From an uncultured Pelagibacteraceae bacterium (lineage in GTDB: Bacteria; Pseudomonadota; Alphaproteobacteria; Pelagibacterales; Pelagibacteraceae): a DNA stretch of 64,000 bases. Positions 1-64,000 of the stretch are shown here, one piece after another. Position numbers and translations under genes: made by a program. Each line of letters opens with the position of its first letter. The first letter of the stretch is position 1. The notes under the pieces were generated by a model. That model was not told the origin of the DNA. It ran no database searches and saw nothing but the letters and a program-made list of their open reading frames with translations. The stretch covers positions 49,757-113,756 of the forward strand of contig CACKMG010000002.1 of assembly GCA_902601235.1 (NCBI GenBank). The letters are read 5' to 3'.

Positions 1-182
1 CTTACTTCACCTGCCAATACAACTTTGTTAGTAGTTGTAAGTGTTTCACATGCAACTCTTGAAAAAGGATCTCCAGAGAGATAAGTATCAACAACCATAT
101 CAGAGATTCTATCAGATACTTTGTCAGGATGACCCTCGGAAACAGACTCACTAGTAAAAAGAAAATTTTTTAAATTACTCAT
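1..182 (-). CDS. metK: S-adenosylmethionine synthetase, N-terminal part (runs off window)
   Basis: Reverse strand translates to [60 protein letters not shown], the classic MetK N-terminus; start overlaps the lnt stop. Confidence 0.95.
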
Positions 183-1719
183 TTTTGATCCTATTAAATG
201 AAAAAATTAAGAAAATATACAACAAAATTAATATTACAAATATTTTGTTTCCATAAAGAGAAAATATTGTCGGTTCTAGATATCTTCTATCTATTAAATC
301 AATAAAACCATCTTTTTCATAATCAATTTTTTTTTCAATCTCTCCTAAAGGATTTATAATTACAGTCATTCCATTGTTAGCAGATCTAATTACATATTTT
401 CCACTCTCTATTGCTCTAAAAATACTATGTGCTAAATGTTGTTTTGGTCCGATAGAAGATCCAAACCACCCATCTTCAGAAATGTTAAATATATAATCAT
501 AATTTAAATCTTGTGAAAGTTGTCCACTATAAATTATTTCATAACAAATAAGTGGCAAAAAGGAAAAATTTTGAAAATTTTTTTTTAGTTTAATTATTTT
601 TCTTTTCTCGCCTCGATGAAAAGATCCAAAATTATTTGTTATTGATCTTAGACCAAATTTTTGAAAAAAATTTTCAAAAGGTAAAAATTCACCAAATGGA
701 ACCAAATTTATTTTATAATAATTTTCAATCAAATTTAATTTGTTATCGACAACTGAAAATGAATTAAAATATTTATATTGTCTATTATTTAACAATCTAC
801 TTGTTGTTCCAAGACCAATTAAATGATTTTCTGTAAAATTTTTTTTAAATATGTCATTATATAAAATCAATTGATCTTGATATATGCCGGGTATAATTCC
901 CTCTGGCCATAAAAAAAATATTTTTTTTTCAGGCTCAGGAGCACTAATTTTTATTAATTCACTCAAAACCTCTTCAGTCTCTATATCTTCATAAAATCGA
1001 TCTAGACTTATGTTTGAACTTATAACTCTTATTATGTATGGATTTTTTTTCAATTCTTTACTCAAAAAATTTTTTTTATATTCATTCCCATAAGTTAAAA
1101 ATAAAATTGGAAGCAATAATAGAACACTCAACAATACAATTTCTTTTTTTGATTTTCTCAGAATATAAATTGCAGGTGCAGTAAAAAAAGTAATTACCAA
1201 AAGATTAAATGAATAAGTTCCAATAATTGAGAGAAAACTTAGAAAATTAATATTTTCTGAAAAACTATAAACTATCAAATTCCACGGGAAACCGGTTAAT
1301 ATATTTCCTCTTAAATATTCTATTAATCCAAATAGAAGTGAAAAAAGAAAAAAAGAACTTATTATATTTTTAAAATTAAAAATATAAAAAATTAAAGTAA
1401 CAATTCCATAAAATAAAGATAAAAAAGCAGGAATCAAAAAAATAGCAATTGGTATCAAAAAATTAAAATCTTGTTCAAACGTTAGAGAAATTGTTATCCA
1501 ATATATGTTTGATAAAAAATAACCAAAACCAAATAACCAGCCATAAAAAAAGAAAATTTTCTTTTGAAATTGAATATTCAGTTTTTTAAATAAGAAAATA
1601 AAAAATATGCTAAAAGTAAAAAAATTAATAAAAAAAAAGTTAAATGGTGGAAGACTTAAAGAGCTTAGCGCCCCTAATATTAACAATAAAAAAACTTCTA
1701 TTATAATTTTCTTTTTCAA
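175..1719 (-). CDS. lnt: Apolipoprotein N-acyltransferase
   Basis: 514 aa, multi-TM N-terminus, nitrilase-like domain ([27 protein letters not shown]); neighbour of ybeY/phoH. Confidence 0.9.
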
Positions 1720-2183
1720 TTTAATTTTATAAATTTATGAACTGACTCATATATTTTTTGCTCTTCTTTAAGCATCTTTAAATAATCTTTTTTTCTTATA
1801 TGATCGAAATTCAGTAGATGTAAAAAACCATGTATAAAAATTTTGACTAGTTTTTCTTTGAATTCATATAAACTTAAATTTTTAGGTTTATTTATATAAT
1901 TAATACTTATTATAATATCTCCTAAGTAAATTTCTTTTATTGCTTTAGATTTTTGATGAAATGGAAATGATAAAATATCAGTATGTTTGTTTATATTTCT
2001 AAATTTTTTATTTAATTTTTTAATATTTTCATTATTAGAAAGTAACAAGGTAATGAGTATTTTTTTTTGTTTAAATTGAAATTTTTTTGGAAAAAATTTA
2101 CAAAGGTTGTTAAAAAAAAATTCTTTTTTTTTTAATTTTTTTGACCAGGTTTTACCCTCTGTGAGAACATTAACTTTTATCAT
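1716..2183 (-). CDS. ybeY: Endoribonuclease YbeY (rRNA maturation); start adjusted to MIKVNVLTEG
   Basis: NKKFRNINKHTDILSFPF and HGFLHLLNFDH metal-binding motif (HGxLHLxGyDH-like); next to PhoH-like gene. Confidence 0.88.
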   Translation of the reverse strand: MIKVNVLTEGKTWSKKLKKKEFFFNNLCKFFPKKFQFKQKKILITLLLSNNENIKKLNKKFRNINKHTDILSFPFHQKSKAIKEIYLGDIIISINYINKPKNLSLYEFKEKLVKIFIHGFLHLLNFDHIRKKDYLKMLKEEQKIYESVHKFIKLN

Positions 2184-3174
2184 TATTGTTAGAATATGCT
2201 TTAACAATTTTGGAAACCAAAGGATGTCTAACAACATCAGAATGATCAAAATCTACAACTGAAATTTCATTTAAATGAAATAATAATTTCTTTGATCTTT
2301 CTAGGCCTGAGGCTTGTTTGTTGGGTAAATCAATTTGAGAGGGATCACCATTTACTATAATTTTTGAATTTTCTCCAATTCTAGTTAAAAACATTTTAAT
2401 TTGAGTATCAGTAGCATTTTGAGCCTCGTCTAAAATTGCAAAAGAATTTTTTAAAGTCCTTCCTCTCATAAATGCTAGAGGAGCTATCTCTATATCTCCG
2501 ATTTCAATCATTCTTTGAATTTTTTCAAAATGGAATAAATCATATAAAGAATCGTACAAAGGTCTTAAGTATGGATCGACTTTTTCTTTCATATCACCTG
2601 GTAAAAAACCAAGTCTCTCACCTGCTTCAACTGCAGGGCGGGATAAAATTATTCTTTCAATTTTTTTTTCTAATAACATAGTTAAACCAACAGCAACTGC
2701 TAAAAATGTTTTACCTGTTCCAGCTGGACCAGCAGAAATTATAATATCTTTTTCCCTTAATGCTCTAACGTATTCTTTTTGCTTTTCTGATCTTGGAATT
2801 ATTGATTTTTTTGGGGTCTTAATTATATCGGTTACATTTGAATTTTTTACTTTTTCATTAATCATAAACTGATCGACCGAAGATAAAATATCTTTGTTTT
2901 CAATGCTGCCATTATTTATAAATTGATTAACTAAAAATTGAATTGCATTTTTAACTAATTCATTTTTTTCCTGTGAAGATTTTATCAAAATTGAGTTTCC
3001 TCTTGAATATAAACTAGCACCAGTAATTTTTTCTAAATCTTTCAAATTTTTATTAAATTCTCCAGCGACACCCATTAACAAATCGTTGCTATTAAAGATA
3101 ACACTTAAAGTGTTATTATCGGAATAAACAATTTTAAGAGAAGATTGTATATTTTTTTTTATTGAATTTTTCAA
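2170..3174 (-). CDS. ybeZ: PhoH-like ATPase (YbeZ)
   Basis: SAGPAGTGKTFLAVAVG Walker A, AILDEAQNAT, GDPSQIDLP motifs. Confidence 0.92.
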   Translation of the reverse strand: MKNSIKKNIQSSLKIVYSDNNTLSVIFNSNDLLMGVAGEFNKNLKDLEKITGASLYSRGNSILIKSSQEKNELVKNAIQFLVNQFINNGSIENKDILSSVDQFMINEKVKNSNVTDIIKTPKKSIIPRSEKQKEYVRALREKDIIISAGPAGTGKTFLAVAVGLTMLLEKKIERIILSRPAVEAGERLGFLPGDMKEKVDPYLRPLYDSLYDLFHFEKIQRMIEIGDIEIAPLAFMRGRTLKNSFAILDEAQNATDTQIKMFLTRIGENSKIIVNGDPSQIDLPNKQASGLERSKKLLFHLNEISVVDFDHSDVVRHPLVSKIVKAYSNNNDKS

Positions 3175-3176
3175 AT

Positions 3177-4505
3177 TTATGCTACTTTTAATTTAGATTT
3201 ATGAACTTTCTTTCCAAATAACGTATTTTGATTACTACTAATAATCTTTATACTAATAATTTTTCCAACATCTTCATCATTAGCATCAAAAATAGTTGAA
3301 GTCATATATTCAGTTCTTCCAAAAAATTTATTATCTTTTTTATTTTTATTTTCTACCAAAACATCTACGATTTTATTCTCTAAAGATTTATTCATGTTTA
3401 TTTGATTATTAAATAATGCTTTTTGAATAATTTGAAGTCTTTTTAGAGATATTTTATTATCAATAGTTTTCAACTTTGAAGCTATTGTACCAGGCCTTGG
3501 ACTAAAGATAAACGAAAATGAATTAACAAATCTTAATTTTTTGATTAATTCTAATGTTCTATTAAAATCATTTTCATCCTCTCCTGGATAAGCAATAATG
3601 AAATCGCTCGAAAATTTAATCATTGGATTAATATTTACAAGTTTTTTATAAATATTTAAATAATCCTGAATATTATGATTCCTATTCATTAATTTGAGCA
3701 TTTTATTAGAGCCACTTTGTAAAGGTAAATGAACTAAAGGCATTAATTTTTTTGAAATTCCATAAACATCTATTAATTCATCTGTCATGTCCTTCGGATG
3801 CGAGGTTGTATATCTTATTCTTTTGATTTCATTAATCTTTTCTATTTCAAGTATTAAATCTGACAATTTATAATTTTCATAGTTATATGCATTTACATTT
3901 TGTCCTAATAAAGTAATTTCTTTGACTCCATTTTTTGCTAGTATTTTTGCCTCTTTTATAATTTCATCAAATGATCTTGAGTATTCAGGTCCTCTTGTAT
4001 ATGGAACAACACAAAAATGACAAAACTTATCGCATCCTTCTTGAATAGTTAAAAATGAAGAAACTTTACTTGAGGAATTTTCAAACTTATTCAAATAATC
4101 AAATTTTAAATTAGCTTCAAATTCTGTCTCATCTATTTTTTTTTGTTTTTCCAAAAACTCCTCTATCTTGTAATTAATATTATGGTATGACTGAGGTCCT
4201 ATTACTATATCTATATAAGGTTCCCTTTTTAACATTTGCTCGTTTTCTGCTTGAGCAACACATCCCGCAACAATTACTAATGGTTTCTTTTTTGACTTAA
4301 AAGTTTGCTTCACCCTGCCAATTTCGTGATAAACTTTTTCTTTTGCTTTATCTCTTATATGGCAAGTATTTAATAAATAACAATTTGCATCATCTATAAT
4401 ATTTGTTTTTTTAAATCCAATTTCTTTAACAGTGTCAAATATACGATTTGAGTCGTATTCATTCATTTGACAACCAAATGTTTTAATAAAAATTTTTTTA
4501 CTCAT
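3177..4505 (-). CDS. miaB: tRNA-2-methylthio-N6-dimethylallyladenosine synthase
   Basis: KTFGCQMNEYDS N-terminus, radical-SAM CDKFCHFCVVPYTRG, TRAM-like C-terminus. Confidence 0.95.
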   Translation of the reverse strand: MSKKIFIKTFGCQMNEYDSNRIFDTVKEIGFKKTNIIDDANCYLLNTCHIRDKAKEKVYHEIGRVKQTFKSKKKPLVIVAGCVAQAENEQMLKREPYIDIVIGPQSYHNINYKIEEFLEKQKKIDETEFEANLKFDYLNKFENSSSKVSSFLTIQEGCDKFCHFCVVPYTRGPEYSRSFDEIIKEAKILAKNGVKEITLLGQNVNAYNYENYKLSDLILEIEKINEIKRIRYTTSHPKDMTDELIDVYGISKKLMPLVHLPLQSGSNKMLKLMNRNHNIQDYLNIYKKLVNINPMIKFSSDFIIAYPGEDENDFNRTLELIKKLRFVNSFSFIFSPRPGTIASKLKTIDNKISLKRLQIIQKALFNNQINMNKSLENKIVDVLVENKNKKDNKFFGRTEYMTSTIFDANDEDVGKIISIKIISSNQNTLFGKKVHKSKLKVA

Positions 4506-4917
4506 CTTTTGAATTTAATTTAACGCCATATAATTCTAGCTTATGATCAACAAGTTTGTATCCATGTTTTTCTGCAACTTTTTTTTGTAATTTTTCAATC
4601 TCTTCATCAACAAATTCAATAATTTCACCTGTTTTCACATCAATTAAATGATCGTGATGACCTTCGTTTAATTCCTCATATCTAGCTTTGCCACCTTTAA
4701 ATTCATGTTTAGTTAAAATTCCTGACTCCTCAAAAAGTTTTACTGTTCTATAAACAGTAGCGATACTAATTTTAGGATCTACTTTAGATACTCTCATATA
4801 AAGCTCATCTACATTGGGATGATCCGTGGATTCTGACATAATTTTAGCAATTATTTTTCTTTGATCTGTAAGCTTAACACCCTTAGATAAGCATTTTTGT
4901 TCTATTGTTTCTGACAT
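4498..4917 (-). CDS. fur: Fur-family transcriptional regulator
   Basis: QRKIIAKIMSESTDHPNVDELY, ISIATVYRTVKLFEESGIL, GHHDHLIDVKTGEIIEF; no C-terminal CxxC pairs. Confidence 0.88.
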   Translation of the reverse strand: MSETIEQKCLSKGVKLTDQRKIIAKIMSESTDHPNVDELYMRVSKVDPKISIATVYRTVKLFEESGILTKHEFKGGKARYEELNEGHHDHLIDVKTGEIIEFVDEEIEKLQKKVAEKHGYKLVDHKLELYGVKLNSKDE

Positions 4918-4925
4918 AATTAATT

Positions 4926-5312
4926 TTAACTCATATAAATGGGGTTAATCAAATTTTTTTTCACCTTAAATTTTTCGCATAATTGAGGAATAATTTCATA
5001 TTTAACTTCGTTTTCTCCATTAAAATCTTTAAAACTAAAACAAAAATAATTAATTTTATTTGCTAAATGAATTGCTTTTACTACAGATAAAGAATTTCTT
5101 ATTCCTGCAAAACTACCAGGGCCTCTATTTACGTATATTTCAGAAATTTTTTTTAAATCCAAATTTTTAGAAACTAAAAATTCATTAATTAATAATATCA
5201 ATTTTTCATAATTAGTTTTACTATTTTGATAGGAAATATTATAACTAGAGTTGTTATCAATGATCATTAAAAATATTTTCTCTCTTGCAGCATCTAAAAT
5301 TAGTTTTGTCAT
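4926..5312 (-). CDS. tsaB: TsaB-like tRNA threonylcarbamoyladenosine biosynthesis protein, short (128 aa; start adjusted to MTKLILDAA)
   Basis: N-terminal ASKHA strand LILDAAREKIFLMIID and signature VNRGPGSFAGIRNSLSVVKAIHLA; C-terminal lobe appears absent. Confidence 0.75.
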   Translation of the reverse strand: MTKLILDAAREKIFLMIIDNNSSYNISYQNSKTNYEKLILLINEFLVSKNLDLKKISEIYVNRGPGSFAGIRNSLSVVKAIHLANKINYFCFSFKDFNGENEVKYEIIPQLCEKFKVKKNLINPIYMS

Positions 5313-6324
5313 TATAATATTAATTTTTATATCTAATTCTAATTCAGAAGAAAATAATATCAAATACTATTCAAATGATAATGGAATTTTATCATTAATG
5401 TATCATCGATTTAATGAAAATAAATATCCATCAACAAATATTAAAATGGATATCTTTATAGAACATTTAAAAATTATAAAGGAGAATGGATATAATTTTT
5501 ATGATCCAAGACTATTTGTTAATGAATTTGATGAACCAAAAAATGAAAAAAAAATTTTAATCACTATTGATGATGGATTTAAATCTTTTTATACTGAGGC
5601 TTGGCCATATTTAAAATCGAATAAAATTCCATTTATCCTTTTTGTATCAACAGAACCAGTTGGTAGAATTGGATATATGAATTGGGATCAAATTAAAGAA
5701 ATTGAACAATCTGAATTTGGATATATTGGCCATCATTCACATACTCACGAGTATCTCATTGACATGAATGAAGAAGATTTTATTAATGATATAGAAACTG
5801 CAACTCAAATTTTTAAAGATAACTTGGGATATGTTCCATCAATATTTTCGTATCCTTTTGGTGAGTATTCGCTATTTATGAAAAAATATATTTCTGAAAA
5901 TTTTAAAATTGGTTTCGGTCAACATTCAGGGGTTATTGATATAAACAAAGATAAGTTTGAATTGCCAAGATTTCCAATTAATGAAAAATATGGAGATTTA
6001 AAACGATTTAAATCTTTAATTAATTATAATCCTTTAGAGTATAAAAATTTAAAACCTGAGGAAAAAAAAATAAATGATTATGAAAATCCTCCTAAGTTGA
6101 AAATTGAATTTTTTAATGAACAAAAAAATATTGAAAATATTACCTGCTACTCAAATGATGGGGGAAATTGGAAAAAATCAAATTTAAATTTCCAAAACAA
6201 AACTCTAACGATCAATTTTGAGGAGAAATTTTTACCTAGAAGGGGTAGAATTAATTGTTCATTAAATGATAATGGAAAATGGCGATGGTTTGGGACTCAA
6301 TTTACTATTATCAAAAAAAATTAA
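5251..6324 (+). CDS. Secreted polysaccharide deacetylase family protein with C-terminal beta-rich extension
   Basis: Signal-peptide-like N-terminus (ISFVIIILIFISNSNS), LMYHRF, ILITIDDGFKSFY, GHHSHTHEYL motifs. Start may be 5251 or 5260. Confidence 0.82.
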   Translation: MLSMIIKNIFSLAASKISFVIIILIFISNSNSEENNIKYYSNDNGILSLMYHRFNENKYPSTNIKMDIFIEHLKIIKENGYNFYDPRLFVNEFDEPKNEKKILITIDDGFKSFYTEAWPYLKSNKIPFILFVSTEPVGRIGYMNWDQIKEIEQSEFGYIGHHSHTHEYLIDMNEEDFINDIETATQIFKDNLGYVPSIFSYPFGEYSLFMKKYISENFKIGFGQHSGVIDINKDKFELPRFPINEKYGDLKRFKSLINYNPLEYKNLKPEEKKINDYENPPKLKIEFFNEQKNIENITCYSNDGGNWKKSNLNFQNKTLTINFEEKFLPRRGRINCSLNDNGKWRWFGTQFTIIKKN

Positions 6325-7394
6325 ATCAAACTTTCTAATTCTATACTTGAAGGTAGCAATTTTGCATCGTCAAAATCTTTTAAATTATTCTGTTTAATAA
6401 TTTGTTGTAAAACCTCTACATATTTTTCACCAGTCTCTGCGTAGGTATTTAAAAATTTTGATAATATAAGACTATCTAAAGATTTTCCTGCATCCCTAAA
6501 CTGTGCTCTAGCTTGTCTAAAACCTTTATAAGAAGAATGAGTATTCAAATTTCTTTGATAAGCTCTTACCGAAGCTTGTAATACGTTAAACCTCATTACT
6601 TTGTGACCTGTGTTCTTATCAGAGTCTTTTGGTTTTAAACCTTCTCCTGACCATGTCCATTGTCCGAATAATGCATTTCCTTCAAGAGCAAATCTAGATG
6701 TTCCCCATCCTGTTTCTTTTGCGGCTTGAGCAATAGCTAATGAAACCGGTATTTCATCCATTCTTATTTTTAAAATTGATAAATCTTTAGACAAAACACC
6801 ATATTGTTTATATTTCTTATCAAGCCATTTTTTTTCTATTTTCGTATTATTACTTTTATTGATTATGCTAAAAAGTCTTTTTCTATCCAATCTTATATTA
6901 TTATTTTCCTGTAAAACTAAAGGTAAAACTATTTGGATAAAAAATTCCTTTCTTTTTTTTGTATTTTCAATTTTTTTAATTTCATTTGGTAATAAAGTTA
7001 ATGCCACAGGTTTTACTAATTTTTTTTCTCTTACATCACTTAAGGTATAATTTGTATCCTCAAATAATTGTTTTATAGTAGATGCATTAAGTCTAACTGT
7101 ATCTGTATCCAAATCATTCAAACTAAAAATGTCAACTAAAAGGTCTTTTTCATCTAAAATTTGATTATCATCGTTAATATTATTTTCTTTATTTAATGTA
7201 TAGGCAAGAACGGCTTTTGAATTATTTTGAAATTCGTTATTGCTTTTATCAACTGAATTAATGATTGCTGGTGAAATATAAAATAATGTTACTATTACAA
7301 TTGAACTTACAAAAACTCTTGGTAGTGAACCTATTCCTTTTTTATCAAAAAATTTAAATAATCTTAAATTAGAAAAAAAAAGTTTTTTTTTCAT
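6321..7394 (-). CDS. Glucosaminidase-domain (Bax/FlgJ-like) protein
   Basis: SLAIAQAAKETGWGTSRFALEGNALFGQWTW and LNTYAETGEKYVEVLQQII; N-terminal TM. Confidence 0.82.
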   Translation of the reverse strand: MKKKLFFSNLRLFKFFDKKGIGSLPRVFVSSIVIVTLFYISPAIINSVDKSNNEFQNNSKAVLAYTLNKENNINDDNQILDEKDLLVDIFSLNDLDTDTVRLNASTIKQLFEDTNYTLSDVREKKLVKPVALTLLPNEIKKIENTKKRKEFFIQIVLPLVLQENNNIRLDRKRLFSIINKSNNTKIEKKWLDKKYKQYGVLSKDLSILKIRMDEIPVSLAIAQAAKETGWGTSRFALEGNALFGQWTWSGEGLKPKDSDKNTGHKVMRFNVLQASVRAYQRNLNTHSSYKGFRQARAQFRDAGKSLDSLILSKFLNTYAETGEKYVEVLQQIIKQNNLKDFDDAKLLPSSIELESLI

Positions 7395-7397
7395 AAA

Positions 7398-7937
7398 CTA
7401 AATTGCTTCTACTTTTTGCACTTCAGGTATGTAGTGACATAAAAGATTCTGCACTCCTTGTTTTAGGGTCATTGTTGAACTTGGGCAACCTGAGCAACTG
7501 CCTTGAAGTTGAACTCTAACAATTCCATTCTTAAATTCCTTAAATTTGATATCTCCACCATCTTTAGCTACAGCAGGCCTTATTTTATCATCTAGAATCT
7601 TAATAATTTTGTTCTCTATCTCTGAATAATCTTTATTTTCCTCCTTTAAACTTTTATTAATAACATAATCATTACCATTAGAATAAAAATCATTAATTAG
7701 AGAAATAACAATATGCTTAATCTCTTCCCATGAAATATGATCATATTTGTTTACTGATATAAAATCTTTTCCCAAAAAGATTCCTTCAACACCATTTACT
7801 GATAATAAATTTCTTATTAAATCATTTTTTGTTTCATCTTTAGAATTAATTTCAATAGATCCTATATTTGAAACAGTTTTTCCAGGCAAAAACTTTAATG
7901 AATTAGGATTTGGTGTAATTTCTGTTTGAATGAACAT
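7398..7937 (-). CDS. NifU family Fe-S scaffold (Nfu type)
   Basis: Nfu N-domain TEITPNPNSLKFLPG plus C-terminal IRPAVAKDGGDI...GSCSGCPSSTMTLK CxxC. Confidence 0.92.
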   Translation of the reverse strand: MFIQTEITPNPNSLKFLPGKTVSNIGSIEINSKDETKNDLIRNLLSVNGVEGIFLGKDFISVNKYDHISWEEIKHIVISLINDFYSNGNDYVINKSLKEENKDYSEIENKIIKILDDKIRPAVAKDGGDIKFKEFKNGIVRVQLQGSCSGCPSSTMTLKQGVQNLLCHYIPEVQKVEAI

Positions 7938-7989
7938 GATTTATATATAGTTTAAAAAAAAAAAATTTAAACTTGTAAAAAAGATTTTT

Positions 7990-8991
7990 TTAAAAACCTA
8001 TTATTTCATGAATTTTCTTAACCTTTTGAGATGCTATTTCTTGGGCTTTTTTGACTCCTTCAGAAAGAATTTGATCTAAATAATCGCTATCATCTAATAA
8101 TTTTCTAATTTCAAGTGAAATTGGATCAATTTTATCAACCATCAATTGTGATAAACTATTTTTAAAATCAGAGAAATTTTTTCCTGAAAAATTTTTAATT
8201 GTTTCTTCTAGTGAAGAATTATTTAAACTTGAATAAATTCCGATTAAATTTAATGCTTCTGGTCTTTTATTTAGTTCTTCAACATTAGATGGTAGTGGGA
8301 GAGAGTCTGTTTTGGCTTTTTTGATTTTATTAATTATTTGATCTTTTGTATCTGTTAAATTAATTCTACTTAAATCAGACTCATCTGACTTACTCATTTT
8401 TTTTAAACCATCTTTAAGACTCATTATTCTTGAAAATTCTTTTTGAATTAAAGGTTCTGGAATAACAAAAAAATCCTCTACTTCAAAATCATTATTAAAT
8501 TTTTGAGCAATATCTCTACAAAGTTCTAGATGTTGTTTTTGATCATCACCTACAGGCACATGAGTTGCATCATAAAGTAATATATCAGCTGCCATCAATA
8601 TAGGATAAGAATAAAGTCCAACGCTTGCTTTTTCTTTATCTTTTCCAGCCTTTTCCTTAAATTGCGTCATTCTATTTAGCCAACCCATTCTTGCAACACA
8701 ACTTAATATCCAAGCTATTTCAGAATGGGCAGTAACTTTAGATTGATTGAAGATTATACTTTTTGATGGATCAATACCACTTGCAATAAATGTAGCTACA
8801 GTTTCTCTAATATTATTTCTTAATTCTTTTGGATCTTGCTTTACAGTTATGGCATGTAAATCTACTACACAAAAAACACATTTATTTTGATTATCATTAT
8901 TTAACTCCACAAAGTTTTTTATTGCTCCTAAATAATTACCTAAATGCAAATTACCAGTAGGCTGAACTCCAGAAAAAATTTTTTTTACCAT
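7990..8991 (-). CDS. trpS: Tryptophanyl-tRNA synthetase
   Basis: [36 protein letters not shown]. Confidence 0.96.
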
Positions 8992-8994
8992 AAT

Positions 8995-10524
8995 CTAATA
9001 CTTTAATTTAAGATCTTTATAATTGAAAGCTTTGATAAAGATAGATACTAACAAATAGAGAATTAATACTAATAATACAAACAATGTTAGATAAAACAAT
9101 TTAAAATTATAATCATAAGCTAATAAATTTTCGAAACTCGAAATTAAATATTTGAAAAATAAACATGTAATTACTGATACAAAACTTATCTTAGAAAACT
9201 TAATAATAAAATATTTACTGAAACTAAATAGATTTCTTTTTTTAAGGTAAATAAATAGAACTACTGAATTAAACCATGAAGATATAGATGTTGCAATAGG
9301 TATTATTATAAATCCAACAGTTTTAAAATAATAAAAACTTATAAATACGTTTAATAAAACTGATATGAAAGAAATATAAAATGGCGTTTTCGTATCATGG
9401 TTTGCAAAGAAAAAACTAGAAAAAACTTTTATAAAAGCAAATGCGGGTAAACCAAAACTAAAATAATAAAGCGCTAATGCTGAATTTTTAACTGCAAACT
9501 CATTAAATGAACCATATCCAAATAATGCAGAAATAATTTCTTCAGATCCAACCAACAAAGCTAAAGTAGCCGGGAAGCTCAAAAATATACTTAATTCCAA
9601 AGCTTTATTTTGAACTAATAAAATCTTATCTTTTTTTTTTAATTGAACATATTTTGAAAGTTGCGGTAAAATTACTACACCTATTGCTATACCAGCTATA
9701 GCTAAATTAATTTGATAAATCCTATCTGCGTAATAAAGATAGGAAACTGCACTTGCTTGAAAAGATGCAATAATTGTTCCTACAAGAATATTTATTTGTG
9801 TTACACCAGAAGAAAAAATACTAGGCAAGAGTTTTTTAAAAAAAATTTTAACTTGTTTTGTAATTCTAAATCTAAAATCAAACTTTACTGAGTAAAAATT
9901 AACAACAAATTTATATAAGAAAATAATTTGTAAAAAACCTGCAATAGAAACTCCATAAGAAAGATAATAAACCAACTGATCATTGAGTACTTTTCCAAAT
10001 GACAAGATACCTATCAAAATAAGATTTAAAATAATCGGTGCTGCAGATGCAGCGGCAAATTTATTGTGAGAATTTAAAATTGCCGCAAAAAAAGAAGCTA
10101 AACAAACAAACATTAGGAAAGGAAATGTTATTCTTGTTAAAGTGATAGCTAATTCAATTTTCTTACCATCACCGACAAACCCTGGAGCGATTAAGCTTAT
10201 GAAAATTGGCATAAAAAGTTCAATGATCAAAACTAAAAATAACAAACTTATAAATAATAAATTAAAAATTTGACCTGCAAATTTGTGTGCTTTTGATTTA
10301 CCTTTTGTAAATTCTGATGTGTAACTTGGAACAAAAGCTGCATTAAATGTTCCTTCTGCAAATAAACGTCTAAAGGTATTTGGTATTCTAAAGGCTACAA
10401 AAAAAACATCTGCGAGAAGACTAGTGCCAAGAAATATGGCAATTAAAATATCTCTTAAATAACCAAGTAATCTACTGATTATAGTATAAAATCCAAAAGT
10501 CCCTGTTGACTTAATTAAATTCAT
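8995..10524 (-). CDS. murJ: Lipid II flippase MurJ (MviN)
   Basis: 509 aa, many TM; SRLLGYLRDILIA, FRIPNTFRRLFAEGTFNAAFVPSY. Confidence 0.93.
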   Translation of the reverse strand: MNLIKSTGTFGFYTIISRLLGYLRDILIAIFLGTSLLADVFFVAFRIPNTFRRLFAEGTFNAAFVPSYTSEFTKGKSKAHKFAGQIFNLLFISLLFLVLIIELFMPIFISLIAPGFVGDGKKIELAITLTRITFPFLMFVCLASFFAAILNSHNKFAAASAAPIILNLILIGILSFGKVLNDQLVYYLSYGVSIAGFLQIIFLYKFVVNFYSVKFDFRFRITKQVKIFFKKLLPSIFSSGVTQINILVGTIIASFQASAVSYLYYADRIYQINLAIAGIAIGVVILPQLSKYVQLKKKDKILLVQNKALELSIFLSFPATLALLVGSEEIISALFGYGSFNEFAVKNSALALYYFSFGLPAFAFIKVFSSFFFANHDTKTPFYISFISVLLNVFISFYYFKTVGFIIIPIATSISSWFNSVVLFIYLKKRNLFSFSKYFIIKFSKISFVSVITCLFFKYLISSFENLLAYDYNFKLFYLTLFVLLVLILYLLVSIFIKAFNYKDLKLKY

Positions 10525-10574
10525 AAATCATATTAGTCTTAATTTTACCCCATTTGTACATCTAATTAGCATAA

Positions 10575-12857
10575 ATGAAAAAAACAAAAATAGATCATTA
10601 TACTGATAAAGAAGCTTTGGAATTTCATAGCCATAAAAAACCTGGCAAGATTGAGATAAGAGCCTCAAAAAGTATGATTACTAAAAGAGATCTAGCTTTG
10701 GCATATTCGCCTGGTGTTGCAGTTCCTGTCAAAAAAATTAGTGAAGACTCGAACGCTGCATACGACTACACAAGTAAAGGAAACCTTGTAGCTGTAATTA
10801 GTAACGGCTCCGCTATTCTTGGCTTAGGCAACCTTGGTGCACTTGCTTCAAAACCTGTCATGGAAGGAAAAGCTGTGTTATTTAAAAGATTTGCCGATAT
10901 TGACTCTATAGATCTTGAAATTGACTCAAATGATACAAATGAAATTATTACTTCTATAAAAAATTTTGCACCAAGTTTTGGTGGTATTAATTTAGAAGAT
11001 ATTGCAGCACCTGATTGTTTTATAATTGAGGAAAAACTAAAAGAAATTTTAGATATACCTGTATTTCATGACGATCAACACGGAACAGCAATTATTACAA
11101 CAGCAGCTTTAATCAATGCTTTAGATATCAATGGAAAATCAATTGAAAAAGTAAAAATAGTAGTTAACGGCGCAGGTGCATCAGCAATGGCCTGTGCTAA
11201 TTTATTTAAAAAAAGTGGTGTTCCTCAAAAAAATATTAAAATGGTGGATAGAACAGGAGTAATTTTTAGAGGTAGGGATAATTTAAACCAATGGAAATCT
11301 GCTCATGCAATAGAAACTAAAGATAGAACTTTAAATGATGCCATTAAAGATGCAGATGTTTTTTTAGGTTTGTCTGCAAAAGGCGCTTTGACGAAAGAAA
11401 TGGTAAAAAAAATGTCAAAAAATCCGATAATTTTTGCATGTGCTAACCCAGATCCAGAAATTAAACCTGAGGAAATTGAGGAAGTAAGAGATGATGCAAT
11501 TATTGCTACTGGAAGATCAGATTACCCAAATCAAGTAAATAATCTGATTGGTTTTCCATATATTTTTAGAGGAGCTTTGGATGTAAGATCTAAAACAATA
11601 AATGAAGAAATGAAAATTGCTGCAGCGCATGCAATAGCAAAACTCGCGAGAGAGGATGTACCTGATGAGGTAGTGGCTGCAATGGGTGGTGAAAGACCCC
11701 ATTATGGAAAAAACTATATAATTCCATCTACTTTTGACCCAAGATTAATAAGTATAATTCCATCAGCTGTTGCAAAAGCTGCTATAGACACTGGAGTAGC
11801 TAGAAAAAAAATTGAAAATTTTGAAATTTATCAAGATCAACTTAAACAAAGATTAGATCCAACAGTTACAATAATGCAGGGTATAAATACTTACATAAAA
11901 AAGAAACCAAAAAAAATTGTTTTCGCAGACGGAGAGGATGAAAACACTCTTAAGGCTGCGATAGCTTTTAAAAATTCAAAACTTGGTACTCCAATTCTTA
12001 TTGGTAAAGAGGAAAAAATAAAGGAACAAATTAAAAAAATTGGTTACAGTGATAATTTTGACATCGAAATTACCAACTCAAAAGATACTCCAAAAAGAGA
12101 AAAATATGTCAAATATTTATTTGAAAAACTGCAAAGAGAACAAGGTTTATTAGAGTGGGATTGTGATCGTATGGTAAGAAATGATAGAGTTATTTGGGCA
12201 TCATGTATGGTTGCATGCGGTGATGCAGATGGTGCTGTAACAGGCAATACAAGAAGATTTGGGGCTTCATTAGATAAAATTAAACAAGTGGTAGATGCTA
12301 GACAAGGAGAAATAATGTTTGGACTTAACTTAGTCGTTCATAAAGGTAAAACAATTTTTGTTGGCGATACAAGTGTACATGAATATCCTAGTTCTGAACA
12401 AATGGCTGATATGGCAATCTCAGCTGCGCGTGTAGTAAGATTATTTGGTTTTGATCCTAAAGTTGCTTTCGTTTCACACTCAACATTTGGTCAACCCAGT
12501 ACAAGTAGAACGAAACATATAAAAAATGCTGTAGAAATTTTAAAAGATAGAAATGTAAATTTTGAATTTGATGGAGATATGCAGCCAGATGTTGCTTTAA
12601 ATGAAGAATATAAAGAACTTTATCCTTTTTCAAAAATTGTAGGTAATGCAAATATTTTAATTATGCCCGGTCAACACAGTGCAGCTATTTCTTATAAGAT
12701 GATGAAAACTTTTGGAGACGCTAAAGTGATTGGACCTTTACTAATTGGATTAGGATTACCAATAGAAATAGCTCCGTTAAGAAGCTCCACATCTGAAATT
12801 ATAAATTTAGCTTCTATAGCTGCTTATTCTGCTGACGTGATAAATTATAAAAAATAA
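10575..12857 (+). CDS. maeB: NADP-dependent malic enzyme fused to phosphotransacetylase-like domain
   Basis: YSPGVAVPVKKI, FHDDQHGTAIIT, VVNGAGASAMACANL; C-terminal phosphate acetyltransferase-like half. Confidence 0.94.
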   Translation: MKKTKIDHYTDKEALEFHSHKKPGKIEIRASKSMITKRDLALAYSPGVAVPVKKISEDSNAAYDYTSKGNLVAVISNGSAILGLGNLGALASKPVMEGKAVLFKRFADIDSIDLEIDSNDTNEIITSIKNFAPSFGGINLEDIAAPDCFIIEEKLKEILDIPVFHDDQHGTAIITTAALINALDINGKSIEKVKIVVNGAGASAMACANLFKKSGVPQKNIKMVDRTGVIFRGRDNLNQWKSAHAIETKDRTLNDAIKDADVFLGLSAKGALTKEMVKKMSKNPIIFACANPDPEIKPEEIEEVRDDAIIATGRSDYPNQVNNLIGFPYIFRGALDVRSKTINEEMKIAAAHAIAKLAREDVPDEVVAAMGGERPHYGKNYIIPSTFDPRLISIIPSAVAKAAIDTGVARKKIENFEIYQDQLKQRLDPTVTIMQGINTYIKKKPKKIVFADGEDENTLKAAIAFKNSKLGTPILIGKEEKIKEQIKKIGYSDNFDIEITNSKDTPKREKYVKYLFEKLQREQGLLEWDCDRMVRNDRVIWASCMVACGDADGAVTGNTRRFGASLDKIKQVVDARQGEIMFGLNLVVHKGKTIFVGDTSVHEYPSSEQMADMAISAARVVRLFGFDPKVAFVSHSTFGQPSTSRTKHIKNAVEILKDRNVNFEFDGDMQPDVALNEEYKELYPFSKIVGNANILIMPGQHSAAISYKMMKTFGDAKVIGPLLIGLGLPIEIAPLRSSTSEIINLASIAAYSADVINYKK

Positions 12858-12858
12858 A

Positions 12859-13467
12859 TTAATTTTTTTGTATCCTTAAATTTTCTACAAGTAGTATACT
12901 CGCTATAACATCTCTAACATCCAAAATTTCTCTTGCTTCATTTATTACTAATTCTTTTTCATCAGCATTCATTGCAATTCCGTATATGTAAATTTTCTTT
13001 TGATATGTATCTATTTGATAATTTGTTGCTTTAATTGATTTACTCAACACTAATGCTGTTCTTAATTGTGAGGTTATTAAAAGATCTTTAGCAGACTCTT
13101 GTAGATTGAACTTATCTTTAATCTTTATATCATTTCTAACAGATCGCACACCTTCGGTTTCCCAAGCTAATTTTGTTAATTTTAATTTTTCTTCTGGGTC
13201 ATCAACTTTTCCTGTCAAAAATATCCTTCCATCTAAAACTTTTGATTTAACAGATAAAAAATAACTTTTATCTAATAGAATTATTCTAGCAGATAAATTT
13301 TTTTGCATAATCGAGTCATCAATTTGAGTACCGACCGATCTTGGATCAAAAGCCACACTGACACCAGTTCCGAAAAGACCTTTTGATGAAACACCTACAC
13401 AATTGGACAAAGTCAAAATTAGAAATAAAGATAAAAGCAATCTACTTTTCATTTTTTTTTTTAACAC
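12859..13467 (-). CDS. BON-domain lipoprotein (OsmY/DolP-like)
   Basis: Lipobox LTLSNC; two BON-like repeats (LDGRIFLTGKVDDPEEKLKLTKLAWETEGVRSVRNDI). Start may be 13452. Confidence 0.82.
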   Translation of the reverse strand: MLKKKMKSRLLLSLFLILTLSNCVGVSSKGLFGTGVSVAFDPRSVGTQIDDSIMQKNLSARIILLDKSYFLSVKSKVLDGRIFLTGKVDDPEEKLKLTKLAWETEGVRSVRNDIKIKDKFNLQESAKDLLITSQLRTALVLSKSIKATNYQIDTYQKKIYIYGIAMNADEKELVINEAREILDVRDVIASILLVENLRIQKN

Positions 13468-14305
13468 AATAACTATATATCTCTTTTTTTGAAATTTTAC
13501 TGTTTCTCTGAACTATATTTATAATATCTTTAATACTAATTTTATTTATCATTTGATTTATTATCTTTTTATCTGATTCATCTAAAGTTTGTGAAGTATT
13601 TTTATCTATTATTTTTTGAGAAATTACTATTGTAAATTCACCTTTCAATTCAAATTGAAGAGTTTCAATCTTTTCGACATCTGTTCTTATAAATTCTTCA
13701 AAGTGCTTGGTCATTTCTCTACAAATCAAAATTTTTCTTCCAGTAAAATTTTTTTTTATTATTGGTAGTATTTTCATAATCTTATTTGGAGAAACAAAAA
13801 AAACTATTGAGGAGTTTAAGTTTGATAATTGAATAAAATCTTCATCAATTTTATTTTTTTTATTTGGAATAAAACCGTAGAAAAAAAATTTTTCCGAAAA
13901 TCCACTAATAGATACAGCTAATGTAACTGACGAAGCACCAGGTAAAGGAATTACCTCTATATTATTCTCAATACACTCATTGATTATTACTGATCCAGGA
14001 TCAGAAATTCCTGGTGTGCCAGCATCTGAAACTAGTGAGATGATTAACCCATTTTTTAGCAATTCAATTACTTTTGATAGATTCTTTTTTTCATTAAATT
14101 TATGGTTAGATATTAATTTTGATTTAATTTGATATTTATTCAATAAAATTTTAGACACTCTGGTGTCTTCACATAAGATATAATCAGATTTTTTAAGAAT
14201 ATCTATCGCTCTTAAAGTAATGTCACCTAAATTTCCTACAGGAGTAGGTACTAAATAAAGACCTTTTTTGACTTCTTTATTTTTTGAATTACTATTTTTG
14301 ACCAT
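13442..14305 (-). CDS. rsmI: 16S rRNA (cytidine(1402)-2'-O)-methyltransferase
   Basis: LYLVPTPVGNLGDITLRAIDILK, CEDTRVSKILL, SDAGTPGISDPG, PLPGASSVTLA. Confidence 0.95.
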   Translation of the reverse strand: MVKNSNSKNKEVKKGLYLVPTPVGNLGDITLRAIDILKKSDYILCEDTRVSKILLNKYQIKSKLISNHKFNEKKNLSKVIELLKNGLIISLVSDAGTPGISDPGSVIINECIENNIEVIPLPGASSVTLAVSISGFSEKFFFYGFIPNKKNKIDEDFIQLSNLNSSIVFFVSPNKIMKILPIIKKNFTGRKILICREMTKHFEEFIRTDVEKIETLQFELKGEFTIVISQKIIDKNTSQTLDESDKKIINQMINKISIKDIINIVQRNSKISKKEIYSYCVKKKNEK

Positions 14306-14337
14306 AATTTAATGTAGATTAATATACTATCATCAAA

Positions 14338-15492
14338 ATGAATAAACTTTTAAAATTTATTAAAATTATATTTTTTATATTAGTTAATTTATATCCTTTT
14401 AATATTCTAGCTGATGAAAAATTAAAGATAGGTCTATTAGTTCCAATTACAGGTGACAATAAAGAATTAGGTAAACAAATTATTAAGTCCGTTAGAATAG
14501 CGCTTGAAGATATTAATACAGAAAAATTAGAAATACATTTAAAAGATACAAATTCAAATCCTGATAAAACTATTAAATCTGCATTTGAATTAAAAGAAAT
14601 TGGAGTTAAAATCGTAATCGGTCCAATCTTTTATGAAAGTTTAGCTTATCTCGATAAGATTGAGGATATTATTTTTTTATCTTTAACCAACATGACCTTG
14701 GACATTCCTAAAAATGTTATCAGCAGTGGCATCAATGCTACTTCACAATTAAACACAATTAGAAAATTTATTGAATTAAATGAAATAAATAAAACTATCT
14801 TTTTAACTCCAAGGCTAAATTACGAATTTGAAATTAGAAAAGCTATTAAAAATTCAAAAATAAAAATAAGCAAACATCATATTTACGATACTGAGCCAAC
14901 AAAATTAACAGCTCAAATAGAAAAAATTACTAATTATAAAAGAAGAAAACAAAATCTTGGTGATGAAATAAGAAGAGTAGAAAAATCAAATTTACCTGAC
15001 AAGGACAAACAGTTAGAGAGACTAAAAAAACGGTACACTATAGGTAAGGTAAATTTTGACTCTATAATTATTTCTGATTTTGATGAAAGTTTAAAAAGTG
15101 TTATTACCTCACTTTTATATACAGATGTTTCTCCTAAAAAGAAGTACTTTATCACTTTAAATCAATGGTTTGATAAAAGTCTTACCAATGAAAAATCGAT
15201 ACAACCAATTTATTTTCCCTCAATAAATCAAAAAAACTTAGAGGTATTTCAAGATAAATTTTATAAACAATTTAATGAAATACCAAATCATTTAGCACTA
15301 TTAAGTTATGATTTAGTCGGACTAATTCATTATTTATCATTAAATAATGATTTCTCTAATATAAATTCATTATTTAAAACTAAAAATTCTTTTAAAGGAA
15401 AAATTGGAATTTTTGATATTCAAAATAACAATATATTTCACAGATTAAATTTTTATCAAGTTGATGATGGAAAATTTAAAGAAATTTTTTGA
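14338..15492 (+). CDS. Periplasmic binding protein type I / LpoA-like penicillin-binding protein activator
   Basis: Signal peptide; KIGLLVPITGDNKELGKQI ... VKIVIGPIFYESL; sits beside rsmI as LpoA-like genes often do. Confidence 0.75.
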   Translation: MNKLLKFIKIIFFILVNLYPFNILADEKLKIGLLVPITGDNKELGKQIIKSVRIALEDINTEKLEIHLKDTNSNPDKTIKSAFELKEIGVKIVIGPIFYESLAYLDKIEDIIFLSLTNMTLDIPKNVISSGINATSQLNTIRKFIELNEINKTIFLTPRLNYEFEIRKAIKNSKIKISKHHIYDTEPTKLTAQIEKITNYKRRKQNLGDEIRRVEKSNLPDKDKQLERLKKRYTIGKVNFDSIIISDFDESLKSVITSLLYTDVSPKKKYFITLNQWFDKSLTNEKSIQPIYFPSINQKNLEVFQDKFYKQFNEIPNHLALLSYDLVGLIHYLSLNNDFSNINSLFKTKNSFKGKIGIFDIQNNNIFHRLNFYQVDDGKFKEIF

Positions 15493-16078
15493 TTTTTTTA
15501 AAAGCCTTGAACCTATGATCTATTTGAAACTTTTGTAAAAATTTCATTTCCCCAAAAGTTTTTTTTCTATTTTTTGGTATAAATATTGGATCATATCCAA
15601 AGCCATTCCTACCTTTTGGTTGATTTGAAATTTTTCCTTCGACTATTCCTTGAACACAAGCAATTTTTTTATCAAAATAACACAATGTTAATGCACAAAT
15701 AAATCTCGCTTTAATTTTTTTATTTTTCCAATTTTTATCTTTTTTTTTTATTTCTCGATAAACTTTTTTAATAGCTTTGTTGAAATCTGAATTTTTACCT
15801 CCCCACCTGGCAGAATAAATTCCTGGTTTTTTATTCAAAATATCTATTTCTAGGCCTGAGTCATCAGCAAGACAAATAAGATTGCTTTTTTTTGAAAAAT
15901 ATTTTGATTTAATTAAAGAATTCTCTTTAAAACTTTTTCCATTTTCCCTAGGACTTTTAAGATTAAAGCTTGACGTTGAGTAAGTTTTAATTCTCTTTGG
16001 CAAAAGACGCCTAATTTCTCTTAATTTTCCCTTGTTATTAGTACCTATTAGTAATTTAGTTATTTTTTTATAAAGCAT
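15476..16078 (-). CDS. rdgB: XTP/dITP pyrophosphatase (RdgB/HAM1)
   Basis: LIGTNNKGKLREI, LADDSGLEID, PGIYSARW, GFGYDPIF. Confidence 0.93.
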   Translation of the reverse strand: MLYKKITKLLIGTNNKGKLREIRRLLPKRIKTYSTSSFNLKSPRENGKSFKENSLIKSKYFSKKSNLICLADDSGLEIDILNKKPGIYSARWGGKNSDFNKAIKKVYREIKKKDKNWKNKKIKARFICALTLCYFDKKIACVQGIVEGKISNQPKGRNGFGYDPIFIPKNRKKTFGEMKFLQKFQIDHRFKAFKKIKKFL

Positions 16079-16114
16079 CTAGAAATTTACAAATTTCTTA
16101 CCATATAAGATCAA

Positions 16115-16753
16115 ATGGAAAAAGAAGAAAGCAATTTAAAAGATATTAAACAGGATGATTCTGAGAAAAATGAAGTCTCAGATATCCAAGATTCCACAAA
16201 AGATAATCTCAATGAAAACACCGATAAAATAGAACTTTCGCCAGAAGAAAAAATTTTAGAACTAGAAGATAAGCTTGCAAGAACTTTTGCTGAGATGGAA
16301 AATCAAAGGAGAAGGTTTGAGAAAGAAAAAGAAGATGCATTTGAATATGGAGGATATTCATTTGCAAAAGAAGCTTTAAATTTGATCGATAATCTAGAAA
16401 GGTCTAAAGTAGTATTGCAAAATGATGAAAATTTAAAAGATACTGATGCGCTAAAAAAAATGTTAGATCATTTTGATATAATAAATAAAGATTTAATATC
16501 AATATTTAGTAAAAATAATATTAAGCCGATCGATAGTCTAAATAAAAAACTAGATCCAAATTTTCATCAAGCGATGATGGAGATTGAAGACGACAGTAAA
16601 GAACCTGGTACAATTATTACGGAAATTCAAAAAGGTTTTGTAATAAAAGATCGTTTGTTAAGACCATCATTAGTCGCGGTAGCAAAAAAATCTAACAAAA
16701 AAGATGAAAAAACTGAGAAAAACAAAGAAAAAAATAAATTAAATAATGATTGA
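16115..16753 (+). CDS. grpE: Nucleotide exchange factor GrpE
   Basis: AEMENQRRRFEKEKEDAFEYG; LDPNFHQAM; upstream of dnaK. Confidence 0.94.
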   Translation: MEKEESNLKDIKQDDSEKNEVSDIQDSTKDNLNENTDKIELSPEEKILELEDKLARTFAEMENQRRRFEKEKEDAFEYGGYSFAKEALNLIDNLERSKVVLQNDENLKDTDALKKMLDHFDIINKDLISIFSKNNIKPIDSLNKKLDPNFHQAMMEIEDDSKEPGTIITEIQKGFVIKDRLLRPSLVAVAKKSNKKDEKTEKNKEKNKLNND

Positions 16754-16758
16754 TTCAA

Positions 16759-16789
16759 CTTGTAGATTAAAAATTAACACATATATGAC
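16759..16789 (+). promoter_or_regulatory. Candidate sigma-32 (RpoH)-type promoter upstream of dnaK
   Basis: CTTG (16759-16762), 17-nt spacer, CATATATG (16780-16787), close to CTTG-N17/18-CYTATNT; lies in the short grpE-dnaK gap. Confidence 0.5.
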
Positions 16790-16807
16790 GGTTAAGAGAC
16801 TTTAATT

Positions 16808-18733
16808 ATGAGTAAAATTATAGGGATAGATTTAGGGACTACCAATTCTTGTGTTGCAATTATGGAGGGTAGCCAGGCTAAAGTTATAGAAAACGCTGAA
16901 GGCGCTAGAACAACTCCATCTGTAGTTGCTTTCACAGATGATAGTGAAAAACTAATTGGCCAACCAGCTAAAAGACAAGCTGTTACAAATCCAGAAAATA
17001 CCATCTTTGCCGTTAAGAGATTAATTGGAAGAAATTTTGATGACCCAACTGTTAAAAAAGATGTAGAGGCTGCTCCTTTTAAAATTGTAAATTCTGAAAA
17101 AGGTGATGCATGGATTGAAGCAAAAGGTGAAAAATATTCGCCATCTCAAATATCTGCATTCATTTTGCAAAAAATGAAAGAAACGGCAGAAAAATATTTG
17201 GGTCAAGCTGTAACAAAAGCAGTGATTACAGTGCCAGCATATTTTAATGATGCACAAAGACAAGCTACTAAAGACGCTGGTAAAATAGCTGGCCTAGAAG
17301 TACTTCGAATAATTAACGAACCAACTGCTGCATCATTGGCCTATGGTTTAGATAAAAAACAAAATAAAAAAATTGCTGTTTATGATTTAGGTGGTGGAAC
17401 ATTTGATGTTTCTATTCTTGAATTAGGAGATGGAGTTTTTGAGGTAAAATCAACAAATGGAGATACCTTTTTGGGTGGAGAAGATTTTGATAATGCTGTT
17501 GTTGATTACTTAATTTCTGAATTTAAAAAAGATAATGGAATTGATCTTAAATCAGACAAACTTGCTTTACAAAGATTAAAGGAAGCAGCTGAAAAAGCAA
17601 AAATAGAATTATCGTCTGCAGAACAAACAGATATTAATTTACCTTTTATCACAGCAGATAAAACTGGTCCAAAACACATAAATTTAAAGATGACTAGAGC
17701 TAAGCTTGAAGCTTTAGTTGAAGACTTAATTGCTAAAACAGTTCCACCTTGCAAAACTGCTTTAAAAGATGCAGGAATAACTGCAGGTGAAATTGATGAG
17801 GTAGTCATGGTTGGTGGTATGACTAGAATGCCAAAAGTAATCGAAGAAGTAAAAAACTTTTTTGGTAAAGATCCAAACAAAAGCGTAAATCCAGATGAAG
17901 TAGTTGCAATGGGAGCAGCTATTCAAGCTGGTGTTCTTCAGGGCGATGTAAAAGATGTTTTACTATTAGATGTTACACCTCTTTCATTAGGAATAGAAAC
18001 TTTAGGAGGTGTATCTACAAAACTTATAGAAAAAAATACAACTATTCCAACTAAAAAGAGCCAAGTATTTTCAACTGCTGAAGATAATCAACCCGCAGTA
18101 TCGATCAGGGTTCTTCAAGGAGAAAGAGAAATGGCTACTGATAACAAGCTTCTAGGAAATTTTGAGTTAGTCGGAATAGCCCCAGCTCCAAGAGGAGTGC
18201 CTCAAATTGAAGTTACATTTGATATAGATGCCAATGGTATTGTTAATGTTTCTGCCAAAGATAAAGGAACTGGAAAAGAGCAAAAAATACAAATTCAAGC
18301 ATCAGGTGGTTTAAGTGATGACGAGATTGAAAAAATGGTTAAAGATGCTGAGGCAAACAAAGATGCTGACAAAAAGAAAAGAGAAGCAGTAGATGTAAGA
18401 AATCAAGCGGACACTTTAATCCACTCAACTGAAAAAAATTTAAAAGAACATGGTTCTAAAATCTCGGATGCGGAAAAGAAAGCAATAGAGGACACTTCAT
18501 CTGCGCTTAAAGATGCTCTAAAAAATGAAAATATAGAGGATATTAAGAAAAAAACAGAAGCTTTAGTCCAGGCCTCAATGAAGCTGGGTGAAGCTATTTA
18601 TAAATCACAACAAAATACAAAACCAGACTCTAACAAAGATGATGGTAATGATGATAAAGGAAAAAAAGACGATAATGTTGTTGATGCGGATTTTGAAGAA
18701 GTAAAAGACGAGAATAAAGAAAAAAGCGCTTAA
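16808..18733 (+). CDS. dnaK: Molecular chaperone DnaK (Hsp70)
   Basis: [32 protein letters not shown], full-length 641 aa. Confidence 0.99.
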
Positions 18734-18760
18734 CTGACATCTATTTGTCCTGGTTAATAC

Positions 18761-19897
18761 ATGGCTAAACGTGATTATTATGATGTCCTTGGTGTTGGTA
18801 AAAATGCATCTTCTGATGAACTTAAATCTGCATACAGAAAACTAGCTGTAAAATATCATCCAGACAAAAACCCAGGTGATAAAGTAGCTGAAGATAAATT
18901 TAAAGAGGCTAGTGAAGCTTACGGTGTATTGTCAGATAAATCTAAAAAAGAAAATTACGATAACTTTGGCCATGCAGCATTTGAAAATGGTGGGAGCGGT
19001 CGTGGAGGCTTTGGAGGATTTGGAGGATTTAGTGGCGCAGATTTTTCAGATATATTTGAGGATTTCTTTGGTGACTTTGGTGGAGGAGGTAGAAGAAGCT
19101 CAAGAAAAAGTTCAAACAATAGAGGGTCCGATTTAAGATATGATTTATCAATTTCTTTAGAGGAAGCTTATTCAGGTAAAAAACAAAATATTCAATTCTC
19201 AACCACCGAAAGATGTAATACTTGTAAAGGTAATGGATCAAAACCAGGTTATAATCCTGATAGATGTACTTACTGTGGTGGAAATGGAAGAGTTAGAACC
19301 AATCAAGGTTTTTTTACAGTTCAACAAACTTGTCCTCAATGTGCTGGTAGTGGAGAAGAAATAACAAATCCGTGTGGTGATTGTAACGGTCAAGGAAACA
19401 AACAAACTTCAAAAAAAATATCTGTAACAATTCCAAAAGGAGTAGATGATGGGACTAGAATAAGACTTGCAGGTAAAGGTGAAGCTGGAACTAGAGGTGG
19501 AACTAGTGGTGATTTATATTTATTTATTAATGTCGAGTCACATCAACTTTTTAAGAGATCAGATGTGAACTTATTTTTTGAATGTCCTATTTCAATAACT
19601 GATGCGGCTTTGGGAACAACTTTAGAAATACCAACCATTGATGGGGGGAAAGCAAAAATAAAAATACCTGATGGAACTCAAAACGGTAAGCAATTTAGAC
19701 TTAAAGGTAAAGGAATGCCTTTTATGCGTAGGGGAGATTTTGGAGATTTATATGTACAAATAAAAACTGAGGTTCCTGTGTCTCTTAATAAAGAGCAGAA
19801 AGATTTATTAGAAAAATTTAGAAAAATAGACAATGAAAGATCCAATCCAAGTATAAAAAAATTTTTTCAAAAAGCAAAAAATTTTTGGAAAAATTAA
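18761..19897 (+). CDS. dnaJ: Chaperone DnaJ
   Basis: J-domain YHPDKNPGD; Gly/Phe region; four CxxCxGxG-type zinc motifs. Confidence 0.98.
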
Positions 19898-19900
19898 TAA

Positions 19901-20068
19901 ATGGATTTAGAAGAAATTATTCCAGCTTTAGCTTTAATAGCTATTTTAATCTTAGTCTTTCCAGAATTCATAAGTACTAATATTAAAAAAAAAACATTTC
20001 TTAAAAATTTAAGTATTTGGGGTATTATTGTTTTGTTTCTTGTGATACTTTTATATCTTGTCTTTTAA
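19901..20068 (+). CDS. Small two-TM membrane protein (55 aa), not in ORF track
   Basis: ATG-initiated ORF MDLEEIIPALALIAILILVFPEFISTNIKKKTFLKNLSIWGIIVLFLVILLYLVF*; starts 3 bp after the dnaJ stop and its TAA overlaps the dapB ATG by 1 bp. Confidence 0.65.
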   Translation: MDLEEIIPALALIAILILVFPEFISTNIKKKTFLKNLSIWGIIVLFLVILLYLVF

Positions 20069-20847
20069 TGAAAAAAATTAATTTAGGTATTACTGGTTGT
20101 TTGGGCCGGATGGGACAGCAGATAATCAAATCTGCAAAGAAAGATAAAAATTTTAAATTAATTGCCCTTACTGAAGGAAAAAGAATAAAAAAAAAAATAA
20201 ACGGTATTGACATTTTACAAAATTCCAACGAGGCTTTAAAAAAAACTAGTGTTATTATAGATTTTACAATTCCAAAATGTACATTTGAAATCTTAAAAAT
20301 TGCATCAAAATTAAAAAAACGAGTTGTGATTGGCACAACAGGTTTTTCTGAAAAAGAGGAGAATCTAATCAAAAAATACTCTAAAAAAATTCCAATTTTA
20401 AAAGCAGGTAATATGAGCTTAGGTATAAATTTATTAATGTACCTTACCGAGATAACTTCAAACACTTTAGGAAATAATTTTTTAAGCAAGATATTTGAAA
20501 TTCATCATAAACATAAAAAAGATTACCCTTCTGGTACTGCGTTGATGTTGGGAAGAGGTATTGCTACTGGTAAAAGTAAAGATTTTTATAAATTAATTGG
20601 AAAAAAATACTTTAATAAAAAAAACTTTCCCTATGGGAAAAAAATAAATTTTAATTCTATTAGAAAAGGTGAAATTATTGGTGAACATGAAGTTAAATTT
20701 TCTAGTGGAAAAGAAATAATAACACTTAATCATGAAGCTTTTGATAGAGCCTTATATTCTGAAGGAGCTCTATCTGCTGCCAAATGGTTAATGACAAAAA
20801 AACCTGGTCTATATTCAATGAGAGATCTCATGAATTTTAAAAAATGA
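20068..20847 (+). CDS. dapB: 4-hydroxy-tetrahydrodipicolinate reductase; start adjusted from 20017 to MKKINLGITG
   Basis: NLGITGCLGRMGQQI, VIGTTGFSEKE, EIHHKHKKDYPSGTAL. Confidence 0.95.
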   Translation: MKKINLGITGCLGRMGQQIIKSAKKDKNFKLIALTEGKRIKKKINGIDILQNSNEALKKTSVIIDFTIPKCTFEILKIASKLKKRVVIGTTGFSEKEENLIKKYSKKIPILKAGNMSLGINLLMYLTEITSNTLGNNFLSKIFEIHHKHKKDYPSGTALMLGRGIATGKSKDFYKLIGKKYFNKKNFPYGKKINFNSIRKGEIIGEHEVKFSSGKEIITLNHEAFDRALYSEGALSAAKWLMTKKPGLYSMRDLMNFKK

Positions 20848-21497
20848 ATGAGAAAAATAGGGCTAAAATAGTATTAGAAAATTTAAATAAGATATATCCT
20901 GAAATAAAAGTTCCTTTAAAGAGTAGAAATGTATTTACACTTTTAATATCTGTACTTCTCTCAGCTCAATGCACTGATGTTAATGTAAACAATGTTACAA
21001 AAAATATATACCCAAAATATTACAAACCTGATCATTTTTTAAAATTAGGAAGAAAAAGAATTGAGATATTAATTAAAAAAATTGGTATTTTTAGAATAAA
21101 AGCAAAAAGTATTTATAATCTTTCAAAAATTTTAATGGAAAATTATAACGGTAAGGTCCCAAAAACCTTTGTAGAACTAGAAAAATTACCAGGTGTTGGT
21201 CATAAAACTGCTAGTGTTGTAATGTCCCAAGGATTTGGATATCCAGCGTTTCCTGTAGATACACATATTCATAGACTAGCTCAGAGATGGGGTCTCACTA
21301 ATGGAAAAAATGTTATACAAACTGAAAAAGATCTTAAAAGACTTTTTCCTAAAAAATATTGGAATAAGCTTCATCTTCAAATTATTTACTATGGAAGAGA
21401 ATATTGTAAAGCAAGAGATTGTTATGGAATAACTTGTAAAATTTGTACTTCTTGTTATCCTAAAAGAAAAAAACCCATAAAGACCAAAAAAGCTTAA
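20844..21497 (+). CDS. nth: Endonuclease III
   Basis: LEKLPGVGHKTASVV HhH, PVDTHIHRLAQRWGL, C-terminal Fe-S cysteines. Confidence 0.95.
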   Translation: MNEKNRAKIVLENLNKIYPEIKVPLKSRNVFTLLISVLLSAQCTDVNVNNVTKNIYPKYYKPDHFLKLGRKRIEILIKKIGIFRIKAKSIYNLSKILMENYNGKVPKTFVELEKLPGVGHKTASVVMSQGFGYPAFPVDTHIHRLAQRWGLTNGKNVIQTEKDLKRLFPKKYWNKLHLQIIYYGREYCKARDCYGITCKICTSCYPKRKKPIKTKKA

Positions 21498-22426
21498 TGA
21501 AAATTTTAGGAATAGGCAATGCTATAGTTGATGTTATTTGTAAAGTAAACGATGACTATTTATCAAAAAATAAACTCGAAAAAGGAACGATGAAATTAAT
21601 TTTTGATGATAAAGAATTTCAAAAATTACTTGCTGATCTGAAAATAATCAAAACTGTTTCAGGTGGTTCAGTAGCAAATTCTATTGTTGGTTTATCGCAA
21701 TTAGGAAATTCTGTTGGTTTTATTGGAAAAATTTCTGATGATAATTTTGGTGCCAAATATGAAGATGGTTTAAAAAAAGAAAATGTTAACTTTTTCTATT
21801 CAAAAAAAAATGAGGAAATTCCAACCGGTACTTGTTTAATTTTGGTTACCCCTGACTCTGAAAGAACTATGTGTACATATTTGGGTATATCGGGAAAAAT
21901 AAATGAAAATGACCTTGATACTGAAGTAATAAAAAAAAGTGAAATTGTTTTTTTAGAAGGATATCTATGGGATGAAGGAGATGCAAAAGAAGCTTTTAAT
22001 AAAGCAATAATCCAGGCAAACAAAGTTGCTATGTCGCTATCTGATAAATTTTGTGTAGATAGACATAAACCTCATTTTTTAGACTTAGTAAAAAATAAAT
22101 TAGATATTATTTTTGCCAATGAAGTTGAAATTAATTCCTTGATTGACACAAATGATTTTAAAGAGGTTATTTCTTTTGCAAAAAAAATCGATAAACACTT
22201 AATCATTACTCGAGGAGATAAAGGTGCTATTTCAATTTACAAAAATGAGATCAATGAGATTGAAGCAAAAAACAACTTAAAAATCATAGATCTTACAGGA
22301 GCGGGAGACTTGTTTGCTGCTGGGTATCTTCATGGGTTTGTTAATAATTTGTCTATTAAAGAGTGTTTAATCAAAGCAACTGATATGTCTTCTAAAGTAA
22401 TTCAACAAATTGGAGCTAGACTTTAA
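21497..22426 (+). CDS. PfkB-family carbohydrate kinase (adenosine kinase-like)
   Basis: GGSVANSIVGLSQLG, FIGKISDD, IIDLTGAGDLFAAGYLHG. Confidence 0.85.
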   Translation: MKILGIGNAIVDVICKVNDDYLSKNKLEKGTMKLIFDDKEFQKLLADLKIIKTVSGGSVANSIVGLSQLGNSVGFIGKISDDNFGAKYEDGLKKENVNFFYSKKNEEIPTGTCLILVTPDSERTMCTYLGISGKINENDLDTEVIKKSEIVFLEGYLWDEGDAKEAFNKAIIQANKVAMSLSDKFCVDRHKPHFLDLVKNKLDIIFANEVEINSLIDTNDFKEVISFAKKIDKHLIITRGDKGAISIYKNEINEIEAKNNLKIIDLTGAGDLFAAGYLHGFVNNLSIKECLIKATDMSSKVIQQIGARL

Positions 22427-22532
22427 CTCTTTTCTTTCTTTGATAGCTCCCTTTACCTTTTTTAGGTTTAACAACTCTAGGTTTATATTTCCTTGAGAAA
22501 AGATCTTTAGCAAATAAGTTTTTTTTCTTCAA
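22416..22532 (-). CDS. arfA: ArfA-like alternative ribosome-rescue factor (38 codons, TTG start), not in ORF track
   Basis: Reverse strand translates to (TTG)KKKNLFAKDLFSRKYKPRVVKPKKGKGSYQRKKRVKV*; contains the ArfA-type RVxKxKKGKGSYxRK core. An in-frame TAA sits directly upstream of the TTG. Confidence 0.72.
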   Translation of the reverse strand: MKKKNLFAKDLFSRKYKPRVVKPKKGKGSYQRKKRVKV

Positions 22533-23092
22533 TTAACTAAGTACCCTTCTTTAGAGCTAATTATAAATTTATCATCTCCAAATTTTTCTCTAATTTTTTT
22601 TCTTAATCTGTGGATATGTGTTTCAACTGTGTGTGTCTCTAACTTAGATTTATGATCCCAAACATTTGACTGAAGTTCTTTAATTTTTATTGGTTTTTTC
22701 GACTTATTTAAATAAACTATAGTATCAATTTCTTTCTCAGTTAATCTTAAAATTTCCAATTTATTTGAAATAGTTCGTGAATTTAAATCAATTTGATATT
22801 TGCCAATTATATAACTTGCTTGATCTTTATAATTTAACTTTAAAAATTCAACGTTTAATTTTTCAATTAATTGGTTAAGTTTTATTGGTAAATCATCTAA
22901 TATAAATTGATTATTTATATTAGGAATTTTTTTTTGAGTTAAAAGTATAAAATTTTCATCTTTTTTTTTATTTAAAATTTGAAGTTCCTCTTTTTTTAAA
23001 TAAGTAATATTAAAATTTAAATTATCTTCAATTTCAGTTAATATTTTATAAATAATTAAAAAATCATATATAATTAATTTTTGATTATACAT
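22529..23092 (-). CDS. OmpR/PhoB-type winged-helix regulator with degenerate receiver (start adjusted to MYNQKLII; ORF extends to 23155)
   Basis: C-terminal wHTH: LTEKEIDTIVYLNKSKKPIKIKELQSNVWDHKSKLETHTVETHIHRLRKKIREKFG...ISSKEGYLVN. Confidence 0.8.
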   Translation of the reverse strand: MYNQKLIIYDFLIIYKILTEIEDNLNFNITYLKKEELQILNKKKDENFILLTQKKIPNINNQFILDDLPIKLNQLIEKLNVEFLKLNYKDQASYIIGKYQIDLNSRTISNKLEILRLTEKEIDTIVYLNKSKKPIKIKELQSNVWDHKSKLETHTVETHIHRLRKKIREKFGDDKFIISSKEGYLVN

Positions 23093-23103
23093 GTAAAGAC
23101 AAT

Positions 23104-23598
23104 ATGTTAATTTATCTAAAAAATAAACATACTCTTGTAGTAGATGATTTCTCATTTAAATGTAGCATAGGTAAAAATGGTACAACTAAAAATAAAGTAG
23201 AAGGAGATAAGAAAACTCCCAAAGGGAGTTTTTATATTGAAAACTTATATTTTAGAAAAGATAGAGTAAAAAAAATACAATCTAAATTAAAGTCAATACC
23301 AATTACTAAATTTATGGGATGGTGTGATGATTTAAAAGATAAAAAAAGATATAATAAATTAATAAAAGTGAACAAAAAAACGAAACACGAAAAACTTTTT
23401 AGAAAAGATATAAAATATGATTTATTAATACCGATTAAATACAATTTCAAAAAAAGAATTTTAGGAAAAGGAAGTTGTATATTTCTTCATCTTACAAAAA
23501 ACTATAAACCAACAGCGGGATGCATTGCTATTAATAAGAACGATTTTCTCATTATGTTAAAAGTTATCGGCAAAAAAACAAAGATAAAAATTACTTAA
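23104..23598 (+). CDS. L,D-transpeptidase (YkuD) catalytic-domain protein
   Basis: GDKKTPKGSFYIE, CIFLHLTKNYKPTAGCIAINKNDF (HxxxSxGCI-like active site). Confidence 0.85.
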   Translation: MLIYLKNKHTLVVDDFSFKCSIGKNGTTKNKVEGDKKTPKGSFYIENLYFRKDRVKKIQSKLKSIPITKFMGWCDDLKDKKRYNKLIKVNKKTKHEKLFRKDIKYDLLIPIKYNFKKRILGKGSCIFLHLTKNYKPTAGCIAINKNDFLIMLKVIGKKTKIKIT

Positions 23599-24257
23599 TT
23601 TCTAGCACCAAATATTCTCGATCCTATTCTTACATATGTAGAACCATATTTCATTGCTAACAAATAATCACTAGACATACCCATGCTTAAATCTTTAAGA
23701 TTAAATTTTTTTTTGATTTCAAACATTTGAGAAAAATATTTTTCAGGATTATCACTATTAGGTGGAATACACATCAAACCAATCACATCCAACTTTAATT
23801 CATTTTTACAATAATTATAGAGTTTTTCAAAATCATTTAGACTTACACCACTTTTTTGATTTTCTTCTCCTATGTTAATTTGAATGAATATCTTGATATT
23901 TTTTTCAATTTTTTTTTGTTCATCTGATATTTTTTTTGCAAGCTTGATGCTATCCACTGAATGAATATAGTCAAAAATTTTTACTGCTTGTTTGACTTTA
24001 TTTGTTTGTAACTTACCGATCATGTGAAGATTTAAGTCTTTAATTTTTTTTTTTATCTCAACCCATTTATCCATTGCTTCTTGTACTTTATTTTCACCAA
24101 AATCATTGTGACCATATTCAATTAATGGATAAATTTTATTTTCTGAGAATGTTTTGCTTACCGCAATGATTTTTGTTGATATATTCTGATTATTTTTAGA
24201 ATTTTTTGAGTTTATTTCTTCTTGTATTCTTATTAAATTTGAAACTATATGGTCCAT
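23595..24257 (-). CDS. YggS-family PLP-binding protein
   Basis: IIAVSKTFSENKIYPLIEYGHNDFGENKVQEA, HMIGKLQTNKVKQAV, SMGMSSDYLLAMKYGSTYVRIGSRIFG. Confidence 0.94.
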   Translation of the reverse strand: MDHIVSNLIRIQEEINSKNSKNNQNISTKIIAVSKTFSENKIYPLIEYGHNDFGENKVQEAMDKWVEIKKKIKDLNLHMIGKLQTNKVKQAVKIFDYIHSVDSIKLAKKISDEQKKIEKNIKIFIQINIGEENQKSGVSLNDFEKLYNYCKNELKLDVIGLMCIPPNSDNPEKYFSQMFEIKKKFNLKDLSMGMSSDYLLAMKYGSTYVRIGSRIFGARN

Positions 24258-24797
24258 AAAACTTATTTTTATTTTATAAGTAAATTTGAAAAATCTCTAT
24301 TCAATAAATTAGAAAAAAATATCAACATAATTTATCGGAATTATGATGAAAAATATAAAAAAAATGAAATTTTACAAATAAAAAAAATTTGTAAAGCACA
24401 AAAAAGAAAATTTTTTTTGGCAAATAATATAAAATTAGCAAAAAATCTTAACTTAGATGGTGTATATATTCCTTCCTTTAATAAAGACCCCGTTCCAATA
24501 AATTTTAAAAAAAAATCTTTTCTTATTCTTGGTTCTGCTCATAACTTAAGTGAGATAATTCAAAAGAAAAAACAAAATGTTGATTTATTCTTTATTTCAC
24601 CACTATTTAAGATAAAAAAAAGAAACTACTTCTTGGGACCCACAAAATTTAACATTTTACGTAATCATTTTAATATAAAAACAATTGCATTAGGTGGTAT
24701 CAATAATCAAAATTTAAAAAAATTATCAATGATTAATTGTTATGGTTTTGCATCAATATCTTATATAGAAAAATACAAATTAAATGGAAAAAAATAA
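24249..24797 (+). CDS. Thiamine-phosphate synthase/TenI-like protein
   Basis: FYFISKF, NLDGVYIP, ILGSAHNLSEI, VDLFFISPLFKIKKRNYFLGPTKFN, TIALGGINNQNLKKL: TIM-barrel ThiE/TenI signatures. Confidence 0.68.
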   Translation: MVHKTYFYFISKFEKSLFNKLEKNINIIYRNYDEKYKKNEILQIKKICKAQKRKFFLANNIKLAKNLNLDGVYIPSFNKDPVPINFKKKSFLILGSAHNLSEIIQKKKQNVDLFFISPLFKIKKRNYFLGPTKFNILRNHFNIKTIALGGINNQNLKKLSMINCYGFASISYIEKYKLNGKK

Positions 24798-26343
24798 AAT
24801 TAAGGAAAAAATACAGATACTAATAAATCATTTTAATGCAGGCAATTTCAGATTTGTAATTAAAGAAACAGAAAAATTACTGATTAAGCTTCCAGATAAT
24901 ATATTTTTAATCAATTTGATTGGTTCTTCTTATCAAAACTTAGGAGATCATGAAACGGCAATTAAAACCTTTTTACATATTTTAAATTTAGATAATAAAA
25001 ATATTGCTGCCTACAACAATCTAGGAAATGTATTTAAAAATATGAAAAATTTTGAGGAGGCAAAAATAAATTATGAAAAAGCATTGGAAATAAACCCTAA
25101 TTTTGTGAATGCAAGAACCAACTATGGAAATTTATTTTTTGAATTGAATAATTATGAAGCTGCAATTACAAATTTAAAGAAAGCTATACATATTGATAAC
25201 AAGTCAGTGCAACCTTATTATAATTTAGGAGTTGTTTATCAAAGTATTGGGGAAACCGAAAAAGCATTACAAAACTTTGAAATGGTTTTAAAATTAGCTC
25301 CTTACTTTACTAATGCAGATAAAATGATAAGTAGATTCACAAAATACTCCAAAAACCACCATCATATAAAACAAATGGAAGATAAAATTAGAAACCAAAA
25401 ATTAAATCACTCACAAAAATCCCAATTGCATTTTGCACTTGGGAAAGCTTATGAAGATTTTGGGGAGTTTGGCACATCTTTTCAAAATATTAAACTTGGT
25501 AATTATCATAAAAAAAAATTTATAAAATACGATTTGAGCGATGATTTAAAGACTTTTAAAGAATTAAAAGCATTTTTTTCTAAATACAATTTCCAGTCAA
25601 ATTCAAAAAATTTAAAAGAAAAAAAAATAATTTTTATTATTGGCTTACCAAGATCAGGTACTAGTTTAGTTGAGCAAATCATGTCATCACACTCAAAAAT
25701 TTATGGATGTGGTGAATTAGATTACATGACAAAGCTTATAACTGAAAACTTATATACAAAAAATATATTAGATAATGATAAAATCAATAAGTTATCTTTA
25801 AGTAAAAAAGATGAAATTGCTAAAAATTATATAAATTATGTGGAAAAATTTCAACCAAACTCATTAATATACACTGATAAAGCACCTTTAAATTTTATTT
25901 GGGTTGGAATTATAAAAATTCTTTTACCAAATTCAAAAATAATCCACTGTAAAAGAAATTCAAAAGATAATATTTTATCATTATATAAAAACGATTTTGA
26001 TGATCGATTAAATTTTTCTTATGATTTTGATGATTTATTTAAGTTTTATAAAGAATATCGTGAATTGATGGATTTATGGAAGACTAAATTAAATAAAGAA
26101 ATATATGATGTTGAATATGAAAATATCATTAACAATCCAGAAACTGAAATTAAAAAATTACTTAAATTTTGTGAACTAGATTTCGAAGAAAATTGTCTAA
26201 ATTTTTATAAAAATAAAAGGCCTATCAAAACTGTTAGCTCAGCTCAAGCTAGAAGACCTCTATATAACAAATCGATAAATTCGTATAAAAACTTCGAAAT
26301 TTATATGAAAGATATTTTTCAACAAATCGATAATTTTAAATAA
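24784..26343 (+). CDS. TPR-repeat protein with C-terminal sulfotransferase domain
   Basis: Several TPRs (AAYNNLGNVFKNMKNFEEAKINYEKALEINPNF), then IFIIGLPRSGTSLVEQIMSSHSKIYGCGEL PAPS-loop and KIIHCKRNSKDNILSLY. Confidence 0.87.
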   Translation: MEKNKIKEKIQILINHFNAGNFRFVIKETEKLLIKLPDNIFLINLIGSSYQNLGDHETAIKTFLHILNLDNKNIAAYNNLGNVFKNMKNFEEAKINYEKALEINPNFVNARTNYGNLFFELNNYEAAITNLKKAIHIDNKSVQPYYNLGVVYQSIGETEKALQNFEMVLKLAPYFTNADKMISRFTKYSKNHHHIKQMEDKIRNQKLNHSQKSQLHFALGKAYEDFGEFGTSFQNIKLGNYHKKKFIKYDLSDDLKTFKELKAFFSKYNFQSNSKNLKEKKIIFIIGLPRSGTSLVEQIMSSHSKIYGCGELDYMTKLITENLYTKNILDNDKINKLSLSKKDEIAKNYINYVEKFQPNSLIYTDKAPLNFIWVGIIKILLPNSKIIHCKRNSKDNILSLYKNDFDDRLNFSYDFDDLFKFYKEYRELMDLWKTKLNKEIYDVEYENIINNPETEIKKLLKFCELDFEENCLNFYKNKRPIKTVSSAQARRPLYNKSINSYKNFEIYMKDIFQQIDNFK

Positions 26344-26371
26344 AAAAAAAGGCCCCAATGGAATTGGGGCC
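26342..26371 (-). terminator. Intrinsic terminator of the porin gene (minus strand)
   Basis: ggccccaat-gga-attggggcc perfect 9-bp stem (26351-26371); on the minus strand it is followed by a U-tract (complement of aaaaaaaaa). Confidence 0.85.
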
Positions 26372-26398
26372 TTAATACTTTTAAAACTTATATTTAGA

Positions 26399-27388
26399 TT
26401 AGAATGCTAATACTAAACTTAGTTCCATATGCTCGTCATTATCACCTGTTTGACCAGCTGTATCTTTTGACTCACCGAAAGTACCTCTAACAGTCATTGC
26501 TCCCATTGTATAAGAAGCATTGATAGCGTCAGATGTTTCTGTAACGTTTGTTCCAGATGGTACATCGTATTCTCTGTCCTGAGTAGCGATTGAAATTTTC
26601 ATTTCATCAGATACGTTGAACGCAATAGCGTAAGCTTCTACGTTAGTTCCGTTAGAACCAGCAGATCCATCATGGAATTCTGCCATTCTATAACCAACAG
26701 ATACTGGACCTGTAGAGTATAAAATGTGTCCAACAGATGAAGTATCATCGTTCTCAGTAGCTAAAGAGTAGTCTACAGTAGACTGACCATACTTAACAGT
26801 TAAACCATCTACGTAAGGAATGTCATAACTTAAGTGCCAGTCAGAAGCTTTAGCTGTTACACCAGCTCCATCATTTCCACCGTCACCAGTACCAGCTGTT
26901 CCGCCAGCATATGATGCTGTGTGCGCTAATGAAATGCTTAATCCAGCAAATGTATTACTGTAACCAAGTGTATCGTTAGAAGCTGCTCCGATTACACCTG
27001 CACCAGATACTCCTGTCCACACTTCTTCATAAGCAGTTGGAAGAAGGTCATCGTTTGCAACTGTACCTTCTAAACCACCACCGTTAGCATCTAATGATAA
27101 TGTACCCATATCACCCATATCAAGTGTTTGATACGTTGATAATGCAGCACCTATGTTATCATTAAGTGTTCTTACGATTGTAGCAGTACCAAATCCTACA
27201 TCACCAGAACCTGAGAATTTCACAGATGTATTTGATCCCCAAGGGTTACCAGTAGATGCGTCAGTACCGTTTGTTGTTGTGTAAGTTACTTCAGCTGTAC
27301 CTGATACACTCATTTCTACTGCGTTAGCAGAGAAAGCTACTAGTGATCCAGCTAGAGCTGTAAGACCTACTTTTTTTAAGTTTTTCAT
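26399..27388 (-). CDS. Outer-membrane porin
   Basis: Signal peptide MKNLKKVGLTALAGSLVAFSANA; Gly/Asp-rich beta-barrel; C-terminal LSLVLAF beta-signal; AAGGAGAAA Shine-Dalgarno upstream. Confidence 0.85.
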   Translation of the reverse strand: MKNLKKVGLTALAGSLVAFSANAVEMSVSGTAEVTYTTTNGTDASTGNPWGSNTSVKFSGSGDVGFGTATIVRTLNDNIGAALSTYQTLDMGDMGTLSLDANGGGLEGTVANDDLLPTAYEEVWTGVSGAGVIGAASNDTLGYSNTFAGLSISLAHTASYAGGTAGTGDGGNDGAGVTAKASDWHLSYDIPYVDGLTVKYGQSTVDYSLATENDDTSSVGHILYSTGPVSVGYRMAEFHDGSAGSNGTNVEAYAIAFNVSDEMKISIATQDREYDVPSGTNVTETSDAINASYTMGAMTVRGTFGESKDTAGQTGDNDEHMELSLVLAF

Positions 27389-27605
27389 ATTTTCTCCTTT
27401 TTATTATTAATAATAATATGAACAGGTGATTTTTAGGGTAAAACACTCCAAACAAGTAACAAAATACCAGTAAATGCTGATTTTTTTCCCAATTGTGATA
27501 TTTTTACAACACAAATAGCTTTCATAAAGCTTAAAAACACCTATTTTTCGCGATAATTTCTGAAGTTTTTATTTAAATAAAATTACAAGTATTTATATAT
27601 TTCTA

Positions 27606-28175
27606 ATGTTTTCAAAAAAAATTAGCTTAATTTTAAAAAAAAATTTTTTAATACTCTCAATATTTTTTATTTTACAGTCTTGTGGTTCTTGGAATCCACC
27701 AGATGTGAAAGATAGTCCGATTAATGACGCCGATATGAGAAAAAGAAATATTGAAGAGGGTAGAGGCATTACTTTTGGAGGAAAAAAAGGTGGGTCAGGA
27801 AATTTTGATTTTGCAACCTCAAACGAAATGTGGAGAGCTACTTTACAAATTTTGGATTTTGTCCCATTGTCAACTGCTGATTACGGAGGGGGGATTATTA
27901 TCACTGATTGGTACTCCGATGATTTAGACTCAAAAGAGTCAATTAAAATAATGGTGAATTTTTTATCTAATGAAATTAGAGCTGATGGTATTGATATAAA
28001 AGTCTATAAAAAGATTTGTAATCAAAATTTTAAATGTAATACTCAACTGATTAAATCAAATATTAGTAATGATATAAAATTAGCAGTTTTAAAAAAAGCT
28101 GCTCAAATTAAAAAACAAGATGGAAAGAAAAGGGCCAAAGATAATAATTATACAATTGTTCCATCCAAAGAATAA
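27606..28175 (+). CDS. DUF3576-type lipoprotein
   Basis: Lipobox ILQSCG; NEMWRATLQILDFVPLSTADYGGGIIITDWYSD. Confidence 0.78.
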   Translation: MFSKKISLILKKNFLILSIFFILQSCGSWNPPDVKDSPINDADMRKRNIEEGRGITFGGKKGGSGNFDFATSNEMWRATLQILDFVPLSTADYGGGIIITDWYSDDLDSKESIKIMVNFLSNEIRADGIDIKVYKKICNQNFKCNTQLIKSNISNDIKLAVLKKAAQIKKQDGKKRAKDNNYTIVPSKE

Positions 28176-28181
28176 ATTAAG

Positions 28182-30722
28182 TTGAGTAGATATAACTTTA
28201 GACTCGTAGAAAAAAAGTGGCAAGACCATTGGGAAAAGAACAATTCTTTTAAAGCAGTGGTAGACCCTAAAAAGGAAAAATTTTATTGCTTAGAAATGTT
28301 TCCTTATCCATCTGGAAAAATACACATGGGTCATGTCCGAAATTATACAATTGGTGATGTATTGGCTAGACATAAGTCTTTACAAGGTTTCAATGTTTTA
28401 CATCCCATGGGTTGGGATTCTTTCGGTATGCCAGCAGAAAATGCTGCAAAAGAAAATAATTTAAATCCAAAAAATTGGACAGAGGAAAATATTAATACAA
28501 TGAAGAACCAATTAAAAAAGTTAGGTCTATCCATTGATTGGGATAGGGAGATTTCAACTTGCTCACCTGAATATTACAAACACCAACAAAAAATTTTCTT
28601 AGATCTATATGATAAAGGCCTTATATATCGTAAAGAAAGTTACGTAAATTGGGATCCTGTTGATCAAACTGTTCTCGCAAATGAACAAGTTATTAATGGT
28701 AAAGGTTGGCGCTCAGGAGCAACAGTTGAAAGAAAAAAATTAAATCAATGGTTCTTCAAAATTTCAAGTTTTGCTGAAGAGTTACTTTCTGATTTAGATA
28801 CTTTAAATCAGTGGCCTGAAAAAGTTAAAATAATGCAAAAAAATTGGATTGGAAAATCTTTTGGTTGTAATATTAATTTTAAGATTGAGAGGTCTGAAAA
28901 TGTTAAATCAATCAAATGTTACACGACAAGACCAGACACACTTTTTGGTTTCTCTTTCTTAGCCTTATCAGTAGATCACCCATTATCTAAATTTTATGAA
29001 AAAGACAAAAAATTTGTAGATTTTAAAGAAAAATGTTCAAAAACAGGCACCACGGAAGAATCAATTGCACAAGCCGAAAAAATTGGTTTCAAAACAGAAT
29101 TGTTAGCAATTAATCCATTAAATGAGCAAGAAAAAGTGCCTGTATATTTTGCAAACTTTGTATTGATGGATTATGGATTTGGTGCTGTTTTTGGATGTCC
29201 TGCTCACGACCAAAGAGATTTTGATTTTGCTAAGAAATATAATTTAAAAATAAAAACTGTTGTAAAACCAATTGAAGAAACAGATGAATATAAAGTTAAA
29301 GATGAAGCTTACACTGGAGGTGGTGTAATAATAAACTCTGCATTTTTAAATGGTTTAAAAGTTCCTGAGGATTCTATTTTAAAAACAATAGAAATTTTAA
29401 AAGAAAAAAAAATCGGTGATAAAAAAACAAATTATAGACTTAAAGATTGGGGTGTTTCGAGGCAGAGATATTGGGGTTGTCCAATCCCAATAGCCTATGA
29501 TGATAAAAATCAAATTCATAAAATTCCAGAAAAAGATCTGCCAATTTTACTTCCAGATAAAATAAATTTGAAAACAAAAGGGAATCCTCTTGACTTTGCA
29601 GATGAATGGAAAAAAGTTAAAATTAATGGAAAAATTTATATAAGGGAAACAGATACTTTGGATACTTTTGTAGACTCCTCATGGTATTTTTTAAGATTTT
29701 GCTCTTCTAAAGAAACTAATTATTCATTTAATAAAAATGAAATAGATTACTGGATGCCAGTTGATCAATACATTGGTGGAGTAGAACATGCAATATTACA
29801 TTTATTATATTCAAGATTTTTTACAAGAGCTATTAATTTAAACAATAAAGAATTTGATTTAAAAGAACCATTTAAAGGATTGTTTACTCAAGGGATGGTT
29901 TGTCATCAAACTTATAGAGATCAAAAAGATAATTGGCTCAATCCAGAAGAGGTTTTTTCCGATGATGGAAAAAATTATTTTGTTAAAAACAAACCCTCAG
30001 AAAAAGTAACTATAGGGCCTTCTGAGTCAATGTCTAAATCAAAAAAAAATACCATTGATCCAGAAAAAATGATTGAGTCATATGGTGCTGATGCGGTTAG
30101 ACTTTTTATATTATCAGATAGTCCACCTGAAAAAGATATACAGTGGTCAGAATCTGGCATGACCTCTGCTTATAAGTTTATTCAAAAATTTTGGATGATG
30201 AGCCAAAATATTTTAGAAATAATTAATAATGAACCTAATCAATCAATCAATAACGAAATAGAAATATTTACAAATCAATCAATAGAAAAAATTAATGTGG
30301 CTCTCGAAAAGTTTAGATATAATGTGATTATAGCCGTATTCCATGATATTTTTAATTATTACAATAAAGTTTCACAAAATAAGAAAAACTATAAAAATTT
30401 AAGAGGAAATTTTGAAAAAATTCTAATAGTTATGTCACCGATAATACCCCATTTAACAAACGAGTGTTTGCAAAGTATAGCGTCAGAGAATTTTATATGG
30501 CCAAAAGTCAAAAAGGAATTTTTAGAAACTGATGAAAAAGAAATTGTCATTCAAATTAATGGAAAAAAAAGAGGGAATATAACAATAAACAAGAAAAGTG
30601 AAGAAAATGAAATACTAGCAAAAATTAAGGAATTAGACATAATCCAAAAATACATAAAAGATAAAAAAATTTCTAAAACAATTTATGTAAAAGAAAGATT
30701 AATAAACATTATAGTAAATTAA
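28182..30722 (+). CDS. leuS: Leucyl-tRNA synthetase (TTG start)
   Basis: [37 protein letters not shown]-like [13 protein letters not shown]. Confidence 0.98.
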
Positions 30723-31156
30723 TGAAAAAAATTTTAATTTTATTTCTTTTTCTATCTGCTTGTGGCTATCAACCTTTATATAATGCAAATTTAATAGATT
30801 TTGAATTTAATAAAATCAACTTATCTGGTGATTTTAAAATAAATAGAAAAATTATCTCTACTTTAAATATAAATGAATCTAATAACACAAATAAAGAAAT
30901 TTCAATTGATAGTTCGCAATCAATTACTGTAACATCCAGAGATGCTCAAGGACAACCAGCCACATATAGAACAAGCGTTAATGTTACAGTTTCTATAAAA
31001 GATCAAAGTAAAACCATTAAAACAAAATCATTTAGTGAAGATTTTACTTATAACAATATTGAAAATAAATATGATTTATCTGTTTATCAAGATGATGTTC
31101 AAAATAATTTAATTAAAAAGATTGTAGATGATTTAATTGTTTATATAAACTTATAG
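30722..31156 (+). CDS. lptE: LPS-assembly lipoprotein LptE-like
   Basis: Lipobox FLSACGYQPLY; between leuS and holA, the canonical location. Confidence 0.8.
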   Translation: MKKILILFLFLSACGYQPLYNANLIDFEFNKINLSGDFKINRKIISTLNINESNNTNKEISIDSSQSITVTSRDAQGQPATYRTSVNVTVSIKDQSKTIKTKSFSEDFTYNNIENKYDLSVYQDDVQNNLIKKIVDDLIVYINL

Positions 31157-32158
31157 ATGATTTTAAAAACATTCAAACTTGAGAAAAAAGTAATCAATAA
31201 TTATAGATTTTTTCTAATCTACGGAAATAATAAGGGTTTTATAGAAGAAATTGTTAAAGATTATCTAAAACCAATACTTTACCAAAATATATATAATTAT
31301 GATGAAAACGAAATACTTCAAAATTTAGAAAACTTTAAAGAAGATATTCTAAATATGTCATTTTTTGATGATAAAAAACTAATCATTATTTCAAGGGTTA
31401 CAGATAAAATTTTCAGTACAGTTGAAGAAATCATCAAAAAAGACGTAAAAGATATTTCAATAATACTAAAAGCTTCCTCGTTAGAAAAAAAATCCAAGAT
31501 AAGAAATTTTTTTGAAAAACAGAAAGAAACCGCTTGTATTCCTGTTTATGAAGATAATTACCAAACCTTAGATGTTATCGTTAAAGATTTTCTTCAAAAA
31601 AAAAAAATTATTCTTTCGCAACAAGTCATAAATATTATAGTTGAAAGAGCTAAGGGTGATCGAATTAATCTTAAAAATGAATTGAATAAGATAGAATATT
31701 TTTCTAAAAATAAAAAAAAAATAGAGCTGGAACAAATATTAGATTTAACAAATTTAGCAGAAAATTATAATGTTTCAGAGTTAGTTGATAATTCATTAGC
31801 TCAAAATAAGAAGAAAACTTTATATATTCTAAATGAAAATAATTTTGCCTCTGATGATTGTATACAAATTGTAAGAGTTTATTTATCTAAATTAAAAAGA
31901 TTGTTAAACATAAAATCAGAGACAATTAAAAATGATAATTTAGATCAAATTATAACTTCTTATAAACCTCCAATTTTTTGGAAAGAAAAAGATATAGTAA
32001 AACAACAGATAAAAATTTGGAACTTTAAAAACATAGAAAATTTGATCATGGATACCAACGAGCTAGAATATCAAATCAAAAAAAACCCAAATTCCTCAAC
32101 AATACTGCTTACAAACTTTATTTTAGAAAAAACATTGCAGCCTAATAATTCGCTTTAA
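31157..32158 (+). CDS. holA: DNA polymerase III delta subunit
   Basis: FFLIYGNNKGFIEEIV; SFFDDKKLIIISR; position after lptE. Confidence 0.85.
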   Translation: MILKTFKLEKKVINNYRFFLIYGNNKGFIEEIVKDYLKPILYQNIYNYDENEILQNLENFKEDILNMSFFDDKKLIIISRVTDKIFSTVEEIIKKDVKDISIILKASSLEKKSKIRNFFEKQKETACIPVYEDNYQTLDVIVKDFLQKKKIILSQQVINIIVERAKGDRINLKNELNKIEYFSKNKKKIELEQILDLTNLAENYNVSELVDNSLAQNKKKTLYILNENNFASDDCIQIVRVYLSKLKRLLNIKSETIKNDNLDQIITSYKPPIFWKEKDIVKQQIKIWNFKNIENLIMDTNELEYQIKKNPNSSTILLTNFILEKTLQPNNSL

Positions 32159-32981
32159 TAATATCTATAATTTTGTTTAATTGATCTAGATCATGATAGG
32201 CAAAAGATATTGTGCCCTTATTTTTTTTATTATTCTTTATAGAAACTGATAATCCAATTTTGTTACTTATATTCTCCTCTAAATTCTTTATATTTGGATC
32301 GATGGATTTACTTACAGAGGCTTTTTTTTTAAAAATTTTAACAAAATTCTCTGCTTGTCTTACAGATAATTTTTTTTCAATAATTTTATTAGCAACAAAT
32401 AATGCATTATCTAAGCCAACTAAAATTTTAGCATGCCCAGGGCTAATTTTTTTTTCCTCTATAAATTTCAAAACTTCTGGAGGTAAATTAAGTAATCGAA
32501 TTGAATTTGTTATATAACTTCTACTTTTTCCAATAAATTTTGAAACTTTTTCTTGGTCATAGGAGAAATCATCTATTAATCTTTTATATCCTTGAGCTTC
32601 TTCTAATGGATTTAAATCATGTCTTTGAACATTTTCAACTATCGCGAATTCCAAAGATTTTAGATCATCCGCCTCAGTAACCACAACAGGAATATCATGA
32701 AGACCGGCTTTTCTTGCTGCAATCCATCTCCTCTCGCCTGCTATAATCTCAAATTTAGAATTTTCTGTTTCTGATTTTCTAACTATAATTGGCTGAATTA
32801 CCCCTCGTTCTTTAATAGAATTTGTTAAATCATTTAAGTTTTCTTCATCAAAATTTTTTCTAGGTTGAAATTTGTTTGGAAGTATATCACTTAATAAAAG
32901 TTTGTTTGTTTTACTTTGGACCTTTGTTTCACCTATTAAAGAAGATAAACCTCTGCCCAACCCTTTTTTAATTTTATTCAT
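32142..32981 (-). CDS. parB: Chromosome partitioning protein ParB
   Basis: GLGRGLSSLIGE, PRKNFDEENLNDLTNSIKERGVIQPIIVR, AGERRWIAARKAGL. Confidence 0.97.
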   Translation of the reverse strand: MNKIKKGLGRGLSSLIGETKVQSKTNKLLLSDILPNKFQPRKNFDEENLNDLTNSIKERGVIQPIIVRKSETENSKFEIIAGERRWIAARKAGLHDIPVVVTEADDLKSLEFAIVENVQRHDLNPLEEAQGYKRLIDDFSYDQEKVSKFIGKSRSYITNSIRLLNLPPEVLKFIEEKKISPGHAKILVGLDNALFVANKIIEKKLSVRQAENFVKIFKKKASVSKSIDPNIKNLEENISNKIGLSVSIKNNKKNKGTISFAYHDLDQLNKIIDIIKANY

Positions 32982-33775
32982 TATGCTGCACTCCCAACTT
33001 TATTTTCTTGAGCCATGAACTCATCTGTAAAACTATAATATGACTTACTGCCTGGACAATTCTTGTCATAAATCAATACCGGAATACCATGAGATGGTGC
33101 TTCTGATAATCTTACGTTTCGAGGTATTACAGTTTGGTAAACTTTATCTTTGAAATAATCTCTCGCTTCTTGTTCAACCTGCGATGAAAGTTTATTTCTT
33201 CTGTCATACATAGTTAAAAGTATGCCTTGAATTTCTAATTCAGGATTTAAATTGGCTTTAATTCTTTCAATCGTCTTCATTAGCTGTGTAAGTCCCTCTA
33301 ATGCAAAAAATTCTGTTTGGAGTGGCACAAGCAGTGAGTTAGATGATACCAAAGCCATTACAGTTAAAAGACTCAAAGAAGGGGGGCAATCTATGAGAAT
33401 ATAATCATATAATCCTCTAGAATCATTTAAATACGCGGTTAATTTAGCCTTAAGTATAAAGGCTCTATCGCTGTCACCAGCCGTCTCAACCTCTAATCCA
33501 GATAAATCTACATTGGATGATATTAAATCAAGATTTTGAAAGTTTGTTTTTTTAATTACGTTTGAAATCGACATTGTGCCATTGAGAATCCCATAAATTG
33601 TCTGATCGGATTGAGAGGTGTTGGACAATCCTAATCCTGTGGTAGCATTTCCTTGAGGGTCTAGATCGATTACTAAAATTTTTTTACCAAGTTGAGATAA
33701 CGCCGACGCTAAATTAATTACAGTTGTTGTTTTTCCAACTCCACCCTTTTGATTTATAATTGAAATTATTTTCAT
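32981..33775 (-). CDS. parA: Chromosome partitioning ATPase ParA
   Basis: INQKGGVGKTTTVINLA, IDLDPQGNATTGLG, RNVRLSEAPSHGIP. Confidence 0.97.
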   Translation of the reverse strand: MKIISIINQKGGVGKTTTVINLASALSQLGKKILVIDLDPQGNATTGLGLSNTSQSDQTIYGILNGTMSISNVIKKTNFQNLDLISSNVDLSGLEVETAGDSDRAFILKAKLTAYLNDSRGLYDYILIDCPPSLSLLTVMALVSSNSLLVPLQTEFFALEGLTQLMKTIERIKANLNPELEIQGILLTMYDRRNKLSSQVEQEARDYFKDKVYQTVIPRNVRLSEAPSHGIPVLIYDKNCPGSKSYYSFTDEFMAQENKVGSAA

Positions 33776-34419
33776 GAAATCTTTTTTTTAATTTTTTTGA
33801 TATTTAATATAAATGAGTCGTTGCTTGTTAAACTTTTTTTTTCTTCATAATCTAAATCCCACTCTTGAAGTGTTTCATTAAGAATTTTTCTTCCACTAGT
33901 TCCCATAAAAAAGATAATATTTTTATATTTTTTAAAATTTTCATTAACTAAGTTTAAAATCACAGGCATTGGCTTAAACGCCCTGGACATAATTGTGCCT
34001 GTTTCAATATTTTTAAGTGAAAAAATATCTTTCTGAATTATTTCTGTATTTAAATTTAATTTTTTTGAAACTTCTCTAAGGAAAGCACATTTGTGGTAGC
34101 TTTTTTCATAAAGGTTTACTTTCAGGTCATTTTTAATTTTTTTCATCACTATAGCCACAATTAATCCTGGCATTCCACCCCCTGAACCTAAATCTGAGGT
34201 TGTATTACAATTTAAATCAACAAAATCAATGATTTGCGCGGAATCTATTATATGGCGCTCTCTTATTGCCTCTTTTTCATACATTTTTTTACTTATTATA
34301 TTAATTTTACGATTTTTTTCCTGTATCATCGTAATTAGAGTCTCAAGCTCATTACAAGTTTCACGTGAAACATTCAAATTGGAAATTTTGGAATAAGAAT
34401 TTAAAATTAAGTTGTCCAT
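33772..34419 (-). CDS. rsmG: 16S rRNA (guanine527-N7)-methyltransferase
   Basis: NVSRETCNELE, SDLGSGGGMPGLIVAI, HIIDS; parA-adjacent. Confidence 0.94.
   Translation of the reverse strand: MDNLILNSYSKISNLNVSRETCNELETLITMIQEKNRKINIISKKMYEKEAIRERHIIDSAQIIDFVDLNCNTTSDLGSGGGMPGLIVAIVMKKIKNDLKVNLYEKSYHKCAFLREVSKKLNLNTEIIQKDIFSLKNIETGTIMSRAFKPMPVILNLVNENFKKYKNIIFFMGTSGRKILNETLQEWDLDYEEKKSLTSNDSFILNIKKIKKKIS
34357..34372. promoter_or_regulatory. parS centromere-like site within rsmG
   Basis: AGTTTCACGTGAAACA; 14-bp perfect palindrome GTTTCACGTGAAAC; one mismatch to TGTTTCACGTGAAACA; about 0.6 kb upstream of parA. Confidence 0.92.
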
Positions 34420-36290
34420 TAAGCTATATGCTTAATAGACTTTCTTTTAACGTGTGACAACAAAATATATACGGCTGCAGGAGTTATTCCATCAATTCTT
34501 AAAGCCTGACCCATAGTTTTAGGCCTTATTTCTTTGAATTTGGCTTTTACTTCATTAGAAAGGCCTGAAAATTGATCATAATCAATATTATCTGGTATTG
34601 TTAAATTCTCATCTCGCTTAAAAGCTAAAATATCGGCTTTTTGTTTCTTTAAATATCCTCTGTAATGAGAGTTAATCTCAATCTGCTCATCAATTTCATT
34701 TCCATAATCAGCGATTTCAGGCCAAATATTCCTTATTTTTGTCATATCAACACTTTTTTGGGTAAGAATTTCCTCTGCGGATCTAAAAACACCGTCTTTC
34801 GCTATTTTTATTCCAAATTTATCTGCCTTAGAGGGTGAAATGTTTAAATTAGACATTTGAAGAGATATTTTACTTAATTTATTAAATTTATCCTCAAATA
34901 GTTGTTTTCTAATTTTTGTTATTAAACCAATTTTAATTCCTTTGTGAGTAAGCCTTAAGTCTGCGTTATCTGACCTAAGACTTAGTCTATATTCTGCTCG
35001 AGATGTAAACATTCTATAAGGCTCAGCAACGCCCTTAGTAACTAAATCGTCTATCATAACGCCTATGTAAGCATCTGATCTATCTAAAATAAAAGGCTCC
35101 ATATTCTTTAAAGATAGAGCAGCATTAATTCCTGCTATAAGACCTTGGGCAGCTGCTTCCTCATAACCTGTAGTTCCATTAATTTGACCAGCGAGATAAA
35201 GATTTTTTATTTTTTTTGTCTCCAGTGTTAAAAAGAGTTCTCTTGGGTCAATATAATCATATTCAATGGCATATCCTGGTCTAATTACTTTTACATTCTC
35301 TAAACCGCTGATATTGTTGAGTATTTCATATTGCACAACTTCAGGTAGAGATGTTGATATACCATTAGGATAAATAGTATGATCGTTTAGACCCTCAGGC
35401 TCAAGAAATATTTGATGTCTTGTTTTATCAGCGAACTTTACTATTTTGTCTTCAATAGAGGGACAGTATCTAGGACCAACACCTTGAATGCTTCCTGAAT
35501 ACATTGCACTTTTAGATAAATTCTTTTCAATTATTTTATGAACTCTCTCGTTAGTATAAGTCATGGAACAAGACACTTGTTTGTTTATATTTTTTTTGGT
35601 CAGAAAAGAAAAAAAATATGGGTCTTCATCGGCAAACTGTTTTTCCAAATTTTCAAAATTAATTGTTCTAGAATCTAGTCTAGGAGGTGTCCCTGTTTTT
35701 AATCTTCCAATTTTGAAATTATGTTTTTCTAATTGTTCACTTAAGCCTGTACTCGGTTTTTCATCGAAACGTCCAGCAGGAGTTCTTTCATCACCTATAT
35801 GTATCAAACCATTCAGAAAAGTGCCTGTTGTTAAGATTAACTTGTTACAATTTACTTCGTTACCACTTAGTGTGATAAATCCACTTATTTGATTATTCTT
35901 AAAAATAAAACTCATTACAGGATCCGAAAAAATGCTTAAATTACAGTAGTTTACAAGTTTTTCTTGCATATATTTACGATATAATGATCTATCAGATTGA
36001 GTTCGGGGTCCTCTTACTGCAGGTCCTCTACTTCTATTTAGTAGTCTAAATTGTATTCCAGATTTATCAGCCACTTCTCCCATGACACCATCTAAAGCAT
36101 CAATTTCTCTAACTAAGTGACCTTTGCCTAAACCACCTATAGCCGGATTACAGGACATTTCTCCAATCGTATTTTTGTTATGCGTAAATAAAGCGGTGTT
36201 TACACCAAGCCTCGCTGAAGCCGCTGCAGCTTCACAACCAGCATGACCACCTCCGATAACAACTACATCAAATCGCAAATCTTTTTTCAT
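34419..36290 (-). CDS. mnmG: tRNA uridine-5-carboxymethylaminomethyl modification enzyme MnmG (GidA)
   Basis: [52 protein letters not shown]. Confidence 0.98.
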
Positions 36291-36407
36291 GAGCTAAATT
36301 TATATTCAATTATGATATTTACAAGATTTCTGTTTTTTTTTTGAAAAAAGTCTTATTTAGCAGCGAAGATTAAAAAAAACATCAAAAAAAACCACATAAA
36401 ACAACTA

Positions 36408-37739
36408 TTATTTTCCAATGCAAAAATCATTGAAAATACTACCTAATATCTCCTCTACATCAACTTTACCAACAATCATACCAAGCTGTCTTGTGGCTAA
36501 CCTTAAATCCTCAGCACCTTTATCAAAATCTTTTTTATCATTTTTGTCGGAAAAATTTTTTAAGTGCTCAATACACTGTTGCAAATGTTGTCTATGCCTT
36601 TCTCTTGTAATTAAGATATCTTCCTCTGAAATAAATTTATTTTCTAAGTGGTTTTTTATTTTAGATATTAATTTATCTATATTTAAATTGTCTTTTAGTG
36701 AAATCAAAACATGGTTAAATTTAGAGATTTCAGGGTCTAAATTTTCTTTCAATAAATCTGATTTATTAATAACTAGAATTGCGTCTTTTTTTAATAAATC
36801 ATTCAAAAATCCTTTAAAATCGGTACTTTTAGCATCAACCACAACCAGTTTCAAATCAGCATTTTCGGCTTTTTTAAGTGATAACTTTATTCCTTTTTTT
36901 TCAATTTCGTCTTTTGAGTCTCTAATACCTGCTGTGTCAGAAATTATGACTGGATATCCGTCTAAATTTAGATGAGTTTCAACAACATCTCTAGTTGTGC
37001 CAGCTATTTCAGAAACAATTGCAACCTCCCTGTTTGACAAATTATTTAATAGACTAGATTTCCCTGCATTTGTTGGTCCTACTATTGCAATTTTAAAACC
37101 TTCGCGAATTATTTCACCAACCTTTTGATCATTCAAAATTTTATTAATCTCATTTATTACACTAAAGGAATCTTCTTTAATTTTTTTCAAATTTTCCTCA
37201 GGTAGATCCTCTTCGGGAAAATCTATTTTTGCCTCAACAAATGTCAAAATTTTTAATAATCTTTCTCTCAATTCGTTAAATTTCTCTGAAGATTTTCCTC
37301 TCATGATTTTTACAGCTTGTAATCTTTGGATTTCAGTTTCAGCAGATATTAAATCTGCTATACTCTCAGCTTTAACCAAATTTATTTTTCCATTTTGAAA
37401 TGCAAGCTTTGTAAATTCACCTGGCTCAGCTAATCTACAATTTTTTACTTTTGAAATCTCATTTTGAACTGCCAAAATACCAGCCTTACCTCCGTGAATA
37501 TGAATTTCAGCCATATCCTCTCCTGTGTAGCTCTCAGGGCCTGGAAACCATATTACTATCCCTTCATCAATAAGCTCAGAAGTGTTGATATTGTTTATTT
37601 TTCGAAGAGTGGCCAATCTCGGCTTTGGAATTTCTTTAGAAGTAAGAGCTTTAATAACATTTGAAGCTTCCCTGCCAGAAATTCTGATAATTGCCACCCC
37701 CGACAACCCAGATCCCGATGATAAAGCAAAAATCGTCAT
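36408..37739 (-). CDS. mnmE: tRNA modification GTPase MnmE (TrmE)
   Basis: IVGPTNAGKSSLLNNL, AGTTRDVVE, C-terminal EILGSIFNDFCIGK. Confidence 0.98.
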   Translation of the reverse strand: MTIFALSSGSGLSGVAIIRISGREASNVIKALTSKEIPKPRLATLRKINNINTSELIDEGIVIWFPGPESYTGEDMAEIHIHGGKAGILAVQNEISKVKNCRLAEPGEFTKLAFQNGKINLVKAESIADLISAETEIQRLQAVKIMRGKSSEKFNELRERLLKILTFVEAKIDFPEEDLPEENLKKIKEDSFSVINEINKILNDQKVGEIIREGFKIAIVGPTNAGKSSLLNNLSNREVAIVSEIAGTTRDVVETHLNLDGYPVIISDTAGIRDSKDEIEKKGIKLSLKKAENADLKLVVVDAKSTDFKGFLNDLLKKDAILVINKSDLLKENLDPEISKFNHVLISLKDNLNIDKLISKIKNHLENKFISEEDILITRERHRQHLQQCIEHLKNFSDKNDKKDFDKGAEDLRLATRQLGMIVGKVDVEEILGSIFNDFCIGK

Positions 37740-37787
37740 TATAAAAAGATCTTACCACAAATTAAAAAGAAATTTAGAAGAAAGTAT

Positions 37788-39737
37788 TTAATTTTGTAAT
37801 ATCTTTAAGTAAAGATCCTCCAAATTTTTAGTAAACTTATTAGAATCAAATAATGATGAAGTTTTGACAGAATTCTTAAAGGACTTTTTAAGTTTATCAA
37901 ATTTTTCAGGATTTGTTCCTAATTCAATTGCAAGATTTTGATAATCTTTTTTGTTGTTTGTTACAAGGTCATTCATTGCAATACAATTTAGTATACTTGC
38001 GCCTACTCTAGATTGAAATGAGTTACCTTTTAACGTAATAATTGGTGTACCCATTCTAGCAGCATCACTTGCTGTTGTGTGTGCATTATACGGAAATGTA
38101 TCTAAAAATAAGTCTGCTAGTTCTATACGTTTTAAATGTTCATCGTTTGATAAATGATCTGCTAATACAATTCTGTCAGGATTGATGCCTTTTATTTCTG
38201 CCTCTTTTTTTAAATTCAATGTTGCTTTTTCATTTGATTTTAAAATCCACAGAACACTATTATGTACATTATTTAATATTTTCATCCATATTTCAAATAT
38301 ATCAGGCGTAATTTTATAATTATTGTTGAAGCTACAGTAAATAAATGCGCTCTCTGGAAGTCCAAAATCACTGCGTTTAAATTCCTTTTTTGATATATCC
38401 CTACACTCCATATTTGGTTGGTAACAATTAGGTAAATATAAAACTTTTTCAAAATAATGTTTAAAATTTTCTTTTGGAATTATTATTTCATCGGCAATTA
38501 TATAATCCATATAATCAGCTCCTATTGTTCCTGGATATCCTAAATAATTAATTTGAATGGGCGCTACACGACTTGAAAATAGTCCACTTCTTGGGTTACC
38601 TGTCAATCCAGACAAGTCTATTGCAATATCTAACTCTAAGTTCCTAGTAATATCTAAAACCTCTTTGTCCGAGACTTTGTGAATATCTTTAAATTGATTG
38701 AAATATTTAATTACTTCAATTCTCCACTTATCATTTTTTTTTGCACCATATGAAAACCCAAATATATCAAATTTTGTTTTATCGTGATTTTTAAAAACAT
38801 CCATCATCAACTGAAGAACTGGATGATCATGAAAGTCACCAGAAAAATAACCAATTCTTGGCTTTTTATGATTATACTTTTTGGTAATTGGCTCAACTTT
38901 AAGATTTTTTGTTACTTTATTTTTAACAAAAATTTCTGCCACATTTTTTGCATGTTCGGGGTTATCGGATATTCCTAAAAAAGAAAATGGTTCCATTACT
39001 TTGATTTTTTTTTCAAGGTCAGTGTTTATCTTTTCATTCAATTTATTGTAATTACTCCAGTCACATATAATCATGCTGAAATGTAAAACTCTGCCTAAAT
39101 TATATTCATATTCAGGTTTTAGATCGAACACCTTCCTATAGTTATAAAGAGCCTCTTCATAACGTTTAAGATCTTTAAGGGCATTTCCTTTATTATTGTA
39201 TGCTTCAATAAAATTAGGATTTATTTCAATAGCTCTATCGTAGCTATAAAGAGCTTCATCATAACGATTAAGATCTTTTAATGTAATTCCTCTATTACCG
39301 TGAGAAAAAAAATGATTTGGATTTATTCTAATAGCTTTATCATAACTCTGCAAAGCTTCATCATAACGTCTCATTTCTTGAAGAATAACACCTCGATTAC
39401 TGTAAGCATCAGCAAAATTTGGATTTAAATTAATAGCTTTATCAAAACTTGTAAGTGCCTCTTCATAACGATTTAGGTTTTTTAAAGCATTTCCCAAATT
39501 ACTATGTGCTGAAGCATTATCGGGTTTAATTAATAAGGATCTTTCTAAATAATTAATACCCTGTTGAGTTTTTTCTAATTGTACACAAGCAGTGCCTAAT
39601 AGAAATAGAAGCTGAGGATTGTTTTCTTCTGTTTTAATTAATTCTAAATATAAATTAAGAGCTTTATTTATTTGACCGTTTTTGTGGAAATCTACAGCTT
39701 TTTCAATCAAATTTTTTTGATTGTTGTCATTAGACAT
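37788..39737 (-). CDS. TPR protein with SPINDLY/OGT-like (GT41) C-terminal domain
   Basis: N-terminal tandem TPRs; C-terminal RIGYFSGDFHDHPVLQLM, DIAIDLSGLTGNPRSGLFSSRVAPIQINYLGYPGTIGADYMDYIIAD, FLDTFPYNAHTTASDAARMGTPIITLKG. Confidence 0.9.
   Translation of the reverse strand: MSNDNNQKNLIEKAVDFHKNGQINKALNLYLELIKTEENNPQLLFLLGTACVQLEKTQQGINYLERSLLIKPDNASAHSNLGNALKNLNRYEEALTSFDKAINLNPNFADAYSNRGVILQEMRRYDEALQSYDKAIRINPNHFFSHGNRGITLKDLNRYDEALYSYDRAIEINPNFIEAYNNKGNALKDLKRYEEALYNYRKVFDLKPEYEYNLGRVLHFSMIICDWSNYNKLNEKINTDLEKKIKVMEPFSFLGISDNPEHAKNVAEIFVKNKVTKNLKVEPITKKYNHKKPRIGYFSGDFHDHPVLQLMMDVFKNHDKTKFDIFGFSYGAKKNDKWRIEVIKYFNQFKDIHKVSDKEVLDITRNLELDIAIDLSGLTGNPRSGLFSSRVAPIQINYLGYPGTIGADYMDYIIADEIIIPKENFKHYFEKVLYLPNCYQPNMECRDISKKEFKRSDFGLPESAFIYCSFNNNYKITPDIFEIWMKILNNVHNSVLWILKSNEKATLNLKKEAEIKGINPDRIVLADHLSNDEHLKRIELADLFLDTFPYNAHTTASDAARMGTPIITLKGNSFQSRVGASILNCIAMNDLVTNNKKDYQNLAIELGTNPEKFDKLKKSFKNSVKTSSLFDSNKFTKNLEDLYLKILQN
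39120..39530 (-). repeat. 102-bp tandem coding repeats (34-aa TPRs)
   Basis: At least 4 similar units about 102 bp apart, recognisable by the recurring 'tcataacg' (about 39160, 39260, 39364, 39463). Confidence 0.75.
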
Positions 39738-39743
39738 TTAAAA

Positions 39744-41012
39744 CTAAGCTGGTTTGTTCATTGAATTAAAAAATTCAGCATTATTTTTTGTATCTTTTAA
39801 TTTTGAACTAATAAATTCTATTGCATCCATTGTCCCCATAGGAGCAATAATTCTTCTTAGTACATTCATTTTTTGTAGATCATTTTTATCAAACAACAAT
39901 TCCTCTCTTCTTGTCCCGGATTTAGTTATATCTATTGCTGGATAAATTCTCTTATCAGCAATTTTTCTATCGAGCACAGTTTCGCTATTTCCTGTACCCT
40001 TAAATTCTTCAAAAATTACTTCATCCATTCTACTTCCTGTATCAATTAAAGCGGTGGATATGATGGTTAAAGAACCACCTTCTTCTATATTTCTTGCTGC
40101 ACCAAAAAATCTTTTTGGTCTTTGAAGTGCATTAGCATCAACACCTCCTGTTAAAACTTTTCCAGAACTTGGGATCACAGCATTATATGCTCTTCCTAAT
40201 CTCGTAATCGAGTCTAATAATATTACTACATCTTTTTTATGTTCAGTTAATCTCTTTGCTTTTTCAATAACCATCTCAGCAACAGCTACATGACGTTGAG
40301 CTGGTTCATCAAATGTGGAGCTTATTACTTCACCTTTTACAGTTCTTTGCATGTCCGTTACTTCCTCGGGACGTTCATCGATTAGTAAAACTATTAGATA
40401 ACATTCCGGATAATTTTTAGCTATTGAGTTAGCAATACTCTGTAAAATCATTGTTTTTCCTGCTTTGGGTGGAGATATAATTATTGATCTTTGTCCTTTG
40501 CCAATTGGACTTACAAGATCTATCAATCTTGGAGTTAAGTCCGGTTTTTTCTCAGTTTTAACTATTTCAACCTCCATTACCAATTGTTTATCTGGATATA
40601 GAGGTGTTAAGTTGTCGAATGCAATTTTGTGTCTAGATTTATCTGGTTCTTCGAAGTTGATTTTACTCACTTGTAGAAGGGCAAAGTATCTTTCACCTTC
40701 TTTTGGAGCTCTTACTGGACCCTCTACAGTATCGCCTGTTCTTAATCCAAATTTTCTTATTTGACTTGGACTAACATAAATATCGTCTGGGCCTGGAAGA
40801 TAATTTGACTCCATTGCTCTAAGAAAACCAAAACCATCTTGTAAAAGCTGCAATACTCCTGCACCAGTAATTTCCTCTTTTTCTGCAACTTTTTTTAAGA
40901 TTGCAAAAAGAATTTCTTGTTTTCTTAATGTACTAGCATTTTCAATACCAAGTTCCTCAGCTTGTGTAATGAGCTGTTCAGAAGATTTTAGTTTTAGTTC
41001 TTGTATGTTCAT
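39744..41012 (-). CDS. rho: Transcription termination factor Rho
   Basis: [46 protein letters not shown]. Confidence 0.98.
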
Positions 41013-41076
41013 GATTTGAAATTATTAAGGACTTAATAATGATCTAAATATATATGCTATTTGAAATAATTCAACC

Positions 41077-41508
41077 CTAGAGAGGCTTAAAAATTACAAT
41101 AAACACAATTAAAATTAACATTAATGTGGGTATTTCATTAATATAACGATAAAATTTAGAGGACTTTTTATTTAGATCCAGTTTAAATTGATTAAGCAAT
41201 AACCCAAGATAAAAGTGGTAAGCTGTTAAGCCTAAAACTAAAATTAACTTTAATTGAAGCCATAAATTAGTTAATTGTTGAAACCCTATTTCATGGATTA
41301 ACACTAATCCAAATATCCAGCTAAATATCATGGCTGGTGTCATGATATAATAAAATAGTTTTCTCTCCATTACTTTAAATACACTAGTTATGATTTCATT
41401 ATTATTTTCAGAGTGGTAAACGAATATTCTAGGAAGATATAAAAGACCAGCCATCCAAGAAATGACTGCTATTAAGTGTAAACTTTTAAATAATAAATAA
41501 CTATTCAT
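41077..41508 (-). CDS. hemJ: Protoporphyrinogen oxidase HemJ-like (start adjusted)
   Basis: SLHLIAVISWMAGLLYLPRIFVYH; TM protein; adjacent to hemH/hemE. Confidence 0.88.
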   Translation of the reverse strand: MNSYLLFKSLHLIAVISWMAGLLYLPRIFVYHSENNNEIITSVFKVMERKLFYYIMTPAMIFSWIFGLVLIHEIGFQQLTNLWLQLKLILVLGLTAYHFYLGLLLNQFKLDLNKKSSKFYRYINEIPTLMLILIVFIVIFKPL

Positions 41509-42535
41509 AACGTAAACATGGACATTTCTTAAATTGATTTGGACACTGTGTCTTTGGAGGAAAAAGATCTCCATTAAAATTATATTCTTGTTTGTTTATT
41601 ATTAGATCAGACATAGCTTTTATATAATTATCGTTAGTTCCAAGTGCTGGTACTCTTGAATAATTTTTACAGCCATTTTTGTCTGCGAGTTCTTTATATT
41701 CTATATCAAGTTCAACTAGAGTTTCGGAATGCTCGGACACAAAAGCAACTGGAACTAAAACAATGTGTTTTCTTAGTTTAGCATTTTCAATAATTACATC
41801 TTCAGTAGAAGGACCAATCCATTTTAAAGGACCAACGCGACTTTGATAGCTTAATATCCAATCAAGTCCTTCAATCTTTAAAGATTTAACAATTTGATTG
41901 ACAGACTGTTCAACTTGCCATTGATATGGATCTCCCTTTTTAATATTTTTTTCGGGTAGGCCGTGCGCTGAAAAAATTAATTTGAAATTTTTTATATTAT
42001 TAATTTTTTTGATTATTTCCTCTTTGTGAGCTTGTATAAAATTTTCGTCAGTTGGATAACAGCAGATAGTACTCGTTTTTACTTTAAACTCATTTTTTTT
42101 ACAAACATCGTTCCATTCTTTTATAGATGATCCAGATGTTGCTGCTGAATATTGAGGATAAAGCGGCATTAAAATTACTTCTTCTGGGTTATAATTAATA
42201 ACTTCCTTAATCACGGTTTCTGCTCTTGGGTGCCAACATCTCATAACTATAAAACACTTATATTCTGAAAGCTTATCATTTTCGTTGAGTTTTAATTCTA
42301 AAGCAGAGGCCTGGTCTTTGGTAAGTTGTAAGATGGGTGACGAGCCACCTAATTCTTGATAAATTTTTTTTGCGATAGGAGCTCTCCTATTGGCTATTAG
42401 TTTTGCTAACGGGTATCTAAAAAAACTAGGTAAATTTAAAATTGCCGGATCATTAAATAGATTAAATAAAAAAGGCTCTACATTTACTAGTTTATCTGGG
42501 CCGCCTAAATTAAATAATATTACTGCTTTTTTCAT
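41501..42535 (-). CDS. hemH: Ferrochelatase
   Basis: ILFNLGGPDKLVNVEPFLFNLFNDP, LPLYPQYSAATSGS, SAHGLPEKNIKKGDPY, C-terminal CPNQFKKCPCLRYE. Confidence 0.96.
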   Translation of the reverse strand: MKKAVILFNLGGPDKLVNVEPFLFNLFNDPAILNLPSFFRYPLAKLIANRRAPIAKKIYQELGGSSPILQLTKDQASALELKLNENDKLSEYKCFIVMRCWHPRAETVIKEVINYNPEEVILMPLYPQYSAATSGSSIKEWNDVCKKNEFKVKTSTICCYPTDENFIQAHKEEIIKKINNIKNFKLIFSAHGLPEKNIKKGDPYQWQVEQSVNQIVKSLKIEGLDWILSYQSRVGPLKWIGPSTEDVIIENAKLRKHIVLVPVAFVSEHSETLVELDIEYKELADKNGCKNYSRVPALGTNDNYIKAMSDLIINKQEYNFNGDLFPPKTQCPNQFKKCPCLRYE

Positions 42536-43537
42536 TTAATAGTCTTTTACAGTCTTTACTAAATATTCCATCATATTTGGGTCCGTATCAGGGAGAACCC
42601 CATGACCTAAATTGAATATGTATGGATGATCTTTAAAAATGTCTAAATATTTTATTATATTTTTCTTTAAATTTTCTTTATCTGTTAATAATATTTTCGG
42701 GTCTAGTCCCCCTTGTATAGGTATATCAATTTCTTTACTAATCTTTATTGGATCTATATCGTAATCTATACAAATTGCATCAGGTTTAACAATTTCGCAA
42801 AAATTTTTGTAATTTTTTATACCTTTTGGAAAACATATAACGGGTACATTTAGGGTTTTGACATATTCTACTATATTTAATGTTGGTATGAAAACAAAGT
42901 TTGGTAAATCTTTTTCATCCAATAAACCTGCCCAACTATCAAAAATTTGGATTATTTCAGCTCCATTTTCAATTTGGTTTTTAATGTGGATTTTTAAAAA
43001 TTTTTCTAAAATTATTAAAATTCTATTAATTAAAAATTCATCTTTAAAAAAATCATCCTTTAATTTTAATTTAGGGGATTGTTGATTAATTATATAAACT
43101 AATAAAGTCCATGGAGCGCCAACAAAACCTATGGTACTTTTGTTCTCTGTGAGTTTATTTTTACTAACTAAGTTAATGGCTTTATAAACTGGATAAACTT
43201 TCTCAACAAAATCTATGTCATCTAACTTAGAGGTTCTATTTAAATCAAATTTACCCAAAACAGGTCCAAAATTTTTCTTAAATTCTACCTTTTGATGCAA
43301 ACCATACGGCAACATTAATATATCTGAAAAAATTATAGCTGCATCTAAATCAAATCTTTTTAAAGGTTGAAGAGTAATTTCAGATGATAAATTTTCATTC
43401 AAACAAAGTTTTATAAAATCTGGATTTTTTTTTCTAATTTCCCTGAATTCTGGTAAATATCTACCAGCCTGTCTCATTATCCATAAAGGATTAATACTGG
43501 TTTTTTTATTTAATATTACTTCTTTTATTGGTGACAT
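42536..43537 (-). CDS. hemE: Uroporphyrinogen decarboxylase
   Basis: PLWIMRQAGRYLPEFRE, FSDILMLPYGL, FNLGHGVLPDTDP. Confidence 0.97.
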   Translation of the reverse strand: MSPIKEVILNKKTSINPLWIMRQAGRYLPEFREIRKKNPDFIKLCLNENLSSEITLQPLKRFDLDAAIIFSDILMLPYGLHQKVEFKKNFGPVLGKFDLNRTSKLDDIDFVEKVYPVYKAINLVSKNKLTENKSTIGFVGAPWTLLVYIINQQSPKLKLKDDFFKDEFLINRILIILEKFLKIHIKNQIENGAEIIQIFDSWAGLLDEKDLPNFVFIPTLNIVEYVKTLNVPVICFPKGIKNYKNFCEIVKPDAICIDYDIDPIKISKEIDIPIQGGLDPKILLTDKENLKKNIIKYLDIFKDHPYIFNLGHGVLPDTDPNMMEYLVKTVKDY

Positions 43538-43819
43538 ATAAATAATTAAATATATCTAATTGTTTATTTAGTATAACCTGTGAATAAAGGTGATTAAATT
43601 TAATAAACATTTTTCTAACTTTTTATTAACACTTAGATCCATCAATACATTTAATATATATGAAAAATTGAAGCTTATTAACAAAACTGAGAAATTACTC
43701 AATAAAGTTATACATTTGTTTAAAAACGTTAATAAAATGCATGTTTTACAAGGATAATTTTAAATTTTTAAAATTGTTTAATTTGATTTAAATAATAAAA
43801 AGTTATTAACATTTAATAC
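43538..43819. other. oriC: Putative chromosomal replication origin (oriC)
   Basis: 282-bp AT-rich divergent gap between hemE and ppsR. DnaA-box-like 9-mers: TTATTAACA at 43623-43631, 43675-43683, 43803-43811 (+); TTATTCACA at 43579-43587 (-); TTATTAACG at 43727-43735 (-); TTATACATT at 43708-43716 (+). Alphaproteobacterial oriC is known beside hemE. Confidence 0.8.
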
Positions 43820-44644
43820 ATGACTAATACATATCAAATATACTTGATTTCAGACTCGACAGGAGAAACTCTTGATAGAATTTTTTTAGCTATAAAAGCT
43901 CAATTTAAAAATATAGAATACAAGATACACACATATTCTTTTACAAGAACTGAAAATCAAATACTCAAAATTTTATCTGATGCTGAGAAAAATTCAAATT
44001 CGATAATTTTATATTCAATAGTAGATAGTAGTTTGGCTAAATATCTCGCAAATATTAGTAGTGATAAAAAAATACCATGTTTTGGAGTTCTTGGAGATCT
44101 GATATTAAGCTTTTCTAAGCTTTTAAATCAAAAAGCATCTCACCAACCAAGCGGACAACATGTTTTAGATGATGAATATTATAAAAGAATAGAGGCCATA
44201 CAGTTTACAATGAATCATGATGATGGAAACTTGGTAAAAGAAATAAATAAGTCAGATATTATTCTTTTAGGGGTCAGTAGAACCAGCAAAACACCAACGG
44301 CAATATATCTGGCTAATAAAGGTTTTAAAACATCAAACATTCCTCTAGTAAATAATAATTCCATTCCAAAATTATTAAGAGAAAACCCTAAAATTTCTTG
44401 TGTTATAGGATTAAGTACAGAACCAGAAAGACTTGCAGATATTAGAAAAAATAGAATGAACTCGCTTAAGGAAACAGAAAATAAATCTTATACAGATCTT
44501 GAAAAAATAAAAGTAGAAGTTGAAGAAGCAAAAAAAACTTTTAAGAGATATAAGTGGCCTTTAATTGATGTTACAAGAAAGTCAGTAGAGGAAACAGCAG
44601 CATCAGTTATTAAAATTTACGAAATATATAAACAAAATGTTTGA
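43820..44644 (+). CDS. ppsR: Pyruvate, phosphate dikinase/PEP synthase regulatory protein (DUF299; RP001-type)
   Basis: YLISDSTGETLDRIF, LLGVSRTSKTPTAIYLANKGFKTSNIPLV, SVEETAASVI. Confidence 0.93.
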   Translation: MTNTYQIYLISDSTGETLDRIFLAIKAQFKNIEYKIHTYSFTRTENQILKILSDAEKNSNSIILYSIVDSSLAKYLANISSDKKIPCFGVLGDLILSFSKLLNQKASHQPSGQHVLDDEYYKRIEAIQFTMNHDDGNLVKEINKSDIILLGVSRTSKTPTAIYLANKGFKTSNIPLVNNNSIPKLLRENPKISCVIGLSTEPERLADIRKNRMNSLKETENKSYTDLEKIKVEVEEAKKTFKRYKWPLIDVTRKSVEETAASVIKIYEIYKQNV

Positions 44645-45227
44645 AATTATACTTGCTTCAAAAAGTAAAGTAAGAAAAAAAATACTTGATCAAAACAATA
44701 TATTAAATCGAGCAGAACCATCCAATGTGGATGAAGATGTAGTAAAAAATAGCTTAATAAACAAAAAAGCTTCTCCAACAATAATTTCTAAAAATTTAGC
44801 AGAGTTAAAGGCTAATAAAGTTAGTCTTAAAAATCCTGAGACTATTGTTTTGGGGGCAGACAGTGTGATTGATTTAGATGGTCAAATTATATCTAAACCA
44901 ATTAATAGAGAAGAAGCACTTAATATTCTTAAAAGACTTAATGGTAAAAAACACTATTTAATTAGTTCAGTTTGCATTTCCAAAAATGGGAAAATGGTTT
45001 GGAATCATTCAGAAAAAGCATCATTAAAAATGAAAAATTTTAGCGAAAAAGAATTAAAAGAATATTTAGCAAAAATATCCGACGAAGCACTATATGCTTA
45101 CAATGTATATCAAATTGAAGGTGAGGGAAGAAATTTATTTTCAAGTATTGAGGGAGATGAAAATACAATAATGGGTCTCCCCGTAAGAGAAATTAAAGCG
45201 TACTTAAATAATTATAAATCTCTATGA
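44637..45227 (+). CDS. maf: Maf-family nucleotide pyrophosphatase
   Basis: ILASKSKVRKKIL, VLGADSVID, GLPVREIKAYL. Confidence 0.92.
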   Translation: MFEIILASKSKVRKKILDQNNILNRAEPSNVDEDVVKNSLINKKASPTIISKNLAELKANKVSLKNPETIVLGADSVIDLDGQIISKPINREEALNILKRLNGKKHYLISSVCISKNGKMVWNHSEKASLKMKNFSEKELKEYLAKISDEALYAYNVYQIEGEGRNLFSSIEGDENTIMGLPVREIKAYLNNYKSL

Positions 45228-46018
45228 AAAATTATTTGGTTATTGGAAATCCTATAGAACATTCAAATTCACCACAACTTCATAATTATTGGTTTAAAAT
45301 AAATAATATAAATGCGATTTATAAAAAGAAAAAATTAAATTTGAATGATTTAAAAGATTTAACCTCAAAAATAAAAAATTTAGAAATAAATGGAGCAAAC
45401 GTAACAGTTCCGTTTAAAAAAGATATCATCCCTTATATGGATGAGTTAAGTTTAGAGTCTAGAAACACTCAATCAGTCAACACAATTTATTTAAATAACA
45501 ATAAATTAGTGGGTCATAACACAGATGTCGAAGGATTTGAAATTGCAATTAAAGAAACTAAATTTGACTTATATAGAAAAAAAATCTTTATACTAGGAGC
45601 TGGAGGAGTGGTACCGTCTATAATTTATGCTTTAAATAAAACAAACGTCTCAGAAATTATAATAACAAATAGAACAAGAAGTAAAGCCGACCTTTTAAGA
45701 AATTTATTCAATAACATATCTATAGTTGACTGGGGAGAAATACCAAACTTTGATATGATTATTAATGCTACAAGTTTAGGTCTTGATATTAAGGATGAAA
45801 TAAATTTAGATTTTTCCAACGTTGAAAAAGAAAAATTTTTTTATGATGTAATATATAATCCTCAAGAAACAAATTTCTTAAAAAAAGCCAAAAAAAGGGG
45901 CAACAAAACCGAAAATGGGAAAAAGATGTTTATTTATCAAGCTGCCGCTGCTTTTAATATTTGGCACAATATTTATCCAAAAATTAACAATGAAGTATAT
46001 AAACTTTTGAATAAATGA
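45224..46018 (+). CDS. aroE: Shikimate dehydrogenase
   Basis: VIGNPIEHSNSPQLHN, NGANVTVPFKKDI, GHNTDVEGF, FILGAGGVVPSIIYAL. Confidence 0.96.
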   Translation: MKNYLVIGNPIEHSNSPQLHNYWFKINNINAIYKKKKLNLNDLKDLTSKIKNLEINGANVTVPFKKDIIPYMDELSLESRNTQSVNTIYLNNNKLVGHNTDVEGFEIAIKETKFDLYRKKIFILGAGGVVPSIIYALNKTNVSEIIITNRTRSKADLLRNLFNNISIVDWGEIPNFDMIINATSLGLDIKDEINLDFSNVEKEKFFYDVIYNPQETNFLKKAKKRGNKTENGKKMFIYQAAAAFNIWHNIYPKINNEVYKLLNK

Positions 46019-46581
46019 AAAGAATTGGAATATTAGGAAACATTGGATCGGGTAAAAGTTATGTGGCCAGATGTTTCGGATTTCCAGTTTTTAATGCAGA
46101 TAAAGAGGTAAGTAAATTATACAAAAATGATAAAAAAATATTTTATAAATTAAAAAAAATTTTACCAAAATATTTTAATAAATTTCCTATTAAAAAACAT
46201 GAAGTTTTAAATGCTATTCTAGATGAAAGAAACAATTTAAAAAAAATTGTAAAGATTGTTCATTTAGAAATAAGAAAAAAAATGAACCTCTTTCTAAAGC
46301 GAAATAAAAATAAAAAAGCTGTTATTCTAGATGTCCCTCTTTTGTTAGAAAATAAAATTAACAAAAAAGGTGATATCCTTGTATTTGTACAATCTAATAA
46401 ATTTGATATTCAAAAAAAATTAAAAAAAAGAAAAAATTTTGATCAAAAATTATTATATATATTTAAAAAAATTCAATTTCCTGTAGATTATAAAAAGAAA
46501 AAATCTCAATTTATCATAAAAAATGATTTTACGAGGAAAACAGTCTTAAAATATGTTAAATATATTTTAAAACAATTATAA
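46015..46581 (+). CDS. coaE: Dephospho-CoA kinase
   Basis: IGILGNIGSGKSYVARCF, FNADKEVSKLY, DVPLLLENKI. Confidence 0.92.
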   Translation: MKRIGILGNIGSGKSYVARCFGFPVFNADKEVSKLYKNDKKIFYKLKKILPKYFNKFPIKKHEVLNAILDERNNLKKIVKIVHLEIRKKMNLFLKRNKNKKAVILDVPLLLENKINKKGDILVFVQSNKFDIQKKLKKRKNFDQKLLYIFKKIQFPVDYKKKKSQFIIKNDFTRKTVLKYVKYILKQL

Positions 46582-46583
46582 TA

Positions 46584-47249
46584 ATGAAAGAAATTGTTCT
46601 TGATACAGAAACAACAGGATTATCTGTTAAAGAGGGTCACCGAATAGTCGAGATAGGATGTATTGAACTAGAAAATTATATCCCCACAAACAACAACTTC
46701 CATTGCTATTTAAATCCAGGGAGGAAAGTTTCTGAAAAGGCTTTAGAAACTCATGGATATACGGATGAATTCTTGTCTGATAAAAAAAAATTTAATGAAA
46801 TAGTTGATGATTTTTTAATTTATATAAAAGGAAAAAAATTAATTATTCATAATGCTGAATTTGATTTATCGCATTTAAATAATGAATTGAAAATAGCAGG
46901 TAAAGATTTAATTAATAATGAAATTATAGATACTGTTGTTTTAGCAAGAGACAAATTCCCAGGATCTTTTAACAGTCTAGATGCACTTTGTAAAAGATAT
47001 AGGATTGATAATTCTAAAAGAAAAAAACATACTGCTTTAGTCGATTGTGAATTATTATCAAAAGTATATATAAATTTAATTGACCAAAAAGAACCTACTT
47101 TGAATTTTAAAAATTCTGAAATGGAAAGGTCAAATATTGTTTATAAAAATATTGACTATTTTAAGAAGATTATAAAGCCCTCTGATGAGGAAAAAATTAA
47201 CCATGAAGAATTTTTGAAAACTAACTTAAAAAAGAATTTTTTTAATTAA
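46584..47249 (+). CDS. dnaQ: DNA polymerase III epsilon subunit (proofreading exonuclease)
   Basis: IVLDTETTGLSVKEGHRIVEIGCIEL, HNAEFDLSHLNNEL, KKHTALVDCELLSKVY. Confidence 0.95.
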   Translation: MKEIVLDTETTGLSVKEGHRIVEIGCIELENYIPTNNNFHCYLNPGRKVSEKALETHGYTDEFLSDKKKFNEIVDDFLIYIKGKKLIIHNAEFDLSHLNNELKIAGKDLINNEIIDTVVLARDKFPGSFNSLDALCKRYRIDNSKRKKHTALVDCELLSKVYINLIDQKEPTLNFKNSEMERSNIVYKNIDYFKKIIKPSDEEKINHEEFLKTNLKKNFFN

Positions 47250-47670
47250 ATCTTTGATTGAAGAGCTTTTCAAAGTCAATTTTTTTTTCAAATTTTACTT
47301 CTGGATAACCTGAATTATGGAGTAAATTTAAAAATGATGCTTCTATATTTGGATAAATATCTTTTTGAACATCACAAAGAATTATTTTTTCAATGTCCTT
47401 TTTTTCCTTAATCTCTTCACTTACTTTTATTACTGTGCAAAATACTATTTCAAAATAAGATTTTTTATTATCTTGATTTTTATCTTCATATTTAAGGGTT
47501 GTGCTGATCTCTACTAATTTATCTTTTAAAGGTTTAGAAGTTATACCAATATCTAATTGATATTTCGCTATATTTTTTTTTACAAATAAGAACGTTTCAA
47601 TGTCAGGAGTTTCACTCGACATATCTTTTATATATTTTGTTAAAATCTTATATTTTTCTGTTTTTGTCAT
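47242..47670 (-). CDS. secB: Protein-export chaperone SecB (start adjusted)
   Basis: KYIKDMSSETPDIETFL, FEIVFCTVIKV, DIYPNIEASFLNLLHNSGYPEV; neighbour of dnaQ and fxsA. Confidence 0.85.
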   Translation of the reverse strand: MTKTEKYKILTKYIKDMSSETPDIETFLFVKKNIAKYQLDIGITSKPLKDKLVEISTTLKYEDKNQDNKKSYFEIVFCTVIKVSEEIKEKKDIEKIILCDVQKDIYPNIEASFLNLLHNSGYPEVKFEKKIDFEKLFNQRFN

Positions 47671-48073
47671 CTTCAATATCTTCAAATTCTCCATCTATAT
47701 AAGTTTTTTTTACAGAAGTTTTTTTTTTAAATTTTTTTAAAAATTTTCCTAAAAATAATTTTCTTGATAATGGAAATAATAATAAAAATCCCAAGACATC
47801 AGTTGCAAAACCGGGGATTATTAACATGATAGCAGCCAAAGCAATTGTAGCGCCAGAAATTATTTCGTAAGCTGGCAACTCGTTTTTAGTAAACTGTATA
47901 ATCCCTGATTTTAGAGTATTTAACCCTTCGTATCTTGCATAAATTACACCGACAATGGCTGTAATAAATACCAGTGAAATTGTATTAAAAGCTCCAATTT
48001 GTCCTCCCACTTTAATGAATAGATAAATTTCGATTATTGGAACTAAAATAATGGTTAAAAGAACTGTGTTCAT
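47648..48073 (-). CDS. fxsA: FxsA family membrane protein
   Basis: PIIEIYLFIKVGGQIGAFNTISLVFITAIVGVIYARYEG; IPGFATDVLGFLLLFP. Confidence 0.9.
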   Translation of the reverse strand: MNTVLLTIILVPIIEIYLFIKVGGQIGAFNTISLVFITAIVGVIYARYEGLNTLKSGIIQFTKNELPAYEIISGATIALAAIMLIIPGFATDVLGFLLLFPLSRKLFLGKFLKKFKKKTSVKKTYIDGEFEDIEDDKNRKI

Positions 48074-48130
48074 TTGTCTTTAATGTAATTGTTAGTTGAA
48101 ATTATTCAACATAGTAATTAAGTTATATTC

Positions 48131-48727
48131 ATGAATTATAGTTTTGAATATATAGATATAATTTTGCTTGCAATGATTGCAGGGTTTATTTTTTTAAGAC
48201 TAAGAGGAATTCTTGGAAAAAGAACAGGTTTTGAAGGTAAATCTGCTCCTCAATTTGAGGAAATTTTAAAAAACGTAGATGCAAAATTAAAAAAAGAACA
48301 AAATCTTAATTTTGATGAAAATGCCCAAAAAGATTTTTTAAAAGGTGCTAAAATAGCTTACGAAACTATTATTACTGACTTCAGTGATGACGATAATAAA
48401 CTTATAAAAAGCAAACCTTTGTTAAGTCAAAAAATACAAGAACAGTTTAATCAAGCTTTAAAAGAAAGAAGTAACAAGGGTCATTTCGCTGAAATAACTT
48501 TCATTGGTGTAAATTCAGCAGATATTAAAGAACATAAAAAGAATAATAATTTACTTCAAGTGACTGTAGACTTTGTTGGTGAGGTAATTACTTGTATAAG
48601 AGACAAGGATAAAAAAATTATATCTGGTGATCCTGAAAAAATTAAAAAAATCTATGATACTTGGGTCTTTTCAAGAGATATGAGATCTAACAACCCAAAT
48701 TGGCAATTAGTAGATATTTTAACATAA
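48131..48727 (+). CDS. Tim44-like domain protein
   Basis: N-terminal TM, LRGILGKRTGFEGK; FLKGAKIAYETIITDFSDDD; VDFVGEVITCIRD; DTWVFSRDMRSNNPNWQLVDI. Confidence 0.85.
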   Translation: MNYSFEYIDIILLAMIAGFIFLRLRGILGKRTGFEGKSAPQFEEILKNVDAKLKKEQNLNFDENAQKDFLKGAKIAYETIITDFSDDDNKLIKSKPLLSQKIQEQFNQALKERSNKGHFAEITFIGVNSADIKEHKKNNNLLQVTVDFVGEVITCIRDKDKKIISGDPEKIKKIYDTWVFSRDMRSNNPNWQLVDILT

Positions 48728-49141
48728 TTGAGTAACAAAATTTCAGATAAAGATAAAAAAGATTGGAAAGATTTTTTATCTAAAGACGAAAGCTTACCCG
48801 ATAAAGATTCTAAGTATATCCAAAAGGAAGTAACTAAAACTAAAAAATTTGATTTACATGGTTACTCTTTAGGAGAAGCGAACAGTAAAGTAGAGAGCTT
48901 TATAAATGAATCTTATAAAAATGGTGTAAGAAAATTATTAATAATTACAGGAAAGGGACTTCATTCACAAAACGAAAAGAATCCTTATGTTTCAAAAAAT
49001 CTTAGTATACTAAGATACTCTGTGCCAGATTATATCAAAAAAAATTCTGAATTAATGGGCAAAATCATTAATATTTCAGATGCAGAAATTGAGGATGGTG
49101 GAAGCGGCGCTTTCTATATTTTTTTAAAAAAAAGATTATAA
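48728..49141 (+). CDS. Smr-domain protein (TTG start)
   Basis: [42 protein letters not shown]. Confidence 0.88.
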
Positions 49142-50509
49142 AATAAATTTTGAAAGGTCAGTATCTTTTACTAAATTATCAAGGTTTTTATTAATATATT
49201 CTTTGTTAATTATAATTTTTTCTCCAGATCTGTCAGTTGCAGTAAAACTTATGTCATCTAATATTTTTTCTATTATGGTATGTAATCTTCTTGCACCAAT
49301 ATTTTCAACTGTTGTATTTACTTCTGAAGCAATTTTTGCAATAGCATCAATACCATCCTCTGAAAACTCTAAATCAACATTTTCAGTTTTTAACAATGCT
49401 ATGTATTGTTTAATTAAACTATAATCAGGTTCTTTTAGTATTCTTTTAAAATCATCACTTGTAAGAGCTTCTAGTTCTACTCTTATTGGTAATCTCCCTT
49501 GAAGCTCTGGTAATAAATCTGAAGGTTTTGCAAGTTGAAATGCTCCAGATGCAATGAACAGTATATGATCTGTTTTAATTGGACCGTATTTAGTATTTAC
49601 AGTTGTTCCTTCAATCAAAGGTAATAAATCTCTTTGAACACCTTCTCTAGATACATCACCACCAATCCTATCAGTTCTTCCAGAAATTTTATCTATTTCA
49701 TCTAAAAAAACTATTCCATTATTTTCAGTCGATATTTTTGCTGTTTTAATAATTTTATCTTGTTCAATCAATTTATCAGATTCATCATTGATTAAAATTT
49801 CGTGAGACTCTTTAACTGTCATTTTTTTCTTTTTTTCTTTAGCTCCCATAGATTTACCAAGCATTTCTCCAATGTTTATCATACCTACATTAGCTCCAGG
49901 CATTCCAGGTATTTCAAACGATGCACCACTTCCACCAGTATCGCTAACAGCTATTTCAATTTCATTATCATCTAGATCACCATTTCTTAATCTTTTTCGA
50001 AAACTCTCTCTTGTAGCCAAACTTGCTTTTTTTCCAACAAGTGCGTCTAAAACTTTTTCTTCTGCTAGTTTTTGAGCTTTAGAGTATACCTCTTTTCTTT
50101 TTTTAACTTTTTCCATTGATATGGCTATTTCAATTAGATCTCTTATAATTTGTTCAACATCCCTTCCAACATAACCAACTTCAGTAAATCTTGTTGCTTC
50201 AACTTTAACAAAAGGCGCTTCTGCTAATTTTGATAATCTTCTTGAAATTTCCGTTTTTCCAACTCCAGTTGGTCCAATCATTAAAATATTTTTTGGAAGA
50301 ACCTCGTTTTTCATTTCACCTTTTAAGGCTTGTCTTCTCCATCTATTTCTTAATGCTACTGCTACAGCTTTTTTGGCTTTATTTTGACCAACGACAAACC
50401 TATCAAGTTCGGAGACAATTTCTCGAGGTGAGAGTGAACTACCTACTGTATTTTCCGATTTTTGATCTTTTTCTTTTGGATGCAATTTTGTAACGTTAGA
50501 ATTATCCAT
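49136..50509 (-). CDS. hslU: HslU ATPase subunit of HslUV protease
   Basis: [73 protein letters not shown]. Confidence 0.98.
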
Positions 50510-51024
50510 TATATTTTTTCTATTTTAACATTATTGTTTGTAAACACACATATCTCTGCTGCTACTTCTATAGCTTTTTTTGCAATTTCTTCTGCATTCA
50601 TTTCAGTCCCCATTAAAACTTTTCCAGCCGCTAGCGCATAATTGCCTCCTGAACCGATTCCAATTACGTCACCTTCAGGTTCCAAAACATCTCCAGTACC
50701 AGAAATTATATAGCTGTTTTCTTTATCTCCAACAGCCATTAAAGCCTCTAATCTTCTTAAATATTTATCCGTTCTCCAATCTTTAGCTAGCTCCACAGCT
50801 GCCCTTGATAAATTACCGGCATGTTTCTCTAATTTTGCCTCAAGTCTTTCAAATAAAGTAAGCGCATCTGCAGTAGATCCTGCAAATCCTGCAACAACAC
50901 CTTTTTTTTCAATCTTTCTAACTTTAGAAGCTGTGCTTTTAACAACAGTATTTCCCATGCTTACTTGGCCATCACCCGCTACAACTACTTCATTATTTCT
51001 TCTTACTAATACAATTGTTGTCAT
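50509..51024 (-). CDS. hslV: HslV peptidase subunit
   Basis: [37 protein letters not shown]. Confidence 0.98.
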
Positions 51025-51115
51025 AGATTATAAATGGATATTAATTTTGATAGTTCAAGCCCAGGTTTAGTATTATTGCCATAATTGAATAATATATGTA
51101 TACCTGTTTTAAATT

Positions 51116-51706
51116 ATGAAGCGTAAAGGTAAAATAAGTAGAAAAACCAAAGAGACCAGCATTAGTGTTGATCTAAATATTGATGGTAAGGGAAAGTATA
51201 AAATAGATACTGGGATAGGTTTTCTCAATCATATGTTAGAGCAGCTATCTAAGCATTCATCTATTGATATGAATATTAAAGCTAAAGGAGATACATATAT
51301 TGATTTACATCATACCACTGAAGATACAGGTATTGCAATTGGAGAGGCTTTAAAAAAAGCATCAAAAAAATTTGTTGGAATTAGAAGATATGCGCATGCA
51401 ATGATTCCTATGGATGAAACATTAACACGTGTCGCAATCGATGTATCAAACAGACCTTATTTAATTTGGAAAGTTAATCTTAAAGTTGAAAAGCTTGGAG
51501 AGATGGATACGGAATTATTTAAAGAATGGTTTCAAGCATTTTCACAAGCAGCAGGAATAACTCTACACATTGAAAATATTTACGGTGATAATAGCCACCA
51601 TATTATTGAGTCCTGCTTTAAAGGATTAGCAAGATCTTTAAGAAGTGCATTAGAAATGGACCCAAGGAATAAAAAATCAATTCCTTCTACCAAAGGTTCT
51701 TTATAA
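51116..51706 (+). CDS. hisB: Imidazoleglycerol-phosphate dehydratase
   Basis: [50 protein letters not shown]. Confidence 0.97.
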
Positions 51707-51711
51707 ATTTA

Positions 51712-52338
51712 ATGAATGTTACAATTGTTGATTATAATTCGGGCAATATAAGCTCAGTAATAAACTCTTTTAGAGAAGTTGCCAAAGATAAAGTAAATTT
51801 AGCTGTTACCTCAGATTTAAATAAAATCAAATCAAGTGATAAATTAGTTTTACCAGGGCAGGGATCATTTAAAAGTTGTATAGATGCTTTAACCAAGATT
51901 GATGGCCTTACAGATGCGCTGAACGAATTTGTAATGATCAACAAAAAAACTCTTCTTGGAATTTGTGTAGGTCTTCAAATGTTTGCTGATATGGGTTATG
52001 AAGAAACTGAAACAAAAGGATTAGGTTGGATTTCAGGAAAAGTTTCAAAAATAGATAATCAGAATGGAAAGTATAAACTTCCTCATATTGGCTGGAATCA
52101 AATCAATATTGTAAAAGATAGCAAGATTTTTAGAAATATAGAGAACAATTCACATATGTACTTTGTTCACAGTTATGAATTTATTCCAGAAGACAAAAAT
52201 ATGATCTTAGCAACAACAGATTATTCCTCAAATATTGTTTGTTCTGTCGAAAAAGAAAATATTTTTGGAACTCAATTTCATCCAGAAAAAAGTGACAAAG
52301 CGGGACTTAAAATAATTGATAATTTTATTAACTTATAA
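51712..52338 (+). CDS. hisH: Imidazole glycerol phosphate synthase, glutamine amidotransferase subunit
   Basis: VTIVDYNSGNISSV, LPGQGSF, LLGICVGLQMFADMGYEE, GTQFHPEKS. Confidence 0.97.
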   Translation: MNVTIVDYNSGNISSVINSFREVAKDKVNLAVTSDLNKIKSSDKLVLPGQGSFKSCIDALTKIDGLTDALNEFVMINKKTLLGICVGLQMFADMGYEETETKGLGWISGKVSKIDNQNGKYKLPHIGWNQINIVKDSKIFRNIENNSHMYFVHSYEFIPEDKNMILATTDYSSNIVCSVEKENIFGTQFHPEKSDKAGLKIIDNFINL

Positions 52339-52342
52339 GACA

Positions 52343-52456
52343 ATGAAAACTAATTTCTTGACTCTAGTGTTTTTAATTTTAAGTGCTTGCCAAAATATTG
52401 AAAATGGAAAGAAAAATACTTTTCCTAAAAAAGAAAAGGAAAACAGTATTAATATG
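52343..52456 (+). CDS. Very small putative lipoprotein (37 aa), not in ORF track
   Basis: MKTNFLTLVFLILSACQNIENGKKNTFPKKEKETVLI*; short signal peptide with LSAC lipobox; lies between hisH and hisA. Confidence 0.5.
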
Positions 52457-52493
52457 AATTCAACAATATCAGAAATAGAGATAAAAAATTAAA

Positions 52494-53210
52494 ATGAAAA
52501 TATTTCCCGCGATAGATATTAAAGATAAAAAATGTGTAAGATTAGTTAAGGGAGATTTTGATAAAAAAATCGAGTACGAAATATCTCCAGTTAAGCAAGC
52601 AGAAAAATATAAAAATCTCGGTTTTAAAAATCTACACATTATTGATTTAGACGGTGCATTAGTTGGTGAAACAGTAAATCAAGATATTATTAAAGATATT
52701 GTTGTAAAATTTAATTTAAATGTAGAAATAGGTGGTGGTATTAGAAATCTCAAAGATATTCAAAAATATATTGATGCTGGTGCTGAAAAAATTATTTTAG
52801 GAAGTGCAGCAATTAAGGATAAAAATTTTTTAAAAGAAGCATGTAAAAAGTTTCCTGATAAAATTGCTTTAGGCCTGGATGTTAAAGATGGGTTTTTGTG
52901 TGTGTTTGGATGGAAAGAAAACTCCAATCAATTGATGCTAGATTATTTAAAGGAGGTTAATGACTATGGTGTAAGTAGATTGATTTATACTGATATTAAT
53001 AGAGATGGTATGAAACAAAGTCCAAATTTCGATGAAACATTTAAAGTTGCTGAGATATCCAATTGTCCTGTGATTATATCTGGTGGAGTTTCATCAATAG
53101 ATGATATTAAAAAAGCAAAGAATCTAAAAAATGTTGAAGGTATAATAGTTGGTAAAGCTATTTACGATGGTGATATCAAATTAGAAGAATTGGTAAAAGA
53201 GGATGCTTAA
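52494..53210 (+). CDS. hisA: Phosphoribosylformimino-AICAR ribotide isomerase
   Basis: [40 protein letters not shown]. Confidence 0.97.
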
Positions 53211-53958
53211 AAATAGAATTATTCCTTGTTTAGATGTTAAAAATGGACGTGTTGTTAAAGGTATCAACTTTGTTGATCTAAAGGATGCAGGAGATCCTGT
53301 AGAGCAAGCAAAAATCTATAGTGATGGTGGGGCAGATGAAATTTGTTTTTTAGATATAACAGCATCTAATGAAAATAGAAATATTATTTATGATGTTGTG
53401 CGAAAAACTTCAAAGAAATGCTTTGTTCCTTTAACAGTAGGTGGTGGAATTAGAAGTGTAGAAGATATAAATAGATTACTTAATTGCGGAGCAGATAAAG
53501 TTTCAATTAATACTGCTGCAGTTGAAAATTCAAAAGTAGTTATTGATAGTTCAAAAAAATTTGGCTCACAATGCATTGTTGTTGCGATCGACGCGAAAAG
53601 GAATGGAGATAAATGGGAAGTATTTACACATGGAGGAAGAAATAATAGCAGTATTGATGCCTTAGAGTATGCAAAACAAATGGAAGAAAATGGCGCAGGA
53701 GAGTTATTAGTAACTTCAATGGATAGAGATGGAACACAAGTTGGTTATGATATTGATTTAATGTCTAATATTTCATCTAAAGTAAATATTCCTGTTATTG
53801 CATCAGGAGGAGTAGGAAATTTAGATCATCTGGTTGATGGAATTCAGCTAGGTAAAGCTAGTGCTGTTTTAGCAGCATCTATATTTCATTTCGGAAAATA
53901 TTCATTAAAAGAAGCAAAGGAATATTTGGACTCAAAAGGAATACCTGTTAGAATTTAA
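53203..53958 (+). CDS. hisF: Imidazole glycerol phosphate synthase cyclase subunit
   Basis: [45 protein letters not shown]. Confidence 0.98.
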
Positions 53959-53959
53959 T

Positions 53960-54232
53960 ATGTTAAGCACTTTAGAAAATTTATTCAATCTAGCAAGAGA
54001 AAGAAAAAAATTTCCTGTTGATGGTTCTTATACTAATAAATTACTAAGCAATAAATCTTTGAGCAAAGAGAAGATCTTAGAAGAAATTAATGAACTTATC
54101 GAAGCTGTAGAAAATAATTCAAATAAGATCCATGAAGCAGCAGATGTTTTTTATCACTTAATAATGTATTTAGAAGCGAATGATGTGAAAATTGAGGATG
54201 TTATGAATGAATTAAACAAAAGAAAAAAATGA
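53960..54232 (+). CDS. hisE: Phosphoribosyl-ATP pyrophosphatase
   Basis: LSKEKILEEINELIEAVENNSNKIHEAADVFYHLIMYLEAND; follows hisF. Confidence 0.92.
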   Translation: MLSTLENLFNLARERKKFPVDGSYTNKLLSNKSLSKEKILEEINELIEAVENNSNKIHEAADVFYHLIMYLEANDVKIEDVMNELNKRKK

Positions 54233-54594
54233 CTTACGATGATAACAACATTTTTGCTAAAATTTTAAGAGGAGAAATTCCTTGTAAAAAAATTTATGAA
54301 GATGATTTTGTGTTATCTTTTCATGATATTAACCCACAAAAAAAAATTCATGTCCTAGTAATACCCAAGGGTAAATATATAGACCTTGATGATTTTAGCG
54401 AAAAAGCTTCCTCAATGGAAATGGTTGGATTACTAAAAGGAATAAATATTGTTGCAAAAAAATTGGGTATATCAGTTGATACTGGCAAAGGTTATAGAGC
54501 ATTAGCTAACATTAGTGAGCATGGAGGCCAAGAAGTACCTCATTTGCATTTCCATCTATTTGGAGGCGAAAAGGTAGGCAAAATGGTTGAGTGA
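54229..54594 (+). CDS. HIT-family (histidine triad) protein
   Basis: NNIFAKILRGEIPCKKIYEDDFVLSFHDINPQKKIHVLVIPK, GGQEVPHLHFHLFGG. Confidence 0.95.
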   Translation: MTYDDNNIFAKILRGEIPCKKIYEDDFVLSFHDINPQKKIHVLVIPKGKYIDLDDFSEKASSMEMVGLLKGINIVAKKLGISVDTGKGYRALANISEHGGQEVPHLHFHLFGGEKVGKMVE

Positions 54595-55085
54595 ATAAAA
54601 TAGATAGAAATTATTTGGAAATATATTCACTTGACGATTTAGTTGAGTCGAATTCGCCTTCAAAAGAGTTCAACATTGATTTAGTTAATCCACCTAATTT
54701 TCAATTAAATAGATTTTTTTATAAAAATATAGGTAAAAATCATAGGTGGATAGATAGATTGGACTGGAGTGAAAAACAATGGATTGATTATTCATCAAGT
54801 AAAAAAGTAAAAACTTATGTTTTAAAAAAGAGTAATGATTTGGTTGGATATTTTGAGCTCAATATTCATCAAGATGAAACTGAAATAGCTTATTTAGGTT
54901 TACTCGAGGAATATCACAATAAAAAATTAGGATCTTATTTATTATCAATCGCAATTAAAAAATCATTCTTTAACAAACCAAAAAGAGTTTGGGTTCATAC
55001 TTGTTCTTTAGATCATAAAAATGCTTTAAATAATTATATTTCAAGAGGGATGAAAGTTTTTAAAAAAGAAACAGTTACAATTTAA
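54591..55085 (+). CDS. GNAT-family N-acetyltransferase (GTG start)
   Basis: LVGYFELNIHQDETEIAYLGLLEEYHNKKLGSYLLSIAIKKSF; VHTCSLDHKNALNNYISRGM. Confidence 0.85.
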   Translation: MNKIDRNYLEIYSLDDLVESNSPSKEFNIDLVNPPNFQLNRFFYKNIGKNHRWIDRLDWSEKQWIDYSSSKKVKTYVLKKSNDLVGYFELNIHQDETEIAYLGLLEEYHNKKLGSYLLSIAIKKSFFNKPKRVWVHTCSLDHKNALNNYISRGMKVFKKETVTI

Positions 55086-55630
55086 TTTTGAGATGGAAGC
55101 CTAAATAATTTTTTTTTAAATTTTTGGTTTTTTTTAATTGAATTTAAATAAGTAATACTAAGATTTTGGTAAATATCTGTGGTTTGCCAACCAATTAAAT
55201 TGTAGTTTTTTTTATCAAAAAATATATTTATTTCATTTTCATTCTCGAAAAAGATAAAATTAATGTATTTATCATCTATATCTTTTTGTTTTAAATTTTT
55301 TATTTTATTTAATAAAAATTCTTTATCTAAAATTAAATTTAGAGGTGTTCTTTCAATTGGATAAATATAATAACTATTAGTTGTTTTAATTACTAGCGAT
55401 CTGCCATTGGAAACTAATTTTTTATTATTATTAAGGTTATATTTACAAAAAATTTTTTTTGGATACTCAAGTTTACAATTACCATTTTCGATTTTTCCAT
55501 TAATATTTTGTTCAAAATTAAATGATAAACTTTGGGTATTTTCTAAATTTTTAATAATATTTTCTTTAATTGATGCAGATACTTTGTTTGTAAAAAATAA
55601 TAAAAATAAAAAAATAAAGTATTTTTTCAT
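55082..55630 (-). CDS. lolA: LolA-like outer-membrane lipoprotein carrier
   Basis: Signal peptide; LENTQSLSFNFEQNINGKIENGNCKLEYPKKIFCKY; adjacent to ftsK. Confidence 0.82.
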   Translation of the reverse strand: MKKYFIFLFLLFFTNKVSASIKENIIKNLENTQSLSFNFEQNINGKIENGNCKLEYPKKIFCKYNLNNNKKLVSNGRSLVIKTTNSYYIYPIERTPLNLILDKEFLLNKIKNLKQKDIDDKYINFIFFENENEINIFFDKKNYNLIGWQTTDIYQNLSITYLNSIKKNQKFKKKLFRLPSQN

Positions 55631-57744
55631 TAAAGAACATCACGTTTTCCAACATGATTTGCTTTGCTAACGATCCCATCTGCTTCCATCATGTCTATTA
55701 TTCGTGCAGCTCTGTTGTATCCTATTTGTAATTTTCTCTGTAAAAAAGAGGTCGATGCTTTACCTTCAGATTTTATTATTTCTACCGCTGTTTGATATAG
55801 TTCATCTTTTTCTCCCTGACTTTTTGAGCTTTCGCTAATTTCTTTTTCATCTGCAAAATTTAGTATTTCATCAACATAATCTGGCTCTTCTTGAGACCTA
55901 ATAAAATTGTTTATTTTTTCGATTTCATCATCAGAAACGAAAGGCGCATGAATTCTTACCATTTTATTAGCTGATGACATATAAAGCATGTCTCCTTTTC
56001 CTAATAATTGTTCAGCGCCTTGTTCTCCTAAAATTGTTCTGCTATCAATTTTCGATGTGACCTGAAAAGATATTCGTGTTGGAAAGTTTGCTTTAATAGT
56101 TCCGGTGATTACATCTACACTGGGTCTTTGTGTTGCCATGATAATATGAATTCCAGCTGCTCTTGCCATTTGAGATAATTTTTGAATGTAATTTTCAATC
56201 TCTTTACCCGCAACTAGCATTAAATCTGACATTTCATCCACTACTACCACGATATAAGGCATTGGGAGTTTATGTTTAGAATTATATCCATCAATATTTC
56301 TAACTCCTTCCCTTGTCATTAATCTGTATCTACTTTCCATTTCTTTAACAACCCAACCTAAAACTGAAGCAGCTTTTTTTGCTTCGGTGATAACGGGACA
56401 GAGTAAATGAGGGACACCTTCATAAGTTGATAATTCTAACATTTTTGGATCAATTAAAATAAACTTACATTTGTCAGGTGTATGTCTATATAATAAAGAT
56501 AAGATAATTGTATTAATACAAACTGATTTTCCTGACCCTGTAGTACCTGCGATTAACAAATGAGGCATAGATGCTAAATCACCTATTATTGGTTTACCAG
56601 AAATATTCTTTCCTAACGCTATTGGTAATTTTGTTTCTTTTCTTTTAAAATCTGGGTTGTCTAAAATTTCACTCAGGTAAACATTTTCTCTAGAAGAGTT
56701 TGGTAGCTCTATACCAACTGTATTACTACCTGGAATAGTAGATATACGAGCTGACTCAGAGCTTGTATTTCTTGCTATATCATCTGAAAGATTAATTATC
56801 TTAGATACTTTTATTCCGGCGGCAGGTTCAAATTCGCTTAAAGTAACTACTGGTCCATGACTAACTTTTTTTATTTTTCCATTGACACCAAAGTCTAAAA
56901 GTATTTTTTCCAAAAATTCTGGATTGAAATTTACATTTTGGCTTAATTTCTCTCTTTCTTTTTTTGAAGGTATTTTTAATAAGTTGATAGTTGGTAGACT
57001 AAATTTTCTTTTACTTTGAGATGAAGAATTTTCGGCTTTAATAAATGGTAGATCTTCTTGTATTAAATTTTTAATTTCTTCTTGGGGAATATATTCATTA
57101 ATTAGTTCATCTTTATTTGTATAATTTTTTTCATATTTTTTTCCTTTTAATCTTTTAATAATTTTCATAAATTCATTTAAATTAAAATTTACACTTAATA
57201 AAAATAAAATTGAAATTATAATAATTAATAGATAATAAATAAAATTTTCGTAAGGACTAATTAATGAATTTATAAAAGTTTGATTTAAGTAGTTACCAAC
57301 GAAACCTCCATTACCATTTATGTAAAGATTGAAAGATTCATTATAAAAATAATTAAAAAATAATGATCCAAGAAGACAATACAATATGACAAAAAATAAA
57401 TTTTCTATAAATAAAAAAAATTCTTTTTTTCTAAAAGTATTAATCCCAGAAAGAAAAAAGGTAAGTGGAATTAAAAAAGCAATTAATCCAATTGATTGAA
57501 AAAAAAGGTCCGAAGTATAACTACCTTGAAATCCCAAAAAGTTTTGAATTTCAGTATCTTTAGGAAAAATAAAGTTTGGATCATCAGGAGAATAAGAAAC
57601 AAAAGATAGAAGTAATAAAACTCCAAGAATTGAAATAAAAATGCCATAAATTTCAATTAATCTTTTAACAATAAAAATTGTTATTGAATTAGCAAGTTTT
57701 TTTATGTCCATATTAGATGAATCAAATTTACCACTTTGTATCAT
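55630..57744 (-). CDS. ftsK: DNA translocase FtsK (start may be 57711)
   Basis: Four N-terminal TM segments; PHLLIAGTTGSGKSVCINTIILSLL; C-terminal gamma wHTH TSFLQRKLQIGYNRAARIIDMMEADGIV. Confidence 0.97.
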   Translation of the reverse strand: MIQSGKFDSSNMDIKKLANSITIFIVKRLIEIYGIFISILGVLLLLSFVSYSPDDPNFIFPKDTEIQNFLGFQGSYTSDLFFQSIGLIAFLIPLTFFLSGINTFRKKEFFLFIENLFFVILYCLLGSLFFNYFYNESFNLYINGNGGFVGNYLNQTFINSLISPYENFIYYLLIIIISILFLLSVNFNLNEFMKIIKRLKGKKYEKNYTNKDELINEYIPQEEIKNLIQEDLPFIKAENSSSQSKRKFSLPTINLLKIPSKKEREKLSQNVNFNPEFLEKILLDFGVNGKIKKVSHGPVVTLSEFEPAAGIKVSKIINLSDDIARNTSSESARISTIPGSNTVGIELPNSSRENVYLSEILDNPDFKRKETKLPIALGKNISGKPIIGDLASMPHLLIAGTTGSGKSVCINTIILSLLYRHTPDKCKFILIDPKMLELSTYEGVPHLLCPVITEAKKAASVLGWVVKEMESRYRLMTREGVRNIDGYNSKHKLPMPYIVVVVDEMSDLMLVAGKEIENYIQKLSQMARAAGIHIIMATQRPSVDVITGTIKANFPTRISFQVTSKIDSRTILGEQGAEQLLGKGDMLYMSSANKMVRIHAPFVSDDEIEKINNFIRSQEEPDYVDEILNFADEKEISESSKSQGEKDELYQTAVEIIKSEGKASTSFLQRKLQIGYNRAARIIDMMEADGIVSKANHVGKRDVL

Positions 57745-57774
57745 CTAATTTTTGTTGTTAAAATTAAAAATATT

Positions 57775-58860
57775 ATGAAAATTTGTATCATAGGCAACGG
57801 ATTAACAAGCTTAACTTTAGCTAAAACTTTGGTTAACCAAGGCATATACGTAGACATTTATTATAAAAATAATGAATATACTCAAAATAAAATTCGAACT
57901 ATAGGAATTTCAAAATCAAACACAGATTTTTTTAATCAAAATATATTAGATATTCAAAAATTATGTTGGAATATAAATAAAATTGAAATTTACAATGAAA
58001 ATTTAAATTTAGAAAAAATATTAAAATTTGAAAATTTTGATAAATCTTTATTTTCAATTATAAGGAATGACGATTTATTTAACTATTTACATCAAGAATT
58101 AAAAAAAAATAAACTTTTTAGATTAAAGAAAAAAGTAAAAGAGGAAGAAATTATAATTAAAAAATATGATCTAGTTTTTAATTGTGATTCTAATAATGAA
58201 TTATCCAAAAAATTATTTTTTAAAAAAATAGATAAAAACTATAAAAGTTTTGCTTATGCTACAATTATTCACCATAAAAAAATTAACAATAATAATATAG
58301 CTATACAAATATTTACCAAAAATGGGCCTTTTGCTTTTTTGCCAATTTCTAGAACAGAAACGTCAATTGTTTATTCTATAAAAAATAGAAGTAATCTTAA
58401 TTTAGAGGAACATATAAATATATTTAATTCTAAGTATAATGATAAATGTATAATCAATAAAATTGATAAACCAATTAAATTCAAATTAAAATCACTAAAT
58501 TTGAGATCTTATCATTATAAAAATGTTTTAGCCTTCGGAGATAATTTACATAAGTTGCATCCTTTAGCAGGACAAGGATTCAACATGTCTTTAAGAGATA
58601 TTAAAGATATATTGGAATTGATTAAATTTAGAAAGAAACTTGGTTTACCTTTAGATAATTCTATTTTTTTTGATTTTGAAAAAAAAATAAAACATAAAAA
58701 TTATATTTTTTCAAAAAGTATAGATTTTATTTATGAATACTTTAATTTTGAGAATAAGTTAAATAATACTTTTTTAAGTAAATCTGTTCAACTTTTGGGA
58801 AGGAATAAATTGTTTAATAATACTTTTAAAAAAATAGCTGATCAAGGCCTGATTTTTTAA
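57775..58860 (+). CDS. UbiH/COQ6-family FAD-dependent monooxygenase (start adjusted to MKICIIGNG)
   Basis: KICIIGNGLTSLTLAKTL Rossmann; VLAFGDNLHKLHPLAGQGFNMSLRDI. Confidence 0.88.
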   Translation: MKICIIGNGLTSLTLAKTLVNQGIYVDIYYKNNEYTQNKIRTIGISKSNTDFFNQNILDIQKLCWNINKIEIYNENLNLEKILKFENFDKSLFSIIRNDDLFNYLHQELKKNKLFRLKKKVKEEEIIIKKYDLVFNCDSNNELSKKLFFKKIDKNYKSFAYATIIHHKKINNNNIAIQIFTKNGPFAFLPISRTETSIVYSIKNRSNLNLEEHINIFNSKYNDKCIINKIDKPIKFKLKSLNLRSYHYKNVLAFGDNLHKLHPLAGQGFNMSLRDIKDILELIKFRKKLGLPLDNSIFFDFEKKIKHKNYIFSKSIDFIYEYFNFENKLNNTFLSKSVQLLGRNKLFNNTFKKIADQGLIF

Positions 58861-58870
58861 CCATCAATCA

Positions 58871-59518
58871 TTATTGAATCGTTGTGTTATTAAATTCATC
58901 ATAAATATAAGTGCTTAAAATTTCTGAAATCTTTGTTTTTCTAGAGTGAAGATTTTTTGACTCCAAAAGAATTTGCTTTTCTTCTAAATTGAAAGGTGAT
59001 GCCATTGCTAAAGCATTTATAGTTTCATTTAAATTTTGTTTTTCAAGTGCTTTCCAATTAATAATAAAACCTCTTTTTTCAAACAATGATTTGAGATTTT
59101 TAAAGATAAGTTCCAAATCTGAAAATTGAATTTTCTCTACTTGTTCTGAAAGATCATCTAAATATTCATTAAAATCTACCTCAAACTCTCTATATCTCCT
59201 ATTAGATCCAATTTCTTTTACAATTTTAAATCTAATTAAACCCTTTAATTCAATTAAATATCTTCCATCCTTTAATTTTTTAAAATTGGTTATTTTTCCT
59301 AGACAGCCAATTTGATGAAGATCTTTTATTTCGGTTATATTATTTTTTGCTGCTTTAGGCTGTATCATACCAATAAATTTGTTGGCATTCATACTGTCGT
59401 TAACCATATCAATATATCTTGGCTCAAATATATTTAATGGTACAGATGTATTTGGAAAAATAATGAAATTACTCAGTGGAAAAACAGCAATTTTTTTCGG
59501 TAAATCTTCTTTTTTCAT
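58871..59518 (-). CDS. LON substrate-binding (ATP-dependent protease La N-terminal) domain protein
   Basis: IAVFPLSNFIIFPNTSVPLNIFEPRYIDMVNDSM; HQIGCLGKI; LKGLIRFKI. Confidence 0.9.
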   Translation of the reverse strand: MKKEDLPKKIAVFPLSNFIIFPNTSVPLNIFEPRYIDMVNDSMNANKFIGMIQPKAAKNNITEIKDLHQIGCLGKITNFKKLKDGRYLIELKGLIRFKIVKEIGSNRRYREFEVDFNEYLDDLSEQVEKIQFSDLELIFKNLKSLFEKRGFIINWKALEKQNLNETINALAMASPFNLEEKQILLESKNLHSRKTKISEILSTYIYDEFNNTTIQ

Positions 59519-59589
59519 ATATTTTTAAAATTATATCACATTTAATATTACTTGAATTAAAAAAAACTTATAATTATATTGCCTCGTGT

Positions 59590-59664
59590 GCGGGCATAGC
59601 TCAGTGGTAGAGCGTCTCGTTGCCAACGAGAAGGTCGAGGGTTCGACCCCCTTTGCCCGCTCCA
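59590..59664 (+). tRNA. tRNA-Gly(GCC), CCA encoded
   Basis: GCGGGCATAGCTCAGTGGTAGAGCGTCTCGTTGCCAACGAGAAGGTCGAGGGTTCGACCCCCTTTGCCCGCTCCA: acceptor GCGGGCA/TGCCCGC pairs, TTGCCAA anticodon loop, GGTTCGACC T-loop. Confidence 0.98.
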
Positions 59665-59672
59665 AAAAAATT

Positions 59673-60017
59673 ATGAGTGATTTAGCGAATAAAAAATGTG
59701 TGCCCTGTGAGGGGAAAATTCCTCCTTTTAATTCTGAGGAAATACATAAATATCTTAAAAAAATTGATAATTGGGAAGTTTTAGAGGATAAAATAGACGG
59801 CTTTCATTTAATTAAAAATTTCAAATTTGATGATTTTTTACAAAGTCAAGAATTTGTAAATAAAGTTGGAGAAATAGCTGAAAATGAGGGTCACCACCCT
59901 GATTTATGGTTTGGGTGGGGATATGCGAGAATTAAAATATACACACATGCAATAAAAGGTTTGGCAGAGAGTGATTTTATACTTGCTGCAAAAATAGATC
60001 AAATATCTAGTGTCTAA
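59673..60017 (+). CDS. phhB: Pterin-4a-carbinolamine dehydratase (start adjusted from 59586)
   Basis: WEVLEDKIDGFHLIKNFKFDDFLQSQEFVNKVGEIAENEGHHPDLWFGWGYARIKIYTHAIKGLAESDFILAAKID. Confidence 0.93.
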   Translation: MSDLANKKCVPCEGKIPPFNSEEIHKYLKKIDNWEVLEDKIDGFHLIKNFKFDDFLQSQEFVNKVGEIAENEGHHPDLWFGWGYARIKIYTHAIKGLAESDFILAAKIDQISSV

Positions 60018-61542
60018 AGTGTCTTGTTTTTGAAAAAACTAAAATTGTACCTGTATCATTTGCATATTTAATAATTTTTTTATCATTTATTGATCCAGAG
60101 GGTTGTATAATTGCTTTTACACCTGCTTGAACTAATTGTTCTACGCCATCTACAAAAGGGAAAAAAGCATCAGAAGCTGCAATAATATTTTCTAGAGGGT
60201 TAACAAACTTTTTCATTTTGTTTATTGCAATTTGACAACTATCAACTCTACTTGGTTGACCAGATCCTATTCCAACTGTGCTTTCTTTATGTGCTAATAC
60301 GATAGCATTAGATTTTACATATCTACAAATATTAAAAGCGAAAATCAAATTTTTCATTTGTTGATTATTTGGTTTTATCTTTGAGACAATTTTGAATTCA
60401 TTACGCTTAAATTTAATTTGATCTTCTTCTTGTAATAAAATTGCATTATTAAAAGAATTAATTTTAAATTTTTCATTAAATGAAAAAGTGCTAGCATCAA
60501 TTAATCTAAGATTTTTTTTCTTTTTTAAAATTTTAAGTGCTTTTTTTTCAAAACCATTCGCAATTATAACTTCAAAAAAGATTTTGTTTAATTCCCAAGC
60601 TAATTTGGTGTTTATTTTAAAATTACATGAGACTATTCCACCAAAAGCACTAATAGGATCGCATGCTAAAGCAGACTGATAACATTTGATTTTATTATTA
60701 ATTATAGATACTCCACAAGGATTAGCATGTTTTACTATAACAATACCCTTATTAATAGGAAGTGATTTTGATATAGTCAAAGCTGCATAGATATCATTAA
60801 AATTATTATAACTAAGTTGTTTTCCATTTAATTGTTTTAATTGCAATGAATTGCCGAATGAATAAATACTACTTTTCTGATGTGGATTTTCCCCATATCT
60901 AAGTTGTTCTATTAATTTTGAATGAATAATCTTTTTTTGTGGAAAAGAATTTCTGGTAAATTCATTAAAATAATTTGCTATTAATGAGTCGTAATATGCA
61001 GTTTCAGTAAATGCACTTTGTGACATTTTTTTTCTAAATTCAAGAGAAGTAGCACCATGATTTTTTTTTAATTGATTTGCTAGATCATAATATTGGTTTG
61101 ATGATGTTAATACAGTAACATCTTGATAATTTTTAGCCGCAGCTCGTACCATTGTAGGTCCCCCAATATCAATATTTTCTAATATTTGATTATGATTTGA
61201 ACTAGTTTCTATTTTTTTTTCAAATGGATAAAAATTCACTATTACTAAATCAATATTTTCTAAATTATTATCTCTTACTTCTTTTGAATGCTTTTTATTT
61301 CCTCTTTTGCTAAGTATACCACCATGAATTTTTGGATGAAGTGTTTTAACTCGACCGTCTAAAATTTCTGGAAATTCTGTGAATTTGGAAACTTCTATAC
61401 AATTAAATCCTAACTTTTTAATTTCCCTAAACGTACCACCTGAACTAATAATTTTTATGTCATATTTTCTGAGCACTGATAAAAGGTTTTGTAAATTTCT
61501 TTTGTCTGATACAGATATTAAAGCCGTTTTTATTTTGTTCAT
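60007..61542 (-). CDS. purH: Bifunctional AICAR formyltransferase/IMP cyclohydrolase
   Basis: TALISVSDKRNL, SSGGTFREIKKLG, GRVKTLHPKIHGGIL, VKHANPCGVS, ASDAFFPFVDGVEQ. Confidence 0.98.
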   Translation of the reverse strand: MNKIKTALISVSDKRNLQNLLSVLRKYDIKIISSGGTFREIKKLGFNCIEVSKFTEFPEILDGRVKTLHPKIHGGILSKRGNKKHSKEVRDNNLENIDLVIVNFYPFEKKIETSSNHNQILENIDIGGPTMVRAAAKNYQDVTVLTSSNQYYDLANQLKKNHGATSLEFRKKMSQSAFTETAYYDSLIANYFNEFTRNSFPQKKIIHSKLIEQLRYGENPHQKSSIYSFGNSLQLKQLNGKQLSYNNFNDIYAALTISKSLPINKGIVIVKHANPCGVSIINNKIKCYQSALACDPISAFGGIVSCNFKINTKLAWELNKIFFEVIIANGFEKKALKILKKKKNLRLIDASTFSFNEKFKINSFNNAILLQEEDQIKFKRNEFKIVSKIKPNNQQMKNLIFAFNICRYVKSNAIVLAHKESTVGIGSGQPSRVDSCQIAINKMKKFVNPLENIIAASDAFFPFVDGVEQLVQAGVKAIIQPSGSINDKKIIKYANDTGTILVFSKTRHFRH

Positions 61543-63125
61543 TAAATCTTAGATAACTCCCATTTAATTTTATTACTTTGTGAATTAGTTATACCCGAAA
61601 TAAAAATATTTTGATTTTCAGAGTATGTATTTTTATTAGCGAAATAAATACCATTATCAATATCAATTTCATAATCATCACAAGTAAATTTCCATCCTGC
61701 ATTTTCAAGTTCTATTAGTACTGATTTATTGTCTTGTGTCTTCATAATTTTGGCTAATGGACTTAGATGAAAACGAATATCAAATTTAAGATTTGGAATT
61801 GTTTTTTTTCCCATAATTTTTTCAAGTCCAATTAATTTATTTTTTTCAGGATAAAATTCTATTTCTCTTTTATATAACAAATTATATTTTTTTAGATAAC
61901 CATCATGTTCACCCATTATTTTCCAATAGTTTTTTTCAAAAATAATATTTTTTTGTGTAATTTTTAAACCTTCTTTGATTTCTAGTTCCGAATCATTCTT
62001 TTTTTTAAATTTACATGATGAATTATCATCGATTGTTAAAACATTATGTAAAGCTGAAGATTTACATAACTCGTTTAATTTTATATTTTTTTCACTATAA
62101 TATCCTGGATTTGTAAACACTTTTTCACCATCTGATATAAATTCAAAGGATAAAGCGCCTGCTTGATAATCCCTTGAGAACTTTCTATTTGGCGATGATC
62201 CTAAATCCATAACAATTATTTTCCCCTTATTTTTTAAAATTACATAATTTCCAATTTCGTTTTTTTCATTTTTAAATGAATAACCAAGTCTTTTAAGATA
62301 TAAATCAAAATTAGTATTATCTGACTTATTATTTCCATTAAAAAGTAAATCTAAATTTATATTTTGCCAAAAAAAAGCATAGTATTGTCCAAGGTAAAAT
62401 ATATTTTCATTAATAAATTCGGGAATTTCATTTTGAGATTCTTTGAACCATTCCCTTATTAGGATTAAATATTTTAAAAAAAAAATTAATAAATGAATAT
62501 TCCTAGACTTAGGAAAACCATAACTGTCTAAATCGTTCTTTATAATTTTTCTTAAATTATTTAAACCTTTTAAAGTTAAATTTTTATAATCATTATAACA
62601 TAATCCAACTAAAATTATTGCTGAAGCTCCTACCAATTTGTCATTAGGATTGTCTACTCTATCAATTTGGTTAATTAGATGAGATGTTTGTTTTAGAATA
62701 ATTTGATTAAAATCTTTTTTGTATTGATCAATACTATTGTCATAAGTGAGTTTTGAATTTGATAACCAGGAAATAATTCTTTTTGATGTTGTTTTAAAGT
62801 TCCAATTTTTTATGTTATATTTATAATTAATTTCAATCCAATTTTTTATTATTAACTGCACTGACATACTAGATGATTTGAGATCAAGGCCTAAAAGCCA
62901 AAAAAAATTATTCAATTTATTAATTTGTTTTTGATTAAGTTTTTTATTTATCCAAACATTTTCCAGGGAAAAGTCATCAATATTGATTTTTTTTGTTTGA
63001 ACTTTAATTATTGAAGTTAAGAGATGATTACTTGGCTTATATTTAAAATCATAATTATAAGTTTTTGAGATTTTTTTATCATAGAAAATAGAGCTCAGAT
63101 AAATTCTTCTAAAAAAATTTAACAT
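61542..63125 (-). CDS. Heparinase II/III family protein
   Basis: VMDLGSSPNRKFSRDYQAGALSFEFISDGEKVFTNPG; SALHNVLTIDDNSSCKF; DIRFHLSP. Confidence 0.87.
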   Translation of the reverse strand: MLNFFRRIYLSSIFYDKKISKTYNYDFKYKPSNHLLTSIIKVQTKKINIDDFSLENVWINKKLNQKQINKLNNFFWLLGLDLKSSSMSVQLIIKNWIEINYKYNIKNWNFKTTSKRIISWLSNSKLTYDNSIDQYKKDFNQIILKQTSHLINQIDRVDNPNDKLVGASAIILVGLCYNDYKNLTLKGLNNLRKIIKNDLDSYGFPKSRNIHLLIFFLKYLILIREWFKESQNEIPEFINENIFYLGQYYAFFWQNINLDLLFNGNNKSDNTNFDLYLKRLGYSFKNEKNEIGNYVILKNKGKIIVMDLGSSPNRKFSRDYQAGALSFEFISDGEKVFTNPGYYSEKNIKLNELCKSSALHNVLTIDDNSSCKFKKKNDSELEIKEGLKITQKNIIFEKNYWKIMGEHDGYLKKYNLLYKREIEFYPEKNKLIGLEKIMGKKTIPNLKFDIRFHLSPLAKIMKTQDNKSVLIELENAGWKFTCDDYEIDIDNGIYFANKNTYSENQNIFISGITNSQSNKIKWELSKI

Positions 63126-63154
63126 ATTTGAAAAAGATAAATTGAGACTTTAAC

Positions 63155-63814
63155 TTATGTAGATCTCAATAAATCTATATTTGTTTTGATATCTCCATTA
63201 TTACTTTTAAAAATAGTAGTTCCAGAGACTAGTATATTTGCACCTGCTTCAATAGCTAGTTTAGAGTTTTCAAAATTGATACCTCCATCAATTTCGATAT
63301 CAAAATTTAATTTCTCCTTTTTACGAATACTTACAAGTTCTTTGATTTTACCTAAAACTTCAGGCATAAATTTTTGTCCACCAAACCCAGGATTTACACT
63401 CATTATTAATACTAAATCTATTTGATGTAAAAATTCAGTTATAATATTAACCTTTGTTTCTGGATTTAATGAAACTCCTACTTTTTTTTTTAATTCTCTA
63501 ATTTTATTAATTGAATTTTGAAGATTGTCTGTTGCCTCGGGATGAATAGTTATTATATCTGCCCCAGCATCCGCATATGCTTGAATGTATTTATGAACAG
63601 GTGAAATCATTAAATGGACATCAAATGGTATTGAAGAATTTTTTTTTAGAGTTTTAATTACTGGTGGTCCAATAGTTAGATTTGGCACAAAGTGTCCATC
63701 CATTACATCAACATGTACCATATCTGCCCCAGCATCTTCGAGTCTCTTAATTTCATCACCAAGTTTGCTAAAATTAGCTGAAAGAATTGAAGGTGAAATT
63801 TGTATTTTTTTCAT
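63155..63814 (-). CDS. rpe: Ribulose-phosphate 3-epimerase
   Basis: ISPSILSANFSKLGDEI, MVHVDVMDGHFVPNLTIGP, SVNPGFGGQKF, IDGGIN. Confidence 0.97.
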   Translation of the reverse strand: MKKIQISPSILSANFSKLGDEIKRLEDAGADMVHVDVMDGHFVPNLTIGPPVIKTLKKNSSIPFDVHLMISPVHKYIQAYADAGADIITIHPEATDNLQNSINKIRELKKKVGVSLNPETKVNIITEFLHQIDLVLIMSVNPGFGGQKFMPEVLGKIKELVSIRKKEKLNFDIEIDGGINFENSKLAIEAGANILVSGTTIFKSNNGDIKTNIDLLRST

Positions 63815-63842
63815 TGATAACTGAGATAACTAGTATCAATTT

Positions 63843-64000
63843 TTAAAATTTAATTGAATTAAAAAATTGGTAAATTTGTCTCGAAATTTCACTTTCCAAT
63901 GGAAAAGATAACATTCCCATTACGGAATAACCTAAAATCCATGGCATTAAATAAAATCTTATCATAAAAAAAAACCAAGCAACATAAAGGGGAACTAAGG
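63843..64000 (-). CDS. C-terminal fragment of a membrane-associated protein (runs off window)
   Basis: Reverse strand reads ...VPLYVAWFFFMIRFYLMPWILGYSVMGMLSFPLESEISRQIYQFFNSIKF*; hydrophobic, family not identified. Confidence 0.5.
   Translation of the reverse strand, partial: LVPLYVAWFFFMIRFYLMPWILGYSVMGMLSFPLESEISRQIYQFFNSIKF

Follow-up and report, generated by a model that had tools for sequence, protein, structure and literature searches.

In Caulobacter crescentus, the replication origin (Cori, 404 bp) is bounded by hemE and the COG1806 gene CC_0001 and, besides DnaA boxes and an AT-rich stretch, contains an IHF site and a set of five CtrA sites (PMC1914354). The origin of Rickettsia prowazekii lies between the same boundary genes and has an AT content of 82.55% (PMC1914354). 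In Escherichia coli oriC, low-affinity DnaA-ATP sites spaced 2 bp apart, that is with an 11-bp pitch, are found beside stronger R boxes (PMC6727663). For Mycoplasma hominis, an unrelated lineage whose genome is also AT-rich, the 9-mer TTATTAACA upstream of dnaA was proposed as DnaA box, as a prediction only (PMC2751442). We found no account of a SAR11 origin in the open literature searched, origin databases such as DoriC being outside this search. Judged from its own sequence and that of its relatives, the 282-bp hemE–ppsR gap described here is very probably the oriC of a SAR11 chromosome. Its location is textbook for Alphaproteobacteria and its box usage is a lineage variant; it departs from the textbook, as a variant of mild interest, in its box composition, in the phasing of the array and in the absence of a CtrA layer.

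The window, the whole 64,000-nucleotide stretch of DNA that was analysed, comprises bases 49757–113756 of contig C2. Its own genome (839 kb, 44 contigs) is 62.5% complete, and among named records its closest relatives come from single cells and MAGs of Pelagibacteraceae (SAR11). Between the end of hemE at 43537 and the start of ppsR at 43820 the gap measures exactly 282 bp, as the initial annotation had given it, compared with 384 bp for the R. prowazekii origin. All genes diverge from it, parB to hemE on the minus and ppsR to dnaQ on the plus strand, again as annotated. The locus has the arrangement of the hemE–COG1806 type of alphaproteobacterial oriC, in which hemE and a COG1806/DUF299 gene diverge from the intergenic origin, and its genes are ordered as at the origins of Caulobacter and Rickettsia (PMC1914354), in line with the earlier reference to alphaproteobacterial origins beside hemE. 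For comparison we used 94 SAR11 loci having both hemE and ppsR, the window counted among them, and two complete relatives, G012 (1,343,202 bp) and G082 (1,437,930 bp), whose PpsR proteins are 76–80% identical to that of the window. The length of the gap is nearly constant (261–291 bp) across the 94 loci. Non-redundant SAR11 gaps contain 81–87% AT, compared with 71.5% for the G012 genome, and the mean of 84% for SAR11 gaps is close to the R. prowazekii value. A tRNA was the sole Rfam match in the window. Across the order, a search for PpsR gave zero matches in the listed genomes of a second family (G102 to G129), many of them more than 90% complete.

Table 1. Predicted origin, its DnaA-box-like sites and neighbouring features, in window coordinates.
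Feature	Position	Strand	Evidence
oriC (very probable), hemE–ppsR intergenic region	43538–43819		Orthologous gaps, box cluster, GC-skew trough
hemE, gene bounding alphaproteobacterial oriC on the left	42536–43537	-	TIGR01464 above cut-off
ppsR-type kinase/pyrophosphorylase (DUF299/COG1806), right boundary	43820–44644	+	PF03618 2e-87; NF003742 above cut-off
DnaA box B1, TTATTCACA, canonical R-type TTATNCACA	43579–43587	-	Exact in 60/94 aligned gaps; positions 3–9 at least 88% conserved
B2, DnaA-box-like TAATAAACA, first of tandem array	43601–43609	+	One mismatch to TTATAAACA; AACA core conserved
B3, TTTCTAACT, degenerate middle of array; TTATAAACA, ATATTCACA or ATATTAACG in many relatives	43612–43620	+	Alignment, spacing
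DnaA box B4, TTATTAACA, third of array	43623–43631	+	T1, T2, A7 and A9 at least 92%, middle variable; TTATTAACA in 17/93
B5, TTATTAACA copy particular to near relatives	43675–43683	+	Exact in 3/74 aligned gaps; TTATTAACT in 17
B6, weak box-like TTATACATT	43708–43716	+	Exact TTATTAACA in just 6/93 relatives
Weak box-like TTTTAAACA within conserved TGTTTAA block	43717–43725	-	Alignment
DnaA box B7, TTATTAACG in window	43727–43735	-	TTATTAACA in 64/93 relatives; A7 100%, C8 98%
DnaA box B8, TTATTAACA	43803–43811	+	Of 94: TTATTAACA 39, TTATACACA 15, TTATAAACA 6; TTAT at least 93%, A7 100%
DNA unwinding element (probable), between B7 and B8	43752–43805		Suggested by low stability of 45-bp window at 43760
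parS core GTTTCACGTGAAAC in 5′ end of rsmG	34358–34371		Orthologous place in two complete relatives
parB	32142–32981	-	PF02195, PF17762, PF23552
Putative parA	32981–33775	-	ORF; ParA/MinD-type sequence; ortholog adjoins parB in G012 and G082

The three TTATTAACA copies and the single TTATTCACA, TTATTAACG and TTATACATT words listed by the initial annotation were all recovered in place (Table 1), the only correction being that the last TTATTAACA ends 8 bases, not 9 bp, before the ppsR ATG. Three copies of TTATTAACA were obtained in one of 20,000 dinucleotide shuffles of the gap (P about 5e-5), and four matches to TTAT[TAC][AC]ACA in none of 5,000. Some 9-mer repeated at least three times was present in about 40% of shuffled gaps. 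Since such unnamed repeats are common in shuffled AT-rich sequence, a repeat in a single genome is weak evidence alone, and the case therefore rests on comparison with relatives. In the whole window TTATTAACA occurs six times (3.3 expected), and half of these copies fall in the gap, which makes up 0.4% of the sequence.

All 9-mers were counted in the 94 gaps relative to the genome without a prior motif. In these gaps, which share descent so that counts across relatives are not independent, TTATTAACA was the most enriched 9-mer (108-fold; present in 86 of 94 gaps, with 149 copies compared with 1.4 expected). The next distinct words in the ranking were TTATTCACA (152-fold; 67 copies, 0.4 expected; 63 of 94 gaps) and TTATAAACA (54-fold; 58 copies, 1.1 expected). 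When the set was thinned to less than 60% identity, TTATTAACA remained in 10 of 12 gaps. Conservation of the 9-mers in orthologous gaps, on which the initial annotation had made its proposal depend, was thus observed, and the top rank of TTATTAACA supports the suggestion that this A/T-rich form of the site is the DnaA box preferred by the lineage. Counted as TTAT[TAC][AC]ACA per 300 bp, the hemE–ppsR gap has more boxes than any other part of either complete chromosome (three in G012 and four in G082, with two at the next best place elsewhere); on the window's own contig the gap has four and the next cluster one. Searches with the strict TTATNCACA recover one box only in the window gap.

Alignment of B1 and B7, both reverse, and of B8, which is forward, shows TTAT and ACA to be 85–100% conserved and positions 5 and 6 to be the most variable, and one and the same site carries TTATTCACA, TTATTAACA, TTATACACA, TTATAAACA or TTATCAACA in differing species. 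Two of the sites need a reading different from the initial one: conservation is lacking for the copy at 43675, and the site at 43727, which looks degenerate in the window, is an exact TTATTAACA in most relatives. Between B7 and B8, most SAR11 gaps also contain a conserved GTTTTACA (43743–43750) with the consensus CTTGTTTTACAAG, an inverted repeat that is not a DnaA box.

The sites at 43601, 43612 and 43623, overlooked as a group by the earlier reader, lie on one strand with an exact pitch of 11 bp (2-bp spacing). Across the 94 gaps, same-strand box pairs with at most one mismatch occurred 78 times at a distance of 11 bp compared with 1.5 in shuffles, and 54 times at 22 bp compared with 1.3. 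This is the pitch of the weak E. coli sites (PMC6727663); the SAR11 arrays differ from those of E. coli in location and sequence, with three predicted boxes in one array. The host dnaA gene is located on the same contig, about 65 kb from the gap in the direction of hemE. The DNA-binding domain of its product aligns with that of E. coli DnaA in structure 1J1V, including RPRQ and RDHTT, and because this domain is E. coli-like, the usual DnaA box is expected. TTATTAACA differs from the E. coli box TTATCCACA at two positions, and the A replacing C at position 6 probably weakens DnaA binding.

The A/T stretch at 43760–43805, proposed earlier as unwinding element, is indeed very unstable, ranking within the bottom 0.7% of all 45-bp windows in the 64 kb by stability, but dozens of other places are equally weak. 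An unwinding element between B7 and B8 is a probable assignment that makes for a weak call in so AT-rich a genome.

The GC-skew check proposed by the initial annotation showed a trough at hemE–ppsR in both complete relatives. At ppsR, cumulative skew reaches 98.9% (G012) and 99.2% (G082) of the full trough depth; positions lower than this make up 1.2% and 0.9% of the chromosome, respectively. The exact minima lie 30–31 kb toward the hemE side and the best symmetric half-circle fits 26–27 kb toward the ppsR side. As the two methods are offset to opposite sides, the skew brackets the region, with the switch within about 30 kb of the locus, and does not mark the exact gap. A perfect parS core occurs exactly once per complete chromosome, in rsmG and 7–8 kb from the gap toward hemE; the window has its core at a distance of 9.2 kb, and parAB are likewise close to the predicted origin. 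A second parS at 42–57 of the window, found by a search allowing up to three mismatches, is a poor site and was not regarded as real. Together, the conserved boxes and the skew trough in two complete relatives support the original reading of the gap as chromosome replication origin.

The locus L037 (uncultured Pelagibacteraceae AG-426-I10, 1347–3000) has a hemE–ppsR gap of 1654 bp, in which ppsR is set off from the box array by two inserted genes, encoding a SAM methyltransferase and a LicD-like protein. Beside hemE, the array keeps four boxes, TTATCCACA, TTATCAACA, TTATTCACA and TTATAAACA. Because the array is kept despite the insertion, the boxes, including the one normally abutting ppsR, do not appear to be tied to ppsR, and the earlier idea that initiation is coupled to ppsR expression finds no support. 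Caution is needed here, as L037 is one single-cell assembly in which the ppsR frame is broken after about 120 codons by a frameshift or an assembly error.

According to a 2002 report by Brassinga, CtrA and IHF sites are said to occur in Rickettsia as well; the window gap has none, though not every origin of the hemE–COG1806 type need have them. A motif search of this gap found neither TTAA-N7-TTAA nor GANTC nor an IHF consensus, an absence that the initial annotation had not pointed out and that, together with the length of 282 bp, sets the gap apart from Cori. Across the 94 gaps we counted 37 TTAA-N7-TTAA sites compared with 23 ± 5 expected, and 28 gaps hold one. This excess, which is not a clear enrichment, is explicable because tandem TTATTAACA at 11-bp pitch creates that motif. 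The IHF motif was present in 18 of the 94 gaps, again no clear enrichment, and an IHF site in the window gap was rejected. GANTC, the CcrM target, was found once in the 94 gaps with about 13 expected, a scarcity at the origin that is of note because a CcrM homolog was reported in SAR11 in 2014 (PMC3973325). The complete G012 encodes four winged-helix response regulators, of which one is called PhoB and none CtrA; the best G012 score with the CtrA model, which represents a Rhodobacter-type CtrA, was 133 bits compared with a cut-off of 350. Probably, CtrA takes no part at the SAR11 origin. A degenerate winged-helix response regulator is located near the origin at 22541–22750 of the window (G000:C2:72297–72506), and its G012 counterpart, 18 kb from ppsR, is without a recognised receiver domain.

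Could the TTATTAACA sites serve another protein? The word contains TTAA, and the two-copy match to the CtrA consensus in 28 gaps might suggest half-sites of a response regulator of the CtrA type. Such half-sites would require TTAA, whereas the alignment shows TTAT..ACA to be conserved and positions 5 and 6 to vary freely (at B8, T62/A34 and A78/C21); moreover, canonical TTATTCACA or TTATACACA occupy the same sites in relatives. Since TTAT-n-n-ACA is kept and TTATTCACA and TTATTAACA interchange at the same site, the sites are best read as DnaA boxes, not as CtrA half-sites, and CtrA sites were rejected on this position-wise conservation and the absence of an identified CtrA. The sites might instead be ordinary elements of divergent hemE and ppsR promoters, for which the position of B8 so near the ppsR ATG could be quoted, but L037 kept its array though two genes part it from ppsR. 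Either role, half-site or promoter element, is therefore improbable.

A different objection would be that the gap is merely the ancestral origin neighbourhood and that replication of the SAR11 chromosome now starts at another place. Rearrangement at the origin is known in Wolbachia and relatives (PMC1914354), and in G012 and G082 alike some 30 kb separate the skew extreme from the gap. The gap nevertheless falls inside the trough, with the two methods erring to opposite sides, its boxes are conserved, no comparable box cluster exists elsewhere on either complete chromosome and the single parS is nearby, all of which makes a relocated origin highly improbable. Chance accumulation of AT-rich words where AT content is so high would readily account for a thrice-repeated 9-mer as such, given its frequency in shuffles; with the result for the named word and its 108-fold enrichment over the orthologous gaps of 94 genomes, the likelihood of this explanation is negligible.

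If the gap is the origin, the canonical box B1 would be occupied first by DnaA. ATP-DnaA might then cooperatively fill the weaker TTATTAACA-type sites, among them the same-strand B2–B3–B4 array, along with B7, and this filling could open the A/T-rich stretch between B7 and B8. After loading of the helicase, two forks would leave through hemE and ppsR, and segregation may proceed via the one parS site within rsmG, with the ParAB proteins encoded beside it. It is possible, rather than probable, that this is a streamlined SAR11 origin without CtrA, IHF and GANTC, in which a canonical box is combined with a phased weak TTATTAACA-type array and the DnaA-ATP level alone might gate initiation.

Few cells on Earth are as numerous as those of SAR11. 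With the origin placed precisely and a DnaA box specific to the clade, growth rate could be read from origin-to-terminus coverage in metagenomes and SAR11 chromosomes would have a defined start point; the origin fragment could serve in building replicating plasmids. The locus also provides an example of an alphaproteobacterial origin that apparently functions with no CtrA and, if the gating proposal is true, of a streamlined, DnaA-ATP-gated origin in a bacterial group that ranks among the most abundant in the ocean.

Two further observations concern the gene neighbourhood. Between mnmE and rho, the window carries a TPR and glycosyltransferase family 41 (O-GlcNAc-transferase-like) gene at 37788–39737, whose best G012 relative is located elsewhere (1.288 Mb, 36% identity) and for which G082 has only weak matches. 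The hemH gene beside oriC in G082 (911699–912649) is 29% identical to that of the window, compared with 60–98% for its neighbours, suggesting a probable gene replacement.
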